From positions 1 to 50,840 of the forward strand of contig JACUUV010000019.1 of the NCBI GenBank assembly GCA_014859095.1: a stretch of 50,840 bases of DNA. Direction: 5' to 3'. The DNA comes from Clostridia bacterium (GTDB lineage Bacteria > Bacillota > Clostridia > Peptostreptococcales > Acidaminobacteraceae). The translations under genes were made by a program, and so were the position numbers. Position 1 is the first letter of the stretch. Every line of letters begins with the position of its first letter. The notes under the pieces were generated by a model. It was given only the letters and a program-made list of their open reading frames with translations. It had not been told where the DNA came from and did no database searches. Positions 1-50,840 of this stretch are shown here, in pieces.

Positions 1-2226
1 GAAAGAAAGCCTTATGATCCGAACAGACCACAAGGCGAAAGAAAACCCTACGATCCCAACAGACCTCGTCCGGCACAAACCGGAGACAGACCAAGTTATG
101 ACAATCGTGGTACTGGTGGCGGCTATAAAGGCAACAAGCCTAGTGGTGGTTATAACAAAGATAGGGATTATTCAGGAAATAAAAAAGTGGATTCTTCCAT
201 TAAGACCATTTTATCCAACACAGAAATTCAAGAAAAGACTCCTAGCAAAAAGAAACAAGGCAAAAAAGATAAAATTGTCATGACTTTCGATACGGATAAA
301 CTTGAATCAAAATCAAAAAAAGCAAAAAAAATGCTCAAAGAAGAGTTGGCTGTTAAAGAAGTCAGTGGCAGAAAAGAATTTGACTTCGGTAAAAAGACCA
401 AAACAAAGAGTGGTAGATACAAAGATAAGACCGAGAGAGAAAGAACTGAAAAGATCGAAGACATGCTCACTCGTGAAATCATTAAAGTGCCGGAAGAAAT
501 GACTGTAAAAGAATTTGCTGAAGTGATTCATAAACCAACAAATGATATTATTGTCAAACTTATGGGACTTGGTGTGATGGCTACAGTAAACCAAAATATC
601 GATTTTGATACTGCAGCACTTATTGCAATCGACTACAACATCACTCTTGAAATTGAAGAAGTCATCGAAGAGAACCATGTTGAGGCCTTTGAGCTTGATT
701 ATGAGGATGATCCCAAAGATCTTAAGAAGAGAGCTCCAGTTGTCACTGTAATGGGACACGTCGACCATGGTAAGACTTCACTTCTGGATGCGATCAGAAA
801 TACTGGTGTCGCTGACGGCGAAGCTGGTGGAATCACACAACATATAGGCGCATCGGAAGTCCTTCACAATGGAGAGAAGATTGTGTTCCTGGATACACCG
901 GGCCATGAAGCCTTTACTTCACTTAGAGCCAGAGGAGCAAAAGTCACGGATATCGCCATTCTTGTCGTAGCGGCAGATGATGGCGTTATGCCACAGACTA
1001 TTGAAGCCATTGACCATAGTAAAGCTGCAGGGGTACCGATCATTGTTGCAATCAACAAGATTGATAGACCTAATGCGAACCCGGACAAAGTCAAGCAAGA
1101 ACTCTCAGATAGAGGTGTTTTGATTGAGGAATGGGGTGGCGATGTCATCGCCGTACCAGTTTCAGCCAAAACCGGTGAAGGACTTGAAAAATTACTTGAA
1201 ACCGTCATTTTGGTGTCAGAAATGTTGGAACTCAAAGCTAACCCTGATAGACTCGGAATTGGTACTGTAATCGAAGCCAAAGTTGAAAAGGGTAGAGGAA
1301 CGGTCTGTACAATCATCCTTGAAAAAGGCACGATGAAGGTTGGCGATCCAATAGTAGCTGGTGTATCACATGGTAGAGTCAAGGCGATGTACAATGACAA
1401 AAGTAAGAAAGTCAAGCAAATTGGCCCTTCAACAACTGTCGAAATCGACGGACTTACAGATATTCCACAGGCCGGAGAGAAAATCTATGTGACACCTGAT
1501 GAAAAAACAGCGCGTTACATTGGTGAAAAACAGGCTATTGCATATAGAGAGAAAACGCTCAACAAAAATACAAGCGTCACACTTGAAGAATTATTCTCCA
1601 AAATTCAAGCAGGCGTCATCAAAGATCTCAATCTTATTATCAAAGCGGATGTACATGGTTCCGTAGAAGCAATCAAGCAGTCACTTCTTAAAATTTCCAA
1701 TGAGGAAGTGCGAATCAATATCATTCACGCCAATGTTGGTGCAATATCCGAATCAGATGTCATCTTGGCTTCTGCTTCCAATGCAATCATCATAGGATTC
1801 AACGTGAGACCTTCAGTAAACGTGACAGCAGTTGCAGAGCAAGAAGGCGTAGACCTTAGAACCTATAGAATCATCTATGATGCGATCAATGACGTTGAAA
1901 CTGCCATGAAGGGCATGCTCGATCCTACTTTCAAGGAAGTTATTCTTGGAAGAATCCAAGTCAGAGCAACATTTAAAATTCCTTCAGGCGTGATTGCAGG
2001 CGGTTATGTGACCAGTGGTAAAGTGGCACGTAACGCAAACGTCAGAGTAATCCGTGATGGAATTGTCATCCATGATGGCAAAATCTCATCTCTGAAGCGT
2101 TTCAAGGATGATGCAAAAGAAGTTGCCCAAGGTTATGAATGCGGTATCGGTATTGAAAAGTTCAATGACCTAAAAGAAAATGATGAAATTGAAGCTTACA
2201 TCAACGAGGAAGTCAAAAGAGTATAG
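1..2226 (+). CDS. infB: translation initiation factor IF-2 (5' end outside window)
   Basis: IF-2 is the GTPase that places initiator tRNA on the 30S subunit and promotes subunit joining. The frame is open from the first base with no stop, so the gene starts before the window; the GTG at 187 is internal. The first 60 codons are a Gly/Arg/Lys/Pro-rich linker with a duplicated [12 protein letters not shown]-like unit, typical of the variable IF-2 N-terminus. An IF2_N domain follows (about 470-650), then the GTPase: G1 GHVDHGKT at 754-777, GGITQH switch I, G3 DTPGHE at 892-909, G4 NKID at 1054-1065, G5 SAK at 1162-1170. The C-terminal domains II-IV run to the stop at 2224. It heads infB-rbfA-nrnA-truB-ribF, the usual downstream part of the nusA-infB operon. 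Identity is certain. Confidence 0.97.
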
Positions 2227-2260
2227 TAAGCTGAGAATAGACTAGAAAGAAGGTGTTTGC

Positions 2261-2689
2261 ATGGCCAGTTCAAGAAACCGTAAAATAGCTGAGGAAATCA
2301 AGAAAATTGTAAGTCACCTGATGTTGGTTGAAATCAAAGATCCAAGAATTTCAAAACTTTCATCTGTGAATCACGTTGAAGTGACAAATGATCTTCGCTA
2401 TACGACACTCTATATCAGTTGTTTCGATCCCAAGCACAATGTTGAAATGACCATAGAAGGTCTCAACAGCGCTAAAGGATTCATTCGCAAGGAGATTGGT
2501 AAGAGACTCAAACTGCACTTCACACCTGAACCTATATTCAAAGCGGATCATTCCGTTGAACATGGTATGCATATCAATGAAATTTTAGGTACGCTGAATA
2601 TAAAAAGTGATGAAGAACCAGATCAAGAATTAGTGGAAGAAGAAGAAGAAGAAGAAGATGAAGATGATGAAGATGATGAAGAGGAATAG
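2261..2689 (+). CDS. rbfA: ribosome-binding factor A with long acidic tail
   Basis: RbfA binds the 30S subunit and assists late 16S rRNA maturation. The first ~115 residues fit the single KH-like RbfA domain (RNRKIAEEIKKIVSHLM near the N-terminus, then the YTTLYIS strand). The protein is 142 residues; the last ~25 are almost only Glu and Asp (about 2630-2686), an extension beyond the core fold. The start follows AGAAGG with good spacing, 34 bases after infB. The next gene begins 3 bases after the stop, so it is cotranscribed with infB and nrnA. Confidence 0.95.
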   Translation: MASSRNRKIAEEIKKIVSHLMLVEIKDPRISKLSSVNHVEVTNDLRYTTLYISCFDPKHNVEMTIEGLNSAKGFIRKEIGKRLKLHFTPEPIFKADHSVEHGMHINEILGTLNIKSDEEPDQELVEEEEEEEDEDDEDDEEE

Positions 2690-2692
2690 AAT

Positions 2693-3664
2693 ATGAATAA
2701 CTCGGAAAATTTAAAGATCATTCTCAATGATCCAAAAATCAAAAATGTATTCATCTTTCCACACAATATGCCCGACGGGGACACTCTTGGCTCAGCCATT
2801 GGAGTCTATCATCTGGTACAGAATTTTGATAAAAGGGGGTATATCGTCTTAAATGACGATATACCTTCTAATTTATCTTTTTTGCTCTGTGAAGGTGTCA
2901 GAATCTATAAGAGTTCTGAAGTGAAAACTGTTGATGTAGATGTTTCAATTTCTGTCGACTGTGGTGAGACCAAGTTGTTTGAGGACCGCATTCCCCTTTT
3001 CCAAAAGGCCAAGCATACGTTCAATATCGACCATCATTTGACAAACTCGAACTATGCTGATAACAATTATGTGAATCACGAAGCGTCTTCAACAGGTGAA
3101 ATGATATATCTGATCTATGAGGAGCTTCAAGTGAAACTAAATTCAGATGCTGCGAGAGCAATATATGCTGCAATCGTAACAGATACTGGAAGTTTCAGAT
3201 ATTCAAATACCAGACCCCTAACGTTTAAAGTGTGTGAACATTTAATTGAGCACGATTTTGATTTTAATAGATTGAATGTGGAATTATTCCAAAGTAAATC
3301 ACTTGAAAAACTACAACTTCTCAATCATGTTTTTTCCACATTGCATCTTTATTTTGATGGAAAATGTGCTGTGGTCAGACTTACTGATGAGATGATGAAC
3401 AATTTGAAATTAAGTGAATATGATACAGATGGAATAGTTGAGTTTGTTAGGGACATTCAAGGTGTTGAAGTAGTTATTTTCATGAGACACTTGAAAGATT
3501 GCGCCTATAAAATCTCAATGCGTTCCAAAAACGACGTTGATGTAAGTGCCATTGCGCAAAAGTTCAAAGGCGGTGGGCATAAGAAGGCTGCCGGTTTTAA
3601 AATTGAGATGCCATACGAACAAATTGAAAAACTTGTGGTAGAGGCAATTGAAGAGGCGATTTGA
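2693..3664 (+). CDS. nrnA: DHH/DHHA1 phosphoesterase, NrnA type (nanoRNase / pAp phosphatase)
   Basis: Proteins of this family degrade 2-5 nt RNAs and dephosphorylate 3'-phosphoadenosine 5'-phosphate. Visible motifs are the N-terminal metal site HNMPDGDTLGSA (residues ~24-35), SVDCGET, and the DHH motif in NIDHHLTN near residue 110. The C-terminal DHHA1 domain ends with GGGHKKAAGF (about residues 298-307), which binds substrate. The length (323 aa) is normal for NrnA. It sits between rbfA and truB, the standard Firmicute position, and its TGA overlaps the truB ATG by one base, which suggests translational coupling. Confidence 0.93.
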   Translation: MNNSENLKIILNDPKIKNVFIFPHNMPDGDTLGSAIGVYHLVQNFDKRGYIVLNDDIPSNLSFLLCEGVRIYKSSEVKTVDVDVSISVDCGETKLFEDRIPLFQKAKHTFNIDHHLTNSNYADNNYVNHEASSTGEMIYLIYEELQVKLNSDAARAIYAAIVTDTGSFRYSNTRPLTFKVCEHLIEHDFDFNRLNVELFQSKSLEKLQLLNHVFSTLHLYFDGKCAVVRLTDEMMNNLKLSEYDTDGIVEFVRDIQGVEVVIFMRHLKDCAYKISMRSKNDVDVSAIAQKFKGGGHKKAAGFKIEMPYEQIEKLVVEAIEEAI

Positions 3665-4560
3665 TGGAGCAAATTATTAATGGTGTCATAATTATAGATA
3701 AACCTGTGGATATGACATCCCACGATGTTGTTGCAATAATGCGTAGAAAACTCAAAACAAAAAAAATAGGGCATACTGGTACACTGGATCCTATGGCGAC
3801 CGGAGTTTTACCAATCTGCATCGGTAAAGCAACTAAAATTGTCGATTTCCTAATGGATCAAAAAAAGACATATCAGTGCACAATGAGCTTAGGATCGGCT
3901 ACCGATACACAAGATCGCTGGGGAGAAGTCACCATGACCGGTGATTGTTCTAGACTGAATGAGGATGAAATCAAAGACGCAATCCTCTCTTTTGTGGGCG
4001 AAATACATCAAATACCTCCTATGTATAGTGCACTCAAAGTCAATGGTGAAAAATTGGTTGATTTGGCCAGAAAAGGAATCATCGTTGAGAGAGAGGCCAG
4101 AATCAGAACGATTCACAGCATAGAAGATATGGTTGTCAGACAACATACAATTTCATTTTCAGTCACTTGTTCAAAGGGCACCTATATAAGAACGCTCTGT
4201 CATGACATTGGACTTAAGTTAGGGTGTTTTGGCCATATGACTGAACTTCGTAGAACCTCATCAGATCCTTTTTCAATAGGAAATGCTGTAATCCTAGATG
4301 ATTTGACACTGGAGAATATGGGTAATCATATCATTACTATAGAAAGAGCTTTGGATTGGATGCCAATAATTCTGCTTCCTTTAAACTCCAAATTTTTAAA
4401 GCAAGTGCAAAATGGTGTGAGAATTAAGCTGGATCAATACGTAAAAGAACCCCTGGATGCCAAAGATACATTTTATAGGGTGTTCATTGAAGATCAATTC
4501 TATGGACTCGCTGAAAAAATCGAAAATGGCATTTACATGAAGAAACTGATGATAGGGTGA
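3664..4560 (+). CDS. truB: tRNA pseudouridine(55) synthase
   Basis: TruB makes pseudouridine 55 in the T loop of elongator tRNAs. The catalytic motif HTGTLDPMATGVLP is present near residues 37-50, with the nucleophile Asp at about 42. The later KGTYIRTLCHDIG motif (strand near the active site) is also intact, and a short C-terminal PUA-like part follows. The ATG at 3664 overlaps the upstream stop (TGATG); a TTG at 3661 in the same frame would add one residue. The product has 298 residues, normal for the bacterial enzyme. Confidence 0.95.
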   Translation: MEQIINGVIIIDKPVDMTSHDVVAIMRRKLKTKKIGHTGTLDPMATGVLPICIGKATKIVDFLMDQKKTYQCTMSLGSATDTQDRWGEVTMTGDCSRLNEDEIKDAILSFVGEIHQIPPMYSALKVNGEKLVDLARKGIIVEREARIRTIHSIEDMVVRQHTISFSVTCSKGTYIRTLCHDIGLKLGCFGHMTELRRTSSDPFSIGNAVILDDLTLENMGNHIITIERALDWMPIILLPLNSKFLKQVQNGVRIKLDQYVKEPLDAKDTFYRVFIEDQFYGLAEKIENGIYMKKLMIG

Positions 4561-4564
4561 TCAA

Positions 4565-5494
4565 ATGAAAATTTATTTTGAGCTTGAAAATATCGATCCT
4601 GAAATCGAAGAGACTTCCATTGCCTTAGGTACATTTGATGGCCTTCACATCGGACACATGGAAATTATTGAATATATGAAAGAAGCTGCTGAGGAAAAAA
4701 GTCTTAAAACCTTTGTCTATGCTTTTTCAAATCATCCAAGAGAAATATTGACCCCTGATCATATTCCGCCAAGAATCATGGATGTGGATGAGAAAGTCCA
4801 AATTTTTACAAGAGCTGATATCGACTACTTAGCCCTTGTCAGATTTGACGAATACCAGCTGGGTGTCGAACCAGAAGATTTTATCAAAGATGTGTTGATT
4901 GACAAGATGAACATGAGACATCTGACTGTAGGTTATGACTATCGCTTCGGGAAAAACGCTAGAGGCGATGTCAAGATGCTAATGGATTTCGCTCCAATTT
5001 TCGGATACACTTTCGAGATTGTACAACCAATAATGAAGAATGACATCAGAGTTTCCTCGTCTTTGATCAGGGAACTTTTGAGCAATGGTCAGATTGAAGA
5101 AGCCAATTTCTACCTAGGAAGACGCCACTTTGTAAAAGGTTGTGTGGTAAAAGGAAAAGGAATGGGAAAGGGAATGGGGATTCCAACTGCCAATCTTCGG
5201 ATCAAAGAGAATATCAGTACTATCAAACCGGGGGTATACATCACAGAAACCGTTTTAAAGGGACAAACTTATCCGAGCGCGACCAATGTTGGTTTCAACC
5301 CCACATTTGAGCAGACCGGGATTCATATGGAGACTTATATTTTGGGCATCGACAGAGAACTTTATGGAGAAACTATAGAGGTGCATTTCGTCAAACGGAT
5401 CAGAGATGAACTTAAGTTTTCTTCCGTATCAGAGCTGGTCAAAGTGATGGAAAACGACATACATCAAATGAAACTTTATTTTTCTTTACTCTGA
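4565..5494 (+). CDS. ribF: bifunctional riboflavin kinase / FAD synthetase
   Basis: RibF phosphorylates riboflavin to FMN and adenylylates FMN to FAD in the cytosol. The N-terminal nucleotidyltransferase shows TFDGLHIGH (about residues 23-31) and the later VSSSLIRELL signature near residue 162. The C-terminal flavokinase shows GKGMGIPTANL with the conserved PTAN near 210-217. The 309-residue length is typical. It begins 4 bases after truB with an AGGGTGA ribosome site and ends the infB operon; a separate rpsO promoter overlaps its last codons. Confidence 0.95.
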   Translation: MKIYFELENIDPEIEETSIALGTFDGLHIGHMEIIEYMKEAAEEKSLKTFVYAFSNHPREILTPDHIPPRIMDVDEKVQIFTRADIDYLALVRFDEYQLGVEPEDFIKDVLIDKMNMRHLTVGYDYRFGKNARGDVKMLMDFAPIFGYTFEIVQPIMKNDIRVSSSLIRELLSNGQIEEANFYLGRRHFVKGCVVKGKGMGKGMGIPTANLRIKENISTIKPGVYITETVLKGQTYPSATNVGFNPTFEQTGIHMETYILGIDRELYGETIEVHFVKRIRDELKFSSVSELVKVMENDIHQMKLYFSLL

Positions 5495-5513
5495 TATGAA
5501 ATGATGGTATAAT
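5485..5513 (+). promoter_or_regulatory. rpsO promoter
   Basis: TTTACT at 5485-5490 and a perfect TATAAT at 5508-5513 are separated by 17 bases. The -35 overlaps the ribF stop codon. The promoter leaves a leader of about 80 nt in front of rpsO. Inferred from consensus only. Confidence 0.6.
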
Positions 5514-5527
5514 TAAAAAGTTGTAAA

Positions 5528-5574
5528 CCGTATGCTTTGTTTATCGTTTCTCCGACGATCTACTAGGCTTATGG
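5528..5574 (+). promoter_or_regulatory. structured rpsO leader (candidate S15 autoregulatory site)
   Basis: CCGTATGC (5528-5535) can pair with GCTTATGG (5567-5574) at seven of eight positions, counting one G-U pair. Inside it ATCGT (5543-5547) pairs with ACGAT (5555-5559). The structure ends about 12 bases before the AGGAGG of rpsO. Ribosomal protein S15 represses its own mRNA in several bacterial groups through leader structures. That this leader is such a site is an inference from position and foldability. Confidence 0.4.
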
Positions 5575-5602
5575 ATAAATTAAAATAAGGAGGATCATTA
5601 AA

Positions 5603-5869
5603 ATGATTACAAAAGAAACCAAAAGCAATATTATCGAAAAGTTCAAGACTCATCCAACAGATACTGGCTCACCAGAGGTCCAAATCGCTGTGTTGACTCA
5701 AAGAATCAACGAGCTCAACGAGCATTTGCAAATTCACAAGAAAGACCATCACTCTAGAAGAGGTCTTTTGAAAATGGTCGGCAAGAGAAGAAGTCTCTTA
5801 AAGTATCTGAAAGACAATAATCTTGAGAAATACAGAATATTGATTGCGGAACTCGGTTTAAGAAAATAA
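5603..5869 (+). CDS. rpsO: 30S ribosomal protein S15
   Basis: S15 is a primary 16S rRNA binding protein of the small subunit platform. The 88-residue product has the family pattern: [22 protein letters not shown] near the N-terminus, [12 protein letters not shown] in the middle, and [13 protein letters not shown] at the end. A strong AAGGAGGA ribosome site precedes the ATG. The gene stands alone between its own promoter and an intrinsic terminator, just before pnp, as in many bacteria. Confidence 0.98.
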
Positions 5870-5879
5870 TTATCAGGAC

Positions 5880-5910
5880 AGGCTTGACACTAGTCAAGCC
5901 TTGTTTTTTT
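5880..5910 (+). terminator. intrinsic terminator after rpsO
   Basis: AGGCTTGAC and GTCAAGCCT form a perfect 9-bp stem with a 4-base loop, followed by TGTTTTTTT. Confidence 0.9.
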
Positions 5911-5933
5911 ATTTCCAGGTCAAGTTTTAACCC

Positions 5934-5962
5934 TTTCTATTTCCACAATATTTTAGTATAAT
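5934..5962 (+). promoter_or_regulatory. pnp promoter
   Basis: A perfect TATAAT at 5957-5962 has a weak -35 (TTTCTA, 5934-5939) at 17 bases. It lies just upstream of the long hairpin leader, so the transcript would begin around 5969 and contain the whole structure. Confidence 0.5.
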
Positions 5963-5983
5963 AAATGAGTAGTAATTCAACTT

Positions 5984-6081
5984 TTGATGTTGGAATTTAT
6001 CTTAATATCCTACTTATTTGAAGTGAATTTTTCGAAGAGAAAGATTGACTTGAAATAAGTAGGGTAAATTCTGGACATCAA
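5984..6081 (+). promoter_or_regulatory. very long hairpin in the pnp leader
   Basis: The leader folds on itself over 98 nt. Paired blocks from outside in: TTGATGT 5984-5990 with ACATCAA 6075-6081; GAATTTA 5993-5999 with TAAATTC 6065-6071; CCTACTTATTT 6009-6019 with AAATAAGTAGG 6053-6063; AAGT 6021-6024 with ACTT 6048-6051; then eight more pairs 6026-6033 with 6039-6046 (one G-U) around a 5-base loop. That is 37 pairs, ending 9 bases before the AGGAGG. In E. coli the pnp leader is an RNase III-cut hairpin through which PNPase represses itself; a similar role here is inference. Confidence 0.65.
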
Positions 6082-6100
6082 GTCAAATTTAGGAGGCTTT

Positions 6101-8239
6101 ATGATGGAAAATAACGGTTGCCAATCTGTTGGTAGCGAAAATGCAAGAAAAGTATACACTTTCGAAAAAAAGATAGCAGGAAGACCTTTCAAAGTGGAAA
6201 TCGGTAAAATAGCGAATCTCGCAAATGGTTCAGCACTTTTACATTATGGTGAGACTGTAGTTTTGGTTACAGCGACCGCATCAAGAAAACCAAAAGCAGG
6301 CATTGATTTCTTCCCACTCACAGTTGATTTTGAAGAGAAATTATATTCAGTAGGTAAAATTCCTGGAGGATTCATAAAAAGGGAAGGTAGACCTTCAGAT
6401 CGAGCAACATTAACTGCAAGATTGATTGATAGACCGATGCGACCAATGTTCCCTGACGGTATGAAAAATGAAGTACAAGTAGTTGCTACCGTTATGTCTG
6501 TAGACCAAGATTGTTCACCGGATACAGTTGCGATGAACGGAGCATCCATCGCACTCGGGATTTCAGACATTCCATTTGATGGTCCTGTTGCAGGTGTTAC
6601 AGTTGGTTATGTGGATGGCGATTATGTGATTAACCCGACTATTGAAGAAAAAGAAAAATCTTCTCTCAATCTCATAGTGGCAGGAACAAAAGATGCTGTT
6701 GTCATGGTAGAAGCCGGTGCAGATATCCTATCTGAAGAAATAGTTCTAGGTGGAATCATGCGTGGACATGAAGCGATAATTGAAATTTGTGAATTCATAG
6801 ATGAAATTGTTGCAGAACTCGGTAAAGAAAAGTTTGATATCAAGCTGCCAGAAATCGATTTGGAATTTGTAAATGAAATAGAGCAATTTCTTCTTGAGCG
6901 TATGAGTCAATCGGTTCGAATTCAAGATAAACATGATAGAAATGAAGCCCTTGATATTTTAAAAGATGATATGATGGCATATTTTGAGGAGACTCATCCT
7001 GATGAGAAGGATTTCTTGAAAGAGCAATTCAAGGCGATTGAAAAGAAAATCGTAAGAAAGATGATCATCAATGAAAATATCAGACCTGATGGAAGAACAC
7101 CACTTGATATCAGACCTATTTCATGTGAAATCGCGTTATTGCCAAGAACCCACGGGTCAGGGCTTTTCACCAGAGGACTTACACAAGCTCTTACAATCAC
7201 TACACTTGGAGCTTTGGGAGAGTCACAAAGAATTGATGGTTTAGACCTTGAGGAAACCAAACGTTACATGCATCATTACAATTTCCCACCTTATTCAGTT
7301 GGTGAAGTTGGTATGAGCAGAGTCAACAGACGGGCCGTCGGTCACGGAGCACTTGGTGAGAGAGCACTTTTACCAGTAATTCCATCAGAAATTGATTTCC
7401 CATATACAATCAGATTGGTTTCCGAAGTTGTGACCTGTAATGGTTCAAGTTCTCAAGCCAGCATCTGTGGCAGTACTTTGTCACTTCTTGATGCAGGTGT
7501 GCCAATCAAGGATTCAGTGGCAGGCATCGCAATGGGACTGATCCAGGAAGAAGGAAAAATCTCAATCTTAAGCGATATCCAAGGTATGGAAGATGCTCTC
7601 GGTGATATGGACTTTAAGGTTGCCGGCACAAAAAATGGCATCACTGCTCTTCAAATGGATATCAAAGTCGATGGACTCAACAAAGAGCTTCTTCAAAATG
7701 CGCTTGAACAAGCTCGTGTCGGAAGATTGCATATTCTCGAAAAAATGAACGCTGTAATCAGTACGCCAAGAGCTGAAATGTCCAAATATGCTCCAAGAGT
7801 ATTCCAGATTAAAATCAATCCTGATAAGATTAGAGACGTCATTGGACCAGGTGGTAAAGTCATTACAAGAATCACATCCACACACAACGTCAAGATTGAC
7901 ATTGATGACAGTGGTATCGTTTTGATTACTGCTGCTGATGGTATTGGCGGAGAAGCCGCGCTTAGAGAAATCGAATCCATCGTAAAAGTACCTGAAGTAG
8001 GTCAAGTATACAAAGGTAAAGTATCTCGTATATTGAAATTCGGCGCTTTCGTAGAACTTGGTTTTGGCAAAGAAGGTCTCTGTCATATTTCACAAATCGA
8101 CACCAAGCGAATTGCCAAAGTTGAAGATTCAGTGAACATTGGTGATGAAGTGATGGTCAAAATTATTGAAATTGATGATCAAGGTCGTATCAATCTCTCT
8201 AGAAAAGTCTTATTGGAAGAAGAAAATAAAGAATCATAA
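6101..8239 (+). CDS. pnp: polyribonucleotide nucleotidyltransferase (PNPase)
   Basis: PNPase is a phosphorolytic 3'-5' exoribonuclease of mRNA decay. The 712-residue protein has the full domain order: RNase PH 1 (from about residue 20), helical linker, RNase PH 2 (about 320-545), KH with IGPGGKVITRI near 581, and S1 with YKGKVSRILKFGAFVEL near 630. The start is the first of two adjacent ATGs, 4 bases after AGGAGG. A second ATG follows directly. The gene has its own promoter and a strongly folded leader and is followed by an M16 peptidase gene, the usual Firmicute neighbour. Confidence 0.97.
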   Translation: MMENNGCQSVGSENARKVYTFEKKIAGRPFKVEIGKIANLANGSALLHYGETVVLVTATASRKPKAGIDFFPLTVDFEEKLYSVGKIPGGFIKREGRPSDRATLTARLIDRPMRPMFPDGMKNEVQVVATVMSVDQDCSPDTVAMNGASIALGISDIPFDGPVAGVTVGYVDGDYVINPTIEEKEKSSLNLIVAGTKDAVVMVEAGADILSEEIVLGGIMRGHEAIIEICEFIDEIVAELGKEKFDIKLPEIDLEFVNEIEQFLLERMSQSVRIQDKHDRNEALDILKDDMMAYFEETHPDEKDFLKEQFKAIEKKIVRKMIINENIRPDGRTPLDIRPISCEIALLPRTHGSGLFTRGLTQALTITTLGALGESQRIDGLDLEETKRYMHHYNFPPYSVGEVGMSRVNRRAVGHGALGERALLPVIPSEIDFPYTIRLVSEVVTCNGSSSQASICGSTLSLLDAGVPIKDSVAGIAMGLIQEEGKISILSDIQGMEDALGDMDFKVAGTKNGITALQMDIKVDGLNKELLQNALEQARVGRLHILEKMNAVISTPRAEMSKYAPRVFQIKINPDKIRDVIGPGGKVITRITSTHNVKIDIDDSGIVLITAADGIGGEAALREIESIVKVPEVGQVYKGKVSRILKFGAFVELGFGKEGLCHISQIDTKRIAKVEDSVNIGDEVMVKIIEIDDQGRINLSRKVLLEEENKES

Positions 8240-8269
8240 AAAGGATAAGATTATAAAGACCGATTTTAA

Positions 8270-8305
8270 AGAGATAATATTTGCAAATTTGCGAGTATTA
8301 TCTCT
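8270..8305 (+). terminator. hairpin between pnp and the M16 peptidase gene
   Basis: AGAGATAATA (8270-8279) and TATTATCTCT (8296-8305) form a perfect 10-bp stem around a loop containing the small palindrome GCAAATTTGC. The tail CTTATGTTG is a poor U-tract, so it may be a weak terminator or an mRNA end-protecting structure. Confidence 0.45.
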
Positions 8306-8343
8306 CTTATGTTGTATTGAAGATTGTCGAATGAGGTGAAGTA

Positions 8344-9639
8344 TTGGTAAAGAAAATACAGCTAGACAACGGTATGGTATTGGTTTGTCAAAAGTTGGAA
8401 GGTTATAAATCTGTCACCATCGGTGTATGGGTCAAGACAGGATCCTCAAATGAGACCAAGCATGAAAACGGTATGTCTCATTTTATTGAACATATGGTAT
8501 TTAAAGGAACAGAAGGCAGATCTGCCAAGGACATAGCCATGGAAATTGATGGTATCGGCGGAGAAATCAATGCTTATACAGCAAAAGAATGTACATGTTA
8601 CTATACCAAAACAATGGGTGCCGATTTGGAAGTCGGTTTGGATATACTCTCAGATATCACCATTTATCCCAGTTTTTTAAGTGATAACATAGAGACTGAA
8701 AAAACGGTCATTTTGGATGAAATCAGTATGTATGAAGATTCAGCTGAAGAATTGGTCGATGACATCATCAACGGGATCACTTTCAAAAATCATCCTCTAT
8801 CTTTGCCAATCTTGGGTACAAAAGAGACCATTATGTCATTCACTCGAGAGAAAGTCATAGAATTCTATGAGAATCACTACAGACCGGATAATATGATTAT
8901 TTCCGTAGCAGGTGATTTTGATTTTGAAGATCTTGAGTCATTAGCCAATAAGTATTTCGGAACTTTTAAAAGAGCGGTCCATAAAGAATTTGAAACGCCG
9001 CATAAACCTGAATTCAATTGGGGATACAACTCCAAGAAAAAGGATTTTGAACAAATTCAAGTCGCAATGGAATTTCCAGGAATACCGTTTGACCATGAAC
9101 TCAGTTATGATATGACGCTCCTCAGTAATCTTTTTGGTGGAACAAACAGTTCCAGATTGTTTCAAAGCATTCGGGAAGATCGTGGACTTGCTTATTCCAT
9201 CTACAGTGAACCCAGTTTTTATGATGAGATTGGTACGCTCAGTGTCTCTTTTGGAGTCGCTAAAGAAAATCTTAAGGAAACCATAAAAATCCTCAGTAGA
9301 GAAATTAATCGACTGATCTATAAAGGGTTTTCTGAAAAGGAAATTGATCACGCGAAAAGTCATCTTCGTGGAAGTTTTGTTCTGGGGCTCGAGGGAAGTG
9401 ATCAACATATGGATCTGATCGGTAGAATAGAAATGTTCGCCCATAAGGAAAAAAGTGTTGCGGATATGCTTAAGAAAATTGAAACCGTATCATTGGAAGG
9501 CGTTCAATCATTGGTTCGTCATTGTTTCACAAGTGGTAATTTTTCACTTGCCATAGTGGGCGACATCACAAATGAAGAAGTCGAAAAACTCTACGGAGAA
9601 ATGAAAAACAGTATAAATCAACAGGGGGTAAAACAATGA
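8344..9639 (+). CDS. M16 family zinc peptidase (mlpA/ymxG type)
   Basis: This is a processing-peptidase-like M16 protease. The inverted zinc motif HFIEH lies at residues 46-50, with the downstream acidic ligand region EISMYEDSAEE near 125. The C-terminal half holds the second M16 fold with FGGTNSSRLFQSIREDRGLAYSI (about 262-284), the RGLAY part being typical. The start is TTG, chosen because GAGGTG sits 5 bases upstream and the homologous N-terminus matches. The 431 residues are normal. Its TGA overlaps the dut ATG (ATGA). Substrate is unknown; in bacilli the gene is also placed after pnp. Confidence 0.9.
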   Translation: MVKKIQLDNGMVLVCQKLEGYKSVTIGVWVKTGSSNETKHENGMSHFIEHMVFKGTEGRSAKDIAMEIDGIGGEINAYTAKECTCYYTKTMGADLEVGLDILSDITIYPSFLSDNIETEKTVILDEISMYEDSAEELVDDIINGITFKNHPLSLPILGTKETIMSFTREKVIEFYENHYRPDNMIISVAGDFDFEDLESLANKYFGTFKRAVHKEFETPHKPEFNWGYNSKKKDFEQIQVAMEFPGIPFDHELSYDMTLLSNLFGGTNSSRLFQSIREDRGLAYSIYSEPSFYDEIGTLSVSFGVAKENLKETIKILSREINRLIYKGFSEKEIDHAKSHLRGSFVLGLEGSDQHMDLIGRIEMFAHKEKSVADMLKKIETVSLEGVQSLVRHCFTSGNFSLAIVGDITNEEVEKLYGEMKNSINQQGVKQ

Positions 9640-10067
9640 TTGTCAGAATAGTGAATAAATCATCAAATCCATTGCCTGAATATAAAACAACAGGGTCTTC
9701 AGGAATGGATCTACTATCCAATAATGAAGAAGCCATTTTAATCCAGCCAATGGAACGTCATTTGGTGCCAACAGGTTTGTTCCTTGAGATTCCACTGGGA
9801 TATGAAGGGCAGGTAAGAGCAAGAAGTGGCCTTTCAATCAAGAATGGGATCACCCTTGTCAATTGTGTCGGAACGATCGACAGCGATTACAGAGGTGAAC
9901 TTAAAATCCCAATCATAAACTTGGGCGACCAACCATTTGAAATCAGAAAAGGTGATAGAATCGCTCAGTTGATTGTCACCAAATACGAGCAAGTCATCTG
10001 GGAAGATGCAAAAGAAATCGAAGAATCCTCTCGAGGTCATGGTGGTTTTGGTTCCACAGGTATATAA
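9636..10067 (+). CDS. dut: dUTP diphosphatase
   Basis: Trimeric dUTPase splits dUTP to dUMP and pyrophosphate, keeping uracil out of DNA. Motifs visible in order: GSSGMDLLS (motif 1 region), RARSGLSIKNG (motif 2), GTIDSDYRGEL (motif 3 with the catalytic Asp/Tyr), RIAQLIV (motif 4), and the glycine-rich RGHGGFGSTG C-terminal lid (motif 5). The 143-residue size is standard. It is coupled by ATGA overlap to the M16 peptidase gene. Confidence 0.96.
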   Translation: MIVRIVNKSSNPLPEYKTTGSSGMDLLSNNEEAILIQPMERHLVPTGLFLEIPLGYEGQVRARSGLSIKNGITLVNCVGTIDSDYRGELKIPIINLGDQPFEIRKGDRIAQLIVTKYEQVIWEDAKEIEESSRGHGGFGSTGI

Positions 10068-10086
10068 TATAAAATGAGGTGATCTT

Positions 10087-12624
10087 TTGGCCAGTAAAAA
10101 ACCGAATACTTCAAAAACACCAACACAAAGAAGTGTAGCTAAAAAAAAGACAACTACAGCAAAAAAAGCATCTGTTAATTCCGCAGACCAGCTCAAGCAC
10201 TATAAGATCAAGTATGAACTGAAAATGATTGGTCTGGTGGCCATGACATTGTTTATAATGGTCAGTCTCTATACAGGAGCTGGAGGCATGGTTGGCAAAT
10301 GGTTTTCAGATGTTTTTCTAGGCTTATTTTCCTATGTTGGTTATATTATGCCAATTGTTATTTTCGGGATTGTGTTTGTCAATCTGAATCTGAACTTCAA
10401 GCCAGCCAGAATTAGAATCACTTTCGCATTTTTATTATTTATAATTGGACTTGGCATTTTAACAACACTCTTGTTGTCACCTGGTGTTTCCAAGGAATTG
10501 CTTCTTGCCACTGAAGATTTCATGTCATGGGAAAAAATTGAGGGGTATTACACCAGTGGTATAATTTTAGAAAGTGGTGGGGTGCTTGGCGCCGTTATTA
10601 CAATTGCGATCATGAAAGCTATCGGATCTGAAGGTGCATTCATTGTGATTGCAGTTGCATTTATTTCTAGTTTTATTATTTTCACCAGAATTTCGATTCA
10701 GGAGTTGTGGGAATACCGCAAAATGCATAAGGATGAACGCAAAGTTGCAAAAAGAGAAGAACAGGCGGTCGTTGAATCTATGATTGCGGATATAGCAACC
10801 GAAAAGAAGAGTAGACTGACGTCAGATGATTCAACTCCGAATTTTTTGTCAAGTCTTGAAGCAATGAGAAAAGCTTCAAGAAAAAAAGAGATTCAAGCTT
10901 TTGATTATGACACATATGAAAAAAAAGAATCTCCTACATCAGAACCTTCGAATGAAATAATTGAAACAGTTCCAATTACAGAGCCTAAATTCTCCAATAA
11001 ACCCATAGAAAAAAAAGTCAATACCAAGTCCCGAGATATTCAGTATTTTGACCACGAAGCCAGGCAAGTTGAAAAGCTTAAAGAGAAAGATATAGAACCT
11101 GAAACGCGTCAACAGGTCAATGCAGAAATTTCCATCAATGTCCAAAAATCATTGGAATCATATGTTCTGCCTCCACTTAAGATTTTAAATCATCAACCTC
11201 AAAACTTAAACGTGGAGGATAAGTCCGAGTATATCGAGATGGCAAAATTGCTTGAAGAGACACTTGACAATTTCAATGTGGATGCAAAAGTGATCTCAGT
11301 GAAGCGTGGTCCATCCATAACGATGTTTGAAGTTCAACCCAGCCCTGGTGTCAAGGTAAGCAAAATTGTCGGACTCAGTGATGATATAGCCTTGAATCTT
11401 GCAACTTCACAGGTTCGAATCGCCCCGATCCCCGGAAAAGCGGCAATAGGAATCGAAGTGCCAAACAAGATTACTTCAATGGTGACATTTAGAGAAGTGA
11501 TCACTTCCACAGAGTTCAAGAAACAAACTTCAAAACTCACGATAGGATTGGGTAAAGACATATCCGGAAATCCGATTATAGGAGATCTTTCCAGCATGCC
11601 ACACCTGCTCATAGCTGGTGCAACCGGATCCGGTAAATCTGTTTGTGTCAACACGATCATATCCAGTATACTATTTAATGCGAAACCGGATGAAGTCAAG
11701 TTCCTCATGATTGATCCCAAAGTTGTTGAACTCAGCAACTACAACGGAATCCCTCATTTGATCCTACCAGTGGTGACAGATGCAAAAAAAGCATCAATAG
11801 CACTCAATTGGGCTGTCAATGAAATGACAAGAAGATACAAGATTTTTGCAGAAATAGTCGTACGCGATATGAAAAGTTACAATAAAAAGGCTGAAGAAGG
11901 TGGGTTCGAGAAATTGCCACAAATCGTTGTCATTATCGACGAACTCGCCGATTTGATGATGATCGCTCCAAATCAAGTTGAGGACGCCATTTGTAGATTG
12001 GCTCAAATGGCCAGAGCTGCGGGGATTCACTTGATTGTAGCAACTCAAAGACCTTCAGTTGATGTTATTACGGGATTGATCAAAGCGAATATCCCATCTA
12101 GAATTGCTTTTTCAGTCTCATCTGCGATTGATTCCAGAACAATTATAGATATGGGAGGAGCTGAGAAACTTCTAGGCAAAGGTGATATGCTTTACTATCC
12201 TGTCGGAGCTTCAAAACCTAAAAGGGCACAAGGTGCATTCATGTCTGATGAAGAAGTGGAAGCACTCGTTGGCTTTATCAAGAATCAGGCTGTTGACGTT
12301 AAATACAATGAGGAGATCTTGGATGATGTCCAAAGTTACAATATGCCTTCAGAAGATGTAGATGAACATCTGGATGATGCCATCAATTTTGTTGTGGAAT
12401 CCGGTCAGGCGTCCGCATCACTGCTTCAAAGAAGATTCAGAGTCGGCTACAACCGCGCTGCTAGATTGATCGATTCCATGGAAGAGCGTGGCATCATCGG
12501 CCAACCTCGAGGAAGCAAACCGAGAGAAGTGCTTATGACCGCTGCAGAGCTTCAAGGATTAAAAAATGAACCATCAGATTACTCGCTGGATGAATCTGAT
12601 GATATAGAAGGATTCAATGAATAA
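10087..12624 (+). CDS. DNA translocase FtsK/SpoIIIE
   Basis: This membrane-anchored hexameric ATPase pumps DNA at the division or sporulation septum. A short basic N-terminus is followed by about four or five membrane segments (residues ~47-205), a charged linker rich in Lys/Glu (~210-370), an alpha/beta motor with Walker A GATGSGKS at about 511-518 and Walker [12 protein letters not shown] near 614-624, and a C-terminal winged-helix gamma domain that reads KOPS-type sites ([18 protein letters not shown] near 780). The start is TTG after GAGGTGA. At 845 aa it fits either FtsK or SpoIIIE of Firmicutes; the sequence alone does not decide. Confidence 0.95.
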
Positions 12625-12638
12625 TGAAAGAGGAATAA

Positions 12639-13967
12639 ATGAAAAAAATATATATTGAAACACTTGGATGTTCCAAAAACTTGGTGGATAGTGAACAAAT
12701 GCTTGGTATTCTGGATGATGAATATACATTATGTGATGAGGCTCAGGATGCTGATATCGTAATAGTGAACACATGCTCGTTCATACATGACGCCAGAGAG
12801 GAATCCATTGGTACAATTTTGGATTTGGCCAAACTGAAGAAAGATGGACATCTTGAAAAACTTCTTGTCACAGGCTGTCTCTCACAACGTTATCCAGAGG
12901 ATTTGCTTGTGGAAATCCCTGAAATTGATGCTGTGGTGGGTACTGGTAATTTTTTCAAAATTCATGAAGTACTGAAAAGCATCAAATCGGGGTCAAAAGA
13001 AAAAATATTTGTTGAATCCATTGACATGTTGATTCCTGAAGATCTTCCAAGAATTTTGACGACACCATCGCATTATGCCTATCTCAAAATTGCGGAAGGT
13101 TGTGATAACCTTTGCACTTACTGCATTATACCGAAATTACGTGGCAAGTATCGATCAAGAAGAATTGAAGATATCGTTGAAGAAGCAAAGGACCTCACTG
13201 CGCTTGGAATAAAGGAGTTCATTGTTATTGCTCAAGACACAACCCGTTATGGCATGGACTTGTACGATGGACCAAAACTGGATGTGCTTTTGGATGAACT
13301 CTCACGAATAGAAGAAATCAAATGGATCAGGGTGCATTACTCATATCCGGATATTTTAGATGATCAATTGTTGGACGGCTTTTTCAGAAATGACAAGGTG
13401 ATCAATTATTTTGATATTCCCATTCAACATGCAAGCAATAAAATCCTCAAACTGATGAATCGTAAGACATCTCGTGAAGATATATTGGAAATCACCAGAA
13501 AAATTCGTGAAAAAGATGCTGATTCAGTAATTCGCACAACAGTCATTGTAGGCTTCCCAGGAGAAACTGATGAAGATTTCAACATCTTGATGGACCTTGT
13601 CCAAAAAGTGAAATTTGATCGTTTGGGTGCATTCACTTACTCCAATGAAGAAGATACACCTGCATTCAAGTTGCCTGGTCAAGTGGATCAGGAAGTGATG
13701 GAAATGCGCAAGGACGCACTTATGTCCGCACAGATGATTATTTCTGAAGCCATATCTTATGGTAAAATCGGAAAAACTTATGAAGTTGTCATTGAAGAAG
13801 TGGCTGAAGAAAATAAAATTTATGTCGGGCGAACTTCTTATGATTCTCCGGATGTGGATGGCGTCGTATATGTCCACACTGATAAAGCGGTTGAAATCGG
13901 AGCATTTTTAAATGTCAAAATCAATGATGCTCTAGAATATGATTTGATTGGAGTGATTGCTGAATGA
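12639..13967 (+). CDS. rimO: ribosomal protein S12 methylthiotransferase
   Basis: RimO is a radical-SAM enzyme that methylthiolates an aspartate of ribosomal protein S12. The N-terminal UPF0004 domain carries Cys in ETLGCSKNLVDSE (Cys 11), VNTCSF and TGCLSQ. The radical-SAM CxxxCxxC is in GCDNLCTYCIIPKLRG near residue 150. A C-terminal TRAM domain ends the 442-residue protein. The GCSKNLVDSE signature separates it from MiaB and MtaB. The last codon and stop overlap the pgsA start (ATGA). Confidence 0.95.
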   Translation: MKKIYIETLGCSKNLVDSEQMLGILDDEYTLCDEAQDADIVIVNTCSFIHDAREESIGTILDLAKLKKDGHLEKLLVTGCLSQRYPEDLLVEIPEIDAVVGTGNFFKIHEVLKSIKSGSKEKIFVESIDMLIPEDLPRILTTPSHYAYLKIAEGCDNLCTYCIIPKLRGKYRSRRIEDIVEEAKDLTALGIKEFIVIAQDTTRYGMDLYDGPKLDVLLDELSRIEEIKWIRVHYSYPDILDDQLLDGFFRNDKVINYFDIPIQHASNKILKLMNRKTSREDILEITRKIREKDADSVIRTTVIVGFPGETDEDFNILMDLVQKVKFDRLGAFTYSNEEDTPAFKLPGQVDQEVMEMRKDALMSAQMIISEAISYGKIGKTYEVVIEEVAEENKIYVGRTSYDSPDVDGVVYVHTDKAVEIGAFLNVKINDALEYDLIGVIAE

Positions 13968-14497
13968 AAATGAATATTGCAAATCAATTGACCATTCTTA
14001 GAATTGTTTTGATTCCATTTTTTATTTATTTTTTACTTGCGGGACAATTGGGGGTTGCCTTCATCCTTTTCCTTTTAGCATCATTCACTGATTTTCTCGA
14101 TGGCTATTTGGCTAGAAAACATCATTTGATCACCAATTTTGGAAAATTCATGGATCCACTCGCGGACAAATTGTTGATTACTTCTGCTATGATTTGCTTT
14201 GTGGAACTTGGAATGCTGAATTCATGGGTGGTGATCCTTATCGTCTCCAGAGAGTTCATTGTCAGCATATTCAGGGCTATTGCCGCAGCTGAAGGCATAG
14301 TCATCGCTGCAAGTTGGTGGGGGAAAGCCAAAACCATTTCCCAAATGATCATGGTCATCATTTTACTATTGAACAATTACCCATTCAGTCTCCTGAACTT
14401 ACCGATGGATCAAATTTCAATTTATGTCGCAACGATTCTTACGGTAGTGTCCGGCTATGACTATATTGTAAAAAACAAACAAGTTTTGAAAGAATAG
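13964..14497 (+). CDS. pgsA: CDP-diacylglycerol-glycerol-3-phosphate 3-phosphatidyltransferase
   Basis: PgsA makes phosphatidylglycerol phosphate, the committed step to PG and cardiolipin. The CDP-alcohol transferase signature DGYLARKHHLITNFGKFMDP (about residues 46-65) has the conserved DG-AR-G-D-D residues. About five hydrophobic segments make it an integral membrane protein of 177 residues. ATG 13964 overlaps the rimO stop; an ATG two codons on is an alternative start. pgsA before cinA and recA is a common Firmicute arrangement. Confidence 0.95.
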   Translation: MKMNIANQLTILRIVLIPFFIYFLLAGQLGVAFILFLLASFTDFLDGYLARKHHLITNFGKFMDPLADKLLITSAMICFVELGMLNSWVVILIVSREFIVSIFRAIAAAEGIVIAASWWGKAKTISQMIMVIILLLNNYPFSLLNLPMDQISIYVATILTVVSGYDYIVKNKQVLKE

Positions 14498-14502
14498 CCA
14501 AT

Positions 14503-14533
14503 CAGGTTGACATAAAATTATTATGTCAACCTG
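14503..14533 (+). promoter_or_regulatory. 13-bp perfect inverted repeat between pgsA and cinA
   Basis: CAGGTTGACATAA (14503-14515) pairs with TTATGTCAACCTG (14521-14533) around a 5-base loop. No U-tract follows, and the cinA ribosome site starts 10 bases later, so it is not a typical terminator. It may be a processing or stability element, or a DNA operator. Confidence 0.5.
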
Positions 14534-14552
14534 TAGCGTTATAGGAGGAAAA

Positions 14553-15800
14553 ATGAGAGTAGGAATTTTAGCAATAGGGACTGAATTGTTGATGGGACAG
14601 ACTGTCAACACCAATGCCTCATATTTAAGCCGTGAGCTGAGTGAAATGGGAATCAGTGTCTTCTATCATTATACAGTGGGAGATAATCCGGGGCGAATCC
14701 AGTTGCATTTGAACGCTCTTCTTGAACAATGTGATACTGTTTTCACTACCGGTGGTCTTGGTCCGACTCTGGATGACATCACAAAAGAAGTTGTCGCGAA
14801 TACGCTCGGACTCAATGTGATTCTTGATCAACATAGTTTGGAACGAATCAAGGAACGTTTTGGGCTATTCAACAAAATAATGCCGGAAAGCAATATAAGA
14901 CAGGCCTATTTTCCAGAAGGCGCAGTTATTCTCGACAATGACTGCGGCACTGCTCCGGCATGTATCATAACCGTAAAGGATACAGATAAGAATATTGTCG
15001 TCTTGCCCGGACCACCAAAAGAAATGAAACATATTTTTGAAAAATATATAAGATCATTTTTACTTGAAAAAAATCAACAGGCGATGTACTCAAAGTATTT
15101 AAGTATTTACGACCTAGGAGAATCATCTGTTGAAGATGCTTTGATGGATTTGGTGATCAATCAGACCAACCCCACAATTGCAACATATGCTGGTGATGGC
15201 AAGGTGTTGCTTAGAATAACGTCATCAGGATTAGTGAAAGAAATGAATGAAATAGCTGTCGAAGATATGGTGGCGATTGTTAAATCCAGAATAGGATCGC
15301 ATGTCATTTCAGAAAACGGAGATGATATCGACAAAGTGATTTTGCGAAAACTGATTGAGAAGAGCTTGAAAATCGCTTTTGTTGAATCCTGTACTGGAGG
15401 TCTTTTATCCTATTCGCTGATTAAGAATCCCGGATCTTCAGATGTCATTGACAGCGCTTTAGTGACTTACTCAAATGAATCCAAGATGAGAGAGGTTGGT
15501 GTCAGGTCTGAAACGCTTCAGACCTATGGTGCGGTGAGCCATCAAACTTGTCATGAGATGGTCGCTGGTCTGGCGGCTAAAACAGGAGTGGATTTTGCGG
15601 TTAGCGTAACAGGTGTTGCAGGTCCAACCGGAGGCACACGTGAAAAGCCGGTTGGGTTGGTCTACATCGGTATTTACGATGGCGGTGAGATATTGACATT
15701 TGAAAATCATTTTACTGGAGATAGGGAGACTATTCAAAGAAGAACTGTACTAAAAGCATTAAAACTGTTGTATGACAGACTTGGCTCAGAAACGAATTGA
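14553..15800 (+). CDS. cinA: CinA-family protein (molybdopterin-binding-like domain plus nicotinamide-nucleotide amidase domain)
   Basis: The N-terminal MoCF-biosynthesis-like domain (MRVGILAIGTELLMG start, then TTGGLGPTLDD near residue 70) belongs to the COG1058 family linked to ADP-ribose/NMN turnover. The C-terminal domain with FVESCTGGLLSYSLI and GVAGPTGGT is the PncC-type NMN amidohydrolase. The start is ATG 14553, 4 bases after AGGAGGAA; an earlier in-frame ATG at 14523 lies inside the hairpin and has no ribosome site. The product has 415 residues. It precedes recA, as in streptococci and bacilli. Confidence 0.93.
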   Translation: MRVGILAIGTELLMGQTVNTNASYLSRELSEMGISVFYHYTVGDNPGRIQLHLNALLEQCDTVFTTGGLGPTLDDITKEVVANTLGLNVILDQHSLERIKERFGLFNKIMPESNIRQAYFPEGAVILDNDCGTAPACIITVKDTDKNIVVLPGPPKEMKHIFEKYIRSFLLEKNQQAMYSKYLSIYDLGESSVEDALMDLVINQTNPTIATYAGDGKVLLRITSSGLVKEMNEIAVEDMVAIVKSRIGSHVISENGDDIDKVILRKLIEKSLKIAFVESCTGGLLSYSLIKNPGSSDVIDSALVTYSNESKMREVGVRSETLQTYGAVSHQTCHEMVAGLAAKTGVDFAVSVTGVAGPTGGTREKPVGLVYIGIYDGGEILTFENHFTGDRETIQRRTVLKALKLLYDRLGSETN

Positions 15801-15835
15801 CAATATATGGTAAAACCGTTATCATTAAGAAAAGG

Positions 15836-15863
15836 TTGATTTAATGAGATGATATGTTATAAT
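15836..15863 (+). promoter_or_regulatory. recA promoter
   Basis: TTGATT at 15836-15841 and a perfect TATAAT at 15858-15863 with a 16-base spacer. The LexA box lies directly downstream, over the expected start site. Confidence 0.7.
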
Positions 15864-15869
15864 CAAACA

Positions 15870-15881
15870 GAACAGACGTTC
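15870..15881 (+). promoter_or_regulatory. LexA (SOS) box of recA
   Basis: GAACAGACGTTC matches GAAC-N4-GTTC exactly, the core of the Firmicute (DinR) LexA site. It sits about 7 bases after the -10, where a bound repressor would block initiation. The matching lexA gene is in this window at 24533. Confidence 0.88.
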
Positions 15882-15904
15882 TTATTATGGAGGTAGGTAT
15901 ACTT

Positions 15905-16918
15905 ATGAATGAAAGACAAAAGGCACTTGATAGTGTGATGGGTCAAATTGAAAAGCAATTCGGGAAGGGTTCAATCATGAAGCTGGGCGATGAATCTGCT
16001 AGGATGAACGTCGAAAGCATTCCTACGGGATCCATAGATTTGGATATAGCACTTGGTATAGGTGGCATTCCCAAAGGTAGAGTCATTGAGATTTACGGTC
16101 CGGAATCTTCAGGTAAAACCACAGTTACACTTCATATGATAGCTGAAACCCAGAAGAGAGATGGTGTTGCGGCTTTTATAGATGCTGAACACGCTCTGGA
16201 TCCCATATATGCCAAAAATATTGGTGTCAATATTGATGATCTTATTGTTTCCCAACCGGATACCGGTGAACAGGCCCTTGAAATAGTGGATGCACTGGTT
16301 AGAAGTGGCGCAGTAGACATTATCGTTATTGACTCGGTTGCGGCGCTTGTACCAAAAGCTGAGATCACAGGTGAGATGGGCGATTCCCATATGGGCCTTC
16401 AAGCGCGCTTGATGTCACAAGCTCTGAGAAAACTTGCCGCTATAATCAACAAATCACATTGCACCGTCATATTCATCAACCAATTGCGAATGAAAATTGG
16501 TGTGATGTTTGGTAATCCGGAAACAACTACCGGTGGTAACGCCCTAAAATTCTACGCATCCGTTAGGCTTGATGTCAGAAAAATCGATTCCATTAAAAAA
16601 GACGCTGATATTGTGGGAAACAGGACACGTGTCAAAGTTGTCAAGAATAAAGTTGCTCCACCTTTCAAACAAGCTGAATTTGACATCATGTATGGACATG
16701 GCATATCAAAAGAAGGCAGTGTTCTCGATGTAGCCGCTTCAGTGGATATCATCAAAAAGTCAGGTTCATGGTATAGCTATAATGATAATAAGATTGGACA
16801 GGGAAGAGAGAATGTAAAAGAATATCTCACCTTGAATCCTGATGTGTGTGATGAAATTGAGCAGCAAGTTCGTGTGCATTTTAATTTACTGCCCACTGAG
16901 AAAAAAGAACAAGCATAA
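15905..16918 (+). CDS. recA: recombinase A
   Basis: RecA forms the nucleoprotein filament for homologous recombination and triggers LexA self-cleavage. The N-terminus [20 protein letters not shown], Walker [10 protein letters not shown] at about 65-73, [14 protein letters not shown] and the L2 loop region [20 protein letters not shown] are all present. The start is ATG 15905 because GGAGGT lies upstream and the N-terminus matches family members; an in-frame ATG at 15887 overlaps that ribosome site. The 337-residue size is on the short side of normal because of a short acidic tail. Regulated by the SOS box at 15870. Confidence 0.98.
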
Positions 16919-16965
16919 TTCCACTCAAATAAAGTCAATATGCCCCGTGTAGATGTTTACAGGTC

Positions 16966-16994
16966 TTGACAGTTTGCTTAAAAAAATATAAAAT
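16966..16994 (+). promoter_or_regulatory. rny promoter
   Basis: A perfect TTGACA at 16966-16971 and TAAAAT at 16989-16994 with 17-base spacing. It is the best promoter match in this part of the window. Confidence 0.75.
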
Positions 16995-17002
16995 TAATTG
17001 TA

Positions 17003-17058
17003 TAGGTGTACCATGGTGCATCTAAATTAATCGTATAAAGATCAGGTCATCTGATCTT
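17003..17058 (+). promoter_or_regulatory. two dyads in the rny leader
   Basis: A near-palindrome (17003-17024, 10 of 12 positions matched) lies just past the expected start site. A second, perfect stem AAGATCAG/CTGATCTT (17038-17045 with 17051-17058) follows, 11 bases before the AAGGGGG ribosome site. They may be an operator and an mRNA hairpin respectively; function not known. Confidence 0.35.
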
Positions 17059-17075
17059 ATCATTTAAGCAAGGGG

Positions 17076-18632
17076 GTGAACGACATAAACGTACCAGTAT
17101 ATTTAGTAGTAATCATAAGTGGCGTATTAGCTGTAATTGGCGTTGGTATCGGTTATGTTTTAAGAAAGAATACAGCAGAAAAAGAAATTTTAAGTGCTGA
17201 ATTTAAAGCTAAAGAAATCATTGCCGAAGCAAGTAAAGCCGCAGAGTCGCTCAAAAAAGAAAAAGTACTTGAAGCAAAAGAAGAAGCTCATCAAATCCGA
17301 AAGGAAATTGACAGAGAAACCAAAGATCGTCGAGCCGAAATGCAAAAGTTGGAGAGACGAAATCTTCAAAAAGAAGAAGCTCTTGATAAAAAAGCCCTCA
17401 ATTTGGAGAATAAAGAAGACAAATTGGCTGCGAAATTGAAAATTGTAGAGAACAAAGAAGCTGATGCTGTAGCACTTTATGAAAAGCAAATCAGAGAGTT
17501 AGAGAGAATTTCAGAGTTAACAATTGAAGAAGCCAAAAATCAACTTTTATCCGATATTGAAAAAGAAGTCAAGCATGATGCTGTTCTTATGATGAAAGAT
17601 ATTGAAGGCAAAGCGAAAGAAGAAGCAACAAAAAAAGCAAAAGACATTTTGGCTTATGCCATTCAAAAATGTGCAGCTGATTATGTTGCTGAAACAACTG
17701 TATCACTTGTAAATCTTCCAAACGATGAAATGAAAGGAAGAATTATAGGTAGAGAAGGTCGTAATATTCGTGCACTTGAAACACTTACAGGTGTTGATCT
17801 TATTATTGATGATACACCAGAAGCTGTTATTTTATCTTCATTTGATCCAATTAGAAGAGAAATCGCAAGAATTGCACTTGAAAAATTGATTATTGACGGT
17901 AGGATTCATCCGGCTCGTATAGAGGAAATGGTTGAAAAGTCAAAGAAAGAAATTGAACAAATCATTAAGACCGAAGGGGAAAATGCAACCTTTGAGGTAG
18001 GTATTCACAACCTTCATCCTGAACTGATCAGACTTGTCGGCAGATTGAAATATCGTACAAGCTATGGTCAAAACGTTTTGAAGCATGCAATTGAAGTTGC
18101 ACATTTGGCTGGATTGATGGCTGCAGAAATAGGAGCAGACGTAAAAGTCGCCAAAAGAGCAGGTTTGTTACATGATATAGGTAAAGCTGTTGATCATGAT
18201 TTGGAAGGTACACATATCGAGCTTGGTATGCAAATCCTGAAAAAATATCGTGAGTCAAAAGCAGTAATTCACGCTATGAGTACGCATCATGGTGATTTTG
18301 AGCCAGAATCAATTGAAGCAATTCTAGTTACTGCAGCAGATGCACTTTCCGCAGCAAGACCTGGCGCAAGAAGAGAAACTTTGGATACGTATATTAAGAG
18401 ATTAGAATCTTTAGAAGGCATTGCAAATAGTTATGAAGGTGTTGAAAAATCATTTGCAATTCAAGCTGGACGAGAAGTACGCGTTGTGGTAATCCCTGAA
18501 AAGATCAATGATGATAATATGTTCTTGCTCGCTAGAGAAATCAGCAAGAAGATAGAGGCTGAATTGGATTACCCAGGTCAAATAAAGGTTAACGTGATCA
18601 GAGAATCAAGGGTCACTGATTTTGCAAAATAA
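17076..18632 (+). CDS. rny: ribonuclease Y
   Basis: RNase Y is the membrane-bound endoribonuclease starting mRNA decay in many Firmicutes. It has an N-terminal membrane helix (residues ~6-27), a long Lys/Glu coiled coil (~30-200), a KH domain with [14 protein letters not shown] near 221, and an HD domain with [12 protein letters not shown] near 364. Length (518 aa) is normal. The start is uncertain: GTG 17076 is the only canonical candidate before the membrane helix, but it lies inside the strong ribosome site AAGGGGGTG. An in-frame ATA at 17085 has much better spacing. Own promoter upstream, terminator downstream, and spoVS next, as in Bacillus where rny, ymdB and spoVS cluster. Confidence 0.95.
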
Positions 18633-18659
18633 TAATACAATAGAGTTATTACGGAAATT

Positions 18660-18690
18660 AGAAGAATTCATTTATGGATTCTTCTTTTTA
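18660..18690 (+). terminator. intrinsic terminator after rny
   Basis: AGAAGAATTCA pairs with TGGATTCTTCT (11 bp with one G-U) around TTTA, followed by TTTTTAAT. Confidence 0.85.
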
Positions 18691-18787
18691 ATATTTAAAT
18701 CACATTTTACATATGTTTAGCATTTTTGGAGAAGGGTATATCACTAATATTAAATGTCTGATAATTGCACTAAGGAGGATTCTAATT

Positions 18788-19057
18788 ATGGAGGTACTAA
18801 AAGTAGCAACCAAATCTAATCCAAATTCTGTAGCAGGAGCATTAGCGGGTGTTATACGAGAAAACGGAAGTGCAGAGATTCAAGCAGTAGGAGCTGGGGC
18901 ATTAAATCAAGCAGTAAAGGCAATTGCAATTGCTAGAGGTTTCATGGCACCAAGTGGTGTTGATTTAATTTTTATACCAGCGTTCACAGAAGTTGATATT
19001 AATGGTGAAAACAGAACAGCCATTAAGCTCATCGTCCAAAAAAGTTTATTAAAATAG
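18788..19057 (+). CDS. spoVS: SpoVS-like protein, copy 1
   Basis: SpoVS is a small Alba-fold protein that affects sporulation stage V and septation in bacilli; related proteins occur widely in Clostridia. The 89-residue product has the signature KSNPNSVAGALAGVIRE, then VGAGALNQAVKAIAIARG and IPAFTEVDI. The start is ATG 18788, 9 bases after AAGGAGG; a longer frame upstream has no ribosome site. The next gene is a close copy, differing at about 16 of the first 84 residues. The C-terminus has extra KSLLK compared with copy 2. Confidence 0.92.
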   Translation: MEVLKVATKSNPNSVAGALAGVIRENGSAEIQAVGAGALNQAVKAIAIARGFMAPSGVDLIFIPAFTEVDINGENRTAIKLIVQKSLLK

Positions 19058-19069
19058 GAGGTACTCATC

Positions 19070-19330
19070 GTGGAAGTTTTAAAGGTGTCATCAAAATCCA
19101 ATCCTAATTCTGTTGCTGGTGCCTTGGCAGGCGTTATAAGGGAACATGGAAGTGCAGAAATTCAAGCGGTAGGTGCCGGCGCAATCAATCAGTCAGTGAA
19201 AGCAATCGCCATTGCAAGAGGCTTTGTTTCACCTTCTGGAATTGACCTTGTATGCATTCCGGCATTTTCGGATATAATTATTGATGGAGAGGAAAGAACA
19301 GCCATCAAATTGATCGTTCAACCAAGATGA
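19070..19330 (+). CDS. SpoVS-like protein, copy 2
   Basis: An 86-residue paralogue of the gene just upstream, starting at GTG after TAGGAGG, 12 bases past the first stop. The invariant N-terminal KSNPNSVAGALAGVIRE and IARGF segments are kept; differences are mostly conservative and cluster in the last third (IPAFSDIIIDGEER). The two genes form one transcription unit ending at the terminator at 19341. Both copies look functional, so they may have split roles (sporulation versus vegetative), which is inference. Confidence 0.92.
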   Translation: MEVLKVSSKSNPNSVAGALAGVIREHGSAEIQAVGAGAINQSVKAIAIARGFVSPSGIDLVCIPAFSDIIIDGEERTAIKLIVQPR

Positions 19331-19340
19331 AATGCAAATT

Positions 19341-19363
19341 AAGAGCTGAAAAGCTCTTTTTTA
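19341..19363 (+). terminator. intrinsic terminator after the spoVS pair
   Basis: AAGAGCT-GAAA-AGCTCTT stem-loop with a GAAA tetraloop followed by TTTTTA. Confidence 0.9.
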
Positions 19364-19364
19364 T

Positions 19365-19393
19365 TTGTATTTGAAGGGAAAGTGTAATATAAT
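19365..19393 (+). promoter_or_regulatory. purB promoter candidate
   Basis: TTGTAT (19365-19370) and TATAAT (19388-19393) are 17 bases apart. A second TATAAT at 19410-19415 lacks a recognisable -35. No purine riboswitch was recognised in the short leader. Confidence 0.5.
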
Positions 19394-19459
19394 AGTACAG
19401 AAAGTGTATTATAATCTAAAAATACGATTAATCGTTCGTGTTCTTAAGGAGGCAATAAA

Positions 19460-20890
19460 ATGCATGATATTTATCAAAATCCCCTGGTGGAACGATACAG
19501 CAGTGAAGAAATGCTTAAAATATTTTCACCACTCAACAAATTTTCAAACTGGAGAAAGCTTTGGATTGCACTCGCTGAGTCGGAACAAGTATTGGGACTC
19601 AACATTTCGGATGATCAGATTGAAGAAATGAAATCTCACATCTATGACATAGATTTTGAGATGGCTGCTATGTATGAAAAAAAATTCAGGCATGATGTAA
19701 TGGCACATGTCCATACTTATGGTGAACAATGCCCTAAAGCGAAGCCAATTATTCACCTTGGAGCCACAAGTGCTTACGTTGGAGACAATACAGATCTTAT
19801 TGTTATGCGAGAGGCTCTTTATCTTGTTCGCAATAAGTTGGCTGTATTGATTGATAAATTGTCCATATTCGCTGAGGAAACCAAAGATATTCCAACGCTT
19901 GGATACACACATTTCCAGCCAGCACAATTGACGACAGTTGGTAAGAGGGCAACACTTTGGATATTGGATTTGGTCATGGATTATCAGGATGTCAATATTT
20001 TGATCAATCAGTTCAAAATGAGGGGCGTCAAAGGCACTACAGGAACTCAGGCTTCCTTCTTAAATCTGATGAACGATGATCATGAAAAAGTGGAAGCCCT
20101 CGATCAAATGGTTTCCAATAAAATGGGTTTTAGTGATACCATCAGTGTAACCGGTCAAACCTATACAAGAAAATACGATGCAAAAGTCGTTAACGTTCTT
20201 GGAGGGATTGCAATTTCTCTTCATAAGATGACGAACGACATCAGACTTCTCCAATCATTGAAGGAAATAGAAGAACCATTTGAGTCCAATCAAATTGGTT
20301 CTTCAGCAATGGCATACAAACGCAATCCCATGAGAAGCGAGCGGATTTCATCCCTATCGAAATATGTCATGTCGCTATCTTCAAGCCCACAATTGGTTGC
20401 AGCTACTCAGTGGTTTGAGAGAACACTTGATGATAGTGCAAATAAAAGACTTGCTGTATCAGAAGCTTTCCTGGCCATTGATGCATGTCTTGATATTTCC
20501 AATAATGTGGCCACTGGTCTTGTTGTTTATGAAAAAGTGATTGAAAAACATGTTCTTGCTGAATTGCCATTTATGGTCACTGAAAATATTATTATGGAAG
20601 CGGTCAAGAAGGGTGGAGATCGACAAGAGTTACATGAGGCGATAAGAGTTCATTCCATGGAAGCAGGTAAAAAAGTGAAAGTTGAAGGCCTTGAAAATGA
20701 TCTTTTGGAACGCATTGAAAAAGATCCGATTTTCAATCTTAGCAATGACGATATTCAACTTTTATTAAATCCAAAAGATTATATCGGTAGAAGTTCTGAT
20801 CAAGTAGTCCATTTTATAAGAAAAGAAGTTGAACCAATTCGATTGGCTCATTTGGACGTTCTTGGTAAAGAAGTCTCATTAAAAGTCTAA
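19460..20890 (+). CDS. purB: adenylosuccinate lyase
   Basis: PurB removes fumarate from SAICAR and from adenylosuccinate in purine synthesis. The fumarase/aspartase-superfamily signature SSAMAYKRNPMRSE is present near residue 280, with TSAYVGDNTDL near 100 and HFQPAQLTTVGKR near 155 carrying the catalytic His region. Length 476 is typical of the larger clostridial form. AAGGAGG precedes the ATG. It stands alone between its own promoter and terminator and is not beside other pur genes. Confidence 0.96.
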   Translation: MHDIYQNPLVERYSSEEMLKIFSPLNKFSNWRKLWIALAESEQVLGLNISDDQIEEMKSHIYDIDFEMAAMYEKKFRHDVMAHVHTYGEQCPKAKPIIHLGATSAYVGDNTDLIVMREALYLVRNKLAVLIDKLSIFAEETKDIPTLGYTHFQPAQLTTVGKRATLWILDLVMDYQDVNILINQFKMRGVKGTTGTQASFLNLMNDDHEKVEALDQMVSNKMGFSDTISVTGQTYTRKYDAKVVNVLGGIAISLHKMTNDIRLLQSLKEIEEPFESNQIGSSAMAYKRNPMRSERISSLSKYVMSLSSSPQLVAATQWFERTLDDSANKRLAVSEAFLAIDACLDISNNVATGLVVYEKVIEKHVLAELPFMVTENIIMEAVKKGGDRQELHEAIRVHSMEAGKKVKVEGLENDLLERIEKDPIFNLSNDDIQLLLNPKDYIGRSSDQVVHFIRKEVEPIRLAHLDVLGKEVSLKV

Positions 20891-20896
20891 GTCATG

Positions 20897-20934
20897 ACCG
20901 AAAGTAAGCAGAATTGCTAACTTTCGGTTTTTTT
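20897..20934 (+). terminator. intrinsic terminator after purB
   Basis: ACCGAAAGT pairs with ACTTTCGGT, extended by an inner AGCA/TGCT, followed by TTTTTT. Confidence 0.9.
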
Positions 20935-20992
20935 ATATAATTAATTGGGTAGAAAATGTGTTAAGATAAATAAAAATGATAGAGGAGGCTTT

Positions 20993-21913
20993 ATGAAATT
21001 CTTAAGTAATCAAAGTTTTGATCTTTCTGCTCAATACATTATCAACAATGCAAGATATCTCGAGAAAATTTTACTTGATCATTATTTTATTGCACCTTGT
21101 GGCGAGAAAATTGTAAAAGCGCTTCAAATGTATCAAAACAAAGATGGGGGATATGGCAATGCTCTAGAGCCTGATTTCAGATTGCCTCATTCATCTGCTA
21201 TGGCAACGTCGATAGCACTTAGATTATTAAAAATGTTTGATGAATATGAAATCGCCGGTGTACAAATTCATAATGCTGTTAGATATCTAGAAAGCACATT
21301 CAATAAAGACATCTCCGGATGGGAAGCCGTCCCTAAAATGGTTAACATTTTTCCGCATGCTCCATGGTGGCATAGGGTTGAAGATGTCGATTATATCAGC
21401 GGGAACCCTTCAGCTGAGCTCGTAGGATATTTGTATGCCTATAAATCTTACGTAATGAATCTGAATATTGATGAGTTAGTTGAATTCTACGTGAGCAGAT
21501 TTGAGGGTATGAAGCAATTTGAGGAACATGAAGTATATTGTTACATAAGGCTTTATGAGATTTTACCTAAAGAATTCAGAGTCCGTATGTTGCCAAATCT
21601 CCGAGTTGCTTATGAAGAACTCGTGAGTTTGGACCGTAATTCTTGGAAAAAGTACGTCCCTTATCCTTTGAAGTTCATTGGAGTAACAGAGGAAGCAATA
21701 TTTGTCATTTCCGATAAGGATCTTGAAGAAAATCTAAACTATCTAATAGACGAGATTCAAGGAATAGGAATGATTCAGCCTACATGGTCTTGGACCGAAT
21801 ATGAAGCGGAGTGGGAGGTTGCAAAGCGTGAATGGACAGGTATGTTGACGCTCGATGCATTATTGATTTTAAAACGATTTAATCTCCTGGAAAAAACGGC
21901 TTTACAAAAATGA
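20993..21913 (+). CDS. alpha/alpha-toroid-like protein of unknown function
   Basis: Function not known. The 306-residue protein has a QW-like repeat, YQNKDGGYGNALEPD near residue 43, followed by LPHSSAMATSIALRLL, resembling the helical toroid of squalene/prenyl cyclase-type families; a second weaker copy (WSWTEYEAEWEV) lies near the C-terminus. It has no signal peptide or membrane helix. The DxDD motif of squalene-type cyclases is not seen, so it is probably not a standard terpene cyclase. Start at ATG 20993, 4 bases after GAGGAGG; an upstream in-frame ATG at 20945 has no ribosome site. Monocistronic between purB and the queT riboswitch. Confidence 0.8.
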   Translation: MKFLSNQSFDLSAQYIINNARYLEKILLDHYFIAPCGEKIVKALQMYQNKDGGYGNALEPDFRLPHSSAMATSIALRLLKMFDEYEIAGVQIHNAVRYLESTFNKDISGWEAVPKMVNIFPHAPWWHRVEDVDYISGNPSAELVGYLYAYKSYVMNLNIDELVEFYVSRFEGMKQFEEHEVYCYIRLYEILPKEFRVRMLPNLRVAYEELVSLDRNSWKKYVPYPLKFIGVTEEAIFVISDKDLEENLNYLIDEIQGIGMIQPTWSWTEYEAEWEVAKREWTGMLTLDALLILKRFNLLEKTALQK

Positions 21914-21928
21914 TGATTGTGCTATACT
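21901..21928 (+). promoter_or_regulatory. promoter of the queT unit
   Basis: TTTACA (21901-21906) and TATACT (21923-21928) at 16-base spacing, overlapping the stop codon of the preceding gene. The preQ1 aptamer begins about 15 bases later. Confidence 0.6.
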
Positions 21929-21942
21929 AAATGAGTCTTTAA

Positions 21943-21979
21943 AAGTGTTTCCTTGGTACCCACTATAAAAAACAAGGGG
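21943..21979 (+). promoter_or_regulatory. preQ1-I riboswitch aptamer
   Basis: The segment has the compact preQ1-I shape: AGTG pairs with CACT, the loop carries CCTTG, and an A-rich tail TATAAAAAAC leads into CAAGG, which pairs back to CCTTG to give the H-type pseudoknot. It is followed by a terminator at 22005 and by queT, the classic target. PreQ1 binding is expected to favour termination and lower transporter synthesis. Confidence 0.88.
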
Positions 21980-22004
21980 TTATATGCTGTTTTTTCATGC
22001 AAAT

Positions 22005-22048
22005 ATCCCCTAAACACGTTTAAGGCGTGTGGAGGGGATTTTTTTTGT
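22005..22048 (+). terminator. riboswitch-controlled terminator before queT
   Basis: ATCCCCT (22005-22011) pairs with AGGGGAT (22033-22039), with an inner CACG/CGTG stem, followed by seven to eight T. It lies between the preQ1 aptamer and queT. Confidence 0.85.
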
Positions 22049-22108
22049 GGAAATTGCAATTGACAGTTCGCAACCATCCTGTCAAAAAACAAAACTAGGG
22101 AGGAAATC

Positions 22109-22591
22109 ATGAACAAAAGAGTCAAGTACGTCATCAATGCGGGTGTGATCGCAGCTTTATACGTTGTGTTGGTAATGGTATTCAGTTTTAGCAGTTTTGG
22201 ACCTATTCAATTTAGAGTTGCTGAAGCATTGACCATCTTACCATTCTTTACACCTGCAGCAATACCGGGTTTGTTTGTAGGGTGCCTCATTGCCAATATT
22301 TTAGGCGGTGCAATCATTTGGGACACAATATTTGGAAGCCTTGCAACATTATTGGCAGCATATTTGTCTTACAAACTCAAGAAGAATCAATTTTTGGTAC
22401 CAATACCACCAATAGTCATCAATAGTGTTGTTGTAGGCATTTTATTGAAATACGCTTATGGTATTCCAGATGGATTATTGCTATTAATGGGAAGTGTCTT
22501 CCTTGGACAGCTTTTTGCCGTCTATGGACTTGGCATGATTCTGTTAAATGCACTTAAACCAATTAAGAATATATTTGGATTGGATCAATAA
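22109..22591 (+). CDS. queT: QueT family queuosine-precursor transporter
   Basis: QueT proteins are the substrate-binding S components of ECF transporters for a queuosine precursor. The 160-residue protein has about five membrane helices; FGPIQFRVAEALTILPFF near residues 34-51 is the family signature, followed by GLFVGCLIANILGG. The ATG follows GGGAGGAAA. The preQ1-I riboswitch directly upstream supports the substrate. It depends on a shared ECF energising module that is not in this window. Confidence 0.93.
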   Translation: MNKRVKYVINAGVIAALYVVLVMVFSFSSFGPIQFRVAEALTILPFFTPAAIPGLFVGCLIANILGGAIIWDTIFGSLATLLAAYLSYKLKKNQFLVPIPPIVINSVVVGILLKYAYGIPDGLLLLMGSVFLGQLFAVYGLGMILLNALKPIKNIFGLDQ

Positions 22592-22596
22592 AGAAA

Positions 22597-22626
22597 AAAA
22601 CAGAGTAAATGATACTCTGTTTTTTT
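22597..22626 (+). terminator. intrinsic terminator after queT
   Basis: ACAGAGTA (22600-22607) pairs with TACTCTGT (22613-22620) around AATGA and is followed by TTTTTT; A-rich 5' flank extends the stem. Confidence 0.88.
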
Positions 22627-22630
22627 CTCT

Positions 22631-22723
22631 AAGTATATCGCTGAGACTGGTCCACCTTTTGATGATGCATACGCCTCAGACCCAGGTTCCGATGCCGCCA
22701 GCAGTGCCAGTAATCTATTTTAA
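22631..22723 (+). other. coding-like relic between queT and the recombinase gene
   Basis: This stretch is clearly richer in G+C than its surroundings and reads as one open frame to a TAA at 22721, containing GPPFDDAYASDPGSDAASS. No start codon or ribosome site precedes it; the frame begins in the queT terminator tail. It may be the last ~30 codons of a lost gene. I do not recognise the family. Confidence 0.25.
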
Positions 22724-22765
22724 AAGAGATGTGCCAAAAAGCTAGTCAATTGGTTTATGAGATGT

Positions 22766-22815
22766 TATAATGAATTTAGCAACTATTCCTCAAATGTATA
22801 TTTAGGGAATAGTTG
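22766..22815 (+). promoter_or_regulatory. recombinase promoter -10 and 5'-end hairpin
   Basis: TATAAT at 22766-22771 has only a weak -35. The expected transcript begins with a perfect 10-bp hairpin, CAACTATTCC (22780-22789) with GGAATAGTTG (22806-22815), without a U-tract. A 5'-end stem of this kind usually protects mRNA; it could also be an autoregulatory DNA site. Confidence 0.45.
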
Positions 22816-22842
22816 GAACGAATATTGAAATGAGGTGCTGAA

Positions 22843-23988
22843 ATGGCTACAAACAAGCCCCCTACTCAAAAAAGCAGAAAACTTTACAATAAATCCGATA
22901 TCCCAGACAACATTGTACTCAAACAAAATGACATGCTCCAAAAATGCGCTGAACTGGAATCTGTTCTGCCAAATTTCTTGAGAGACTATTTTATCTATTT
23001 GAAAAATTCTATAGCTCTGAGCTCACGTGTTGCGTATTTGAGTGATTTGCTTTTCTTCTGCAATTATATGGTTTACTCATCCGATCTATCTTCAGCTGAG
23101 ACACCTAAGCAAATAACTGAGGATGAGTTCACGCGATTAATAGCCAAAGATATAAATCTCTTTCTTGGTGATTACTGTACCAGGTATATTATGGAAACTG
23201 AAAATGCTGATTATATCATGGAAAACCATAGCCGTTCATTGGCGCGTAAACGATCATCACTCAGCGTATTGTTCAAATTTCTCTATCGCGAAGAAAAAAT
23301 GGAGAAAAATCTATCAGATGGTCTAAATCCCATCAAATTGCCCAAACCACAACCTGATGCAATCAAAAGGCTTGAAATTGAAGAAGTTGCAAAAATGCTA
23401 GACGCTGTAGAAAACGCCACAGGTTTGACGGATAAGGAAATACAGTACTGGGAAAAAACAAAACGACGTGACAAAGCCATTTTGGTTTTATTTACAACCT
23501 ACGGCCTACGTGTTAGTGAAATGAACCAACTCAATTTGAGTTCAATCAATTATACACGTGAAGAATTCAAGATTTATAGAAAACGTGGAAAAGAAGTCAA
23601 TATGCCTCTGAATCGATCAGCAGTTGCTGTCATAAGAGATTATATCGACAATGAAAGACCAATATGTAACGATGCGGATGATCCACTTTTCTTATCACTT
23701 CAAGGCAAGCGTATGACTATACGAACCATCAGGGAGTTGGTTAAGAAATACACGTCAATTGCGATGGAAACCCCAAGGAATAAAGGTTATTCACCACACA
23801 AATTGCGTGCCACAGCAGCATCATCTTTGATTCAATATGGATTCTCCATTTATGATGTACAAAATCTGTTGGATCATGACAATGTTACAACCACGCAACT
23901 TTATGCGGCTCATAAGAAAAATGCAAAACGCGATGTGATCAATCAATACGAGCTATTAGATGAATTCAATAAGAATGATAAAAAATAA
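22843..23988 (+). CDS. tyrosine recombinase (XerC/D-like)
   Basis: A phage-integrase-family site-specific recombinase of 381 residues. All catalytic residues are visible: Arg 223 in TYGLRVSEMN, Lys ~250 in the RKRGKE hairpin, His 319 and Arg 322 in SPHKLRATAA, His 345 in LLDHDNVTT, and Tyr 354 in TTQLYAAH. A core-binding SAM-like domain fills residues ~40-165. No attachment site, excisionase or other mobile gene is near, and codon use resembles the neighbours, so it looks like a resident chromosomal recombinase, as for Xer proteins. It converges on the yneA-like gene across a shared terminator. Confidence 0.92.
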   Translation: MATNKPPTQKSRKLYNKSDIPDNIVLKQNDMLQKCAELESVLPNFLRDYFIYLKNSIALSSRVAYLSDLLFFCNYMVYSSDLSSAETPKQITEDEFTRLIAKDINLFLGDYCTRYIMETENADYIMENHSRSLARKRSSLSVLFKFLYREEKMEKNLSDGLNPIKLPKPQPDAIKRLEIEEVAKMLDAVENATGLTDKEIQYWEKTKRRDKAILVLFTTYGLRVSEMNQLNLSSINYTREEFKIYRKRGKEVNMPLNRSAVAVIRDYIDNERPICNDADDPLFLSLQGKRMTIRTIRELVKKYTSIAMETPRNKGYSPHKLRATAASSLIQYGFSIYDVQNLLDHDNVTTTQLYAAHKKNAKRDVINQYELLDEFNKNDKK

Positions 23989-23991
23989 TGC

Positions 23992-24034
23992 AAAACCGTA
24001 CGACCTCAATAATTAATTGTGTCGTACGGTTTTA
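23992..24034. terminator. bidirectional terminator between the recombinase and the yneA-like gene
   Basis: AAAACCGTACGAC (23992-24004) pairs perfectly with GTCGTACGGTTTT (24021-24033), giving T-runs on both strands. It serves the plus-strand recombinase and the minus-strand LysM gene. Confidence 0.88.
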
Positions 24035-24035
24035 A

Positions 24036-24377
24036 TCATTTTTTCGTCAATGGAATCTCAAGTGTTTCACCAACGAACAACTCGGCATTTTCCATATCGT
24101 TATGCCTTTTGATTCTGTAAACGACCTCACGAAGATCTTCATCATAATAATTATATGTGGATGCCAAACCCCATAAAGTATCTCCAGATTTGATCGTCAC
24201 AGATACTGTCTGAACATTAGTGGATGCTTCCGACATAAAAGAACCGGAAATGTATGTAATCAAAACACTTATAAAGATGAGTGTCAATACTGTGGCAATG
24301 ATGAATCGGCTTTGATTGACGATAACGATTTTTCTCTTGTGTTTACTTCTGTTGTTTTGAATTTTAGCAGATGACAT
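24036..24377 (-). CDS. LysM-domain membrane protein, YneA-like SOS cell division inhibitor
   Basis: In bacilli YneA is a LexA-repressed, membrane-anchored LysM protein that delays division during DNA damage. This 113-residue protein has the same plan: basic N-terminus, one membrane helix (about residues 25-45), then an outside LysM domain with VTIKSGDTLWGLASTYN and FVGETLEIP. It is divergent from lexA, again as in Bacillus. Its promoter holds two LexA boxes, one exact in the spacer and one near-exact past the -10. AGGAGG precedes the ATG. Function as a division inhibitor is inferred from architecture, position and regulation. Confidence 0.85.
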   Translation of the reverse strand: MSSAKIQNNRSKHKRKIVIVNQSRFIIATVLTLIFISVLITYISGSFMSEASTNVQTVSVTIKSGDTLWGLASTYNYYDEDLREVVYRIKRHNDMENAELFVGETLEIPLTKK

Positions 24378-24402
24378 ATAATGACCTCCTCAATCACAAT
24401 AA

Positions 24403-24452
24403 AAACGTATGTTCTATAAATTCATTATATACGAACGTGCGTTCTTTGTAAA
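24403..24452 (-). promoter_or_regulatory. yneA-like promoter with two LexA boxes
   Basis: On the minus strand TTTACA (complement of 24447-24452) and TATAAT (24424-24429) are 17 bases apart. The spacer contains the exact box GAACGCACGTTC (24433-24444). A second box with one mismatch, GAACATACGTTT (24403-24414), lies just past the start site. Repression by LexA is strongly predicted. Confidence 0.85.
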
Positions 24453-24461
24453 GCAAAAACA

Positions 24462-24500
24462 GAACTAATGTTTGATTTTTTTGAAATCCTATGATATACT
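24462..24500 (+). promoter_or_regulatory. lexA promoter with weak LexA box
   Basis: TTGATT (24472-24477) and TATACT (24495-24500) are 17 bases apart. GAACTAATGTTT (24462-24473), one base off GAAC-N4-GTTC, overlaps the -35, consistent with autoregulation. It shares its mismatch (final C to T) with the second boxes of two other promoters in the window. Confidence 0.65.
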
Positions 24501-24532
24501 TCATATAAAATAACAATAAGGGAGAGATCATT

Positions 24533-25162
24533 ATGGGTGGAAAATTATCAAAAAAACAACAAATGATACTCGATTACTTAAAAGAAGAAGTTTCCAAGAA
24601 GGGTTATCCACCATCGGTAAGGGAAATTTGTGCCGCCGTTGAATTGAAATCCACTTCTACTGTACATGCACATTTGACTAAACTAGAAGAGTTAGGTTAC
24701 ATAAGGCGAGATCCCACCAAACCTAGAGCAATTGAGATTTATGATTTGGAATCCGAACCCGTTTCCAATGTCATTAATATGGCCAGGGACACTCGATTCA
24801 TTCCGATAATTGGTGAAATCACAGCCGGACAGCCTATTCTTGCAGTCGAATCCTTTGAAGAGACATTCCCTATCCCATCTGACTATGTTGATGAAGGTAA
24901 TTATTTCATGCTAAAAATCAAAGGAGAAAGTATGATAGAAGCTGGAATATTTGACCGTGACCTTGTTTTGGTCAAACAGCAAAATGACGCGCACAGCGGC
25001 GATATCGTCGTTGCGCTAATAGATGACAGTGCAACAGTCAAGACGTTCTATAAAGAAAAGAACAGAGTCAGGTTACAACCAGAAAACGAATCCATGGCCC
25101 CTATCTATTTGGATGATGTCCAAATCATTGGGAAAGTCAAAGGAGTGTTCAGAAAAATGTAA
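24533..25162 (+). CDS. lexA: SOS repressor LexA
   Basis: LexA represses DNA-damage genes until RecA filaments provoke its self-cleavage. The 209-residue protein has the N-terminal winged HTH ([21 protein letters not shown], residues 25-45), the cleavage site Ala98-Gly99 in [11 protein letters not shown], the catalytic Ser 133 in GESMIEAG and Lys 170 in SATVKTF. The ATG follows AAGGGAGA. Cognate boxes are seen at its own promoter, at yneA-like, at recA and at 47.65 kb. Confidence 0.97.
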
Positions 25163-25170
25163 ATATTAGT

Positions 25171-25200
25171 GAAAACGAATCCTTGGATTCGTTTTCTTTA
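25171..25200 (+). terminator. intrinsic terminator after lexA
   Basis: GAAAACGAATCC and GGATTCGTTTTC form a 12-bp stem with a two-base loop (in practice a few inner pairs open), followed by TTTATT. Confidence 0.85.
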
Positions 25201-25202
25201 TT

Positions 25203-25280
25203 AAAAATCTCGTAGTCGGTGGGAATATAGTAGGATTCTTACAAGTTGCTGAAGCAATGATGGCTCAAGGTGATTACTAA
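25203..25280 (+). pseudogene. remnant of the C-terminus of glutamate dehydrogenase
   Basis: One frame reads to a TAA at 25278 and contains VGGNIVGFLQVAEAMMAQG. This closely resembles the last residues of NAD(P)-glutamate dehydrogenases (typical pattern G-ANIAGF-KVA-AM-AQG). There is no start, ribosome site or room for the other ~420 residues between the lexA terminator and here, so it can only be a relic, left by deletion or insertion of the lexA block. Identification is by recall of the motif. Confidence 0.55.
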
Positions 25281-25282
25281 AT

Positions 25283-25324
25283 AAATAAAAAATGGGCCAT
25301 TGAAGATCAAAACTTCAATGGCCC
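25283..25324 (-). terminator. intrinsic terminator of the malic enzyme operon
   Basis: On the minus strand GGGCCATTGAAG pairs perfectly with CTTCAATGGCCC (25294-25305 with 25313-25324), followed by ATTTTTTATTTA. Confidence 0.9.
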
Positions 25325-25332
25325 TATACTTT

Positions 25333-26505
25333 TTATAACGTTCCTACTCCACTTGTGATTGCAGCATCATAAACTGCTCTGGATACTGTAGCAGATATGC
25401 TTTCATCGAGTGCACCGGGTATAATGTATTCTTCACTGAGTTCATCATCACGCACCAAATTTGCGATGGCATGGACTGCGGCAGTTTTCATTGCTTCATT
25501 GATGTCTGTTGCCCTGGCGTCAAGAGCTCCTCTGAAAATGCCAGGAAATGCCAAAACGTTGTTGATTTGATTGGCAAAATCCGATCGTCCTGTCCCTACT
25601 ATTCTTGCACCCGCTCTAAGTGCGATGTCAGGCATAATCTCAGGATCCGGGTTGGCCATGGCAAAAACAATGGCATCTTTATTCATGGATCTCACCATGC
25701 TTTCATTGACTGCATCTTTCGAAGAGACTCCAATGAAAACATCCGCACCTTCCATAGCATCTGTTAGTGATCCTGTCTTTTTCTCAGGATTGGTGAGAAG
25801 TGCTATTTCATCTTTCACCCAATTGTTTTGAGGTTCATTACTGGATAAAATTCCATTTCGATCGCAAGTCAGTATATTTTTCGCACCTAAATCAATCAGC
25901 ATTCTTGCAATTGCATTTCCTGCTGATCCGGCACCGTTAATTACGATTCTTACAGATTCTATTGACTTTGAAACCAATTTGAGCGCATTTATCAATGCTG
26001 CACTGACCACAATTGCTGTGCCGTGTTGATCGTCATGGAAAACAGGAATGTCGAGCAATGCTTTTAACTTGCGTTCAATCTCAACACAACGCGGTGACGA
26101 AATATCTTCAAGGTTTATTCCACCGAAAACAGGAGCAATTTGGTATATGGTTTCCACTATAGTATCTACATCTTGAGATTTAAGGCAAATCGGAAAAGCA
26201 TCCACATTCGCGAAGGACTTAAATAGAATCGCTTTGCCTTCCATAACGGGAATGGCTGCTTCAGGACCGATATTTCCAAGACCTAAAACGGCAGATCCGT
26301 CAGAGATGACGGCGACCATATTTCCTTTTGAGGTATATTTATAAACTTCTGATGGATTTTTCGCAATGGCTCTACAGGGTTCAGCCACACCTGGAGTATA
26401 AGCTGTGGCCAAATCATCTTGATTGTCGAGTGGCATTTTGCTTTTAATCTCAATTTTTCCTTTATATTTTTCATGCATTTCGAGTGCGCGTTTGTTATAG
26501 TCCAT
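25333..26505 (-). CDS. NAD(P)-dependent malic enzyme
   Basis: Oxidatively decarboxylates malate to pyruvate. The 390-residue short form has the substrate region [11 protein letters not shown] near residue 35, [17 protein letters not shown] near 70, the metal site segment [11 protein letters not shown] near 155, and the Rossmann motif [13 protein letters not shown] near 188. ATG overlaps the upstream stop (TAATG), so translation is coupled to the YnbB-type gene. It ends the operon, with a strong terminator behind. NAD or NADP preference cannot be read by eye. Confidence 0.94.
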
Positions 26506-27782
26506 TAAAAACCTTCCTTTCTTAATCGGTCAAGTGCCTTGATCACTCCAAACTTTGAATGTTCATATGTCAAGCCGCCTTGAAAATATGCAATATAGGG
26601 TTCGCGAATTGGCGCATCGGCACTGAGTTCAATGGATGACCCTTGAACAAAGGCTCCTGCTGCCATGATCACATCACTTGAATACCCTGGCATAGCCCAT
26701 GGCTCTGGTGATACAAAGCTGTCCACCGGTGATGCGGATTGTATGCCGCGACAAAATGCAATGACTTTCTCAGCACTTTTGAGTTCAATGGCTTGAATGA
26801 TATCGCTTCTGGTTTCGCTTGATTTTGGATTGACATGATAACCAAGATCTTCAAAAACCTTTGCACATAGAATGGCGCCTTTGAGAGCCCCTGAAACAAC
26901 TTTAGGTGCCATGAAGAACCCTTGCAATATTGTTCTTGTCTGTCCAAAGGTCAGACCGCATTCCTTACCGATTCCCGGAGAAGTCATCCGATCAGCGATA
27001 GCTTCTATCAAATCCGCTTTTCCCACGATGTAACCACCACTAAGAGCGAGACCACCACCAGGATTTTTGATTAAACTTCCTGCCATAAGGTCAGCTCCGA
27101 CATCAGTTGGTTCAAGATAATCCAAAAATTCACCATAACAATTGTCTACCATAATAATTGTTTGTGGATTTGCGCTCTTGACCAGCTCAATTACCGTTCC
27201 AATTTCTTCAATGGTTAGTCCTCTTCTCCATGAATAACCCGCAGACCTTTGTATATAAACAACATCAGGCCTCTTGACCATAGCTGTTTCTATTTCCTCA
27301 ATCGCGAAACCGCCCTCAGGATCAAGAGGAATCTCATCATACAACACTCCGACATCCATCAAAGACAATCCCTTTGAAGGCGATAAACCAATGACCTTTT
27401 CCAGCGTGTCATATGGTCTTCCTGTGATGCTGAGCAAACTCTGTCCTGGTCTTAATGTACCACTCAACATCAATGTCAAAGCATGGGTGCCAGAGACTAT
27501 AATGGGTCTTACAATCGCATCCTCAGTATTAAAGACGGTTTTATAAACATTCTCAACACCGTCCCTTCCAATATCATCGTATCCGTAGCCGGTATTCCAA
27601 TTGAAGTGGATATCCGAAATACGATTGATCTGCATGGCATGAAGAACTTTAAGCTGATTGTATTCCGCTATATCTTCAATTTTTTTGAATTGATTCTGAA
27701 TTTTTTTTTCACATCTTTCCACAGTGCTAACAACATCAAGAGATACTCCAAGTGTCTCATAGAAATCATATTTGCTAATCAT
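26505..27782 (-). CDS. YnbB-type PLP-dependent enzyme (aluminium resistance / methionine gamma-lyase family)
   Basis: A fold-type I PLP protein of 425 residues in the family annotated as aluminium resistance protein or methionine gamma-lyase related. Visible are the phosphate-loop region VRPIIVSGTHALTLML near residue 92, the aspartate segment MVDNCYGEFLD near 210, and the PLP lysine in SLIKNPGGGLALSGGYIVG near 240. True substrate is not established for most members. It lies between the pyrophosphatase and malic enzyme genes with 8-base and overlapping junctions, so the three share a transcript; no obvious pathway links them. Confidence 0.88.
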   Translation of the reverse strand: MISKYDFYETLGVSLDVVSTVERCEKKIQNQFKKIEDIAEYNQLKVLHAMQINRISDIHFNWNTGYGYDDIGRDGVENVYKTVFNTEDAIVRPIIVSGTHALTLMLSGTLRPGQSLLSITGRPYDTLEKVIGLSPSKGLSLMDVGVLYDEIPLDPEGGFAIEEIETAMVKRPDVVYIQRSAGYSWRRGLTIEEIGTVIELVKSANPQTIIMVDNCYGEFLDYLEPTDVGADLMAGSLIKNPGGGLALSGGYIVGKADLIEAIADRMTSPGIGKECGLTFGQTRTILQGFFMAPKVVSGALKGAILCAKVFEDLGYHVNPKSSETRSDIIQAIELKSAEKVIAFCRGIQSASPVDSFVSPEPWAMPGYSSDVIMAAGAFVQGSSIELSADAPIREPYIAYFQGGLTYEHSKFGVIKALDRLRKEGF

Positions 27783-27790
27783 GAAGCCTC

Positions 27791-29416
27791 CTATTTAATT
27801 ATGTTGATGGCTTGGATCAATTTTGGTATGATTTGTTTCTTTCTAGAAACGCAATTATTGATAAAAGTGCCCTGTTTCACATCCTGGTCAAATGCAAGCG
27901 AGAGAAGGGTCTCATGTGTCGATTTGAATATCACATAAGAACCTTCATTGATGATATCAGTGACCAGCATCAAGGTGACATAGTAATCATGTTGATCGTG
28001 GACCTCTTGGATCAGATTCAGATACGTTTCTTGTTGATTGAGGATCTCCTTGAAGTTCAATGTGAATACCTGTGAAATTCCAATTTTGTATCCATCCAAG
28101 AGAAATGACTTGAAATCGTTTTTAAATATGTCCTCTACGGATCGCCCTTCTAAGGAAGTCCCATTTTTGAAGAGTTCCATTGCATATTTCTCAGCTGAGA
28201 TCTCCACAATGTCGCAAAGTTCGTTCATGGCTTTGACGTCTATTGGGGTTGTAGTAGGAGACTTTAAAAACAAAGTATCCGATATGATCCCAGAAAGCAT
28301 AAGACCTGCGATGTGTTTTGGAATGCCGATTCCCGCTTCTAGATACATTTGATAAATAATGGTATTGGTACTCCCTACAGGAACATTTCTGAAAGAAATG
28401 GGTAGTGCTGAGGAGATGTCCCCTAGTTTGTGGTGATCAATAATTTCCATCACTTCAGCTTCATTGAGTCCTTCGGCTGATTGGGCATATTCATTATGAT
28501 CCACTAAAACCACTTTCTTCTTGCTGGGGTTGAGGAAATGGGTTCTGCCGATTATGCCAAGGTATTTGCCTTGAGAATCAATTATTGGAAATTTGGAATG
28601 TTTTGATGTTTGGATGATTTCCCTACAATTCTCCATATACTCGTCTGATTTAAACTTCATCAATCGATCGGATTTCATTATGGAACTTACATAGTTGGTC
28701 TGATTGATCAATTTGGAAGTGTAATAAGTATCATAAGGAGTCACGACCATATTGACCCGAGACACTGCAGCTTTCTCTATAAGCATGTTTGGTATTCTAA
28801 GACCACCAGTGACGACAATCAATTGAACTTTGCTATGGATTGCATATTCGATGATATCATATCTGTCGCCAGTGATTACAATGGAGGTTTTTCCAAGAAT
28901 CTCATTCTTGATAATAGTAGAATCATGAAAAGCGGTTATGATTATACTTCCATTGACTAATGGGTTGGAATAATTGAGCGTTAAGGCGTTCAAATCTGTT
29001 TTGATATTTTGAAAAGTTGTGTTCAATTCATGAAGGTCACCATTGATCGCATTCATGGCAATATCTTTCATTGTGACTATACCAATAAGACTGTTGTCGC
29101 TATCAACCACAGGCAAAGTTCTTATTTTATTTTTACTCATGTGATTGTAAGCGGTCAAGATAGAATTTTCAGGACCTAATGCTTCAATTTTATCGTAGTT
29201 GAGGTCCTTCATCTGTATCTTCACGTTTTCAATTCGCTCAGGTGACTCAACTCCAAAATATGAAAGTGCAAAACCTGTCTCCTTGGAGAGTTCTCCTAGA
29301 ATGTATGGCTTGGCGGAATATCCGAGCTTCTGTTTCAGATAAGCAAGCGTAATTGCGGAAGTCACACTGTCTGTGTCTGGATTTTTATGTCCAAACACTA
29401 AAATTTGATCATTCAT
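27791..29416 (-). CDS. ppaC: manganese-dependent inorganic pyrophosphatase with CBS and DRTGG domains
   Basis: A family II (DHH) pyrophosphatase that hydrolyses PPi and is tuned by adenine nucleotides through CBS domains. The N-terminal metal motif FGHKNPDTDSV gives His 10, Asp 14 and Asp 16. A regulatory insert follows: CBS (LPVVDSDNSLIGIVTMKDIAM), a DRTGG-like domain, and a second CBS part (FPIIDSQGKYLGIIGR). The DHH motif is in EIIDHHKLGD near residue 330, and the DHHA2 C-terminus completes 541 residues, the normal size for the CBS-DRTGG class. First gene of a three-gene operon. Confidence 0.93.
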   Translation of the reverse strand: MNDQILVFGHKNPDTDSVTSAITLAYLKQKLGYSAKPYILGELSKETGFALSYFGVESPERIENVKIQMKDLNYDKIEALGPENSILTAYNHMSKNKIRTLPVVDSDNSLIGIVTMKDIAMNAINGDLHELNTTFQNIKTDLNALTLNYSNPLVNGSIIITAFHDSTIIKNEILGKTSIVITGDRYDIIEYAIHSKVQLIVVTGGLRIPNMLIEKAAVSRVNMVVTPYDTYYTSKLINQTNYVSSIMKSDRLMKFKSDEYMENCREIIQTSKHSKFPIIDSQGKYLGIIGRTHFLNPSKKKVVLVDHNEYAQSAEGLNEAEVMEIIDHHKLGDISSALPISFRNVPVGSTNTIIYQMYLEAGIGIPKHIAGLMLSGIISDTLFLKSPTTTPIDVKAMNELCDIVEISAEKYAMELFKNGTSLEGRSVEDIFKNDFKSFLLDGYKIGISQVFTLNFKEILNQQETYLNLIQEVHDQHDYYVTLMLVTDIINEGSYVIFKSTHETLLSLAFDQDVKQGTFINNCVSRKKQIIPKLIQAINIIK

Positions 29417-29476
29417 TTTATCACTCCGGTCTCATAATTTCATCAACCATTATAACATAAATACTGTATACAAACA

Positions 29477-29523
29477 TGAAAAAAACCAGATTCATGGCAA
29501 GAAAAAATAGCATGGATCTGGTT
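29477..29523 (-). terminator. intrinsic terminator of the activase gene
   Basis: On the minus strand AACCAGATCCATG pairs with CATGAATCTGGTT with one mismatch around an A/T-rich loop, followed by TTTTTTCATG. Confidence 0.85.
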
Positions 29524-29539
29524 CATGACAATGTTAACA

Positions 29540-32500
29540 TTATTTCTCAAGATTTTCATATGCAGATGCCAACATCAATTTAATCCTATTGATTTGATTG
29601 ACTTCACTTGCACCGGGATCGTAATCAATTGCAACAATGTTTGACTTTGGAAAAGTGCTTTTGAGTTCCTTGATCATTCCCTTGCCGGTGATGTGGTTAG
29701 GTAAACAGGCAAATGGTTGCATACATACGATATTGTCCACTCCACTGTTAATGAGTTCAATCATTTCAGCGGTTAAAAACCAGCCTTCTCCGGTTTGGTT
29801 GCAAAGTGAAAGATGTGGACTTGCAAGTTCTCCGAGGGTCTTAATGTGTTTTGGAGGTTCAAATCGCGTACTTTTTTTGAGTGCATCCACCATAGGTTTT
29901 CGGTAGTATTCCAAAATGGCAATCAGTGCTTCACTTGTCCACCTGTTTTTAAGTGATCCAGATAGATATTTGTGTTTTATGACACTGTTGTAAGCTGTAT
30001 AGGCAAAAAAATCAATAAGATCCGGCATGACAGCTTCTGCGCCTTCCTTTTCTATCATTTCCACAATGTTGTTGTTGGCTGTCGGATGGAATTTGACTAA
30101 AATTTCTCCAACCAGACCTACTTTAGGCTTCATGGTGTTGTTCAGAGGCAAATGATCGAAATCAGCTACGATCTGTTTCATATTTTTGACGAACTCTCTT
30201 CTTCCACCAAATTCAAGATCGTGTTTACACCGCTCTACCCATTTATCATATAGTGCATTTGCACTGCCAGGGGTTTGCTCATATGGTCTGGTTTTATAAA
30301 GCACTCTCATGAATAGATCACCGTAGAGCATGCTTTGGATCAATCTTTCCATCAATGATTTTGTGATTTTAAACCCTGGATTGTCTTCAAATCCCAACGC
30401 ATTGAGACTGATTACTGGTATGTGTTCAAGCCTTGAACTTTTGAGTGCTTGTCTTATGAAAGCGATATAGTTCGTAGCTCTGCAGCCTCCACCGGTTTGT
30501 GTGATGATCAGTGCCGTCTTATCAAGGTCATATTTGCCAGAATTGAGGGCTTTCATCATTTGGCCGACAACGAGGATAGACGGATAGCACGCGTCATTGT
30601 TGACGTATTTGAGACCCTCGTCGATGGCGTGTGTATCTATTGACGGTAAAACTTCCATGTTGTAGCCCTCAGGTTTGACCGCAGATTCAATGAACTGAAA
30701 ATGAATCGGAGACATTTGCGGAACCAATATGGTATGCGTCTTTCGCATTTCTTCAGTAAATTTGACTCGACTTGGAATCACTCCAATTTCAGGAATAATA
30801 AAACAAGATTTGTCCCGTTCCAAAAGAGCTGCCATCAATGATCGTATACGAATTCTAATAGCACCTAAATTGTTGATTTCGTCAATCTTGATAAGCGTAC
30901 TTAATTTTCCGAATCGATCGAGGATTTCACGTACCTGATCAGATGTGACTGCATCCAGACCACATCCGAATGAGTTCAACTGGACAAGTTCCAGATTTTC
31001 GGTTTGGCCAACAAAAGTAGCGGCAGCATACAGTCTAGTATGGTACATCCATTGGTCGACAACCCTAAGGGGCCTTTCCACTTTCGCCAAGTGGGCTACT
31101 GCATCCTCAGAAAGCACACAAAAACCGTAGGCTTCGATGAGTTCGGGAATGCCATGATTGACCTCAGGATCAATATGATATGGTCTCCCTGCGAGCACGA
31201 TTCCTTTTTTCTTGTTTAGTTTCATGAACCCAATGGTCTCTTCACCTTTTTTGCGAACGTCAGATTTATAAGCTTCAAGAGCTACATACGCATGATCGAC
31301 TGCTGTGAAGATCTCATCCTTCTTGAGTCCCCACGATGACAGTTCCATTGCCAATCTTTTTTTCATTTTGTCGGGTGAATCAATTGGTAAAAATGGATGA
31401 TGATACTTGAGTGTTGATGAACGCAAATTGTCGAGATTTGTATTTATTGTTTCAGGATATGATGTGACTACCGGACAGTTGTAATGATTGCTCGAATGTT
31501 CATCCTCTTTGATATTGTATGGTATGCACGGATAAAAAATTCTGTCGACTTTGCGTTTGATCAAGTCTTCAATATGGCCATGGACCAATTTTGCAGGATA
31601 GCACACACTCTCGGATGGAATCGTTTCCATCCCCAATTCATAAATTTTCTTGGAAGATCTTGTGGAGAGCTCCACCCTATAACCGAGCTCAGTAAAAAAT
31701 GATGCCCAAAACGGGTAATCCTCATAAATGTTCAAAACTCTTGGAATACCAATTGTTCCACGCTTCGCTTCAGTTCTTGAAAGAACAGGGTAATCGAAAA
31801 CACGCGTGAGCTTATAATCGTATAGATTGGGGAGCTTCTCTGTCGTTCTTTCAAAGCCCGCACCACGTTCACATCTATTTCCTGTGATGAAACTTCTTCC
31901 GTCTGAAAATTGATTGACGGTCAGATGGCAGTGGTTGCCACAGAGATCACAACGTTTAGAGGATGTGGATGTGGAGAAATCATCAAGTAGTTTAGAAGAA
32001 ATCATAGATGTACGATGTCCATCAACAGTTTTCTCTCTTGAAATTATCGCACACCCATAAGCTCCCATGATTCCTGCAATATCTGGGCGCACAACTTCCT
32101 TACCAGCTATCTGCTCAAAAGATCGAAGAACTGCATTGTTATGGAAAGTGCCTCCTTGTACGACAATTTTTTCACCAAGATCATCTATTGAACGCATACG
32201 AATGACTTTGAAAAGAGCGTTTTTAATGACGGACATTGATATTCCCGCTGAAATATCCTCTACAGTAGCACCTTCCTTCTGAGCTTGCTTAACGCGTGAA
32301 TTCATGAATACAGTGCATCTGGTTCCCAAATCAACCGGTTTGATTGAGAAGTAACCTTTTTCTGCAAAATTGGAGACTGGTAAATTGACTGAGTTGGCAA
32401 AAGTTTCAATAAACGATCCACAGCCTGAAGAACAAGCTTCATTGAGCATTATGGAATCAATGGCACCATCACGCACTCGTAGGCTTTTCATATCCTGGCC

Positions 32501-33766
32501 ACCAATGTCAAGGATGAAGTCCACGCCAGGAAGAAAATAGTCTGCCGCTTTATAATGTGCTACAGTCTCAATCTCGCCGTAGTCAAGATTTAAAGCTGCT
32601 TTGATCAAAGTTTCACCATATCCTGTGACTGTCGCATATGCTACATATGCGTCTTTTCTCATTTGTTCGAACATGTTTTTGAGGGCTATGACACTTGTTT
32701 TGAGTGGATCACCTTCATTGGACCCATAATGGGAGAAGATGAGTCTGTTTTGGTCATCGATCAGAGCGATTTTGGTTGTGGTTGATCCCGCATCAATACC
32801 TAAATAAGTAGGTCCGCTCACCTCTTCTATTGGGTAACGCTTAACTTTGTGAATTTCATGTCGTGCTACGAATTCTGAGTATGCTTCTTCCGATTCAAAA
32901 AGTGGTTCCGGCATATCGGATGTATCTCTGGATTCACAATATATGGAAGGCATTCTGTCATATAGGCAATGTGGCTCCATATCATCTGAGGATTTTGATG
33001 AAAGTGCCGCACCAAGAGCGACAAAATATTGGGTATGATCCAGTGTGACTATATCACTCACACCTAGATTCAATGTGATTTCAAAACGTTTTTTAAGTTC
33101 AGGTAAAAATGATAAAGGACCACCTAAAAATGCAACTTTTCCTCTGATGGGTTTTCCGCATGCAAGACCACTGATTGTTTGATTGACAACGGCCTGAAGT
33201 ACTGATGCGGCAATATCTTCCTTTGATGCGCCTTCATTGAGTAATGGCTGCACATCTGTTTTGGCAAAAACACCACAACGGGATGCAATCGGATAAATTT
33301 CTTTATGGTTTTTGGCAAGATTATTAAGGCCAAGTGCGTCAGTTCTGAGCAGCGATGACATTTGGTCGATAAATGAACCGGTTCCACCTGCGCATGTTCC
33401 ATTCATCCGTTGTTCAACCGACGTTCCAAAGTACATGATTTTTGCATCTTCGCCACCGAGCTCAATGGCGACGTCAGTATCCGGCGCATATTTCTTTATA
33501 GCTTTTGTGCAAGCTACCACTTCTTGGATAAAAGAAACTCCAAGGCTTTCAGCAAGACTCAAACCAGCCGAACCTGTTATCATGAATTTTAGAGTCGCAG
33601 TGCTGAACAACTCATGAACTTCATCAAACAATTCAGTAACGGTCTTCTTTATGTCGGAAAAATGTCTACGATAATCTTTGAATACTATAATGTCTTCTTC
33701 ATCCAATACAATCATTTTAACAGCGGTAGATCCTACATCTAACCCTACATTCAACCTTCGATTCAT
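29540..33766 (-). CDS. giant 2-hydroxyacyl-CoA dehydratase activase-type protein (two ASKHA domains plus dehydratase-like part)
   Basis: The 1,408-residue protein starts with two BcrAD/BadFG ATPase domains in tandem: [15 protein letters not shown] near residue 8 and [15 protein letters not shown] near 320, each followed by the GGxD/GGQD and CAGGTGSF or CSSGCGSF cluster loops that hold the shared 4Fe-4S of HgdC-type activators. A Cys motif [10 protein letters not shown] lies near 635, then a DUF2229-like region ([20 protein letters not shown]) and a C-terminal HgdB-like dehydratase part. The start at 33766 is chosen because GAGGTG sits 4 bases upstream. Members of this family are widespread in anaerobes and are of unproven substrate; no acyl-CoA genes are next to it. 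Monocistronic with its own -10 at 33820-33825. Confidence 0.9.
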
Positions 33767-33819
33767 TCTACACCTCATAAGATGCAATACAATAATAATG
33801 ATAAAAAGAAACTATAACT

Positions 33820-33825
33820 ATTATA
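33820..33825 (-). promoter_or_regulatory. -10 element of the activase gene
   Basis: A perfect TATAAT on the minus strand, about 55 bases before the start codon. The -35 is weak (ATTTCA at 17 bases). Confidence 0.45.
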
Positions 33826-33864
33826 ATCCTTTTTAGAAAAAATGAAATAAAATTTCTGTGAATT

Positions 33865-33905
33865 AATTAAAGAAAATGCTAAAACCCAATGGGTTAGAGC
33901 ATTTT
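33865..33905 (-). terminator. intrinsic terminator of the response regulator gene
   Basis: On the minus strand AAAATGCTCTAACCCA pairs with TGGGTTTTAGCATTTT with small mismatches, followed by CTTTAATT. The 5' arm overlaps the stop codon of the gene. Confidence 0.75.
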
Positions 33906-34712
33906 CTTTTCTATTTTCTGCGCCAGTACAGATAATGCATTTTGATTTGGATTGACTTCATTCGGAAGACTTATGAATTCAAGGGCAATGTATGTGTCCT
34001 CTATCTGTCTGGAATGTATGAACTCTTCACATAACTTCCTGTAGTAGTTTGAAACTGTGTCTTTAAGTTGTTCTGTCCTTTTTGGCAATATGATCAGGAT
34101 ACCATTGGCACTTTGGTTGATCATCTGATCGTCTGAAGACAGTGTTTCTTCAATGTGTGTATTGAGTGTTCGGAGTATCGCCATATCTTTGATGTTGACG
34201 CCTTCATTGCCGTCAAACTTCTTATGATATATGATGATGAGTCCCATTAACATCTCATAGCCCTCACGAACAGCCTTTTTAACCGCTGAGTATATGACAT
34301 TGTCCACCTGTTTTGGTGAGTAGTCAGGGATGGATTTAGAGTTCTCAACGGCAGCAATATGATTTAGAAGCTTGAATCTAAGGTATTCATCATCATAAGG
34401 TTTGAGAATATAGTCCACGGCTCCAACTTTGATGCCTTGAACGAATGATTTTCTAGTGTTTAATCCTGTTATGATTATGATCAATAGGTTTGGATTCAAC
34501 TCTTTGATTTTATTGATCAAATCAAATCCGTCTTCAGATCCGAGTTTGACATCTACTATGGCAATATCGATACTCATTTGGGGGTTATTCATCCTATTGA
34601 TGGTTTCGTGTACTGTAGAGGTCGTATGAACTTCAACTGGAACAGATTCCAGGAGTTTTTTTATTCGATAAGATGTTGTTGTGTTGACATCAACAATCAT
34701 GATATTTGTCAT
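33894..34712 (-). CDS. response regulator with degenerate GGDEF-like output domain
   Basis: The receiver domain covers residues 1-120: Asp 54 in IAIVDVKLG is the phosphate acceptor, T82 lies in IIITGLN, and Lys 104 in YILKPYDD is the conserved lysine. The first acidic pair is reduced to VDVN. The C-terminal ~130 residues resemble a diguanylate cyclase scaffold by spacing, but no GGDEF signature is present, so cyclase activity is not expected. No histidine kinase gene is adjacent. It starts at ATG 34712, after a GGGGCGC region with a weak ribosome site; it may be an orphan regulator. Confidence 0.8.
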   Translation of the reverse strand: MTNIMIVDVNTTTSYRIKKLLESVPVEVHTTSTVHETINRMNNPQMSIDIAIVDVKLGSEDGFDLINKIKELNPNLLIIIITGLNTRKSFVQGIKVGAVDYILKPYDDEYLRFKLLNHIAAVENSKSIPDYSPKQVDNVIYSAVKKAVREGYEMLMGLIIIYHKKFDGNEGVNIKDMAILRTLNTHIEETLSSDDQMINQSANGILIILPKRTEQLKDTVSNYYRKLCEEFIHSRQIEDTYIALEFISLPNEVNPNQNALSVLAQKIEKKML

Positions 34713-34740
34713 TTGCGCCCCCTATGTCACATTTAATAGT

Positions 34741-35865
34741 TTATTTTTTTTTGATCCTGAGTGCCGTGGTTTCCATATCATTGTAACCTTTGAAAGCTAG
34801 TTTTCTTTCGACATCCTCTTCAATAAGTGTTTTTACAAGCACGCTTACGGGCACTCCAAGAAACATACCAAGCAATCCAAATGTTGCTCCACCGACAGTT
34901 ACCGCCAAAATAATCCAAAATGCGTTCACTCCGACGGAATCCCCAAGAATGAAAGGTCCAATCACCAAACCATCCAATTGTTGGATGATTAAGATGATCA
35001 GAAGCATCCATAAAACGCTGACTGGATGAGATGGATTGGCGACAAAAGTGATTATTCCCGCGGGCACGGCACCAATGAAAGGTCCAAAATATGGGATCAT
35101 ATTTGTAATTCCTATAATCAATGCAATAAGTAGAGCATATTCAAAATTGAAAATTCTAAATATTAGATATGCTAAAATACCTATAATTGTGCTATCCAGC
35201 AACTTACCTAGAAAAAAGGCTTTAAATATCTTGTTGGCGAGTTTGAAAGTATAAAAAATTTGATCCGTCTTTTCATCTGTGAAATATGCATAAGCCATAC
35301 GTTTGATTCTAGCAACCAAATCTTTCTTTTCACCAAGCATATAAATTGAAATGACAAAAGAAACAATAATGGAAATCACACCTGAAGTGATCTTTTGAAT
35401 TTCAGACACGATCATTAAAATCGCTGTACCGGTGGCATTGGTCAGTTTCTGTAAGATTGGCGTTACTGTATCAATTAAGGCTTGTTGAATCTCATTCAAA
35501 TAAAAATTATCAAAATCAAAATTTTTCAAATATTCAAGATTGAAGTCCACTTTGCCGATGGCGTTGATCAGCGATGCCACTGCATTCAATACTCCCGGAA
35601 CAATAACAACGCCTAGTAGTATCAATGTGATGATGACGATGGTCATTGTAATCAAAATGGAGAGTGATCTTGGCACTTTCAGTTTTTTCTCAAAAAATCG
35701 GACTATATAGTCCAAAATATAGGCGAAAACAAAAGCGGATAGTACCGGTGATATACCAGCAGATATGATTTTCCAAATAGATGTATGTGATATCAAAAGG
35801 AAGACAATTGTTGCCACTGCAACCCATTTGACCAATAGTCCAATTTTTATATCTTTAGGATTCAT
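34741..35865 (-). CDS. AI-2E family transporter (YtvI/PerM-like permease)
   Basis: A 374-residue integral membrane protein with about eight hydrophobic segments. Family features include the N-terminal pair of helices (SPVLSAFVFAYILDYIVRFF), a large central amphipathic region, and the C-terminal ITNMIPYFGPFIGAVPAGI and LVIGPFILGDSVGVNAFWII segments. Members export varied solutes or act as Na+/H+ antiporters, and the name AI-2E is historical. The start is ATG 35865, preceded by TTGAGGTG; the frame extends 13 codons further up without a ribosome site. Confidence 0.9.
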   Translation of the reverse strand: MNPKDIKIGLLVKWVAVATIVFLLISHTSIWKIISAGISPVLSAFVFAYILDYIVRFFEKKLKVPRSLSILITMTIVIITLILLGVVIVPGVLNAVASLINAIGKVDFNLEYLKNFDFDNFYLNEIQQALIDTVTPILQKLTNATGTAILMIVSEIQKITSGVISIIVSFVISIYMLGEKKDLVARIKRMAYAYFTDEKTDQIFYTFKLANKIFKAFFLGKLLDSTIIGILAYLIFRIFNFEYALLIALIIGITNMIPYFGPFIGAVPAGIITFVANPSHPVSVLWMLLIILIIQQLDGLVIGPFILGDSVGVNAFWIILAVTVGGATFGLLGMFLGVPVSVLVKTLIEEDVERKLAFKGYNDMETTALRIKKK

Positions 35866-35932
35866 TATGCACCTCAATCGGTTTTTGATATCTATATTAT
35901 ACAATAGATTCTATGCGGATAGTAGCAATAGT

Positions 35933-35980
35933 TGCATAAAAAAATATCGGTTTACATAATTGTATTATGCAAACCGATAT
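35933..35980 (-). terminator. intrinsic terminator of deoC
   Basis: On the minus strand ATATCGGTTTGCATAAT pairs with ATTATGTAAACCGATAT, one mismatch in 17 pairs, followed by TTTTTTTATG. A very strong stem. Confidence 0.92.
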
Positions 35981-35983
35981 GTC

Positions 35984-36652
35984 TTAATATCTGCTATCAG
36001 AATCTGTTCCACCTGTTACAATAGAAACCGATGATGATGCTCCAATTCTAGTTGCTCCCGCTTCAATCATTTTCAGAGCGGTCTCATAATCCCTGACTGC
36101 ACCGGAAGCTTTCACTTCCATTCCGTCACCAACTATGGATTTCATTAGTTTTACGTCAGCTTCAGTAGCTCCACCCGTGCTAAAACCAGTTGAGGTCTTA
36201 ACAAAGTGTGCTCCTGCACTTTTTGCAAGTTCACAAGCTTTGATTTTCTCAACCTCGCTTAATAGACAAGTTTCCAGAATCACCTTCAAAACAGCTTTTC
36301 CTTTGATCGCCTCAACCACTGTCGCGATATCTTTTTCAACGTAATTGAATTTCCCGTCTTTTAATGCGGATACATTGATGACCATGTCGATTTCGTCCGC
36401 ACCATCAACGACAGCCTTCAAGGCTTCTTGAGCTTTTATTTCTGTAGTGTTGGCACCGAGGGGAAATCCGATGACTGAAGTCACTTTGACTTCAGAACCC
36501 TTCAATTGGTCCGCTACAAGTGAAACAAAATATGGGTTGATACACACCGAATAAAAATTATGTGCCTTTGCTTCGTCACATACTTGAATCACTTCAGCTT
36601 CAGTGGCGTTTGCTTTCAAGATAGTGTGATCGATGTATTTCGCTAAGTTCAT
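35984..36652 (-). CDS. deoC: deoxyribose-phosphate aldolase
   Basis: DeoC splits 2-deoxyribose 5-phosphate into acetaldehyde and glyceraldehyde 3-phosphate in deoxynucleoside salvage. The class I aldolase TIM barrel shows DHTILKA near residue 8, EIDMVINV near 88, and the Schiff-base Lys 152 in HFVKTSTGF. The 222-residue length is standard. GAGGTGATG gives the ribosome site. It has its own promoter and terminator, next to hpt, another salvage gene, but no deoA/deoB is here. Confidence 0.95.
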
Positions 36653-36681
36653 TTCATCACCTCATTCGTTTTATCAGTTCA

Positions 36682-36710
36682 ATCATAACGAATTGATACC
36701 CAACCGTCAA
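36682..36710 (-). promoter_or_regulatory. deoC promoter
   Basis: TTGACG (complement of 36705-36710) and TATGAT (36682-36687) on the minus strand, 17 bases apart. Confidence 0.65.
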
Positions 36711-36744
36711 ACGAAAAACACGTTTTTTATTAAATATTCACAAG

Positions 36745-37284
36745 CTATTTTTCATAAACACTTGGTTTTAACGTGGCAATATAAGGTAAGTTTCTATATT
36801 TTTCAGCATAATCAATTCCATAACCCACTATGAACTCATCAGGAATCTGATAACCGACATATTTAACATCAAGATTGGCAATACGCCTTTCAGGTTTATC
36901 TAGAAGAGTACATATTTCAAGGCTTCTAGGATTTCTTGATTTGAAATTTTCTATCAGATATTTCAATGTCAGACCTGTATCAATAATATCTTCGACAATG
37001 ATGACATCCTTTCCTTCGATGCTATAATCCAAGTCCTTCAATATTTTTACCACACCTGAGCTTTCTGTTGAATGTCCATAACTAGAAGCCGCGATGAAAT
37101 CAATTTGAATAGGAAAATGAATTTTTCGCATAAGGTCACACATAAAGACATTTGCACCCTTCAAAACTCCGATCAATAACAAATCCTTACCTTCGTATGC
37201 TGTTGAAATTTCATCGGCAAGTGCCTGTACACGTTCCCGCAACATTTCTTCAGAATACAATACATCTTTTACATCGTTTTTCAT
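36745..37284 (-). CDS. hpt: hypoxanthine phosphoribosyltransferase
   Basis: Salvages hypoxanthine and guanine to nucleotides using PRPP. The PRPP-binding signature VIIVEDIIDTGLTL lies near residues 94-107, the flexible loop SSYGHSTESSG near 69, and DFIAASSY before it. The length of 179 residues is normal. Two ATGs are adjacent; the second (37284) is preferred because AAGGAG lies 6 bases before it. A weak A/T-rich hairpin follows the gene. Confidence 0.93.
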   Translation of the reverse strand: MKNDVKDVLYSEEMLRERVQALADEISTAYEGKDLLLIGVLKGANVFMCDLMRKIHFPIQIDFIAASSYGHSTESSGVVKILKDLDYSIEGKDVIIVEDIIDTGLTLKYLIENFKSRNPRSLEICTLLDKPERRIANLDVKYVGYQIPDEFIVGYGIDYAEKYRNLPYIATLKPSVYEK

Positions 37285-37342
37285 CATATACTCCTTGACT
37301 TATATTTCCTTAATAAACTACTTTAATATGATATCACAAATT

Positions 37343-38218
37343 TTACAGGATAAAAATGAATTCTTTGTCACCAAATTGTAGCTTATCACCATTGACCAAT
37401 TCCACCGGTCCTTTTATGACTTGTCCGTTATGGAAAGTTCCATTGCTGGAATCTAGGTCTTCCAATGTGAAATCAAGTTTCTTTTTGTATATGACCGCAT
37501 GTTTTCTACTGATGCTCGAATCTTCGATTTGTATGTTGCATTCGTCACTTCTGCCAAGGATGTTGTGATGAAAATGAATTTCATGAAATCGGGTTGGGTC
37601 ATCAGCATGCAAAAGACAAGATTTTCTCGATTTTTGAATTGTTTTTGTTTCAAGTGTGCTGTGCGGCTCTTCTTTTGGAATCAATAAAAATTTCCATAAG
37701 CCACTACTCTTTTTCTTTTTTTTCTTTTTATGAAACAGTGCACAAAATCCATTGAGATCAAAGGAGTCATGACGAAGCTCCAATAACAACTTGGTGTCAT
37801 TGTCAAAAATATGAGGGGATTCAATGAAGATATGTCTGTAAAAGTTCAATTCTTGAAGTGGGTCTTTTTTTGTGCCGGGCAAATAAATGAATTGATAATC
37901 ATTTGTTACTGAATCATACCAAACCTCATCTACGCTGAAGTTCAAGTTTTGTGAATTAAGCATATAGGTAGCCAACCTAATTTTTAACTGGATGATTTTG
38001 TTCAATAGGTCTTGATATCGATTGATATCATAATAATTTCCATTCACAAGGTCTTTGACTTTTTTAGAGTTGACTGGCTCCTCGTAAGTTAGTGAATAGT
38101 GTCCATATTGGGTTGTTTCAACAGATTTTGGCTTGAGCAAACCTTCAATTTTTGCATTTGAAATCATGTCGATCTCAAATGAATTACAATCAGATTTATT
38201 AATGAGAAATCGCATCAT
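37343..38218 (-). CDS. FHA-domain protein of the Tad operon (DUF6382-like N-terminus)
   Basis: The 291-residue protein has an N-terminal domain of the type often found before FHA in clostridial pilus loci (about residues 1-165), a lysine run of seven at the junction, and a C-terminal FHA domain (about 215-290) with ILGRSDECNI, SISRKHAVI and SSNGTF, the three phosphothreonine-contact segments. FHA domains bind pThr peptides; a Ser/Thr kinase partner is not in the window. The ATG overlaps the stop of the Flp pilin gene (ATGA), so it is translationally coupled to the pilus operon. Confidence 0.85.
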   Translation of the reverse strand: MMRFLINKSDCNSFEIDMISNAKIEGLLKPKSVETTQYGHYSLTYEEPVNSKKVKDLVNGNYYDINRYQDLLNKIIQLKIRLATYMLNSQNLNFSVDEVWYDSVTNDYQFIYLPGTKKDPLQELNFYRHIFIESPHIFDNDTKLLLELRHDSFDLNGFCALFHKKKKKKKSSGLWKFLLIPKEEPHSTLETKTIQKSRKSCLLHADDPTRFHEIHFHHNILGRSDECNIQIEDSSISRKHAVIYKKKLDFTLEDLDSSNGTFHNGQVIKGPVELVNGDKLQFGDKEFIFIL

Positions 38219-38394
38219 GGGTTAGTAAATAGTGTATCTATTTGATTGTTTGATTTGATTCCTTCAGTGAGTTCCATAAAAAAATCCACTGCGAAAGTTC
38301 TGAACAGAAATGCCAAGCCAATTAAAACTGCTATGATAATAACGATTTCTATGGTTCCCATACCTTTTTCCTCTTTGATGAACAATTTAAGCAT
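38215..38394 (-). CDS. Flp-type (type IVb) pilin, 59 residues
   Basis: A small gene between TadC-like and FHA. The translation has a short basic/acidic leader, then EEKGMGTIEIVIIIAVLIGL, the class of prepilin site where cleavage follows Gly and the mature protein starts with a hydrophobic helix with Glu at position 5. The mature pilin would be about 48 residues. It follows a GGAGGCTGA ribosome site and overlaps the FHA start. It is the likely structural subunit of the fibre assembled by the upstream TadA/B/C genes. Confidence 0.85.
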   Translation of the reverse strand: MLKLFIKEEKGMGTIEIVIIIAVLIGLAFLFRTFAVDFFMELTEGIKSNNQIDTLFTNP

Positions 38395-38402
38395 TCAGCC
38401 TC

Positions 38403-38894
38403 CTAAAAAATTATTATAATGGGTGAAACTACTATTACAATCACGCTGATTAGTGACAGCATAAGCAAGAAAGTTAGTTGAATGCTGACTTTTTCGGATT
38501 TTTTCTTAAACTCACTCGTTTTTTCCATCCAAAGTTCTTCATACAACTTGTTTATTGCAAACACCAGATTTGAATTTCCTGTCTTGTGAGTCTGATTGAT
38601 GAGCCGCGTCATTCTCCAAACCTTATCACTGGATTCAATCAAGGAAAAATGATTCAATCCACTAATTGCACTTTGCCTCAATTGAGATTGATGTATTAGT
38701 TCTGGTGCGTAGTGGGCTGATTTGATGGCAAGTTGAAGCGATTCCTCAAGCGTCATTCCGCTGTTCAGGTTTAGAAGCAATGATTGGAGAAAATCGGTTT
38801 GATTTTTTTCGAAATCACTCAAGGGCTTTGTCTTGAGTTTTGCCTTGATCAATTGATTGTCAATTCTGGAGTTGAGTTCTTTTATGATAAGCAT
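38403..38894 (-). CDS. TadC-like pilus assembly membrane protein
   Basis: A 163-residue protein in the position of TadC. It has a soluble N-terminal part rich in helices (SLLLNLNSGMTLEESLQLAI, typical of GspF/T2SSF domains) and two close C-terminal hydrophobic segments (FLLMLSLISVIVIVVSPIII). It is short for TadC (usually ~300 aa) and corresponds to one GspF repeat. The start at 38894 follows GGAAGGAT, 2 bases after the TadB stop; a longer frame running back into tadB is not used. Confidence 0.78.
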   Translation of the reverse strand: MLIIKELNSRIDNQLIKAKLKTKPLSDFEKNQTDFLQSLLLNLNSGMTLEESLQLAIKSAHYAPELIHQSQLRQSAISGLNHFSLIESSDKVWRMTRLINQTHKTGNSNLVFAINKLYEELWMEKTSEFKKKSEKVSIQLTFLLMLSLISVIVIVVSPIIIIF

Positions 38895-38896
38895 AG

Positions 38897-39613
38897 TTAT
38901 CCTTCCAATTTGATTTTTACGATATGATCTGAAGTGATTTTCATCAGAATTAAAATTCCAAAAGCGAATATCATGATCAGTCTTCCAGGTATTGACGTAT
39001 ATAAAATGGATAAATATTGGCTGGAAGTCAGTTTGATGAATCCAATTATCCCAAGTGGCGCCATACATAGTATCATTTGTTCAAGCTTCTTTTGAAACAG
39101 TATCAACTCGACTTCCGATTGAGTCTTACTTTTCAAATAAAGCAAATCTAGCGTTATATTGACTATGTATGAAGATTGAGAACCCGCAAGTAAGGCTTGA
39201 AGCATCAATTTTTGAAAAGACTCAGTCTCCTTTATGGGATAATGTTCATATAGAACCTCAAACATTTTTTGATCCGTGCCATTGAATACAATTATATTTT
39301 GCATGGCCTTCATACTTAAACATAAGTGTTCAGGATGGCTCTCATCGTTAGCATCAAACTTCATAATGGCATTTTTGAAGCTATATCCAACTGACAAATA
39401 GGTGTTCATATGATTAAGGAATTCCATAAAAGAATTGAATGTTGAAGCATAGGAATCGGAACGATAACATTTTTTCTTTAGAAGCAGAATAATGATCAAC
39501 AATAAAGCAATAATCGACAATAAAGTGCTATCAAAGAAAAACTTGACTCCAATCGGGTAGAACATCACGTCCAACAATACGTTCTTTATGTTGATTTCAT
39601 CTAACGAGAGCAT
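38897..39613 (-). CDS. TadB-like pilus assembly membrane protein
   Basis: A 238-residue inner membrane platform protein. An N-terminal hydrophobic stretch (residues ~29-46) is followed by a cytoplasmic T2SSF-like helical domain (LSVGYSFKNAIMKF, then LLAGSQSSYIVNITLDLL) and two C-terminal membrane segments. The ATG lies 17 bases inside the end of tadA, so the pair is coupled. Assignment rests on context and on the T2SSF pattern; sequence similarity is modest. Confidence 0.78.
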   Translation of the reverse strand: MLSLDEINIKNVLLDVMFYPIGVKFFFDSTLLSIIALLLIIILLLKKKCYRSDSYASTFNSFMEFLNHMNTYLSVGYSFKNAIMKFDANDESHPEHLCLSMKAMQNIIVFNGTDQKMFEVLYEHYPIKETESFQKLMLQALLAGSQSSYIVNITLDLLYLKSKTQSEVELILFQKKLEQMILCMAPLGIIGFIKLTSSQYLSILYTSIPGRLIMIFAFGILILMKITSDHIVKIKLEG

Positions 39614-40778
39614 TTGAATACCGCCTAAATTTTTCTTTTTGTTGCACTTTCCCTATGAGGGCGTCTAAATTACAATAGCTGGATTCGTTTTGACTGTAAA
39701 TTTCATTCAATGTGTAGTCGTCCCTATTTTTAATGACTTCAGAAATGTTGGTCAATCTTCTTGTGCCTTGCGAAGTCCGCTCCACGAAAATCAAAAGATC
39801 TATAGCCGAGATGATTTGCCTTCTGAGAAGTTGATGATGAATAGGGCTGTGGCTACTTGAAATCACTTCCAAGCGTGTCAACATATCATATGAGGAATTA
39901 CTATGCCCAGTTGAAATCGAACCCTCATGTCCTGTATTCATGGCTTGTAGCATGTCTATGACCTCACAGCCTCTGACCTCTCCAACAATTATACGATCTG
40001 GTCTCATCCTTAGTGCATTCTTGATCAAATCAGACATTGCAATGGGATGGTCTATATTTTGGTTGGTTCTCGTTTCAAGAAAAATAGCATTTGGAATATG
40101 GTTAATTTGAATCTCTGAAGCATCCTCAATAACAATAATACGCTCACTCTCGTTGATGTATGATGTCAAACAATTTAATAGTGTTGTTTTTCCGCTCCCC
40201 GTTCCCCCACAAATGAAGAGATTAAATCTAGATTTGATGCACAGTTCCAAAAATGAGGCGACGTCTTCTGTAAACATTCCGACTTGGATGAGTTCGTGTG
40301 GCTCATTGAAAACCTGGTTGAATTTTCTGATTGTGACCATCGGACCGTCTATGGCCACTGGATCCAAAATAACATTGACACGAGATCCGTCTTTTAGTCT
40401 GGCATCCATCAAAGGGTTTCCGTAATTCACTTCCCTCCCTACTTCAGTTGCGATTTTTTGAATCCATTGATGAATATGTTGTTGATCCGAAAAATAGATA
40501 TCGGTTTTTAGAATTTTTCCTCTTTTCTCAACGAAAATCTTGTTTGGTCCATTAATCATGATCTCGGAAATATCAGAATCATCCAAGAGGGGCTGAATAA
40601 TATCGTATTTCAAAATTGCATTAATCAACTTTTCTCGTACTATGAATTTTTCTTCTGTGTTCATGGACTCATTTGTTTGGATGGTTTTAGTGATTTTTTC
40701 CATAATATGAGGGGTTTCAAAATGCGCAAGATCGTTTAAAATTTCTACTTTCAACTGATTGATCTTTTCGTAGGTCAT
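39597..40778 (-). CDS. TadA/CpaF family pilus ATPase
   Basis: The motor of Flp/Tad pilus assembly. In the 393-residue protein the N-terminal helical domain is followed by SEIMINGPNKIFVEKRG (residues ~71-87), Walker A GGTGSGKTT at 191-199, the Asp box RIIVIEDASEI at 213-223, Walker B RIIVGEVRG at 262-270 and the His box GHEGSISTGHSNS at 283-295. All catalytic residues appear intact. AAGGAGG lies inside the last codons of the preceding TadZ-like gene. Confidence 0.93.
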   Translation of the reverse strand: MTYEKINQLKVEILNDLAHFETPHIMEKITKTIQTNESMNTEEKFIVREKLINAILKYDIIQPLLDDSDISEIMINGPNKIFVEKRGKILKTDIYFSDQQHIHQWIQKIATEVGREVNYGNPLMDARLKDGSRVNVILDPVAIDGPMVTIRKFNQVFNEPHELIQVGMFTEDVASFLELCIKSRFNLFICGGTGSGKTTLLNCLTSYINESERIIVIEDASEIQINHIPNAIFLETRTNQNIDHPIAMSDLIKNALRMRPDRIIVGEVRGCEVIDMLQAMNTGHEGSISTGHSNSSYDMLTRLEVISSSHSPIHHQLLRRQIISAIDLLIFVERTSQGTRRLTNISEVIKNRDDYTLNEIYSQNESSYCNLDALIGKVQQKEKFRRYSNALVR

Positions 40779-41564
40779 TTAAGCCTCCTTGGTCCAAATC
40801 ATATGATCAGAGAGATTGAACTGCTCATAAGCCTTGGTGGATACATTAAGACTGATCATTTTTTTGTTGCCTATAATTTTCTTGATGGAAGTGTCAAATC
40901 TGATGTGGTCGTTATCTGTTTTTTCATGAACACAAATAATCAGATCTGAAAAGTTCAGCAGCATCAAATCAAGTGGTCCTTTGAGTTTGTCTATACGGAC
41001 AATGGTGTCACGACTTTTTTTAAGTGTATCCATCATGGGTTTGATGAATTTGATGGGTGGATCGAGCAAATCCATGATCGTCGTTATTGGATAAAGAATT
41101 TTCTTCTTGGCGCTTCCATAAAACTTCAAAAGATCCGTCTCATTCTTATCCAAGATTTGGATCAATGACAAGTCGCAATTAGGATTGTATGAAAAATCAA
41201 TGAAGTTGCAATTGGGGTAAGTATTCATGATTTGCTCAAATAGAACAGCTTCCCCGATAATTGTGACCACCAGATGATCACGATCAAAAATAGCGGAACA
41301 GATTGCTTCAATAGGCTGATACTTTGAAATGTATATCGGATTTCCATTTGTTTGATTATTATCCCCCATGCAAATACATCTAAAAATCTTATCTGCCAAT
41401 AAAGTTGTAAGTTCATACTCATGACAGCTCATATCAATGATCACTGTGTCATTGTCATTCAAGATGAGCTGTTCCAAAGTGCGGATATATTGAACATGCA
41501 CTCCATTTGATGCGATATGGTGATGTAATTTTTTATTGTAATCGGATGCTAGAATATACAACAT
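40779..41564 (-). CDS. degenerate TadZ/CpaE-like protein
   Basis: First gene of the pilus operon, at the place of TadZ, the polar-localising MinD-like ATPase. The 261 residues keep an alternating alpha/beta pattern: a small receiver-like N-terminus (~1-85) and a larger Rossmann-type part beginning LVVTIIGEA. The Walker A glycine-lysine loop expected after that strand is missing (GEAVLFEQIM instead), so ATP binding is unlikely. The family call is from order and fold pattern, not from motif. AGGAGA precedes the ATG. Confidence 0.6.
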   Translation of the reverse strand: MLYILASDYNKKLHHHIASNGVHVQYIRTLEQLILNDNDTVIIDMSCHEYELTTLLADKIFRCICMGDNNQTNGNPIYISKYQPIEAICSAIFDRDHLVVTIIGEAVLFEQIMNTYPNCNFIDFSYNPNCDLSLIQILDKNETDLLKFYGSAKKKILYPITTIMDLLDPPIKFIKPMMDTLKKSRDTIVRIDKLKGPLDLMLLNFSDLIICVHEKTDNDHIRFDTSIKKIIGNKKMISLNVSTKAYEQFNLSDHMIWTKEA

Positions 41565-41593
41565 AATATCTCCTAAAATATGGATATAAATAT

Positions 41594-41621
41594 ATTATAT
41601 ACCATTTATTTTATTTTACAA
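41594..41621 (-). promoter_or_regulatory. promoter of the Tad pilus operon
   Basis: TTGTAA (complement of 41616-41621) and TATAAT (41594-41599) with a 16-base spacer on the minus strand, about 30 bases before the first start codon. Confidence 0.65.
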
Positions 41622-41632
41622 GTATTTCCAAT

Positions 41633-41677
41633 AAAAAAAGTCCTAATCTGATCTATGATCAAATTAGGACTTTTTTT
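41633..41677. terminator. intrinsic terminator between the small membrane protein and the pilus operon
   Basis: AAAGTCCTAAT-type arms pair over about 17 positions with one mismatch around TAT, with A/T runs on both sides. It ends the minus-strand unit oadA-membrane protein and shields the pilus promoter; it could act in both directions. Confidence 0.88.
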
Positions 41678-41679
41678 AT

Positions 41680-41997
41680 TTACTTTATACGTCCGTAAGG
41701 ATATTTTTTTTTAAAAATCTTTTCATTTCTGTTCCATAAAACCAATCCATAGAGTATACCGAATAGAATAAAGAAAACAAATGAGTAGATGGCTTGAAAC
41801 CAGGTGAACAAATTACCTAAACCTCCTATTTTTCCAAGGATCATCATGATTACCCAGTATAATGCGAAAGTGCTTGCTCCCCATGTCAACAAACCGAATC
41901 GGAGTATGAAATGCCATTTGCCTTCATCCCGCTTGATTTGCCAATTTTCAAAAATTTGATTTTCATAATCTTGTCTTCTTTGTTCACGTTTTGTCAT
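41680..41997 (-). CDS. small two-helix membrane protein of unknown function
   Basis: A 105-residue protein: charged, Arg/Glu-rich N-terminus (~30 residues), two hydrophobic helices (WHFILRFGLLTWGASTFALY region and FQAIYSFVFFILFGILYG) and a Lys-rich end. The ATG at 41997 is chosen since AAGAGGTG lies directly upstream; the GTG at 42003 is part of that ribosome site. It follows the carboxyltransferase gene by 9 bases, so it is cotranscribed with it. Family not recognised. Confidence 0.8.
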   Translation of the reverse strand: MTKREQRRQDYENQIFENWQIKRDEGKWHFILRFGLLTWGASTFALYWVIMMILGKIGGLGNLFTWFQAIYSFVFFILFGILYGLVLWNRNEKIFKKKYPYGRIK

Positions 41998-42006
41998 GTT
42001 CACCTC

Positions 42007-43404
42007 TTAAACAGGATGTGTTTTTTCCTCATTGTTTACCAAATCACTATCAATTTTATATTTCTGTGCCTGTCTATACTTGAAATAATCGAGAGCAACA
42101 GGTGGGAACAAGATATATGAAAGTACATCCTCTTCCTCTTCAATGAACTCCTTGATTTTTTCTCTTTCAGTTATAAGTTGAGAAGGAATCAAATCAGCAG
42201 GTCTACATGTGATTACTTCTTGGTCGCCAATGATTTTTTTAATGATCTCAGGACTGATGTCGACCGTCGGCTTGCCATACATACCTCTGACGTATTCTTT
42301 GACTTCCTTAGGTACCATCTTATAGCGCTCTCCCATAACCACATTCAAAACTGCTTGTGTGCCGACGATCTGACTTGTAGGTGTCACAAGTGGTGGGAAA
42401 CCGAGATCTTCACGAACACGTGGGACCTCCTTCAGTACGTCCTCATATTTGTCAAGAGCATTTTGAGCTTTAAGTTGTGAAACCAAATTGGAAAGCATAC
42501 CACCTGGTACCTGATATACCAATGTATTGATATCCACTCCAAGAATTTTGGGGTCCATTAGACCTGACTCTATTGCTTTTTCGCGGATTGGTGCGAAATA
42601 CTCAGTGATTTTGTCAAGCTTGATGAGATCAAGTCCTGTATCATATTCAGTTCCAGCAAGTGCTGCCACAAATGGTTCCGTAGGTGGTTGGGAAGTACCA
42701 AGTGCAAACGGTGATATTGCAGTGTCTATGATGTCTACGCCAGCTTCTATGGCTTTCAAGTAAGCCATACTTGCAAGACCACTTGTGTAATGCGAGTGAA
42801 TTTCGAGAGGAATACTTGTATTTGCTTTTATCGCCTTTACAAGTTCCTCGGTACCATAAGGAGTCAATAGACCAGACATGTCTTTGATACAAATTGAATC
42901 CGCACCCATGGACTCCATGTCTTTTGCGAGATTGACATAGGTTTCAACGGTATGCACTGGACTTATGGTGTAAGAAATGGCCGCTTGTGCGTGTCCGCCT
43001 TCTTTTTTAGTGGTGTTTAAAGCTTTTTCAATGTTCCGCAGATCATTAAGTGCATCGAAAATTCTGATGATGTCAATCCCGTTTGAAATGGATCTTTTTA
43101 CAAACTCTTCAACGACATCGTCGGCGTAATGCTTGTAACCTAGTATATTCTGTCCACGTAGCAACATTTGCAATTTGGTGTTTTTAACATTTTTACGAAT
43201 AATACGGAGTCTTTCCCAAGGATTCTCATTCAGATATCTTAAAGAGGAATCGAAAGTGGCTCCTCCCCAGCACTCAAGTGCATGATAGCCAACAGCATCA
43301 AGAGACTCCAGAATTGGAATCATTTGCTCTGTTCTCAGACGGGTTGCAATCAAGGATTGATGTGCGTCCCTTAAAATTGTTTCAGTTACTTTTATCGCAG
43401 CCAT
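42007..43404 (-). CDS. oxaloacetate decarboxylase alpha / pyruvate carboxylase B-type carboxyltransferase subunit
   Basis: This HMGL-like TIM-barrel carboxyltransferase moves CO2 between oxaloacetate and biotin. Motifs: ETILRDAHQSLIATR near residue 8 (metal Asp), YHALECWGGATFDS near 40, GRxx region MLLRGQNILGYKHYADDVV, DALNDLRN near 118, and the metal His pair in LEIHSHYTSGLA near 200. The 465-residue protein ends soon after the PYC_OADA domain; the biotinyl-carrier domain with its EAMKM motif is absent, so biotin must ride on a separate protein not seen here. Start at 43404 after AGGAGG. Divergent from an Lrp-family gene. Confidence 0.92.
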   Translation of the reverse strand: MAAIKVTETILRDAHQSLIATRLRTEQMIPILESLDAVGYHALECWGGATFDSSLRYLNENPWERLRIIRKNVKNTKLQMLLRGQNILGYKHYADDVVEEFVKRSISNGIDIIRIFDALNDLRNIEKALNTTKKEGGHAQAAISYTISPVHTVETYVNLAKDMESMGADSICIKDMSGLLTPYGTEELVKAIKANTSIPLEIHSHYTSGLASMAYLKAIEAGVDIIDTAISPFALGTSQPPTEPFVAALAGTEYDTGLDLIKLDKITEYFAPIREKAIESGLMDPKILGVDINTLVYQVPGGMLSNLVSQLKAQNALDKYEDVLKEVPRVREDLGFPPLVTPTSQIVGTQAVLNVVMGERYKMVPKEVKEYVRGMYGKPTVDISPEIIKKIIGDQEVITCRPADLIPSQLITEREKIKEFIEEEEDVLSYILFPPVALDYFKYRQAQKYKIDSDLVNNEEKTHPV

Positions 43405-43448
43405 TACTAACCTCCTAGAGTTATTCACCAAAAGTTTAACATGAGTAT

Positions 43449-43468
43449 AAAAAACTGTACAGTTTTTT
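43449..43468. promoter_or_regulatory. 20-bp perfect palindrome between the carboxyltransferase and lrp-type genes
   Basis: Six A, then ACTGTACAGT centred core, then six T: AAAAAACTGTACAGTTTTTT. It falls between the weak -35 and the TATACT -10 that would serve the minus-strand gene. A dimeric or octameric regulator, most simply the adjacent Lrp/AsnC protein, is the likely binder; this is inference. Confidence 0.55.
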
Positions 43469-43547
43469 TAAAAAGTGATAGTATTATTATAGCTAATTTA
43501 ATTAAAACAATTCCCGATTTACTTAAATAATAATAGGAGTCAAACCT

Positions 43548-43997
43548 ATGGATACAACTGATTTGCGCATATTGAAAATTCTTCAGAATGATGGCCGGAT
43601 ATCGATGAAAGAGCTTGGTCAGCGAGTGAATCTCACATCCCCGGCAGTATCTGAACGCGTCAAAAGATTAGAGGAAAATGGTGTCATCGAAGGATACACA
43701 GCCATTGTCAACCCCAAAAGACTCAACCTTTATGTTGAAGCCATCGTTCATGTGGGAATGAAGGTAAGCGCTCACGCCCGATTCAAGAAATTCACTAGTG
43801 AAGAGCCCTCCATCATCGAATGCCATCACGTCACCGGTGAAGACTGTATGACTGTCCGAGTGGTGTGTAAAAATACTCATGAACTTGAAGATATTTTGGA
43901 TAAGATTCAGGCAATAGGCAGCACCAAGACTTCAATCATATTGTCAAGCCCGTTAAAGAGAAAAGCTATTTTGCCATATTCGGAAGAAAAAATCTAA
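43548..43997 (+). CDS. Lrp/AsnC family transcriptional regulator
   Basis: A 149-residue feast/famine regulator. The N-terminal winged HTH (RILKILQNDGRISMKELGQR, then LTSPAVSERVKRLEENGVI) covers residues 6-52, followed by the RAM effector-binding domain (VEAIVHVGM through ECHHVTGEDCMTVRVVCK) typical of amino-acid-sensing members. AATAGGAGTC precedes the ATG. It is divergent from the carboxyltransferase gene, with a palindrome between, a layout common for a local regulator plus autoregulation. Confidence 0.93.
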   Translation: MDTTDLRILKILQNDGRISMKELGQRVNLTSPAVSERVKRLEENGVIEGYTAIVNPKRLNLYVEAIVHVGMKVSAHARFKKFTSEEPSIIECHHVTGEDCMTVRVVCKNTHELEDILDKIQAIGSTKTSIILSSPLKRKAILPYSEEKI

Positions 43998-44023
43998 AAA
44001 AAACCTCTAGTCAATACTAGAGG
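43996..44023 (-). terminator. intrinsic terminator of the MBL-fold gene unit
   Basis: On the minus strand CCTCTAGT-ATTG-ACTAGAGG is followed by TTTTTTTTAG. It lies right after the convergent lrp-type gene and only has a U-tract in the minus direction. Confidence 0.85.
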
Positions 44024-44129
44024 ATATAGGGGGGAAATATAATATTCTTACCTTGAAATTTTCATCTCAAGATTATAAATATATACCCTATCCTCTTCAA
44101 ATTACGCATATAAATCATATTTATTTCCG

Positions 44130-44951
44130 TTAGTAGAGTTCATAATGATAGCCTGTGAAGGCATATTGGACTGCTAGCGGAAATTTGTTTTTAAGCCTTA
44201 TATATCCGTCAATTCCAGTACAATGATTAAGATAAAGCTTTTCAATACCAAACACATCAAATCTATCAAGATGTTGATCCAATTGGTCCAAAAGAGCACC
44301 ACCGAAGTGCATGCCACCTGATACTGAGTGTATTTTCTCATGATTCAACTTTTCATAAGCTGTCTTTAATATGTTGAGTATGCCTTTGTGAGAACAACCT
44401 GTAAACAAATGGTTCTTATTACGCTCATTGATGAGCATGAACAATTCATCGGCAAAAGGATCCTGAAGGAAACTCATTTCAGACTTTTCAAAAAAATCAC
44501 CTTCAGAAACCAAATCGTGTGTGTATTCAAAAATTCCAGTAATCAGTTTGACACCGGGGAATATCTCGGTATCCTCATCCAAAAACACAAAGGAATTTGA
44601 GTACTCGTCTAAATTTTTCTTCAGTGAAAATCCTACAAATTTCTTTACAGCTCCATGTACACTGTATTTTTCACTCAAAGCGCGTTGCTTCAAATATATG
44701 GTCGCATGGTTGTTCACTTCAAGGAACGATTCCAATCCTCCACAATGATCATAATGTCCATGGCTGATTATGACCGCATCGACATCATTCAAATCTTCGG
44801 CCAGATAATTTGCGTTATGGATAATCGCACCAGTTTGACCTGTGTCAAAAAGAATGGTTTTATTTTTCACTTTAATCAGAAATGATAACCCATGCTCCGC
44901 AGTTAAACCTTCGCCATAGACCAAGTTGTCGATGAGCGTCAATACTTCCAT
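44130..44951 (-). CDS. MBL-fold metallohydrolase (COG1237 type)
   Basis: A metallo-beta-lactamase-fold protein of 273 residues. The N-terminal AEHGLSFLIKV and LFDTGQTG segments plus the metal motif SHGHYDHCGG (His 64, His 66, Asp 68, His 69) are typical of the group related to dihydropterin-methyl-beta-RFA-P synthase; a third His is in HLFTGCSHKGILN. Substrate unknown. It is the last gene of the minus-strand series tcdA-vanY-coiled coil-MBL, with GGAGGG before the ATG. Confidence 0.88.
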   Translation of the reverse strand: MEVLTLIDNLVYGEGLTAEHGLSFLIKVKNKTILFDTGQTGAIIHNANYLAEDLNDVDAVIISHGHYDHCGGLESFLEVNNHATIYLKQRALSEKYSVHGAVKKFVGFSLKKNLDEYSNSFVFLDEDTEIFPGVKLITGIFEYTHDLVSEGDFFEKSEMSFLQDPFADELFMLINERNKNHLFTGCSHKGILNILKTAYEKLNHEKIHSVSGGMHFGGALLDQLDQHLDRFDVFGIEKLYLNHCTGIDGYIRLKNKFPLAVQYAFTGYHYELY

Positions 44952-44981
44952 AATAAAAACCCTCCCATGTATGGCTTATAT

Positions 44982-45563
44982 TCAATAGAGAATTGCTTTG
45001 ATCAATTTCCAAGTGACATTTTGCTGATCATCAATCTGATACTCCAGAAGAGCATGCCCCAATATATGACCGTCCTCAAAGTAACCGAGAACCCACTCGT
45101 TGTTTATAATTCTTGACTCTGTAGGCCACCATTTCATGGTACCACCCAGTACGCCATCATATGGAATCAAGTCATTTTCGTTGCTTAAAGTATCAAGCAG
45201 TTCTTCGGGGGTTTCAAATCCATTGTTTTTAAGCTGTACCATCACAAAATCAAAAGGTATGATTGCTGAAACAACTTTGCTCTCCAGGGTTTCGATTTCT
45301 AGTTTGAGTTGTTCAGTTTCCTGCTTTTTCTCAATAATCAACGAAGTGACATCATTCACCAATCGTTCTTTTTCAGCATTCAACAACCTATTTTCCGTGG
45401 CCAGACGCTCTTTTTCTTTGGTGAGGGCGTCCAATTCGACCTCATGTCCTTCGATGTTGTTTTGATAGACAATCAACTGCACTACATTGATTGTGGCTAA
45501 AAGGACCACAACTATGACAACTCCTAAAATATGTTCTTTTAACCAATTCATTACAATCTTCAT
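44982..45563 (-). CDS. membrane-anchored coiled-coil protein of unknown function
   Basis: The 193-residue protein has one N-terminal membrane helix (LGVVIVVVLLATINVVQLIV, residues ~13-32), a strong Leu/Glu/Lys coiled coil (about 35-90), and a globular C-terminus (about 95-193) with GGTMKWWPTESRIINNEW. The plan resembles DivIC/FtsL-type or lipoprotein-less cell-surface proteins, but no family is recognised. GGAGGTGG precedes the ATG, and it has its own promoter (45587-45614). Confidence 0.8.
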   Translation of the reverse strand: MKIVMNWLKEHILGVVIVVVLLATINVVQLIVYQNNIEGHEVELDALTKEKERLATENRLLNAEKERLVNDVTSLIIEKKQETEQLKLEIETLESKVVSAIIPFDFVMVQLKNNGFETPEELLDTLSNENDLIPYDGVLGGTMKWWPTESRIINNEWVLGYFEDGHILGHALLEYQIDDQQNVTWKLIKAILY

Positions 45564-45586
45564 GGAACCACCTCCACTCTACTCTT

Positions 45587-45614
45587 ATCATAGCACAAAT
45601 TTGAATAGAGTTAA
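45587..45614 (-). promoter_or_regulatory. promoter of the coiled-coil protein gene
   Basis: TTAACT (complement of 45609-45614) and TATGAT (45587-45592) with a 16-base spacer on the minus strand. Confidence 0.5.
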
Positions 45615-45642
45615 GCGATTTAACAATACTGTAACGTAAGAT

Positions 45643-46692
45643 CTAACGATTTTTATACGATAAAATATTCATGGCATAATAAGCATCAAATGTAATGCTT
45701 TTCGATCGCACATCAGTGGCGGTTTCGACACCGATATACCTGTAATGCCAAGGTTCATACATATATCCGGTTATGTTTTCCATATTTTGGGGATATCTTA
45801 AGATATAGCCGTATTTGTGTGCATTTTCCTGAAGCCATTTGAAAGCCTTAGTATTTTCAAATGCTTGTGAAACATCGTTGATGTCAATTGCAAGTCCTGT
45901 TTCGTGTTCGGAATGTCCTGGTCTTGCTGAGTAACGGTCGGCATTTTTTTCACCATTGTTGGCTTTGTATTTGTTGTAAAGATATGCCTGAAATTCATTT
46001 GAACGGTAGGCGGAAATGATTTTCAGCGATATTCCCTCTTCCTTTGCATGATCGGACATATCAATGAATGCATTCAGCGCATCTCGATCAAGATCGTATG
46101 CCTTACCATCATTGACATGATATTCAGCAGGCACTTTTTCAAGGTTTTGAGGTGTGAAGTCACTCGGTAATTGGTAGAATTTGTTGCAAAGCACCAGCAA
46201 ATCATCCGGCACTTCAATCTCAACGATATGGGTATAAAAATCATAATCTAAATTCATATTGACTTTCATGACAATCTCTTCGACCGAAAACGTGGGGTTG
46301 TCCAGCGCGTATGCCTTATAGCGTTCCATTCTGGAATCCATAAAAAATGAAACAGTTTTATAGTTCAACAGTTCCGGTTGCGGTTTCATTTCGACCTCCA
46401 CTTCTGTTTCTGTTTCCGTTTCGGTGACCGGAGGAATTGGGTGTTCCACTTTAACCTCTTTTTCTGTTTCATCAACAACAACTTCATCCACTTCAGTATT
46501 ATCAGTGTCTTCACTGTTTCCGGGGATCACAGGGGTCACAGAATCACCGTTCACATCGACAATTATGGGCGTCTCAACTGCAATGGGTGCCTTAAATTTC
46601 AGAACCACAGATCTGACTGCGATGCCCAGAACAAGTATAATGGCTACACCGATTAGGATTAGTGTCAATCTACGTAAAAACAGGGTATTCAT
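45643..46692 (-). CDS. VanY-type D-alanyl-D-alanine carboxypeptidase, membrane anchored
   Basis: A peptidoglycan-trimming M15B peptidase. Residues ~7-30 form a membrane anchor or signal; ~35-110 are an acidic, Pro/Thr/Glu-rich wall spacer; the catalytic domain (about 190-349) has ISAYRS, the zinc motif SARPGHSEHETGLAID (His and Asp ligands) and EPWHYRYIG (catalytic Glu and third ligand His). The ATG at 46692 is preferred since GAGGTG directly precedes it; the frame's GTG at 46698 lies in that site. It starts 12 bases after tcdA and is likely cotranscribed. Confidence 0.9.
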   Translation of the reverse strand: MNTLFLRRLTLILIGVAIILVLGIAVRSVVLKFKAPIAVETPIIVDVNGDSVTPVIPGNSEDTDNTEVDEVVVDETEKEVKVEHPIPPVTETETETEVEVEMKPQPELLNYKTVSFFMDSRMERYKAYALDNPTFSVEEIVMKVNMNLDYDFYTHIVEIEVPDDLLVLCNKFYQLPSDFTPQNLEKVPAEYHVNDGKAYDLDRDALNAFIDMSDHAKEEGISLKIISAYRSNEFQAYLYNKYKANNGEKNADRYSARPGHSEHETGLAIDINDVSQAFENTKAFKWLQENAHKYGYILRYPQNMENITGYMYEPWHYRYIGVETATDVRSKSITFDAYYAMNILSYKNR

Positions 46693-46704
46693 ATGCACCT
46701 CGAT

Positions 46705-47436
46705 TTATTTCGAACTAATTGGTTTAATCAAATCTTTTATGACCTCTCCGGCGATGATCAGACCCGCTACAGAGGGTACGAAAGCGATGCTGCCAGCGAT
46801 AGTTCTTTTACGGTTGAGCGGTTTTTCCACCACTCCTGTGTCTATGGGTTTCATCGCCTCTTCTTTCGAGTAGACGACCTTGAGTTTTTTCACTCCTCGA
46901 GCCTTCAGTTCCTTGCGCATGACTTTTGCAAGTGGACAGACCGATGTTTTGTGGATGTCCGCAACCTCAAACCTGGTGGGATCCAGTTTGTTTCCTGCTC
47001 CCATACTGCTCATGATCGGGACTCCGGCTGCGAGGGCCTTTTCCACTAAGAGCAGTTTCGAAGAGACCGTGTCAATGGCATCCACGACATAATCGAATTT
47101 TGAAAAATCAATGGAGTCCGCATTTTCCGCATTGAAAAAGCTACAATTCGCTTCCACGATCGCATCTGGATTGATTTCAAGAATTCTCTCTTTCATGACT
47201 TCGACCTTTACTTGGCCGATAGTTTTATATGTTGCTATAATCTGGCGGTTGATATTGGTGAGTGCCACAGTGTCATTATCAAAAAGGTGAAACTTTGAAA
47301 TCCCCGTTCTAGCAAGTGCTTCAGCGGTAAATGAACCTACTCCGCCCACTCCGAAAATTGCTACGGTGGATTGTTTTAAAAGTGCCACACCTTCTTCTCC
47401 TATCAGTAGTTCAGTTCTTGAAAACGCGTTTAGCAT
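46705..47436 (-). CDS. tcdA: tRNA threonylcarbamoyladenosine dehydratase
   Basis: TcdA (CsdL) is an E1-like enzyme that cyclises t6A37 of tRNA to ct6A using ATP. The N-terminal FSRTELLIGEEGVALL, the ATP-binding GVGGVGSFTAEALARTGI (near residue 30), DNDTVALTNINRQ, and DAIDTVSSK segments are all typical; MSSMGAGNKLDPTRF marks the later part. The 243-residue size is normal. GAGGAGG precedes the ATG. A near promoter -10 lies at 47479-47484 and a LexA-type promoter further up at 47646, so damage-responsive transcription is possible. Confidence 0.93.
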   Translation of the reverse strand: MLNAFSRTELLIGEEGVALLKQSTVAIFGVGGVGSFTAEALARTGISKFHLFDNDTVALTNINRQIIATYKTIGQVKVEVMKERILEINPDAIVEANCSFFNAENADSIDFSKFDYVVDAIDTVSSKLLLVEKALAAGVPIMSSMGAGNKLDPTRFEVADIHKTSVCPLAKVMRKELKARGVKKLKVVYSKEEAMKPIDTGVVEKPLNRKRTIAGSIAFVPSVAGLIIAGEVIKDLIKPISSK

Positions 47437-47478
47437 GTTTCCTCCTCATAGCTTGTTATTCAATAGTTTTTTCGACTT

Positions 47479-47484
47479 ATTATA
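47479..47484 (-). promoter_or_regulatory. -10 element near tcdA
   Basis: A perfect TATAAT on the minus strand about 45 bases before the tcdA start; the -35 (TTGGGA at 18 bases) is partial. It would give tcdA LexA-independent expression. Confidence 0.5.
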
Positions 47485-47545
47485 ACATATTCATACCCCT
47501 ATTCCCAATCAAAGCTTGAACAGAATCCATTTGCAACTGTCGATT

Positions 47546-47610
47546 TCATATTTGATTAGGATTATTTTTTCTGTGTTTTGAATGACACATTGACACGTAA
47601 AAACAATCCT
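47546..47610 (-). ncRNA. possible LexA-controlled short transcript (structured RNA or 16-codon ORF)
   Basis: Downstream of the LexA promoter the minus-strand RNA can form a 12-bp stem: AGGATTGTTTTT (complement of 47599-47610) with AAAAATAATCCT (complement of 47558-47569), one G-U, enclosing a 29-base loop with a TGTGT/ACACA inner stem. The same region has a 16-codon frame from GTG (complement of 47594-47596) after AAAGGA, ending at 47546. No U-tract follows. It may be a small RNA, a leader peptide, or only the 5' UTR of tcdA. Purely inferred. Confidence 0.3.
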
Positions 47611-47626
47611 TTCAATAATATAAAAC

Positions 47627-47674
47627 AAACGCGCGTTCTATTTATATTATATAGAACACACGTTCGATTGTAAA
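47627..47674 (-). promoter_or_regulatory. LexA-repressed promoter with two SOS boxes, no evident protein gene behind
   Basis: Minus strand: TTTACA (complement of 47669-47674), 17-base spacer, TATAAT (47646-47651). The spacer holds GAACGTGTGTTC (47654-47665), an exact LexA box; a second box GAACGCGCGTTT (47627-47638), one mismatch, covers the expected start site. The same elements in the same places form the yneA-like promoter at 24403-24452. The next annotated gene in this direction is tcdA, 190 bases on. Confidence 0.82.
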
Positions 47675-47677
47675 GAG

Positions 47678-48427
47678 TCAATTGAATTTTATGGTCATCA
47701 CGTATTGATAATCTTTGATTTCAGGCGTTTCAACAATGGTGAAAGATGGAGTAAACCCTTTTACCAGTGCTGCGATATAAAGATGAAAAAGACCAATGCC
47801 CACATCGATGCGATTCAATCTTTCGAAAATCAGACCTTTGAAAATATTTTGGCGTATGCGATAAATATGGATACTTTCCTCAGCATCGACATAAAGCCAA
47901 GGTTGACTGTTGGTCGCGGAAGGAGCAAGCCTTGCCAGTTCAATAAGTTCTTTGTACTGTTCACCCTTATGAATCTTGTTGAGAGGAAATCTACTGAACT
48001 GGGTGACAGAGGTTCTGGGTTCGAAAATTTCAGGTGTTCCAAAAGCATAGGCGATGATGAACTCATGACTTTTATTAAAACCTGCAGATTTTGAAGGTTT
48101 GGCCATTCCTAGCCAGCAACCACCAAGCCCCAGTGTGGGTAAAAACAAATCCAATTGTTGTAACATGAATCCAGCATTTTCAAGATAATTGCCTGTTGGT
48201 TCAGAGGCCACAGTCATATAATAAGGCGCTTTGATTGAAAACAGCTTCCCCATTGCCTCATTAGGTGTTCGAGTAAAAGAAACTTCAATTTCTGAATCCA
48301 TTGGTACCAATTGTTGAATAAACTGATCGATTTTTTGAAGTGTTTCAGCATCTAGGGCGTCCATTTTATATTGACGTACGGATTTTCTTTGAGTGATCTG
48401 ATTGTAAAGCGCATCTGCTTTTTGCAT
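47678..48427 (-). CDS. nitroreductase-family protein (TM1586-type)
   Basis: An FMN-dependent reductase fold of 249 residues. QITQRKSVRQYKMDAL near residue 8 is the usual N-terminal FMN-phosphate contact, and LQQLDLFLPTLGLGGCWLGM near 115 with FIIAYAFGTP resembles the putative TM nitroreductase subgroup, which duplicates half of the fold in one chain. Substrate is not known. The start is ATG 48427 after AGGAGG; the frame extends 16 codons further without a ribosome site. Its stop lies just upstream of the LexA promoter, which points away from it. Confidence 0.85.
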   Translation of the reverse strand: MQKADALYNQITQRKSVRQYKMDALDAETLQKIDQFIQQLVPMDSEIEVSFTRTPNEAMGKLFSIKAPYYMTVASEPTGNYLENAGFMLQQLDLFLPTLGLGGCWLGMAKPSKSAGFNKSHEFIIAYAFGTPEIFEPRTSVTQFSRFPLNKIHKGEQYKELIELARLAPSATNSQPWLYVDAEESIHIYRIRQNIFKGLIFERLNRIDVGIGLFHLYIAALVKGFTPSFTIVETPEIKDYQYVMTIKFN

Positions 48428-48531
48428 GATTTCCTCCTGGAAATAAATAATATGATTAAGCTTGGTTACAAGCATAATTGGTGATTCTAGTCCTCTATAT
48501 TAAAAGAATATGATAAAATGAGTGAAGATAT

Positions 48532-48861
48532 ATGTTTTATAAAAACCTGGCAAATGTATACCAGCATGTTTTTCCTGCAGCGGGAAAAGTGGATTTCTTG
48601 GCAGATTTGTTCAAACCCCATGGAATGATTCTAGACGTAGGGCGTTCAGATGGTCGTGTCGCACTCAGTCTTTCAAAGCTCGGATTCGACGTGGAAGTCA
48701 TTGATCTCAGCGAAGATATGATTCGTGTGGCCAAAGTCGTCAGCGAAAAAAACGAACGATTCAGAGTGCGGCTCATGGATATGCAAAATGTTTCTCAGCA
48801 CTACCCCGCAGGACATTTTGACCTTTTTCCCAATCCTAATATATCACTATCAGGTGGATAA
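48532..48861 (+). pseudogene. truncated SAM-dependent methyltransferase
   Basis: Only the N-terminal 109 residues of a class I methyltransferase are left: FYKNLANVYQHVFPAAGK, motif I ILDVGRSDGRVALSL (normally DxGCGxG), VEVIDLSEDMI and the motif II-III region up to GHFDLF. The expected rest of the domain (another ~130 residues with the FD-ILC-GNSL segment) is missing; a nonsense tail ends at 48861. The glycine-poor motif I also suggests decay. M42 peptidase begins 63 bases later. Probably a pseudogene; a sequencing frameshift is the alternative. Confidence 0.65.
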
Positions 48862-48924
48862 TTCCAGTTGAACTTACTACAGCATAAATGTACAATTGAT
48901 TTATATTAAATATCAGGAGGTCCC

Positions 48925-49992
48925 ATGTTGTTGAATCTCATTCGTGAACTCACAGACGCCTTTGGTCCATCAGGGTTTGAAGAGGATGTCGTTCGTGTCA
49001 TACATAGATATAGCGATCCTTTCAATTTTAATGTGGATGCAATGAACAATGTCTATCTGTCCCTCAAAAGTAATAATGGAAAAAAGCCAGTTCTCATGCT
49101 GGACGCCCATACCGATGAAGTCGGTTTCATGGTTCAGAGTATCCATGCGAATGGTCTAATCTCGATTGCAACCCTAGGAGGTTGGGTAATGAACAATATT
49201 CCAGCCCACACCGTGAACATCAAGACGCAATCAAAGAAGATGGTTCGTGGCATCGTCGCCTCAAAACCGCCCCATTTCATGAGTGATGCTGAAAAAAACG
49301 CTCCACTACAGATAGAAAATCTTATGATTGATGTGGGCTGCACCACACGGGATGAAGTCATCACAAGTCTTGGAATCCAAGTCGGCGATCCGATTGCACC
49401 TGAAGTCAACTTTGAATTTAACGAAGCGACCGGTGTTATTTTTGGAAAGGCTTTTGACAATCGTCTTGGAACAGCTGCAGTAATTCAAACCATGAGACAA
49501 CTTTCTGAAATTGAAGATCTGCCCTATGACGTCATCGGCGCACTTGCCAGTCAGGAAGAAGTCGGCACTCGTGGTGCGATGGTCACCAGTCAAGTTGTTA
49601 AACCGGATATTGCCATTGTTTTTGAAGGTTCACCTGCAGATGATTTGTATTTTGATTCTCATACATCACAATGCGCCTTGAAAAAAGGTACACAAATCAG
49701 ACATATGGACGCAAGCTATGTGAGTCACAGGCGTCTTATTGACTCCGCCAAGGCTATCGCAAATGCAGAGGGTATTCCCTTCCAAAGCGCTGTCAGACGA
49801 AAAGGAGGTACAAACGCGGGGCGAATTCATATGCAAAACAAAGCAGTCCCTGTTTTGGTTCTGGGCATTCCATCCCGATATGTGCATACCCATTACAATT
49901 ATGCCGCCATGGAAGATTTTAATGCAACTGTAAACCTTGCAAAAGCTATTGCTATGAATATTGATCCCGACTCGCTGAAACTTAAGTTTTAA
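48925..49992 (+). CDS. M42 family glutamyl/leucyl-type aminopeptidase
   Basis: A dinuclear metallo-aminopeptidase forming large tetrahedral particles. The 355 residues show LTDAFGPSGFEEDV at the N-terminus, MLDAHTDEVGFMV (first metal His and Asp neighbourhood) near residue 58, FDNRLGTA near 180 with the bridging Asp, ASQEEVGTRGA (catalytic Glu pair) near 207, FEGSPADD near 235, and the late RYVHTHYN metal His. All metal ligands seem present. CAGGAGGTCCC precedes the ATG. Likely cytosolic peptide turnover; monocistronic. Confidence 0.93.
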   Translation: MLLNLIRELTDAFGPSGFEEDVVRVIHRYSDPFNFNVDAMNNVYLSLKSNNGKKPVLMLDAHTDEVGFMVQSIHANGLISIATLGGWVMNNIPAHTVNIKTQSKKMVRGIVASKPPHFMSDAEKNAPLQIENLMIDVGCTTRDEVITSLGIQVGDPIAPEVNFEFNEATGVIFGKAFDNRLGTAAVIQTMRQLSEIEDLPYDVIGALASQEEVGTRGAMVTSQVVKPDIAIVFEGSPADDLYFDSHTSQCALKKGTQIRHMDASYVSHRRLIDSAKAIANAEGIPFQSAVRRKGGTNAGRIHMQNKAVPVLVLGIPSRYVHTHYNYAAMEDFNATVNLAKAIAMNIDPDSLKLKF

Positions 49993-50101
49993 ATACAAAG
50001 TACCGAGCTTGATTCTCTGTCAAGAAAGAGGCATGACGGAGCATGAGTTCGAATTTCAGATTGCTCTTGTCACTTAAACCAAGTGAATAATCGATGAGAT
50101 C

Positions 50102-50209
50102 TCATATGCCTTCGAGTGTAATATATGTCAGTTCAGGGACCAGTATAATTTTCGGAGTTGTAATGGGCACATAATATGTGTAAACTACTTTATTGATTGA
50201 CTTACTCAT
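50102..50209 (-). pseudogene. possible GyrI-like (effector-binding) gene relic
   Basis: On the minus strand an ATG opens 35 codons ending ITTPKIILVPELTYITLEGI before a TGA. The PKII-VPELTYITLEG pattern resembles the beginning of GyrI-like small-molecule-binding proteins (usually ~200 aa). After the stop the same frame is open again to the end of the M42 gene. The rest of 49993-50253 shows no intact gene. Weak evidence, by motif recall only. Confidence 0.25.
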
Positions 50210-50253
50210 GATAAAACAAAACAACTTGACTATTTATTGGAGGTTCGACAGTT

Positions 50254-50840
50254 ATGTCCGTTGATTTTTTGAATTACATAAACATATTGAGACATGAACC
50301 TATTAAAAATTTGAATAATCTTTGTGATTTCTTGCTTGAGATTTCATTGGAGATCTCGGGGAGTAAAGCGGGATTTGTCCTAGCTAAAGATCAACTTGAT
50401 GCTGACTATGTACTCTATTCAAAAAAGGGTGATCTGACTGATCCGTTTCAAAAGATTTCTATGATTGAAGAGAAGGATTCTTATGTGGAAGCTATGATAT
50501 CAATAGCGAATACACTTGATGTGGAAAAGGTTGAGCTGATTCGAAGCATCGCATGGATAGCTTATGGTCAGATGACTCAGAATAGACTGATCAGACGCCT
50601 CAGGAAGAGTGAGTGCATTTTCAATTTAACTTTTGAACAAGTAAATAGTGGACGCTGTGTCACTGACCTGGAAGGTTACATACTTGAAACCAACCAAAAA
50701 TTTTGTGATATTATCGGGTATACCCAGGAAGAAGCTTTAGGACTTAGAATTAAAGATTTGACTTTTCCAGATGATTGGAAACTGGATGTTGTTTATAAAG
50801 ATCAACTATTTAGAGGAGAAGTTCCTTTTTTTTCAATGGA
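50254..50840 (+). CDS. PAS-domain sensor protein (3' end outside window)
   Basis: The frame is open from ATG 50254 (after TTGGAGGTTC) to the window end, giving at least 195 residues. The first ~110 residues form an alpha/beta, GAF-like region (CDFLLEISLEISGSKAGFVL), then a PAS domain begins near residue 135 with GYILETNQKFCDIIGYTQEEALGLRIKDL, the usual PAS core. No transmembrane segment is seen so far. The missing part probably holds a histidine kinase, GGDEF or ATPase output domain; this cannot be told here. Confidence 0.8.
   Translation, partial: MSVDFLNYINILRHEPIKNLNNLCDFLLEISLEISGSKAGFVLAKDQLDADYVLYSKKGDLTDPFQKISMIEEKDSYVEAMISIANTLDVEKVELIRSIAWIAYGQMTQNRLIRRLRKSECIFNLTFEQVNSGRCVTDLEGYILETNQKFCDIIGYTQEEALGLRIKDLTFPDDWKLDVVYKDQLFRGEVPFFSM

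Follow-up and report, generated by a model that had tools for sequence, protein, structure and literature searches.

A conserved hairpin in the pnp leader of a family of Clostridia as a candidate RNase III/PNPase control element

The leader of pnp, the gene for polynucleotide phosphorylase (PNPase), forms a long hairpin that recurs directly before the same gene in most genomes of a family of Clostridia. There is strong evidence for the structure and for its association with pnp; the mechanism is proposed, and the element is apparently a new form of an already known kind of control. Leader-hairpin feedback of PNPase is a classic example of autoregulation at the RNA level and has been described in a handful of scattered bacteria. 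With its clear covariation, its tie to one gene and its invariant core, the element of this family of Clostridia defines a new system. It would allow the repeated origin of such control to be tested, as well as the reading of sequence by PNPase or another protein, and it is a candidate RNA family for Rfam.

The window, that is, the whole stretch of DNA analysed, comprises 50,840 nt of contig JACUUV010000019.1 from a Clostridia bacterium of the family Acidaminobacteraceae. The features around pnp are collected in Table 1. The ORF upstream of pnp is taken to be rpsO from its own sequence and from the rpsO-pnp gene order. An in-frame ATG at 6104 is as possible a start for pnp as 6101, and the encoded PNPase has RNase PH domains, a PNPase domain, KH and S1. 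Transcription of pnp is expected to begin at about 5968-5970, as placed from the putative -10 box. The sole -35-like hexamer, TTTCTA, is weak and sits 17 nt upstream of this box. The site fails the rules of the promoter scan and is not among its calls because a good -35 is wanting. TTAG precedes TATAAT in 13/14 loci of the window's subgroup. A promoter-like site (5485-5513, TATAAT) is also found before rpsO, which has a leader of about 80 nt. No Rfam match was found in this leader (5485-5602), a possible undescribed S15 leader. Downstream of pnp, a 16-pair hairpin at 8270-8305 precedes the next ORF (8344-9639) and resembles a terminator with a poor T run.

Table 1. Features of the rpsO-pnp region in the window.
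Feature	Position	Strand	Basis
rpsO (ribosomal protein S15), gene 5' of pnp	5603..5869	+	ORF list
Intrinsic terminator 3' of rpsO; stem 5880-5901, then T run	5880..5909	+	terminator scan, sequence
Putative pnp -10 box TATAAT, after TTTTAG	5957..5962	+	sequence
pnp leader hairpin, 40 predicted pairs	5983..6082	+	fold, covariance-model matches, covariation
Outer arm, 5' side; sequence varies among genera, pairing maintained	5983..5991	+	
Conserved 5' strand GAATTTAT; partner is the TAAATTC end of the 3' strand	5993..6000	+	
5'-side bulge TATCTTAA, 8 nt in predicted fold	5998..6005	+	
Conserved 5' core TCCTACTT	6008..6015	+	24/24 rows of alignment A6
Upper stem and loop; both sequence and length vary (28-72 nt, 29 loci)	6016..6056	+	
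Conserved 3' strand AAGTAGGGTAAATTC; most relatives have AAGTAGGATAAATTC	6057..6071	+	per-position counts, 29 loci and 24 rows of A6
Outer arm, 3' side	6074..6082	+	fold, arm-swap test
pnp ribosome-binding site AGGAGG, outside hairpin	6091..6096	+	sequence, fold
pnp, polynucleotide phosphorylase, 712 aa	6101..8239	+	ORF list

Folding of positions 5967-6084 (+) gave a single long unbranched hairpin at 5983-6082 with 9+5+14+4+8 = 40 pairs. The initial annotation had described a 98-nt hairpin of about 37 pairs at 5984-6081, which is correct to a base at each end and to a few pairs, and had placed its end beside the ribosome site. It does end there, 8 nt before AGGAGG (6091-6096) and 18 nt before ATG. 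The folded stretch has an energy of -43.1 kcal/mol compared with a mean of -20.0 for shuffled sequences (z -7.75). None of 200 shuffles was as stable. The initial annotation had called the perfect match of several separate stem blocks unlikely by chance. The stem as a whole is imperfect, with an 8-nt 5'-side bulge (5998-6005), two 1x1 G.G mismatches and a basal 1x2 internal loop. The same hairpin was obtained with wider folds. With 5950-6110 the stem base is slightly rearranged (z -4.74), and with 5967-6130, which includes the ribosome site and first codons, the hairpin is unchanged (z -5.35). GAATTTAT forms 5 pairs with the TAAATTC end in the predicted fold and 7 in the covariance model. Because the stretch is palindromic as DNA, the antisense strand folds well too (z -5.44) and energy cannot tell the strand. 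It is gene context and conservation that decide for the + strand. We conclude that the pnp leader hairpin is real.

To define its occurrence, pnp of this genome, a draft of 2.98 Mb, was compared with that of 60 related genomes and of 41 genomes of the family, itself included. Fourteen leaders of the window's subgroup served to build covariance model R1. Searched against 37 family loci, it found 14/15 unseen leaders of the other subgroup, ten at E <= 0.0073 and four at E 0.13-0.28; the one missed was L144. At E <= 1, R1 matched 24/41 family genomes, 23 of them at pnp and one weakly elsewhere (G004, E 0.58). Model R2 was built from ten other-subgroup leaders aligned by R1, from which it inherits structure and alignment, and it recovers the 14 leaders that had gone into R1 with scores of 56 to 73 bits. 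With R2, 28/41 family genomes match at one place each (a complement match at the same place was not counted). All 28 places lie directly before pnp, which in G014 is cut by the contig end. Weaker, divergent matches were found in G010 and G028 (E 0.0035 and 0.0049). The element thus precedes pnp in 30/38 family genomes with a readable leader. The leader is unreadable in the other three, in two of which no good pnp was found (G017, G026), while in the third the pnp match begins at residue 76 (G025). No match to the element was found in eight family genomes (G008, G012, G018, G022, G030, G033, G035 and G061).

Searches beyond the family used stricter filters, which are able to lose weak matches. 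With these, R2 matched 0/352 genomes of the order outside the family. In a class sample of 391 genomes, partly overlapping the order sample, the sole matches were two family members, G000 and G016, with 0/389 among the others. Among 299 genomes sampled across the phylum, the matches were G000 and a weak one off pnp (G991, E 0.047). In a tree of 53 PNPase sequences, two changes explain presence and absence in 37 family rows, which 0/500 shuffles matched; the deep branches of this tree are poorly supported and the family is not one clade as drawn. The simplest story is that the element was lost in the lineage of genera g6, g16 and g20 and in G012. Its restriction to a single place per genome, only at pnp, argues for gene-specific control.

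Covariation was examined in alignment A6, which was fitted to the model and covers 24 of the 30 carriers; the lower-scoring leaders of three g7 genomes, G015 and two g8 genomes are not in it. Paired cells make up 97.0% of A6 and both-sided changes occur in 16/28 pairs; because A6 was fitted to the model, these counts lean towards structure. Five measures were compared with 500 shuffles, none of which reached the observed value of any of them, and when partners were displaced by one, two or three columns pairing fell to 51.1% or less. A first alignment of 27 leaders (A1) was discarded because MAFFT had displaced the two groups by four columns; it was replaced by A3, then by the model-fitted A4 and A6.

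An arm-swap test, independent of A6, was carried out on 29 loci. These were chosen by CCTACTT and AAGT[AG]GG[AG]T[AG]A, with TTTAT as the anchor (different words were used for L134), so that selection was on the core words and not on the arms. Inner arms average -12.8 kcal/mol with their own partners and -5.5 with swapped ones; the corresponding values for outer arms are -11.4 and -5.8. When each of the 15 genera was represented by a single locus, 0/20,000 permutations were as low for the inner arms and likewise for the outer arms. Taken singly, 4/29 inner and 6/29 outer arms have more than 10% of swapped partners that do as well. Covariation in related leaders had been proposed in the initial annotation as a check, and the leaders clearly pass it, which supports a selected RNA structure in the pnp leader. 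Together these results show that the predicted structure is under selection as RNA. The leader has two traits of conserved cis-regulatory RNAs: its covariation exceeds both the shuffled and the slid controls, and its gene association is constant across genera.

The leaders share a common design. A variable outer arm comes first, and GAAUUUAU follows it. A bulge separates GAAUUUAU from (U)CCUACUU, above which stands an upper hairpin that also varies. On the 3' side, AAGUAGGAUAAAUUC, which is nearly fixed, and the closing outer arm follow without a break. In A6, UUUAU, UCCUACUU and AAGUAGG have one letter at each position, and in the remaining 3' strand at most 4 sequences deviate at any single position. 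The 3' strand likewise shows few departures in the 29 loci, where the constancy of the words is partly by choice because the loci were picked by them. A6, which was picked by score, gives the same fixed letters. Spacing is looser. Within the window's subgroup 8 nt separate UUUAU from CCUACUU, a distance that ranges from 5 to 41 nt in the other leaders; genus g7 has an extra small hairpin inside this stretch, and other relatives vary in bulge length. From the AAGTAGGATAA word to the start codon there are 29-47 nt in 27/29 loci and 19 nt in the other two. Ten pairs are invariant in A6, seven in the core (CCUACUU/AAGUAGG) and three lower-stem A-U pairs. Pairs that never vary are uninformative on pairing, yet they show that the letters themselves are constrained. 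Thus selection maintains the structure of the leader hairpin and, in part, its very letters. Neither a fixed core nor a bulge would be needed in a generic RNase III substrate, and their presence suggests a sequence-specific partner in addition; we infer that they form a recognition site for PNPase or such a partner. The fixed core and bulge were absent from the initial annotation.

The enzymes for control of the E. coli type are available. RNase III is encoded in the window's genome (260 bits) and in 37/41 family genomes; it was not found in G001, G012, G018 and G025, all drafts. G001 is a near relative that carries the element, and its draft has about 330 contigs. RNase III occurs in 6/8 genomes without the element (the exceptions are G018 and G012), so its presence does not track the element. 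PNPase has two S1 domains, in tandem, in 7/7 genomes of the lineage without the element (L224-L230; genera g6, g16 and g20) and one S1 domain in 25/25 tested carriers, five of the 30 carriers being outside the test; the PNPase of G012 is cut by the contig end in this count. This is a hint that the leader and the RNA-binding end of PNPase belong together, and only a hint because it reflects one evolutionary event in one lineage. In genus g6, the RNase III match contains one in-frame TGA (G008:C54:6311-6967, G026:C122:161-817, G035:C73:6264-6920), which may simply be the gene end, or something else.

Jarrige and others reportedly found in 2001 that the E. coli pnp leader hairpin is cut by RNase III, after which PNPase represses itself. 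The leader of E. coli K-12 also lies between rpsO and pnp as a single long hairpin, and its predicted fold is of similar build, 37 pairs over 97 nt with a 4-nt bulge on the 5' side and a run of 12 pairs. It ends 55 nt before the start codon, in contrast to 18 nt before ATG here. No R2 match was found at the K-12 locus (L231), and the three core words are absent from the 260 bases before its pnp. By this comparison the clostridial element is unrelated in sequence to the E. coli leader. RNase III cleavage is known in E. coli (PMC8708148, in the part of the text available), whereas here both cleavage and feedback are proposed.

The initial annotation had presented such control as enterobacterial. 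That is right for E. coli, but the system is wider. According to the accessible text of PMC8708148, PNPase repression by RNase III is conserved in Borrelia burgdorferi, Streptomyces coelicolor, Streptococcus pyogenes and Campylobacter jejuni besides E. coli. The available parts of PMC10126417 and PMC8708148 state that RNase III cuts the E. coli pnp leader and the S. coelicolor rpsO-pnp hairpin and thereby affects PNPase. In S. coelicolor, promoters lie before rpsO and in the intergenic region, and RNase III cleavage contributes to pnp control (PMC10126417, same portion). Like the one studied here, it is an intergenic hairpin of a Gram-positive bacterium. It is cut at two sides of a 4/4 internal loop, as far as the available text goes, while the main irregularity here is a one-sided bulge. 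Actino-pnp (RF01688), a pnp leader motif of Actinomycetales, has been listed as a cis-regulator since 2010 (PMC2864571, in the part available). It too is a conserved structured RNA named for pnp, but its host group is different, and it had no match in the whole window at gathering score or in 5480-6200 at E up to 5. Ribosomal leader motifs such as the S15 leaders are also cis-elements beside this pair of genes; unlike them, the present element lies after rpsO and before pnp. The Rfam S15 model (RF00114) matches the E. coli locus and has no match in the window.

No Rfam 15 family matched the window at gathering score, nor loci L183 (the window's own genome), L195, L209 and L194, while a control scan at the E. 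coli locus found SraG and the S15 leader. Fourteen sub-threshold matches in 5480-6200 (E up to 5), mostly to microRNA, were rejected, as all are far below thresholds and look like chance matches to a long hairpin. The initial annotation regarded such a system as little described in Clostridia, and open-access titles and abstract openings yielded no description of this pnp leader element, a search that leaves its absence from print unproven. In a word search of the main text available, surveys of structured RNAs and a survey of ribosomal leaders contained neither pnp nor PNPase.

Control of the E. coli type is the best explanation of the element because of its position, exclusivity and design and the enzymes available. 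As this type of control implies, a long pnp leader hairpin is found here, and RNase III and a PNPase with KH and S1 are encoded. By this analogy, the leader hairpin is probably a cis-acting element through which RNase III and PNPase control pnp. RNase III would cut the long stem near the mRNA 5' end, PNPase would then remove or bind the exposed 5' strand, and with abundant PNPase the pnp mRNA would be translated less or decay faster. RNase III requires little sequence, so it does not by itself explain the seven invariant core pairs and the near-fixed 3' strand. Since the fixed core is left unexplained, a direct reader of sequence, PNPase or another protein, is a serious rival or an added layer. 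PNPase via KH-S1, or an RNA-binding protein yet to be named, might bind the core and the U-rich 5' bulge as an operator, with the stem only presenting the site, repression being translational and RNase III secondary or absent. The unvarying UUUAU, UCCUACUU and AAGUAGG (24/24 A6 rows), the constant core pairs and the absence of the element from the lineage with a second S1 domain in PNPase are what such an operator would lead one to see. Yet a UUUAU-CCUACUU stretch of 5 to 41 nt, with a small hairpin in one genus, is unusual for a tight site, and the ribosome site is not within the hairpin, so that we consider this reading rather unlikely. Equally tentative is its specific form, in which the KH-S1 part of PNPase binds the fixed duplex core and the UUUAU bulge. 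PNPase would then be a specific self-repressor and not just the nuclease acting after RNase III, and RNA and protein would have coevolved, with the element dropped where PNPase gained a second S1.

RNase III/PNPase control also has to be weighed against readings without feedback. Hairpins at the 5' end protect Gram-positive mRNAs, and in most loci that have a -10 box the predicted start is at most about 40 nt from the UUUAU anchor, as expected if the hairpin shielded pnp mRNA from 5'-end-dependent decay (RNase J, pyrophosphohydrolase). A plain shield requires neither an invariant core nor about 40 pairs. Moreover, no -10 box was found before the element in g2, g18 and g5, and in g18 the element closely follows the rpsO terminator and therefore need not be 5'-terminal. 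A shield alone is thus quite improbable. The palindromic, invariant core just downstream of a putative promoter could also be the DNA site of a transcription factor, but its half-sites are 28 to 72 nt apart, its outer and inner arms covary and there is no second copy in the family genomes, which makes this reading very improbable. Long hairpins are often repeats, and one might have come to lie before pnp by chance. A mobile or repeated hairpin was rejected, since R2 matches are single in each genome and lie at the same gene family-wide, and leader BLAST finds no second copy; copy number refutes it, and we give it practically no weight. In the window's own genome, leader BLAST returned the leader itself, its complement and short weak matches (best E 0.02, at the ribosome-site end). 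A switch formed by pairing between the ribosome site and 5'-strand UCCUA was dropped, as the ribosome sites of several relatives lack UAGGA. Masking of the ribosome site, or an RNA thermometer, is not favoured because AGGAGG lies outside the hairpin.

Leaders of pnp from outside the family were folded for comparison. The 76 leaders have a median z of -1.56; 66/76 lie above -4, so such a leader is not general, and 10/76 are at or below -4. At this threshold (z <= -4) 1/67 rpsO leaders and 17/23 family pnp leaders are found. Of the six family leaders that fall short, two (L131, L135) had their hairpin cut by the 110-nt window of the fold and four are without the element. On visual inspection, the rpsO terminator accounts for the low z of several of the ten non-family leaders. 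Others among them look like true leader hairpins of different sequence, and long pnp leader hairpins may therefore have had repeated origins.

Another pnp leader hairpin, with arms TTAGCAnTnAA ... TTnATTGCTAA, was seen in L047, L075, L080 and L086 (L086:600-715), four loci of other Clostridia (a Clostridia MAG, a Ruminococcus sp., an Oscillospiraceae MAG and a Clostridiales MAG). Part of it is also present in L072 and L085, and it seems to represent a pnp leader class of its own. GTCGAA words, which in our estimation resemble Spo0A boxes, occur before pnp in L037, L067 and L077, and GTAGGAAATAAT words occur before pnp in L168, L169 and L172.
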